From the NCBI GenBank assembly GCA_001275005.1, contig JWZX01002257.1, positions 1 through 21,145 on the forward strand: a DNA stretch of 21,145 bases, in the 5' to 3' direction. The position numbers and the translations under genes were made by a program. This document shows positions 1-21,145 of the stretch, piece after piece. The notes beneath the pieces are model-generated. The model was given only the letters and a program-made list of their open reading frames with translations. It ran no database searches and had not been told where the DNA came from. How positions within the stretch are numbered: the first letter of the stretch is position 1; each line of letters begins with the position of its first letter. The DNA comes from Chrysochromulina tobinii. Taxonomy: Eukaryota > Haptophyta > Prymnesiales > Chrysochromulinaceae.

Positions 1-457
1 GTCTCATCCCGCCCGCGTGTGCTCGTGGCAGCGCCCCCTTCGTTTCGATCCATACACTCTTGGAGCTCGGGGCTCAGAACACATCTACTTTCGGTAAAAA
101 GACGTGTCCCTGCTCCCCCCAGAGCCGGGACACACACGGGACACACGGGACGCACAGATACAGACATCGGGGGCGCGGTGGGAGCCGCCAGCTCCGTGCA
201 TGAGCGTGGAACCGTGGAAGATACAGGGGGAAGATACTATGTCTTTTGTCTCACTGGTATAGCTCGAAAGCTTAACTTTGTGCACTGGGGCGAGCACGGG
301 CAGAGAGCCGGACGGACGGGGTGAACTCCTTGCTGATTCCCCCAAACCGCAGTCCGTAAGTTGGACGAAAACGGCTCGGACCGTTTCAGAGCCGGCACAA
401 AAGTGTACGTATGAGGCGCACTAACTCGACTGAAGCTCGCTCACTGACGAGCTCGTC
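1..457. other. left-edge spacer, no supported gene
   Basis: I see no recognisable protein domain here in either direction; the short open frames look like chance frames in GC-rich DNA. A small patch at about 126-160 repeats a CGGGACACAC-like decamer three times. The right part is likely the 3' untranslated region of the methyltransferase gene that ends at 458. Confidence 0.4.
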
Positions 458-1192
458 TTACATGACGTCACTCGACGACTGCAACGTCGCCGGCTGTTGC
501 GGTGGCTCGAGCCTCCAGATGCCAATGTCGCATGCTGCTATGGCCTCACGGTCGGGCGAGCAGTTCGCATTCTGCGAGATTTCGGTCACTCTGAAGCCCG
601 CGCGTTTCGTAGCCTCAAACAGATGAGCCTCGAGCCTCGCATTCCGACAGGACTGGCAAAGCAGCACAATCGTGCGCGGCGTGCAGAGCGCGCATAAGAC
701 TGCCACCAACGCATCCGCGCGCTCGACGTCCTCGTAGATAACATCGGATGCAAGGACCAGATCAAATCCTGGTCTCTCCATCTGTGGTGCGAGCTCACGG
801 GGCAGTATTCCACGCTCCCTGACGGCGTCCCAATCGCACTCACATCGGATGATAGTCCCGGGCTGACCCTGGAGCAATTTGCGGTTCTCCTTGAAGTTCT
901 TGCGCATGAGCTCCAGCATGTTGCCGCGGTCCGTGCAGACGCACTCAGCCGAGCCTAGCAAGTGCGCGGCCATGGATAGGAAGCCGGTGCCTGCGCCCAG
1001 TTCCACGACCCGCTTGCCTTCTACCCAGCCGCGGTTGGCCTCCAGGAGCCTGCAGAGGAAGACGCCGCCCAGCCAGCAGTCCCCTCCAGTCTCGCTGACG
1101 AGGAGCTTGCTATCGATAAGGATGTTCAGGCCATTCGCGAAGCGGCGCGCGTGATTCTTCATGCATGGCAAATGCATATATGGCGCGTGCAT
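458..1192 (-). CDS. METTL21-like protein methyltransferase (Methyltransf_16 family)
   Basis: This is a 244-residue single-exon protein, the usual size of METTL21/FAM86-type lysine methyltransferases, which move a methyl group from S-adenosylmethionine to lysines on proteins such as chaperones and translation factors. Visible signs are the SAM-binding glycine-rich loop VELGAGTGFLSM (about residues 63-74), an acidic residue after the next strand (VCTDRG), a CDWD segment, and FDLVLASDVIYED. The last contains the (D/E)xxY-type post-motif IV that marks this seven-beta-strand subfamily. The ETGGDCWLGG segment upstream resembles the tryptophan-containing lead-in of the family. Three methionines (1192, 1177, 1162) are possible starts; the first gives the longest frame, and MKNHARR at 1162 is equally plausible. 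The substrate cannot be told from sequence. The gene is transcribed away from its right neighbour. Confidence 0.75.
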   Translation of the reverse strand: MHAPYMHLPCMKNHARRFANGLNILIDSKLLVSETGGDCWLGGVFLCRLLEANRGWVEGKRVVELGAGTGFLSMAAHLLGSAECVCTDRGNMLELMRKNFKENRKLLQGQPGTIIRCECDWDAVRERGILPRELAPQMERPGFDLVLASDVIYEDVERADALVAVLCALCTPRTIVLLCQSCRNARLEAHLFEATKRAGFRVTEISQNANCSPDREAIAACDIGIWRLEPPQQPATLQSSSDVM

Positions 1193-1521
1193 AATGGCTG
1201 AATGGGCTGCTCGGGAGACGAGCCTGTGGACCGCATGTAGAGACGTGGTTTTTCGTGCGGATGACCACCCTTATTTAGGCAGGTCGTCGGCTCATTGTGC
1301 AGGAAGAGCAATAGGTTAGCAGCGCCAACGACTTCTCGTGACATCAGGCCAAGCGCGCTCAGATCTCACTGCGTGTGAGAAAAGGGGGTTGAACTTCAAC
1401 TTGATCCAAAAAAGGTTCGTCGCAAAGCGGCGTGGCGCGAGGCGCGCGATATCTCTCTTTGCACTATAGGAACCGAACTTCTTGGTCCATGCGACACTAG
1501 TGAGACCAGCACGAGAAAAAC
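1193..1521. promoter_or_regulatory. divergent intergenic region between methyltransferase and 1522 gene
   Basis: These 329 bases separate two genes transcribed away from each other, so they probably hold both promoters. The stretch is less GC-rich than its surroundings. No TATA box or known motif is convincing. The role is inferred from layout only. Confidence 0.35.
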
Positions 1522-2490
1522 ATGAGCATCGGCACCGGCGGTGCTCAATCATTTCATCGCAAGACATCGTTCTCTAGTGCGCCACGAGAGCCTGCATTAC
1601 CACCCATGAAGATTAGGTCGCCACGAGGGCCTGATTCGCCACCCAAGAAGCTTGCCAAGAATACCAGTAACAGCAGCACACACACCACATTCGAGGGCGA
1701 TGGCAATTTAGTGCTCGCACAAGCCTCTCCGTCACCTCGCGTGGATTTCAGCTCGCTCTTGGACGAACAACTGAGTGCCGCTATGAGTGCAACAGAACTC
1801 GATGCTGTTGCAACAGCCCTGCGCTACAGGTCGCCTCGACCGGCGGCAGCGGTACCGCCGGCGCTAGTGTCGCCGCCGTCATCAGCCTCTCCTCGACCAT
1901 TGCGAACAGCTCGCACACGAAGGGCGGATATTCAACGGCCGATGTCGCCAGAGTGGACATCCGAATGGCTGGACGAGCCAGTCACGCTGCTGCCTCCACT
2001 GCCGCCTCCGAAGGCGTCGGCTTCCAAGGTTTCACCGCGTGCCATGCCAACGGCATCGTCATCGTCATCATCGTCGTCATCATCGTGGCCACCCTCTGCA
2101 CACACCATGACAACTGGCGAGCGGCAAGAGGACGATGAGCAGCAGGAGCGTGTGCGCGTGAGTCCAACCCACCGCAAGGCCTTGCTCGAGCGCACCGCCG
2201 CGCTGCTCCAGCTACCGGTACCTGCCGAAAGAAATGCGAGCTCGCCGATGGCACATCGCTTCGTGACGGGGCGCAACTTCGACACACAGCTGCTTCCAGC
2301 GTCCGAGTTCTTCATGGCTGGGCTGGAGCGCTGGCCGACGGACGACGTGCTGCGTGTGGGCTTCGATGGCATCGTCGACTCTCTCAAGCTGATCCAGACG
2401 CCCGATCGATATATGAAGTGGCCGTTCCTTCCTGCAGCCAGTCAGCATGTGGTTAGGGGGCAAGGCGACACCCAACAAAGCGGCACCTAA
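1522..2490 (+). CDS. hypothetical disordered Ser/Pro-rich protein
   Basis: The frame encodes 322 residues and I do not recognise the family. The first about 230 residues are rich in serine, proline, alanine and arginine and look disordered, with a run of about ten serines encoded by TCA/TCG codons at about 2057-2090. The last about 80 residues look more structured, with a segment around FFMAGLERWPTDDVLRVGFDGIVDSL that could form helices. The ATG at 1522 follows an A-rich stretch (GAGAAAAAC), a reasonable eukaryotic start context. There is no signal peptide or membrane segment. The final residues (VVRGQGDTQQSGT) look like read-through of a splice donor or non-coding DNA, so the true 3' end may lie in a later exon. 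An open frame alone is weak proof in this base composition. Confidence 0.5.
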   Translation: MSIGTGGAQSFHRKTSFSSAPREPALPPMKIRSPRGPDSPPKKLAKNTSNSSTHTTFEGDGNLVLAQASPSPRVDFSSLLDEQLSAAMSATELDAVATALRYRSPRPAAAVPPALVSPPSSASPRPLRTARTRRADIQRPMSPEWTSEWLDEPVTLLPPLPPPKASASKVSPRAMPTASSSSSSSSSSWPPSAHTMTTGERQEDDEQQERVRVSPTHRKALLERTAALLQLPVPAERNASSPMAHRFVTGRNFDTQLLPASEFFMAGLERWPTDDVLRVGFDGIVDSLKLIQTPDRYMKWPFLPAASQHVVRGQGDTQQSGT

Positions 2491-3404
2491 AGCTGCGGTA
2501 CAGTCGCGCCGGCCGTGAATGACGTGCTGTGCAAGTACGAGGGCTCGCTGTGGCCTCGGGAGGATATGCAAGCACGCAAGCGATTGCGAACATGAGCTTG
2601 CTCAGTCTCAGAAAGTGATGCAAATTCATCAATGCGAGTTCATCAAAGGCTTCCTCGGAGTCGACGTTAAGTCGACGTTTCCGAGCGGGACATTCGGCTG
2701 TGCTTCGTAATGAGCCGCATGGCCGTGATCGACGCGCGTACACGCCGAAGGGCGAAACCAAAGAGAAACACCTGGATTCATGGAGGCGATTTGCAGGCTG
2801 AGTTGGTCAAGGCGTTGCCAACTGACGAGGAGCTCTCAAAGGTGAAGTGCTCCGATGGGGCACTGTTTCTGCGCCTGCTTGAGAAGAAGAACTTGGGCGA
2901 TGAGATCCTGCCTGAGTTTGCCAATTTCAGACGCACTCATTCGATTGCTTCAGGCGGCCATGCAGTCCCCTGACCGCTGCTAGGAGCATACGGTCACATT
3001 CATCATCAGAACCATCAACGAGGTATTCGGGACGCAGATCGCAATTTGGATATGCAGCTCACAGGATGAAAGATGTCCGTTACTGGTTGAAGGTTAAGCT
3101 CTGCGGTGACCGTGCGATGGCCGATGAGCCATCGATGTGAGCGGTGATGAGCCTGTGCGGCCGCGAGTGTACCGTGGTGACTCCGGACGTGTTGGTTCAT
3201 GTGCACAATTCCTAGAGGCTAGACAGTAGTGCTATTTTGCTGATGGATACCGGACTCTACAAAAAACACGCTACACAATCGTTGTCGGCGACGCCGTGAA
3301 AAAGTTATCGCCGACACACGATCGGATATCGTATCATTGACCGTGCTACCACGGCACTGTACGGCGCTATCGCCGAGCCTTTGCGCCACGAGGATATCAC
3401 TCCG
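2491..3404. other. gene-poor spacer, possible decayed coding remnants
   Basis: This 914-base stretch separates the 1522 gene from the 3' end of the poly(A) polymerase gene. It holds several short interrupted frames with no recognisable domain, and one 87-residue frame at 2710-2973. The right part (about 3200-3404) should include the 3' untranslated region of the minus-strand polymerase gene. No clear polyadenylation signal is seen. Confidence 0.4.
2710..2973 (+). CDS. weak hypothetical frame, possible 3' exon or remnant
   Basis: The frame gives 87 residues with a basic start (TRRRAKPKRNTW) and a helical-looking middle (DEELSKVKCSDGALFLRLLEKK). It is open upstream to just after a stop at 2668, so it could be an exon of the 1522 gene joined by an unrecognised intron. 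An adjacent frame at about 2519-2707 ends just before it, which would also fit a frameshifted remnant. I recognise no family. Confidence 0.22.
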   Translation: MSRMAVIDARTRRRAKPKRNTWIHGGDLQAELVKALPTDEELSKVKCSDGALFLRLLEKKNLGDEILPEFANFRRTHSIASGGHAVP

Positions 3405-3868
3405 TCAGGGCAAGAGCTTGCACAGACGGCCGAGGATGGGGAAGTCCCCATGGGTCACCGTGGCGCCTGGGTGGATGGTGCACAGCTGGTGCGCCTTTTG
3501 GAATTCGATCTGGATCGCCGAGATGCGGAAGCAGTTGCGCCCGACGTTGTTGCTCGTGCGCAGGGGGTCCTCGATGTACAGCGGGTCGAACCAGAAGCGA
3601 GTTGCGGGTGGCTGGCTCTCCGCGGGCCACTCGGGTGGAGTCGCGCCTCCGCCATGCTCCTGCCGCCACCGATGGGCCGCCACAGTTGACGTGGTACGGC
3701 GCGGCCGGTGCAGCGGCCAGTCGAAGCCCTGCCCGCGCGCGCCTACGCCTGCCGTGAAGGAGCTCGTCGCGGCTTGGGCGCCGTCTCGGGCGCCGAGGGC
3801 CGAGGGCAACGGACGTTGCTCGAGCCCAAGGCTGGGCGAGCTTGGGTCGAGAGGTGGGCACCAGTCAC
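3405..3868 (-). other. terminal exon with conserved IEDPL block and stop
   Basis: The exon encodes about 90 residues of low-complexity insert (beginning DWCPPLDPSSPS), then LYIEDPLRTSNNVGRNCFRI. That block matches the C-terminal TRF4 motif in which an Ile-Glu-Asp-Pro and a (N/D)-(N/D)-V-G-R sequence close the catalytic domain. The frame ends at TGA (3405-3407) after LCKLLP. Confidence 0.85.
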
Positions 3869-6800
3869 CTGCCTCGGCAGTCAGAGGGCAATCAGAGGGC
3901 AATCAGAGGGCCATCAGAGGGCAATCAAAGGGCAATCAAAGGGCGATTATATGGCACTCATATGGCAATCAGAGGGCCATCAGTGGGCACCAGTCACCTG
4001 CCTCAGAGGCGGGACGCGGCCGGCAGCTGTGTGGAAAGGCGGCCATGCCGGCGGTGGCACGTGGCTGCTGCCGCTGCTGCTGCCGCTGCTGCTGCTGCTG
4101 CCATTGCAGCTGCTCCTGCTGCTGTGCAGGCGGGCTGCCCTGCCGCTCGAGCTCCTGCTCATCCGGCGCCGGCAGCGACGCAGCAGCCCAACCACGTTGC
4201 GGCAGCTCCGCTTCCGCGAGGTGCTCCGCGAGATGTACCTGATGAAGGAGGTCATCATATAAGTCATCAGTGATCATCAGAGGTCATCAGAACTCCGCGA
4301 GGTGCACCTGATGAAGGAGGCCATCATGAGTCATCAGTGATCATCAGAGGTCATCAGAGCTCCGCGAGGTGCACCTGATGAAGGAGGCCATCATGAGTCA
4401 TCAGTGATCATCAGATGTCATCAGAGCTCCGCGAGGTGCACCTGCGAGAGTGCCACTGAAGGCTGCGACAGGTCCACACGCACTCTCGACGAGTGGTCGC
4501 GCATCAGAAACTCGCCCTCGCCGCGATTGCGGCACACAGAGACGCCCATGTTACGCGGATCAAAGGCGCGTCCATAAAAGTCGAGGAGGCGCACCAGGCG
4601 CGCTCCCAGGCAACGCTCGATGTCATCATGCCTGCTCTTGACTGCGCTTGGGCTTGGGCTTGGGCCGCTCACGCCCGCGCCCGCGCCCGCGCCCACGACG
4701 ACGCGCGCTCCCATCCGGTTGGACGCTGTGAAGGCGCCGCCGTGGGCGCGCTCGAGGTCGAGCGCCTCCCACTGCAGGAAGCGAACCTGTGTGGACAAGA
4801 GAGGGCGCCGTGGTGAGCACTCGCATGCGAGGTCGAGCGCCTCCCACTGCAGGAGGGCGCCGCCGTGGGCGCGCTCGAGGTCGCCCAGTGGAGGAAGCGT
4901 ACGATGAGGAGCAGCAATAGTCATCAGTGGTCATCAGTGGTCATCAGTGGTCATCAGTGGTCATCAGTGGTCATCAGCAGCAGGAGGCGTACGATAAGGA
5001 GCAGCAGCCCGTATGAGGAGAGGCCGCCCAGGTACGGCTTGTCGAGCGAACGCTCCGCTAAGAACTGATATGAGGGAGGCAATCAGAGGTCATTAGAGGT
5101 CATCAGAGGCCTTCCGAGGTCATCATAGGTCATCATAGGTCATCATAGGCGGCTTTATTGATCGAGCGAATGCTCCGCAACGAACTGATGATGATGATCA
5201 TCAGCCCGCACCTGCTTGAGTACGAGTGTGAGAGGTTTGACCTCGGGGTGATGAGGGAGGCAATCAGAGGTCATCATCAGCATGCACCTGCTTGAGTACG
5301 AGTGTGAAAGGTTTGACCTCGGGGTGATGTGGGAGGCAATCAGAGGTCATCATCAGCATGCACCTGCTTGAGTACGAGTGTGAGAGGTTTGACCTCGGGG
5401 TGCTCGGCGAGAGTGCGTGAGACGAAGACGTTGGCGGCGAGTCCATTGTGAGCTTCGCCCTCAAAGGACACGTCGAGCCGCAATGGGATTTGCTGATGAG
5501 GGAGGCAATCATGGGGTATCAGTGGTCATCAGCAGCAGTCATCATGGACGCACCTGATGAGGGAGGCAATCATGGGTCATCAGACGTAATCAGACGTCAT
5601 CAGACGTCATCAGACGTCATCAGACGTCATCAGACGTCATCAGAGCTCCGCGTGACGCACCTGCTTCGGTGAAGCGCCCGCGACCACAAAGCGCGTGGCA
5701 AAGGTGACGATGGGTACGACCGCGTCGATCGTGCGCACCTGTGGGGCAGGGCGAGGCGCCGTGGTGAGCACTTGCATGCTGGAGCACTCGCGCCCGCGCC
5801 GATCGTGCGCACCGACTCGGGCACGATCCAGGACTGGTTGACCAGGCAACGAGCGAGCGATGCCTGCCAGGTCTCCTCGGGCAGAGCGTTGCGACCCTCG
5901 AGCGTACCTGTGGACAAGCGATGGCGCCGTGGTGAGCACTTGCATGCGAGGTCTCCTCGGGCAGAGCGTTGTGAATGGAGCGAGCGCACCTGGCGCCTCC
6001 GGTATCACGGTGGTCATCAGAGGTTATCAGAGATCATCAGAGGTCATCCGAGGTCATCCGAGGTCATCCGAGGTCATCCGAGGTCATCCGAGGTCGTCAA
6101 AGGTCATCAGAGGTCATCAGAGGCCATCAGAGGCCATCAGAGGTCATCAGAGGTCATCCGAGCGTACCTGGCGCCTCCGGCATCGAGGTGGTCGTGCGCA
6201 CCGGCGGCAGCGTGACGACCAGATCGATGTCCGAACCCGGCCGCATCAGGCCCGTGGCAAAGGAGCCGAAGGGCTTCACTTGCGCCCGTGGCCACAGGAG
6301 AGTCACCACGGAGCGCACCTGTGGGAGACGCGGAGCGCCGTGGTGAGCACATGCATGCCACGGGAGAGTGAGCGCGGAGCGTCGTGGTGAGCACGGGGGG
6401 CGTCGTGCCTTGCTGATGGCGGTCATCTGAGGTCATCTGAGGTCATCAGCGGCCGTGCCTTGCTGATGGCGGCCATAAGAGGTCATCAGAGGTCATCAGT
6501 GATCATCAGAGGTCATACCTTGCTGATGGCGGCCGAGTGCACCGGTGCATGCTTGGCCAGGTGGGCATTGCACCGTGCCTCGTACCTGTGGGGAAGGGCG
6601 AGGCGCCGTGCTGAGCACTTGCATGCTTGGCCAGGTGGGCATGCACCATGCCTCGTACCGACGAATCTCATCAGAGAGCTGTGCGTAGGTGGAATGTATT
6701 GGGACCATCGCCGCCTTGGCCGCGAGCCCCGACAAGTGTGCGGCGCACGTCGAGAGGCGCGCCGCAGCGGCGGCCAGCTGCGATGCGGCGTCGTATTGAG

Positions 6801-9800
6801 CGGAGACGGCGCCCATCGCGCCCGAAGTGGCCCAAGAGGGCAAGCGCTCGGGCTGGCGCATCAGGCTACCCTCGCGTGTGCCCCCCTCCATGAGGAAGCT
6901 CAGCCCTGTCGGCAGGGCGCCGTGGTGGGCGGCAGCGGCAAGGGCGGGCCCGAGAGAGCTCGAGAGGGAAAGCACCTGAAGAAGGAGGCAATCAGGAGGT
7001 CGTCAAAGGCACTCAAGAGGCCATCGGAGGTCATGAAGCAGCTCGAGAGGGAAAGCACCTCCTCCTCGAATCGCTGGATGGGCTGTTGATGAGGGAGGCA
7101 ATCAAGGGAGTCATCAGAGGTCATCATGGGAAAGCACCTCCTCCTCGAATCGCTGGATGGGCTGTTGATGAGGGAGGCAATCAAGGGAGTCATCAGAGGT
7201 CATCATGGGAAAGCACCTCCTCTTCGAAGCGCCGGATGGCTTGTTTGAGCGCCTCGTTCTCGGCAAGGACCACCTCCATCTCGGCTCCTCGCTCACGCCG
7301 GCCGCCACCGCGTGCGCTGGCTGCGGCCTCCTCAGCGCCTGGAGCTGTGCCGGCCGGGGCCGAGGCCGCCGCCGAGCCACCTGCTGTGAACACCTGCTGT
7401 GGAGGAGCGGCGGGGGTTTTATCCGAGGCGCCGACCGGTGCGGCCGCGCTGAGCACCGGTGAGGCCGCGCTGTGAACACCTACTGTGAACGCCTGCTGAT
7501 GAAGCGACGAGGCCGCGCTGTGAACACCTGCTGTGAACACCTGCTGATGAAGCGACGAGGCTGCCATCGTGAGCACGGCAGGTGGAACGACGAACGGTGA
7601 GGGCGAGCGCGGCGGTGCGGGCGGGAGCGCCATGTTGAGCGCGGCAATCGGTACGATGAGGGGCGACGGCAGGGCGAGTTTGGATGAGGCGGAGGGCACG
7701 ACGCGCGGAGTCGAGGGCGCGGAGGTGGGCTGCGGCGGCGACGTTTGCGAGGACGTGAGCGAGGCAAGTCTCGGCATCGGAGCCTGTGGGGAACGCGAGC
7801 CCTCCATCGGAGTGGACACGGGGAGGGCCGATGACGTGTCGCGTAACGGCTTCACGGGGAGGGCCGATGACGTGTCGCGTAACGGCTTCTCAGCCCGTAA
7901 CGGCTGGGCTGGGCGGAGCTGGTCGCTGCTTGCCGGCGCTTCGACGATCCTTGGGCGCGACATCGACTCTCCTTTGCCTCCGTGCCGCGCACTGAACGAC
8001 AGGCTGCGCGACAGGCTGCGCGGCGTCGCCGGCTCCTCCGGTGTGAATGGGGATGCATGCATGCACGCCGGTTCCTCCGGTGGCGGCGGCTGCCCCGAGC
8101 GCTGCCCCGAGCGCGGCGGCGCACTTGGCGCAAAGGGGGGCTCGAGATCAACCTCTTCGCCTGCCGCTGAAACGGCCGCAGCCTCCCGAGGGCGCACCGG
8201 TAGATCGATCGCCTCCTTGAGGCTCTGTGGGGGGCCTGCATGCATGCATGCATCCCCATCTGGGCTCGCGCTCATCTGTGGGGTGGAGCGGCCTGCATGC
8301 ATGCATGCATCCCCCCCATCTGGGCTCGCGCCAGCAGGCACTGCATGCATGCATGCATCCCCCCCATCTGGGCTCGCGCCAACAGGCACTGCATGCATGC
8401 ATGCATCCCCCCCATCTGGGCTCGCGTCAGCAGGCACCTCGACGGTCGCCTCGCTTAGATGAGGAGCTTCACACCTCAGTTGCTCTTCACACCTCAGATG
8501 GTCTTCACACGAGGAGTCGAGCCCGTGCGCGCCGCGTGGCGAGGGGGCGCCGCTGCTCCTCGTGTGAAAACCATCGTGTGAAGTCGAGCTGCTCCCGCTG
8601 CCCATAACCGACGTGCATGCATGCATCCCGCTGCCCACAGCCGACGTAGGCACCAGCATGGGCAACTCGGCCGTGATCGGGTGCAGCTCGGCCGGCGTGG
8701 ACACCTCAGCCGGCGCCACTTCATTCTCTCTCGACGGCACGCGCGCCGGCGAGCGTGGCGAACGAGGTGGCGTGCACACGGCGGGCGAGCGAGGTGGCGA
8801 GCGAGGTGGCGAGCTCGGCGAGCGAGGTGGCGAGCTCGGCGGCGCGCTCGGGAGCACGCTCGGCGGCGGTGGCCGGCGAGGCTCCTTGAACAGCTCATCG
8901 CGCAGATGAGCGTCGAGGTGAGCGTCGAGGGCGGACAGGAGCAGCTCGGGCGACGCATCCGATAAGGAGTCAGGGTCACGGCTGCTGGCGTCGGGGCTGG
9001 GCGCCGCCCGGCTGCTCGCGCCGCTGTGGGGGGGAGACAGGCCGCCGTGGTGCGCACTTGCATGCCAAGCCTCCCGGCTGCTCGCGCCGCACCGGGCGCT
9101 GATGCTGAAGCTGCGAGTGCTCGCATTCCTGTCGTCGGCGGTTCGATCGGTTTCGTTAGTTCGATCGGTTTCGTTAGTTCGATCGGTTTCGTTAGTTCGA
9201 TCGGTTTCGTTAGTTCGAACGGTTTCATGAGTTCGATCGGTTCGATCGGGGAGGCTGCGGGGGCTGCCCCATAGGCCTTCGAGAGCTCGATCTCGGGCGC
9301 CATCTCGGGCGCCATCCCATAGCCCTTCCAGAGCTCGTTGCATTGCCGCCGCGTCGACGTGTTGCACGAGGAAGGGCGACCCAAAGGCGGCACCATAGCG
9401 GGCCGGCGCGTGGGAGCCTTCTAGGAAGCTTCCGAGGCCACCTTCCTGGAAGCTTCCGAGGCCACCTTCCTGGAAGCTTCCGAGGCCACCTTCCTGGAAG
9501 CTTCCGAGGCCACCTTCCTGGAAGCTTCCGAGGCCACCTTCCTGGAAGCTTCCGAGGCCACCTTCCTCGCCGTGCTCACCCCACCGACGCTCAAAGGCGG
9601 ACGCGTCGGCCCACCGGTGCTGGAAAGAGCTGAAGCGCATCACGAGCTGTTGCATAGGGTCGAGGTGCGCCATCGTGGGCGCCATCGTGGGCGCCATCCC
9701 GGGCGCCGATGGCGCCACCAAGGAGGTCCCGGGAGACGCGCCATCGTAAGGCGGGGGCGTGGGCTGGCTGTGGGGAAGCAGGGAAGGTTGGAAGCCGTTG

Positions 9801-12436
9801 ACGCCCTCTGCCATCGGGGCCAGTGGTGGGGGGGCTGTGGGGAAGTGACTCGTCGGCGGTTGGAAGCCGTTGACGCCCTCTGCCATCGGGGCCAGCGGGG
9901 GCGCCGTCACGGGCGCAAAGCCACTCAGCAGCGGAGACGATCGTGGGCCCAGCGCCGCCGGAAGCACGGTGCCCGCGACGACGCCCAGCGGCGCCGGCAG
10001 CACGGTGCCCGCGACGACGCCCAGCGCATCAGCCGCCTCGTCGTCGGGAATCAACGGGGGCGGCCCCGCGGTGGGCGTCGGCACCGGCGAGGGCGCCGTC
10101 CTGGGCGGGGAGGGCGCCGTCCTGAGCGGCGAGGGCGCCGTCCTGGGCGGGGAGGGCGCCGTCCTGGGCGTCGGCGCCGGCGAGGAGTTCGCGAGGATGT
10201 GCGCGAGGGCTGCCTTGTGCGGCGGGCCATTCGCCCACGAATTGACGTGACTCGAATTGACGTGACTCGAGTTGACGTGACTCGAATTGACGTGACTCGA
10301 ATTGACGTGACTCGAATAGACGTGACTCGAGGGGGGCGTCGTCACGGGCGCCCACGAATTGACGTGACTCGAGGGGGGCGTCGTCACGGGCGCCCACGAA
10401 TTGACGTGACTCGAGGGGGGCGTCGTCACGGGCGCGTCTGCGGCCTCATTACGGCCTCGTGAGGTAGAGACGGGCGCCGAGTCGGGCGCCGCGTCGGGCG
10501 CCGCAATGGGCGCCGTGGTGGGCGCCACGTCGATCGTGCGACTCGAGGCGGCGGCCGCGACGAGCGCCGTCTTGGGCGCCCGGCTCGGCGCGCGTGCGGC
10601 GCGCGTGCTGGGCGCCGTGCTGGGCGCTGCTGAAGCGGACGGTGACGTGGCACCGGCTGGGAGCGTGCCAGCCGTGGCTGACGGCGACGCGAGCGCCGAC
10701 TTGAGCACGCGCCCCTTGATGGCGGCGCGAGAGAGCAAGCTCTGCAGGGCCGCCGTCTCTTCCGCCTCCAGAGCCATGCCCACAAGCTCCGCCTCCTCGT
10801 CCGCCGCCTCGGCCGCCGCCAGCGCCGCCGTTGCCGCCTCCGTCGCCAGCGCCGCCGTCGCTAGTGGCACCTCCACCGCCTCCACCGCCTCCTCCGCCCT
10901 CCTCCTCCGCCGCCGCGTCCTCCTCCGTGTCTTCGCCATCGTCCTCGGCGGCGTGAGCGCTGTCCTGAGCTCCTCAGCCACCAGCTCCGCACCCAAACTG
11001 ACGGCATGTGCTTCGTCAAGGCGCGCGCCCAGATTGCGGCAGATCGAGTCGAAGCACGTGCCAAGACGGGCGAGAGGGCGCTCATACACATTCGACAGGA
11101 ACGCCTCCGCCGCCGCGAGGGCGCCGTCCTGGGCGGGCAGGGCGCCGTCCTGGGCTGGGTGGGCGCCGTCCTGGGCGGGGTGGGCGCCGTCCTGGGCTGG
11201 ATGGGCGCCGTCCTGGGCTGGCCCGCGAGCCGTCTCACCTACCGCGCGCGAGACGGAAGGGCGTGCGCCGTCCTGGGCACCGCACAAGCCCGCGCGCACC
11301 AGCCGCAGCGCCCCTGCCGCATCGCCACACACGCCCTCGCGGTAGATCGAAGAGGCGAACCAACCAGCGAGCGCGCTCCCTCCGCATTGCCCAAGCTGCC
11401 TATGGACATGCCCATGGCTATCAAGAGGTCCATGCCAGCGTGCACCGAGGCCCTGCGACCAGTCCAAATTAGGACGCGACCAGTCCAAATGAGGAGCGCC
11501 CACGAGCGCCTCGAGCAGCCGTGCGAGCATGGTCACCTCAGGCACCGTCGACAGCGCGTCCGACGCGGCGATCTCGGCGAGCCGCCCCGTGAGCTCGGCG
11601 GTGGTGCGATTTCCCCGCGTGAGATCGCGGCGGCGCTGCGTGAGCTCGGTGTGAATCTCGGTGTGAATCTCGGTGTGAATCTCGGTGTGAATCTCGGTGA
11701 CCCATGTGATGAGCAGCCGCATGCGATCTCGCGCGGGGAGATCGCACCACCAGCCGGCAGGGACGCGGCGCGGCGGCGGCGGCGGCGCAGGCACGGTCGT
11801 GCGCGTGAGCTTGGCCTGCAAGTCGGTGAGGATCAGCAGTTCGATGCGTGATGCGAGGTAGGCGCCAGCGCTCCAAAACGAGCGGCCCTGCAGCCACTTG
11901 GTCTTTGCGTCCGGCGACGCAGCGGTCGCGGGCGCGTCGTGTGGCGCGGTGGCAAAGCGGCCGGCGCTGAGAAGCGTGAGCGCGCGCCACAGCTGAACTG
12001 GGCAGGCCAGCAATGAGCGGTCCAGGCAAATCGTGTCGAGCGGCTCAGCGGCATCGCACAGGCGCACAGCTGATAGAAGGAGAGCCTCTGCCTCACGCCG
12101 AGCCTGCTCCGAGGCGCTGTCGGGATAGAGGTCGACGCTCGCCATGCTGCCGAGCGATGGGTGCAGCGTATGCGTCATGTAAAAGAAGTCGCCATCGAGG
12201 CTCTCCTGAGCCTCGGCCGCTCGGCCGCTACGTCGCCTCTGCATGTGGTGGACCTCAGCATCGAGTGTGTAGAAAAACCCAGGACCTTGCTGCGCCCATC
12301 GTGCGAGCATGCTGCGGAACCGACCGACCCAAGCAGCGTTGGTGTAGCGCAGCACTGCAAAGCGCTGCTCGATCGGACAGAGCTCGAAGCACTCGAGCGC
12401 GAAGCGGGAGAAGGCCTGTTGCTTTTTGCTTGCCAT
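3405..12436 (-). CDS. TRF4: TRF4/PAPD5-type non-canonical poly(A) polymerase with giant N-terminal region (12-exon model)
   Basis: The proposed exons in transcription order are 12436-9093, 9023-7217, 6975-6659, 6585-6519, 6318-6168, 5907-5813, 5738-5661, 5492-5364, 5064-4993, 4786-4442, 4238-3998 and 3868-3405. They join in phase without a stop to give 2,369 residues. TRF4-family enzymes add short oligo(A) or mixed tails to RNAs for nuclear surveillance or mRNA stabilisation. Catalytic signs are GSFATGL plus SDIDLVV (Asp about 1875 and 1877) and RLDVSF (third Asp about 1960). TRF4-type blocks follow in order: TLVLKQ, FLAERSLDKPYLGGLSSYG, LVRLLDFYGRAFDPRNMGVSV and LYIEDPLRTSNNVGRNCFRI. The family is usually 500-800 residues, so the first about 1,700 residues are extra. 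The start at 12436 (MASKKQQ) is the first in-frame ATG; the frame continues to 12535 without one. Splitting into two genes is possible but no junction demands it. Confidence 0.82.
3869..3997 (-). other. 129-nt intron flanked by a direct repeat
   Basis: Donor GAGGCAG|GTGACTGGTGCCCAC and acceptor GAGGCAG|GTGACTGGTGCCCAC are identical over 22 bases. The body is TGATTGCCCTC/TGATTGCCCTT repeats, a variant of the decamer in the other introns. There is no introner module. Removal joins SEAG to DWCPPLD in phase. Confidence 0.8.
3998..4238 (-). other. glutamine-rich insert exon
   Basis: The exon encodes about 80 residues beginning VHLAEHLAEAELPQRG and running into a CAG/CTG-type glutamine tract (about 4068-4130). 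It interrupts the PAP-associated region before the conserved IEDPL block and is unlike other TRF4 proteins. The trinucleotide run suggests slippage expansion. Confidence 0.75.
4239..4441 (-). other. 203-nt intron: array of three complete intron-like units
   Basis: Units begin at 4441, 4374 and 4307, each with GTGCACCTCGCGGAG, and each ends CTTCATCAG (67, 67 and 69 bases). Each alone has a GT start and AG end. The next exon begins with a diverged copy of the same start (GTACATCTCGCGGAG). The unit bodies are TGATGA decamers. Confidence 0.82.
4239..4445. repeat. 67-bp tandem repeat, three copies
   Basis: The units are nearly identical and each runs from GTGCACCTCGCGGAG to CTTCATCAG on the minus strand. 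The third unit is 69 bases and slightly diverged. Confidence 0.9.
4442..4786 (-). other. PAP-associated domain exon
   Basis: This 115-codon exon continues the central helix (VRFLQWEALDLE). It then has an Ala/Gly/Val and Ser/Pro insert, and then the PAP/25A-associated core: CLGARLVRLLDFYGR followed by AFDPRNMGVSV. It ends SQPSVALSQ. The insert of about 45 residues between the two parts is not typical of the family. Confidence 0.85.
4787..4829 (-). mobile_element. introner-like module copy
   Basis: The core is GCATGCGAGTGCTCACC with one change, and it ends TGTCCACACAG. It is flanked by a 25-base direct repeat of exon sequence ending GCGCTCGACCTCG. Confidence 0.58.
4787..4992 (-). other. 206-nt intron with nested exon copies, decamers and module
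   Basis: It starts CTTATC|GTACGCCTCC and ends TGTCCACACAG|GTTCGCTTCC. It contains three partial copies of the next exon's first 20-60 bases, five perfect TGATGACCAC decamers (about 4920-4975) and the shared module (GCATGCGAGTGCTCACC). Both junctions are phase 0 in a conserved helix. Confidence 0.8.
4993..5064 (-). other. central-domain exon (FLAERSLDKPYLGGLSSYG)
   Basis: This 24-codon exon matches the strongly conserved TRF4 segment in which a Gly-Gly-Leu/Ile-Ser-Ser-Tyr motif contacts the nucleotide. It starts after CATATCAG and ends at CTTATC|GTACGC. Both junctions are phase 0. Confidence 0.85.
5065..5363 (-). other. 299-nt intron with triplicated exon end
   Basis: It starts CTCAAGCAG|GTGCATGC and ends CATATCAG|TTCTTAGCGG. 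Two further copies of the upstream exon end (reading EVKPxTLVLKQ) recur at 76-base steps (ends at 5288 and 5212). A decayed copy of the next exon start (TTCGTTGCGGAGCATTCG) at about 5166-5192 runs into an in-frame TAA. Decamers fill the rest. Confidence 0.78.
5202..5400. repeat. 76-bp tandem repeat, three copies
   Basis: Each copy holds the end of the 5364-5492 exon (reading EVKPxTLVLKQ), a GTGC donor and a TGATGATGACC segment. Copy ends are at 5364, 5288 and 5212. Only the first is joined to a complete exon. Confidence 0.88.
5364..5492 (-). other. exon with third catalytic aspartate
   Basis: This 43-codon exon begins QIPLRLDVSFEG and contains NGLAANVF, matching the TRF4 block 'hDhSF...NG..AA' where the third catalytic Asp sits. 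It ends in TLVLKQ, the helix that leads into the family's FL..R block in the next exon. Its last about 40 bases are copied twice more in the following intron. Confidence 0.85.
5493..5660 (-). other. 168-nt decamer intron
   Basis: It starts CCGAAGCAG|GTGCGTCACG and ends CTCATCAG|CAAATCCC. Its body is TGATGACGTC decamers (about 5580-5640) and TGATTGCCTCCCTCATCAG blocks. It has no copy of the next exon. Its first about 24 bases resemble the start of the 4239-4441 intron (CGCGGAGCTCTGATGAC). Confidence 0.78.
5739..5779 (-). mobile_element. introner-like module, best-preserved copy
   Basis: The coding-strand core is GCATGCAAGTGCTCACC followed by ACGGCGCC, then 10-13 variable bases and CCCCACAG. 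It is flanked by copies of GTGCGCACGATCG, which would be a target-site duplication under an insertion model. It matches the copies at 5908-5947 and 6586-6626 almost base for base. Confidence 0.6.
5739..5812 (-). other. 74-nt introner-like intron
   Basis: It starts GAGTCG|GTGCGCACGATCGGCG and ends CTGCCCCACAG|GTGCGCACGATCGACG. The exon start is copied at the intron start with one mismatch in 19 bases, followed by a short spacer and the shared module. Removal joins IVPES to VRTIDAVVPIVTF, a junction inside a conserved TRF4 block. Confidence 0.82.
5908..5947 (-). mobile_element. introner-like module copy
   Basis: This copy has the same core GCATGCAAGTGCTCACC and ends CTTGTCCACAG. It is flanked by a 23-base direct repeat of exon sequence ending GAGGAGACCT. 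Confidence 0.6.
6010..6160. repeat. decamer array (TGATGACCTC on minus strand)
   Basis: About fifteen tandem copies of a 10-base unit, with GGATGACCTC and TGATGGCCTC variants. It is the longest of several such arrays and lies entirely within one intron. Related arrays lie at about 3880-3985, 4918-4978, 5085-5155, 5575-5645 and 6420-6515. Confidence 0.9.
6168..6318 (-). other. nucleotidyltransferase catalytic exon
   Basis: This 151-base exon carries the signature of polymerase-beta-like nucleotidyltransferases. It reads LLWPRAQVKPFGSFATGL, then P-G-SDIDLVV with the two metal-binding aspartates. The spacing of the GS motif and the two aspartates matches TRF4/Cid1 enzymes. It starts after ...TCCCACAG and ends at GCGCCAG|GTACGC. 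Confidence 0.88.
6319..6358 (-). mobile_element. introner-like module copy
   Basis: The core is GCATGCATGTGCTCACC with one change, and it ends GTCTCCCACAG. A diverged second copy (GTGCTCACCACGACGCTCC) lies about 20 bases upstream on the coding strand. Confidence 0.55.
6319..6518 (-). other. 200-nt intron with decamers plus introner module
   Basis: It starts AAG|GTATGACCTC and ends GTCTCCCACAG. It holds TGATGACCTC-type decamers, two further copies of the upstream exon end (GCCGCCATCAGCAAG), a degraded copy of the downstream exon start, and the module (GCATGCATGTGCTCACC). A second partial module lies at about 6376-6394. Confidence 0.78.
6586..6626 (-). mobile_element. introner-like module copy
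   Basis: The core is GCATGCAAGTGCTCAGC with one change, and it ends CTTCCCCACAG. It is flanked by a roughly 40-base copy of the following exon. Confidence 0.58.
6586..6658 (-). other. 73-nt introner-like intron
   Basis: It starts GTACGAGGCATGG and ends CTTCCCCACAG. Its first about 40 bases are a near-perfect copy of the first 40 bases of the next exon (GTACGAGGCACGG...). The remainder is the shared module (GCATGCAAGTGCTCAGC). Removal joins LSDEIRR to YEARCNAHLAKH in phase. Confidence 0.8.
6976..7216 (-). other. intron made of 79-bp tandem units with two possible 24-nt microexons
   Basis: Donor GAGGAG|GTGCTTTCCC and acceptor CTTCTTCAG|GTGCTTTCCC share the same first ten bases. Two 79-bp units inside each hold a 55-base GT...CAACAG intron followed by 24 bases encoding PIQRFEEE (7138-7161 and 7059-7082). 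These are copies of the end of exon 2 and are in phase. Either one 241-base intron or three introns with two microexons is possible. Confidence 0.7.
7059..7240. repeat. 79-bp tandem repeat
   Basis: Two full units plus the parental segment, each ending in the FEEE-coding sequence followed by GTGCTTTCCC. Spacing is exactly 79 bases (7216, 7137, 7058). Confidence 0.9.
7810..7890. repeat. 33-bp direct repeat, two copies
   Basis: The unit GGGAGGGCCGATGACGTGTC plus CGTAACGGCTTC occurs twice in tandem. On the minus strand it encodes KPLRDTSSALPV twice. The unit is a multiple of three bases. Confidence 0.85.
8237..8440. repeat. 48-bp tandem repeat with TGCATGCATGCATGCA core
   Basis: Four copies start at 8237, 8294, 8342 and 8390. 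Each has a 16-17 base self-complementary TGCATGCA run followed by CCCCATCTGGGCTCGCG. On the minus strand they encode SPDGGDACMHA repeats in frame. Confidence 0.9.
9024..9065 (-). mobile_element. introner-like module, copy 1
   Basis: On the minus strand it reads GCATGCAAGTGCGCACC, then ACGGCGGCC, then a pyrimidine-rich end and CCACAG. Other copies lie at 6586-6626, 6319-6358, 5908-5947, 5739-5779 and 4787-4829. The CTCAC within it resembles a branch point, and the copies share an end at a splice acceptor. It encodes no protein. The introner assignment is inferred. Confidence 0.55.
9024..9092 (-). other. candidate 69-nt introner-like intron inside long open frame
   Basis: On the minus strand it starts GTGCGGCGCGAGCAG and ends CCCCCACAG. 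A 17-base copy (CGGCGCGAGCAGCCGGG) sits at its start and again right after it. Its 3' part carries the shared module GCATGCAAGTGCGCACC. At 69 bases it keeps frame whether removed or read through (SREAWHASAHHGGL), so an open-frame search hides it. Splicing is inferred from the five sister introns that carry the same module. Confidence 0.6.
9146..9249. repeat. 18-bp minisatellite (TTCGATCGGTTTCGTTAG)
   Basis: Four perfect copies and a diverged fifth. On the minus strand it encodes DRTNET repeats in the polymerase N-terminal region. Confidence 0.92.
9417..9567. repeat. 24-bp minisatellite, six copies
   Basis: AAGCTTCCGAGGCCACCTTC recurs at 24-base steps from about 9426. On the minus strand it encodes EGGLGSFQ. 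The copies are nearly identical, which suggests recent expansion. Confidence 0.92.
10087..10175. repeat. 24-bp Pro-coding repeat
   Basis: About four copies of GAGGGCGCCGTCCTGGGCGG. On the minus strand it encodes PPRTAPSP units. A similar motif recurs at 11118-11225. Confidence 0.82.
10237..10435. repeat. 15-bp and 45-bp nested repeats
   Basis: GAATTGACGTGACTC is repeated about six times, encoding HVNSS on the minus strand. It is then embedded in three longer units with GGGGGGCGTCGTCACGGGCG, encoding HVNSWAPVTTPPS. The short unit was captured in a longer repeat. Confidence 0.9.
11105..11225. repeat. AQDGA-coding minisatellite
   Basis: GGGCGCCGTCCTGGGC is repeated at 18-21 base steps about six times. 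On the minus strand it encodes AQDGA(H/L)P repeats. Confidence 0.88.
11646..11700. repeat. 12-bp minisatellite (GTGAATCTCGGT)
   Basis: About 4.5 copies encode TEIH repeats on the minus strand, inside the otherwise folded-looking N-terminal part of the polymerase gene. Confidence 0.92.
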
Positions 12437-12815
12437 GCTTTTGGACGCCCGCGACGCCGCGTGCGAGCGCGCGCGTGCTGTGAATAGGCCGATTACGAAT
12501 TCATAAATAAAACTCTCCGAGACCGAGGATGGCACATAGCATGGTCTGTCGCTTTAGTTAGAGACCTTCGCACTTTGGTTCCTTTCTAACGAGGGCTCTT
12601 CACGGGTTCGGTGGCGTTTGCGCGTTGCGCGCGCTCGTCGTTCTAACGTTCAACGCACGTGTCACGTGAGACGTGTGTTTGAGACGCCGATTCGCAGAGT
12701 TCAGACGGTAATACAAGATCGTGGTCGCCTAGCTTCCACAGGCCCCACGGGTTCTCAGAACTCAAATTACACGCTGCCAGACGCGCTTCCTACCAGCTGC
12801 CCATGTCAGGTCAGG
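12437..12815. promoter_or_regulatory. promoter of polymerase gene and 3' region of YeiH gene
   Basis: This 379-base gap between two minus-strand genes should hold the polymerase promoter and 5' leader on the left and the downstream gene's 3' end on the right. The polymerase frame stays open to 12535 without an ATG, so the leader is fortuitously open. No core motif is convincing. Confidence 0.35.
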
Positions 12816-14039
12816 TCAGGGGAAGGCGAGCACGAGCAGGCGCGAGACGCCGCCGCCCACGAAGAGCAGCCACGCCCATAGCAGCGTCGCCAGCAGAAGG
12901 GGCTTCACGCCGAGTTGACGGATCTTGCCCAGGTCGGCGTCGAAGCCGAGCGCCGCCATGGCCATGGCCAAGCAAGCTGCGGACACTTTGGCTGCGGCCT
13001 TGACGAGAGCGCGGTCGAATGTAACCACCGAGTTGAGCGCGGCGACACCGACGAAGCCAAGGGCGAACCACGGCAGCGGCGTCTTCACGCGGAAGGGTGT
13101 GACCTGCGCGTTGGCGGCGGGGTCTTTGCGGCGGCGCAGCGACGGCATTGTCGACATGATGAGGAGCGTCGGTGCGAGCAGGCAGACACGCACGAGCTTG
13201 GTGACGATTGCGGTCGCCGACACTTCCGACCCCATTGCGGCGCTTGCAGCGACTACACCCGCAAGCTCGTGCACTGTCGAGCCAGTGTAGATGGCCATGA
13301 GTTTGGGGTTCGCTGCGAGAAAGGGCACCGTACGGAACAGCGTGGGGTACAAGAACATGGCGAGGGTGCCGCATGCGACAACTGTACCGACGGCCGCAGC
13401 CGTCTCGTGCGCCTCTCCCTCGACAACTGGCTGCGCAGCCACCACCGCCGAGCAGCCGCAGATGGCCGCGCCCGACGCGATCAGAGCCGCGAGCGGTGCC
13501 TCAAGGCCGAGGGCACGTGTGCCAACCAGCACGCCCAGGAGCATCGTGCTGACGACCGAGAAGAGGTCGGCGAAGAGCCCGGCGAGGCCGACGCTCGCAA
13601 CCTGCTGCAACGTGAGCTTAACACCATAGAGGATGATGCCAGCCCGAAGAAGCCGCACCTTTGCAAACGAAACTCCCTTCTTGAGAGCCGCCTTTGAGCC
13701 CGCATCGAGCAGGCAACCCGCGCCAATGCCCAAAAGCGACGCCCACAGCAGTGGCGAGAGGGCGGTGCGGTCGGCGAGTCGTGCTGCAACCTCGGCGATC
13801 AGCCATGCTGCGCCGACACCAGGCGCGCGATCGGCCACGAACCCGAGGGCAAGCGGAACGGAAGCACGCGACTCTGAGAGCAGCGGCGGACAGGTGCGAG
13901 CTCGACTCATAGTGGAAAAAGGAGATGGCACCGGATAGGTGCGGGGCATGGTGAAGAGAGGTCCTGGAGGGCCGCTGTGCAGCACGCCAGCGACTTCGAA
14001 CAGCACCACGAAGAGCGAGAGAAGTCTAGCGAAGGCCAT
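12816..14039 (-). CDS. YeiH/UPF0324-family membrane protein (putative anion/sulfate exporter)
   Basis: The protein has 407 residues with about ten hydrophobic segments. It matches the bacterial YeiH/UPF0324 (PSE) family in LLRAGIILYGVKLTLQQV, in ASGAAICGCSAVVA, and in IYTGSTVHELAGVVAAS. The family is described as putative sulfate or organosulfur exporters; the substrate here is not shown. Conserved Gly, Ser and His-Glu residues are intact. The start at 14039 (MAFARLLSLFVVLFEVAG) gives a hydrophobic leader followed by about 60 residues of Ser/Pro/Arg-rich sequence, which fits a signal or plastid-targeting presequence. An upstream ATG at 14108 is in frame and would add 23 residues. Bacterial relatives are about 340 residues, so the extra length is N-terminal. 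No intron is needed. Bacterial or plastid ancestry is likely. Confidence 0.82.
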   Translation of the reverse strand: MAFARLLSLFVVLFEVAGVLHSGPPGPLFTMPRTYPVPSPFSTMSRARTCPPLLSESRASVPLALGFVADRAPGVGAAWLIAEVAARLADRTALSPLLWASLLGIGAGCLLDAGSKAALKKGVSFAKVRLLRAGIILYGVKLTLQQVASVGLAGLFADLFSVVSTMLLGVLVGTRALGLEAPLAALIASGAAICGCSAVVAAQPVVEGEAHETAAAVGTVVACGTLAMFLYPTLFRTVPFLAANPKLMAIYTGSTVHELAGVVAASAAMGSEVSATAIVTKLVRVCLLAPTLLIMSTMPSLRRRKDPAANAQVTPFRVKTPLPWFALGFVGVAALNSVVTFDRALVKAAAKVSAACLAMAMAALGFDADLGKIRQLGVKPLLLATLLWAWLLFVGGGVSRLLVLAFP

Positions 14040-14151
14040 TTGTGTGTCTTTGGGCCTCGCGCCGCGGGTTTTGAGCGGGATTCCATATGTGACAAGTTTG
14101 CTATCCATATCGAGAATACTAAATGGTTGTATACCACCCTCGAAGGTTTCA
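14040..14151. promoter_or_regulatory. short spacer between two minus-strand genes
   Basis: 112 bases lie between the stop of the esterase-like gene and the chosen start of the YeiH gene. They must hold the 3' end of one and the promoter of the other, which is tight for a eukaryote. The in-frame ATG at 14108 lies within it. Confidence 0.3.
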
Positions 14152-15900
14152 TCAGACAGCTCCCCCGACGATCGAGGGGTCAACAGGTCGACTGCTCAAG
14201 ACTCGAGACGCCCAGTCGACGACTGCCGAATAGAACGGCGCGAGCGGCGCGTCCCAGAGCAGCGGATGGTAGCAGAAGTGGGTGCAGTCGCGCCCCTCGT
14301 TAGGGCTCACGTGCATGTGGGGCTGCTGCGCCATGCGATTGAACTGCGCAAGCGGCCGAATCGAGGGGTACTCGCTGAGCACGGCGCGCGCGATCCGATT
14401 GATCGCGTACGGGCCGTCATGCACCGCCGCCAGCCGCGCCTGGTGCTCCGGGTCTCGCTCGCTCCAGAGCGACGCGCTGCATGCCCCGGGCGGCACGTCC
14501 AGCGTCGCTAGAAACCGGGCATTTGAGGCGCGCTCCTGCTCGAAGTAGCTGCCGTCGTAGCGTTCGGTCCAAAAATGCTGTGGGAAAGTCTCTCGGAAGA
14601 GCACGAGAGGCGGGCGCGACGCGTCCACCTTGGTTTTGAGATTGGGTTTGAGATTGGGCCGCACCGGCGCTGAGGCCTGGTAGCTTGTGAGCAGCGAGAA
14701 GAGGACGTGTAAGCTTCGTGCGTACTCGCCGTCCGTCTCGACAAGGTTCATCTCTCGAGAATCGTAATGGATGCCCATGTTGGCGACGATCACCGAAGGT
14801 TGAAACTCGCGGAGCACTCGCTCGACAGTGCTGCGATGGCGCGGGCCCATGCCGGCGAAGAGATCATCTCCTTCCCACGGGCAAGTGGGCGAGCTGACAG
14901 AGATGTTCTTGAGGCGGCGCACGCTGAAGGACGCCAGAGTGAAGTGCAGGCTCGCGCCCTGCAGCACCCAATCCGCCCCGTTGGGCGCGCCACACCAGTG
15001 GCTCGGAGTCCCGGCCACAGACTGCCTCAGCGGCGCATTGTCGGCCGAGAATAGCCCGCGCCCGTGCAGATCCAGCGCAAGCGCGGCGGCCCATTGCGCC
15101 GAGACCGAGTCCCCGATGACCAGCACTCGCTGCCCCTTGAGATCATCCGCGGCCCGTTTGACCGTCGCTCGTCGTTGCTTCGGATCCATCACTCCTGCGA
15201 CTACAGTGGGGCGCTCTCCCCCCTCGCAGGGGTCGTAGACGAGAGCCGTTACGTTCGTGGTGACACAGCAGCCACCGTGATGCGGCGGAGTGCTGCCGCG
15301 CGAGCGCGTATGCCAGAGCACGAGCCAGTCCTCGGGGCAGATCGACCGGCGCGCTAGCAGAGCCTTCTCCTCCATCGGCGAGTGCGCCGTGCGCCAGTCG
15401 GGAGATACGAGCTCCCCGGACAGCGCACGGACGCCGAGGGCCTCGGAGCAGCGGAGCGTCTTGTTGGCCGCGTGACGCTCCCGTCGCGCCCACGCGGCGC
15501 CCACTGCGAAGCGACGCTCAGCCGCATGGCGGTTTGCGTCGCTGACTTCACGCGCCTGTTCTTGCCCGGCCATCTCTCTGCATGAGTCCGCCGACAGGCC
15601 AGTCGCCGGGCTGCTAGTACGGACGAGTAGCCAGGTTGCTCTCGTGCGGCTGTTTTGAAGCGCCTTCGCTCTGCGCAATTCAAAGGGGTGGATTTCTCCT
15701 CGGCCATGCACGTTGCAGCGCAAGCCGTTATCCTGCACAACTCCGCCGCACCAGCTGCGCTGTGCTGCACATGCTCGCTGAGCCTCGATGAGCGTCATGA
15801 AGCGACCAGCACATCGCTCAGCCTCGGTCATAATATCGCTTTGCAAGGCGAGATTGCGCTCCCCGGCCGAACGCCAGCAGGCGCTGCCATCCACAAGCAT
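14152..15900 (-). CDS. SGNH/PC-esterase (TBL/PMR5-like) putative glycan O-acyl transferase or esterase
   Basis: The chosen start gives 582 residues. The C-terminal half carries the SGNH hydrolase GDS block in VLVIGDSVSAQWA, a possible oxyanion-hole Asn in VIVANMGIHYD, and DCTHFCYHPLLWD near the end. The last matches the D-x-x-H catalytic block (DxxHWC) of plant TBL/PMR5 and related CAS1-like proteins, which move acetyl groups to or from cell-wall glycans. The N-terminal part has several cysteines (CAGRFMTLIEAQRACAAQRSWC) in a pattern like a PAN/apple or WSC-type carbohydrate-binding module. The open frame continues to 16056 without an ATG; 15900 (MLVDGSACW) is the first in-frame ATG. No signal peptide is seen, although such enzymes normally need one, so a 5' exon may be missing. 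Direct repeats in the linker (PNLKPNLKT) are minor. Confidence 0.7.
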   Translation of the reverse strand: MLVDGSACWRSAGERNLALQSDIMTEAERCAGRFMTLIEAQRACAAQRSWCGGVVQDNGLRCNVHGRGEIHPFELRRAKALQNSRTRATWLLVRTSSPATGLSADSCREMAGQEQAREVSDANRHAAERRFAVGAAWARRERHAANKTLRCSEALGVRALSGELVSPDWRTAHSPMEEKALLARRSICPEDWLVLWHTRSRGSTPPHHGGCCVTTNVTALVYDPCEGGERPTVVAGVMDPKQRRATVKRAADDLKGQRVLVIGDSVSAQWAAALALDLHGRGLFSADNAPLRQSVAGTPSHWCGAPNGADWVLQGASLHFTLASFSVRRLKNISVSSPTCPWEGDDLFAGMGPRHRSTVERVLREFQPSVIVANMGIHYDSREMNLVETDGEYARSLHVLFSLLTSYQASAPVRPNLKPNLKTKVDASRPPLVLFRETFPQHFWTERYDGSYFEQERASNARFLATLDVPPGACSASLWSERDPEHQARLAAVHDGPYAINRIARAVLSEYPSIRPLAQFNRMAQQPHMHVSPNEGRDCTHFCYHPLLWDAPLAPFYSAVVDWASRVLSSRPVDPSIVGGAV

Positions 15901-16056
15901 CGTCTCGGGTGCCCACGGCGCACAGGGACGAAGCACCTCGAACGTCAAGCCCCTTCGACAACACAAGACTTCGCAAGTTTGAGAAAGGGTCAGGTTGAAT
16001 CGCAAGTTTGCAAAAAGGTCAGCACAAACGTGTGCTCCCTCGCCCCCTGGTTTCAA

Positions 16057-16159
16057 AACTCACGTGAAAAGGTCGATTAGGTTAATTATTAGGTTGCCTA
16101 ATACGGTCCCTCACTCGTGATGGTAGTCACACCGCGCCCCGACGGCGGACGCGCCCCTC
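16057..16159. promoter_or_regulatory. short divergent promoter region with G-box and TTAGG inverted repeat
   Basis: The esterase-like gene and the FKBP/glycosidase-like gene start on opposite strands on either side of this 103-base region. It contains CACGTG (16061-16066), TTAGGTT (16077-16083) and the inverted repeat TTAGGTTGCCTAA (16089-16101). It is AT-richer than its flanks. If the esterase starts at 15900 the shared region is larger. Confidence 0.4.
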
Positions 16160-18580
16160 ATGGTTCGCTCTCGCACCGTCTTGCTCTTTTCCGCGTTTAC
16201 CTGCGCTGCGGCCACCAACGCTGCGGGCCGCACCTTTCTCGAGGCGAACAGGGCCAGGAATGGCGTGGTGACGCTGCCTTCGGGGCTGCAGTACGAGGTG
16301 CTCGTGATGGGCAGAGGCGGTGAGCATCCCTTGCCGGACACGCCGTGCTCGTGCCATTACGAGGGCCGCACCGCACAGCAGCACCCGGCGGGCACGGTCT
16401 TCGACTCTTCGTATGCGCGCGGCGAGCCGTTGTCGTTTGCGCCCAATCAAGTGATCCAAGGGTGGACGGAGGCCATGCAGTTGATGGTCGCCGGCGATAC
16501 GTGGATGCTGTACATTCCGTCTGAACTTGCGTACGGCGATGCGGGCGCGGGTGACGACATAGGCCCGGGCGATGCGCTCGTCTTCAAGCTCGCGCTTCTC
16601 GAGCTCCAGGGTCCGGGCAAGACTCTCACGGCCGACGAGGTCAGGGCGCGCAACGCCATGACGCCTGGTGCGCCGCCCGACCCGGCGCTGCCGGTGGTGG
16701 ACAACACAAGCGACCTCAGCTGGGTCGACGACCCGCGGGCGTGGCATCAGTCGCTCGCCCGCATTGTCGACCACCGGTTCAGCACCTTCGACGAGCTGTA
16801 CCGCTTTGCGACGGACGCCAAGAAGGCGGGTGTGTCCGCGCTCATGCTCGTCGAGATCCAAGACACGCGGGCGTGCCCGGGCCCTTGGTACAATGGCCTG
16901 CAGCTCTGCGGGCACATCAATGGATCCTACCCCGTCGTGAGTGGCAGCCTTGCACGGTGGCGCCAGATGCTCGACGAGATCAAGCCCATGCGCCTCATGT
17001 GGTGGGTCAACCCGTCGTACTGGTCAGTGCAGGGCCCCGTGTGGGCGCAAGCAGCCGCCAACAAGGACTCGGAGGTCGGCCGTTGGTTTAGCTGGGGCCC
17101 GGAGAGCTGTGCCGGCGTGCGCCCGTGCATGGGGCGCAACGTGGTCGTGCCATCCGTCGGCTGCGCCCAGGGCAGCTGGGCCTCGGAGGCCTCCATGTCA
17201 GGGATCAGGTCGGCGCTCGCGTCGTTTGGCAGCGAGGGCTACGAGAATTATCTGGTGGACTCGATGGCGAACTCGTGGACGGGCAACCTTGGGATCGACG
17301 GCTACTGCGAGGACCTGAACGCCAACTACCCGTGCATGATGCAGACTGACGGGCGAGGCTCGTTGCCGTCCTGGCAGCGCATCGTCCGGCGTGTGCGGCG
17401 CGCGCAGCCGCAGCTCGTGATGAGTGCCGAGATGATGAACTCGTGGGAGGAGGTGATCGCCGCAGACGCGAACATCGGCGGCCAGGGCCAGCCGGGCTTC
17501 CACGCCGCCATGCAGCACGCGGCGCGCACGGGAGATGCCTCTGCTCTCGAGGACATCGCGAGCTCGTCGGGCGCAGACGGGGCGACTGTGCTCTGCTACA
17601 CCCACAGTGCATACGACGGGCAGCAGCCGGGGGGGTGCCCTACACTCTATTACCGGGACACGTCGGCGACGGTGCGCGACGTGCGGCAGCATCGCATGTG
17701 GGTGCTCCTCGCTGCGGGCTCTGGCATCGTGCCGCAGCACGACTATGACCCTGAGAGCAGCTGCACAGGTTGGATCGGGTGCGACTTCTGGTCACACGGT
17801 CAGCCGGGGGCGTGGTGGAATGTGACGAATGATCCTTTCGTTGAAGGGGAGAGCTCGCCGCTCTGGGCGTTTGGGCGCCACCGCGCCCTGAATCGACTCG
17901 CGCTGCGCACCAAGCTGACCATCACGCACGCCAGCAACGGCGCGGACCCTACGCACGGTCGCGGCACGGCCCTGCAGAGGGACGGCGGTGCCCTCGTCTA
18001 CCTCAAGCACGATGCTCTCGGGCCCCGAGGCGATGCCTGCTTGCTCGTCTTCAACCCCGGCGCAGCGCAGCGCGTCACAGTCGACCTCTCCAGGCTGCCT
18101 GCGCCCTGGCTCAACGGCTCCACTGTACCGGTCGATCTGCTCGCACCACCGGGCGACGATGGCCAACTCCCCACAGGCCCACCGCTGTCTGCCACGTGGA
18201 CGGTGGCCATGGGGGCGGGCGAGGTAAAGGCTTTTGGTGGCTTCCGCCTCGGCACATTCGCCCCACGCCTCGGGAAACGGGGCGGCTGCACCACTGACTA
18301 CAGCCGCCCCGCGCAAGGCAGCACGCTACAGGAGTGCTTCCTCGAGTGCCTCGCCGACACACAGTGCGACCATGTGTTCCTCGAGCCCGTTCACGTTGGC
18401 TGGATGACGCGTGCACCGCCCGTGAGGTGCACGCTGCTCGGGCGGGTGGAAGTCGTGCAGAGAGACTGCAGCCCGGGCACTGGGACACTCGTGCGCAAGC
18501 TTGTCGACGGGCGGCCTGGCGCGAGCGCTGATGACTACCCTTACACGCGATCGTTGAATCGGCCATCGTCCCCCTCACCA

Positions 18581-18627
<47 letters not shown>

Positions 18628-20216
18628 GTCGTCATCGCTGCCAACTCCAACGGCTCCGTCAGAGTCGGTGAGCGACTACCGCGCACGCCTGCTGCGCGAC
18701 GCCACGTACAACCTCTCGAGTATTTCGCTGATCCCCTTGCTGCCCGTCCTCACCGAGGCCAATCGTGAAACCTTCCCTGACTGGCACGCGTACGTCCGTC
18801 GGCTGTATGGCGCTAGCGTGAGATGGCCCGTTGACCTCAACACCTTCACTTGGTTCTATTGGGCTGCGCCGCTGCGACCAGCCCGCCTCTTTCTGGCCGA
18901 TTGGATTGACGATGTGCACATGATGAGCCCCGCTCCGTATGGCGTGCCTTGGACGGGGGGCGTGGCTGCCTGGGCGTGGGGGCCAGAGCACCTCGTGCGA
19001 CGTGCCGGCTTCTTTGTGCACCGGCCTCCCTGGCCAAACGCCGACCCGCGCACGAACCACGCCTGGCCTACACCAACAACGAGCCAGATGGCGAGCGACC
19101 CGACCGCGAGCGAACCCGCCACACGGACCACGTATCAGAGCGCCGAGCGCCTCGAGGTGATGCGCATCGGCCCGATTAGGCAGGCGAATTTCGAGGAGGG
19201 CACGACCGCGGGCAATATGTGGTTCTACCATGCAGTAGGCAGCGGCATCTTCGTGCGCACCGCGCAGTTCAGCCGGCTGGACGTCCTTTGGCAAGGGGAG
19301 ATGTCAACCGTGCCCCGGCTGGAGCTGGTGGCTCACCTCAACCTCCCTCGGGTTCCCATGCCTGCCGATCGGGACGTGAGCGACACATTCTGGCCCGCGC
19401 AAATTCATTTCGAGCTGCTTGATGGCAGCGCGTGCGATCTGACCGCGAAGCGTAAGCTTGTCCTGAGCTGCTCCGAGCTCGACCTCCCCACGTGGGCCGG
19501 TGACGATGACCCGCTGCCTAGCTATCCTTATGTCTACCCGTGCCCGCCGACCGTCGGCCAATTCAGCCTCTTCCAGATCTGCCCTCCCTCCCCGCCACCT
19601 TCCGACTCGGTGTCCCCTCTCCCACCGGCACGGCCTCCTTCGCGTTCGCGCTCACCGCCGCTCGCGCTCTTGCCCATAGGCCTCGCCGACGGCCCGGCGG
19701 CCTTCTTCGCCTTCGGCGTCTGAGCGTGCCCCGCATGTCTTGCCCAGTCGAGAGCCGCCTCCGCCGCCTTCGCTGCCTGCGCTGCCTCCGCCTCCGCCTC
19801 CGCCGCCTGCGCCGCCTGCGCCGCCTCCACCGCCTGCGCCGCCTCATATGACCGATGAGCAGCTCCGCCTCGCTGCCCTCGCTGCTGAGGCCTTCCCCGA
19901 TGACAGCGACGATGCATCCGCGTGGCCAATCGTCATCGCGGGTTTCAACGGAGCCATCGAGAGCTTGAGCAGCTGGGTGCTTGGGTCCGTCTTGGCGGTG
20001 CTCTTTGTAGTGCTGTGCGTGGCTTTTCAAGCAGGGCAGGCGGGTGCCACACGACGCCGTGCCGCGCGCCTCTCACTCAGTCGGCACGCTCTTCGATTGC
20101 GGGAGATCTCTAGGGCGTCGCGGAGTGCGATGCCGGCAGAGTACCGGCGGACCAGAAGCGATGACACTGACAAGGATGCCTTCGAGGCCATGGAGCATGA
20201 CGATATTCTTGAATGA
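16160..20216 (+). CDS. FKBP domain + glycoside-hydrolase-like domain single-pass membrane protein (two-exon model)
   Basis: The exons are 16160-19609 and 19680-20216 and give 1,328 residues. Residues 1-22 form a signal peptide. Residues about 38-152 are an FKBP-type prolyl isomerase (GTVFDSSY, VIQGWTEAM, IPSELAYG). Residues about 165-690 look like a glycoside hydrolase TIM barrel with a C-terminal beta domain, possibly of the GH13 alpha-amylase group. Candidate motifs are ENYLVDSMANSW, GIDGYCEDL, LVMSAEMMNSWEE and GSGIVPQHDYD; the beta domain includes ACLLVFNPGAAQRVTVDL. A cysteine-rich PAN-like segment (GGCTTDYS to TGTLVRK) follows, then a Ser/Pro tract. The next about 300-residue domain is unknown. 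After a second proline tract comes a membrane helix (WVLGSVLAVLFVVLCVAF) and an acidic cytoplasmic tail. The fusion of folding helper and glycosidase is unusual. Catalytic assignment is tentative. Confidence 0.68.
18571..18640 (+). repeat. CCG trinucleotide run coding polyproline
   Basis: About twelve CCG/CCA/CCT proline codons in a row, with flanking Ser-Pro repeats. This is the pherophorin/extensin-like linker type found in algal secreted proteins. A second tract lies at about 19755-19850. Confidence 0.85.
19610..19679 (+). other. predicted 70-nt phase-0 intron
   Basis: The donor is GACTCG|GTGTCCCC and the acceptor TTGCCCATAG|GCCTCG, with a branch-like CTCACC about 30 bases before the end. 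Without removal the frame stops at 19721. With removal it continues through a proline-rich linker into the membrane helix and tail. No transcript is available, so other splice pairs remain possible. Confidence 0.55.

Positions 20217-21145
<929 letters not shown>

Follow-up and report, generated by a model that had tools for sequence, protein, structure and literature searches.

The origin of new introns is an old open question, and a gene of the haptophyte Chrysochromulina tobinii raises it: how did a single gene acquire so many introns that contain copies of the start of the exon that follows them? The gene lies in a window of 21,145 nt (contig JWZX01002257.1), and removing its 11 introns in silico yields a single open reading frame of 7,110 nt whose sole stop codon is terminal. 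The predicted product matches Pfam PF22600, PF01909 and PF03828 as well as the PDB entries of Trf4 (3nyb) and Cid1. Among named organisms the closest sequence matches are to Prymnesium parvum (70% identity, covering 62% of the queried part) and Pavlovales sp. CCMP2436, in line with a haptophyte. The intact frame supports the predicted splice junctions, and further support comes from the relative P0001. In a protein-level comparison, the open reading frames of P0001 and a second relative, P0003, run uninterrupted across intron positions of this gene. The part compared with P0001 covers nine junctions, eight of which fall in aligned columns, with the junction of intron 4239-4441 adjoining a seven-residue gap and intron 5493-5660 lying within a variable, gapped stretch.

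The introns carry sequence of two repeat families. Family A consists of a 25-mer core followed by a pyrimidine tract and CAG, and family B of a GATGACCTCT minisatellite terminating in GATTGCCTCCCTCATCAG. The features of the gene are as follows.

3405..12436, minus strand: host gene, a TRF4/Cid1-type nucleotidyltransferase, 12 exons, 2,369 aa
9024..9092, minus strand: family A intron, 25-mer core at 9041-9065 with 2 mismatches
6976..7216, minus strand: family B intron of stacked units, tandem units of 79 nt
6586..6658, minus strand: family A intron, core at 6602-6626 with 1 mismatch
6319..6518, minus strand: mixed intron, family B repeats then family A, core at 6334-6358 with 2 mismatches
5908..6167, minus strand: mixed intron, family B minisatellite then family A, exact core at 5923-5947
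5739..5812, minus strand: family A intron, exact core at 5755-5779
5493..5660, minus strand: family B intron, absent from the earlier list and needed for the reading frame
5065..5363, minus strand: family B intron, tandem 76-nt units of copied exon end plus minisatellite, with exon-copy match
4787..4992, minus strand: mixed intron, family B repeats and family A, core at 4804-4828 with 1 mismatch
4239..4441, minus strand: family B intron, three near-identical 67-nt units of exon copy plus element
3869..3997, minus strand: intron with a B-like minisatellite insert, AG and GT from duplicated GAGGCAGGTGACTGGTGCCCA

For each intron, the best ungapped match to the start of the downstream exon was scored against up to 200 random coding 60-mers from the same gene. 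The ten introns listed in the original prediction as holding a copy of the next exon's start all exceed the 95% control level, with best stretches of 15-34 nt; no control reaches the real score in seven of them, and about one control in 200 does so for those beginning at 6976, 6319 and 5065. Chance or low complexity as the source of the copies is ruled out by these controls together with those of the genome-wide family A and B samples described below.

Where the copies lie is more varied than the intron's first bases, the position originally assigned to most of them. A copy runs from base 1 in intron 6586-6658 (the copy includes a 1-nt indel; best ungapped stretch 23/23 nt, no control equal) and in intron 5739-5812, where the opening 22 nt of the exon recur at 5791-5812 with 2 mismatches (no control equal). 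The copy in intron 9024-9092 starts at base 4, with 9069-9089 repeating exon 9003-9023 over 21 nt with 1 mismatch (no control equal). Three introns have a short piece at base 1 and a long copy internally: 6976-7216, which holds copies of both the upstream exon end and the next exon start (best 19/19 nt); 5908-6167, where a 34-nt stretch precedes the A core (score 26.5, no control equal); and 4787-4992, which has two copies of the next exon (best stretch 31 nt, 1 mismatch). Internal copies had been described for 6319-6518 and 5065-5363 and are confirmed in both, as 25 nt with 4 mismatches preceding the A core in the former (score 15, reached by 0.5% of controls), whose family B repeats also include a copied piece of the upstream exon, and as a 23-nt stretch with 3 mismatches in the latter. 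The copy placed at the start of 4239-4441 stands, together with the element, in each of its three units. In intron 3869-3997 the duplicated stretch spans the splice site, reading GAGGCAG/GTGACTGGTGCCCA at both sides (the slash marks the splice site), so that AG and GT both derive from the duplication. An exon copy was not found in intron 5493-5660, where the best score of 6.5 is matched by 42% of controls; this intron and intron 4239-4441 begin alike, with an exact match over 17 nt. Inserted sequence of family A, of family B or of a B-like type is present in all ten copy-bearing introns and supplies the AG in nine; none of the ten is made solely of duplicated exon.

This concentration of stages in one gene had been considered rare, a view at odds with the abundance of the family words, which occur about 6,100 times in the 53 Mb of this genome. 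Family A words number 2,196 (up to 3 mismatches), of which 327 are exact 25-mers, and family B words 3,936 (up to 2 mismatches), with reversed controls giving 0 for both; these counts rule out that the inserts are ordinary exon repeats. The family A sample described next comes from a full mismatch scan, and the B sample and the same-contig pair counts given below come from a fuzzy matcher that missed some diverged copies, finding three of the six A cores in the window. Exon copying is a genome-wide pattern tied to the two repeat families. At a score of at least 10, 82 of 115 sampled A copies with a candidate AG, from 126 with enough flank, show the layout of exon copy (11-57 nt), element, AG and then exon, against 2 of 562 controls (0.36%); this sample consists mostly of exact 25-mers (97/126) and represents the least worn copies. 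An earlier first-pass count had found an exon-start copy in 74 of 103. Lowering the score to at least 7 raises the count only to 89/115 (control 3.4%), and the higher threshold is blind to duplicates under about 10 nt. The same layout is present at 30 of 52 family B 3' ends (score at least 11; control 0.8%).

Among 76 clean family A cases the duplicate has a median length of 27.5 nt (range 11-57) and the intron measures 78.6 +/- 8.2 nt. Over their first 36 +/- 8 nt, family A introns consist largely of copied host exon, and similarity between these introns reaches the 3' splice site only, rather than running close to both sites. The duplicate starts with GT in 58 of the 82 cases and with GC in nine, and co-option of one splice site from the duplicated target is a feature of the sampled A introns; a direct repeat of the adjacent exon at the intron's other end is present in both samples and at the empty-site locus described below. 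Against this pattern, 44 of the 126 A copies have no anchored exon copy at a score of at least 10, and those listed among the non-conforming copies are tandem units, copies within exons, and cases whose duplicate is worn or missing. Elsewhere in the genome, DSPc, ERCC4 and JmjC domains continue across three spliced junctions, a continuity suggesting that these junctions are real.

The original prediction expected orthologues lacking an intron to hold a single exon copy. An insertion-free allele with one exon copy was indeed found, in another gene; for the TRF4 gene itself, the only relatives found without some of the introns are those compared at the protein level. This allele, L151, is the algal end of an IMG/VR contig, from a second strain, with 364 of 373 columns (97.6%) identical to this genome. 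It has a single GTGCGAGCTCGTGGCGAGCGTTACC, where this genome has two copies (1 mismatch) flanking a 50-nt A element, a 25-bp duplication. The insertion lies in a kelch-type gene and GT begins the duplicate; the inserted 75 nt are in frame and contain no stops, so splicing there is only putative. The empty site is one locus, on a metagenome contig that is chimeric, and it could also reflect exact loss of the insertion through recombination between the two copies, or a collapse in the assembly. Insertion with duplication is seen at this locus and, we infer, took place at the others. Other IMG/VR scans returned 13 further contigs lacking element context for a 17-mer (leaving L151 as the one useful contig), L151 only for GCATGCAAGTGCTCACC, no contigs for the full B end, and 2 and 10 contigs for two shorter B words.

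We consider it probable, at roughly 0.8, that these spliceosomal introns are of the introner type and arose when an element was inserted at a staggered break in an exon. The element would be the 3' half of an intron, presumably copied from existing introns, with the AG, the pyrimidine tract and what is likely a branch site, for which CTCAC in the A core is a candidate; it would be about 40-50 nt long in family A, and longer and minisatellite-bearing in family B. The two nicks of the break would be spaced about 11-57 nt from each other, and fill-in of the staggered ends would duplicate the exon between them. The new intron would owe its 5' GT and a mean of 36% of its length to the upstream duplicate and its AG to the element, and the downstream duplicate would preserve the coding sequence. 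Selection would then retain insertions that keep the frame, or those in which the duplicate starts with GT (or GC) and the overall length permits splicing. The in-frame exonic copies argue against insertion that depends on splicing, and the readings weighed below differ in the machinery that may carry it out.

Some of these features have precedents. Published introners show target duplications of 3-9 bp, found in 49 of 130 callable families, and terminal inverted repeats in 72 of 177 families, and the published Chrysochromulina introner brings its own 5' splice site and leaves duplications of 4 bp (Gozashti et al. 2022, PMC9860276). The introns described here resemble introners in occurring as many similar introns per genome, with an element-borne 3' site, a 5' site from the duplicated target and preserved coding sequence; they differ in having duplicates of 11-57 nt rather than 3-9 bp, making up about a third of the intron, an A element of about 40-50 nt without inverted repeats, and in-frame exonic copies (PMC9860276). 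Intron gain at staggered breaks in Daphnia likewise involves a direct repeat of exon bases, repeated rounds per site and presence/absence alleles, but the repeats there are 4-12 bp and the insert here is a high-copy family (PMC4202315). Gain by tandem duplication shares a 5' splice site from a formerly exonic copy, and in the potato case the branch site, tract and AG are inherited from an intron, whereas here the 3' half of the intron is imported from elsewhere (PMC4974935; reviewed in PMC3443670). Amoebophrya introners are also repeated introns with direct repeats, although theirs are of 3-5 nt and accompanied by inverted repeats of 8-20 nt and non-canonical splice sites (PMC7789003), and fungal stwintrons similarly place similar introns at new sites but integrate seamlessly, without target duplication (PMC12403724). 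A literature search over titles and the opening lines of abstracts, largely of openly available papers, turned up no introners with duplications this long. This is introner-type gain with target duplications that are unusually long and variable.

Most published introners have been explained as cut-and-paste transposons with short duplications, and the sampled duplications here are several times longer and variable. Some insertions happened so recently that a donor, target or empty allele can still be aligned with them. Should this be confirmed, the genome would offer a natural system in which to follow intron birth between strains of one alga, and one where DNA-repair, RNA-templated and transposase models give different testable predictions; unspliced in-frame insertions would also supply new protein sequence.

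It is possible, at somewhat less than even odds, that no transposon is involved and that the intron 3' half is a portable splice acceptor patched into genes by template switching or at breaks with a wide stagger. At the same odds, the duplicated host exon would form the front of the new intron, and because spliceable or in-frame outcomes survive, repair would act as an intron factory and as a source of in-frame protein insertions.

Template switching during repair or replication in particular is a tentative proposal, a little weaker again. A nascent strand would leave the exon, copy a piece of another intron through microhomology and rejoin the exon 11-57 nt further upstream, so that this stretch is duplicated. 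No element-specific enzyme would be needed: intron 3' halves would become numerous through the survival of only those patches that can be spliced or are in frame. Eighteen A junctions fall at the GCATGC start or within it, and 12 of these overlap it by at least 2 nt (about 2 expected by chance, a hand estimate); the L096 intron looks copied from that of L095, 684 bp away, with the old duplicate included and joins at ATTC and TGC, and 5' extensions of at least 8 nt are shared by 4 of 69 same-contig pairs versus 10 of 4,295 others. The exonic copies L046 and L059 break off precisely at GGCGCC and lack the intron's 3' end, and the host-gene exons hold many tandem duplications, most of them a multiple of three in length. 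However, microhomology is absent from both sides of the sole event with a known empty site, overlap at the left junction equals the cross-pair expectation, the family B test comprises six junctions only, and random switching would predict a less sharp 5' start than the one seen at GCATGC. Same-contig A copies are hardly more alike than others in element and tract (mean distance 0.146 vs 0.155).

Target-primed reverse transcription that begins at the 3' AG of an excised intron RNA appears rather unlikely. It would place a nick before GT, with copying that ends near GCATGC and a variable second nick giving variable duplicates, and it fits a 3' end and an element-side boundary of the duplicate that are mostly constant, alongside the varying 5' extent and duplicate length. 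The lack of visible inverted repeats also fits it, and the spliced set is all sense, from which antisense copies, being unspliceable, would be missing. L046 and L059 fit it poorly, as they lack the pyrimidine tract and AG yet come with a duplication, and L096 lacks the element's AG.

L011 and intron 5493-5660 look copied from other introns without duplication, so a second route would exist. Whole-intron transposition by reverse splicing is an unlikely candidate for this minor route. An intron of an unrelated gene, C19:6615-6690, has its best match in intron 4787-4992 (92% over 65 nt) and carries a copy of TRF4 exon sequence but none of the exon downstream of it, and the shared start and missing exon copy of 5493-5660 point the same way. 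Copying via DNA would, however, leave the same picture, and of two further introns without a clear duplicate, L074 has only its element in common with others and L098 matches two places (about 60/65 nt, 86-87%), both introns with exon copies of their own; a donor search for these two found only elements or partly similar introns with their own duplicates.

Transposase target duplications are usually fixed in length. A cut-and-paste DNA transposon (a MITE-like introner) would explain the high copy number, fairly defined ends, site duplication and co-opted 5' splice site, but is improbable, being disfavoured by duplications that are variable and 11-57 nt long rather than the 3-9 bp of published introners (PMC9860276), and by the lack of a visible terminal inverted repeat at the A element ends, where GCATGC...CCACAG is not complementary as read from the sequence. 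Of the two origins originally suggested, insertion with target-site duplication is supported, and plain tandem duplication of an AG/GT-containing exon segment, which the two splice sites of intron 3869-3997 and the stacked units of 4239-4441 and 5065-5363 recall, is highly improbable and refuted as a general explanation by the inserted sequence in all ten introns, a minisatellite separating the duplicates even in intron 3869-3997.

The original prediction held that the start of the next exon is copied at the front of, or within, ten introns of the TRF4 gene. All ten were borne out: for each intron, the strongest ungapped match to the exon after it was set against up to 200 random coding 60-mers from the same gene, and every one exceeded the 95% control level. 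The same 60-mer test found no exon copy above the 95% control level in an eleventh intron, 5493-5660. Splicing out all eleven leaves one frame of 2,369 codons with a sole, terminal stop. The protein has Pfam palm, nucleotidyltransferase, and PAP-associated domains, its sequence matches the structures of yeast Trf4 and fission-yeast Cid1, and its named protein matches, from Prymnesium parvum and Pavlovales sp. CCMP2436, point to a haptophyte as the probable source.

Two relatives encoded by uninterrupted open reading frames were compared with the spliced protein. P0001 (612 residues, 3,298-nt contig, 56% identity by search) places eight of the nine junctions within the compared part in aligned columns, one of these eight (intron 4239-4441) adjoining a 7-residue gap; the ninth, that of intron 5493-5660, falls where the alignment is variable and gapped. 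P0003 reads without interruption where introns 4787, 4239, and 3869 lie in the TRF4 gene, and its own start resembles a translated intron repeat at another place. Because PSVALSQ and a doubled HLAE in the protein stretch LSQPSVALSQVHLAEHLAE beside intron 4239-4441 are absent from both relatives in the alignment, the event at this intron may have added codons to the protein.

The introns carry two repeat families. Family A, found in 6 of the 11 introns, consists of versions of the 25-mer GCATGCAAGTGCTCACCACGGCGCC (0-2 mismatches) and, downstream of it, a pyrimidine tract and AG. Family B, a minisatellite of type GATGACCTCT or a close variant, lies in or makes up eight of them, most with an end like GATTGCCTCCCTCATCAG; both families occur together in three.

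Family A introns of the TRF4 gene (first coordinate in the window)
9024, minus strand, family A intron
6586, minus strand, family A intron
6319, minus strand, mixed intron with families A and B
5908, minus strand, mixed intron with families A and B
5739, minus strand, family A intron
4787, minus strand, mixed intron with families A and B

The A 25-mer has no stop in any of its three forward frames. Over the 53.15 Mb genome it occurs 2,196 times at up to 3 mismatches (327 exact) and the B end 3,936 times at up to 2, these being counts of words rather than of confirmed introns, with tandem units counted more than once; reversed-pattern controls for both words gave 0 matches in the same genome. 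Words strongly over-represented in window 1-21145 are ATGCATGC (27 vs 1.7 expected), ACGGCGCC (19 vs 2.4), and TGATGACC (25 vs 0.7). At 20496-21145, a beta-tubulin-like gene, recognized by eye, has a seeming intron of about 270 nt in which neither element was noticed.

The same anatomy recurs elsewhere in the genome. Of the first 100 exact family A places listed, we sampled 99 (30 loci, L008, and 60 stretches), together with 40 stretches chosen out of 100 listed family B places; scanning all of this DNA and the window for A copies at up to 4 mismatches, and leaving out 16 copies near an end, 29 duplicates, and locus L001, which repeats the window, gave 126 distinct copies with sufficient flank, 97 of them exact. 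A candidate pyrimidine-AG was present in 115 of the 126. An exon copy anchored at the exon's first base lay upstream of the element in 82 of these 115 at a score of at least 10 (65/87 exact, 17/28 diverged), compared with 2 of 562 (0.36%) when exons were swapped between loci; at score 7 the figures were 89/115 vs 3.4%, and an initial count, made with a less complete matcher, was 74/103. The duplicates begin with GT in 58 of the 82 and with GC in nine. After six tandem or over-long cases were dropped, 76 clean cases had duplicates of 11-57 nt (median 27.5, on average 36% of the intron), a 5' splice site 36 +/- 8 nt ahead of the element, and an intron length of 78.6 +/- 8.2 nt. Duplicate length trades off against the remaining intron length (correlation -0.67), a pattern that a length requirement of splicing would produce. 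Among family B 3' ends, 30 of 52 picked had an exon copy of 14-60 nt (control 0.8%), three of the 30 being stacked units within the TRF4 gene. Three of four tested proteins have the spliced junction inside a Pfam domain; the sole match of the fourth, an F-box, lies away from it.

Spliced junctions inside Pfam domains
L013, DSPc, junction at residue 293, match 200-332
L035, ERCC4, junction at residue 89, match 47-214
L009, JmjC, junction at residue 295, match 214-327

The only exact match to the A 25-mer in IMG/VR was on contig L151, a phage-like contig whose final 375 nt are algal and match contig C608 of the alga at 364 of 373 columns (97.6%). L151 reads GCCTGA, one 25-base copy of GTGCGAGCTCGTGGCGAGCGTTACC, then GGCC. 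C608, in a gene encoding kelch-type repeats, has the 25 bases GTGCGAGCTCGTGGCGAGCGTTACC, followed by an A element of 50 nt that ends in CCCCACAG, a second copy of the 25 bases differing at one position, and GGCC. The pair fits the prediction for an insertion that duplicates a 25-bp target, at one locus, through a chimeric contig, and with the direction unrooted. Insertion with duplication is shown here and probable for the other copies; a staggered break with fill-in would most simply account for blunt duplicates like the one in C608. The 75-nt insertion in C608 is itself in frame and stop-free; that it is spliced is likely, not proven. Contig L151 (1-4180) looks chimeric, joining phage-like genes to algal DNA. 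In 4180-4554 the two strains show further differences from each other, of 30 nt within a CGAACCCTGA repeat and of 14 nt within a second family A intron.

Some sequence features point to template switching as the source of some copies. The intron at L096 seems copied from that at L095, 684 bp off on the same contig, old duplicate included, with joins at ATTC and TGC. Of the 18 A junctions that fall at or within the start of the element, 12 have at least 2 bases in common with it. Left junctions, however, show no excess of shared bases, and the C608/L151 pair shows none at its junctions. Whole introns are perhaps also able to move, since two introns lack their own duplicate yet resemble others: one on contig C19, in an unrelated gene, holds a copy of TRF4 exon sequence with the element and finds its best match outside itself in TRF4 intron 4787-4992 (92% over 65 nt), and the start of intron 5493-5660 resembles that of intron 4239-4441.

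Introners are the right kind of intron gain with which to class the family A and B introns, which share with those described in passages of PMC9860276 the many similar introns, the co-option of splice sites, and the preservation of coding sequence. The main difference is the long, variable duplicate making up about one third of the intron, and we therefore regard these introns as a variant. Target duplications are given as 3-9 bp for introners in the same passages, 3-5 nt for Amoebophrya introners in part of PMC7789003, and 4-12 bp for Daphnia intron gains in part of PMC4202315; a survey excerpted from PMC11782384 has direct repeats near intron borders averaging 11.4 bp, and fungal stwintrons have no target duplication (PMC12403724). 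The potato tandem-duplication intron (PMC4974935), whose donor site was once exonic and whose signals mostly came from the parental intron, is a useful parallel.

Copies of the 25-mer also occur in apparent exons, which argues that insertion would not need splicing. Seven were judged exonic by eye (L026, L044, L046, L047 on both strands, L059, and L073), with repeat units of 54, 66, 60, 54, 42, 48, and 63 nt, respectively, all divisible by three, a test not fully independent of the class, which was picked by open frames and an absent tract and AG. Intronic tandem units at L008, L065, and L085 measure 85, 53, and 85 nt and are not divisible by three; no duplication was found at the L033 and L014 copies. 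In apparent coding exons the 25-mer adds peptides such as HASAHHGA, MQVLTTAP, and CKCSPRR. Tandem duplications are numerous in the initial coding exons of the TRF4 gene (window 7461-11699); their periods of 9-72 nt are mostly multiples of three and overlap the size range of the exon copies in introns.
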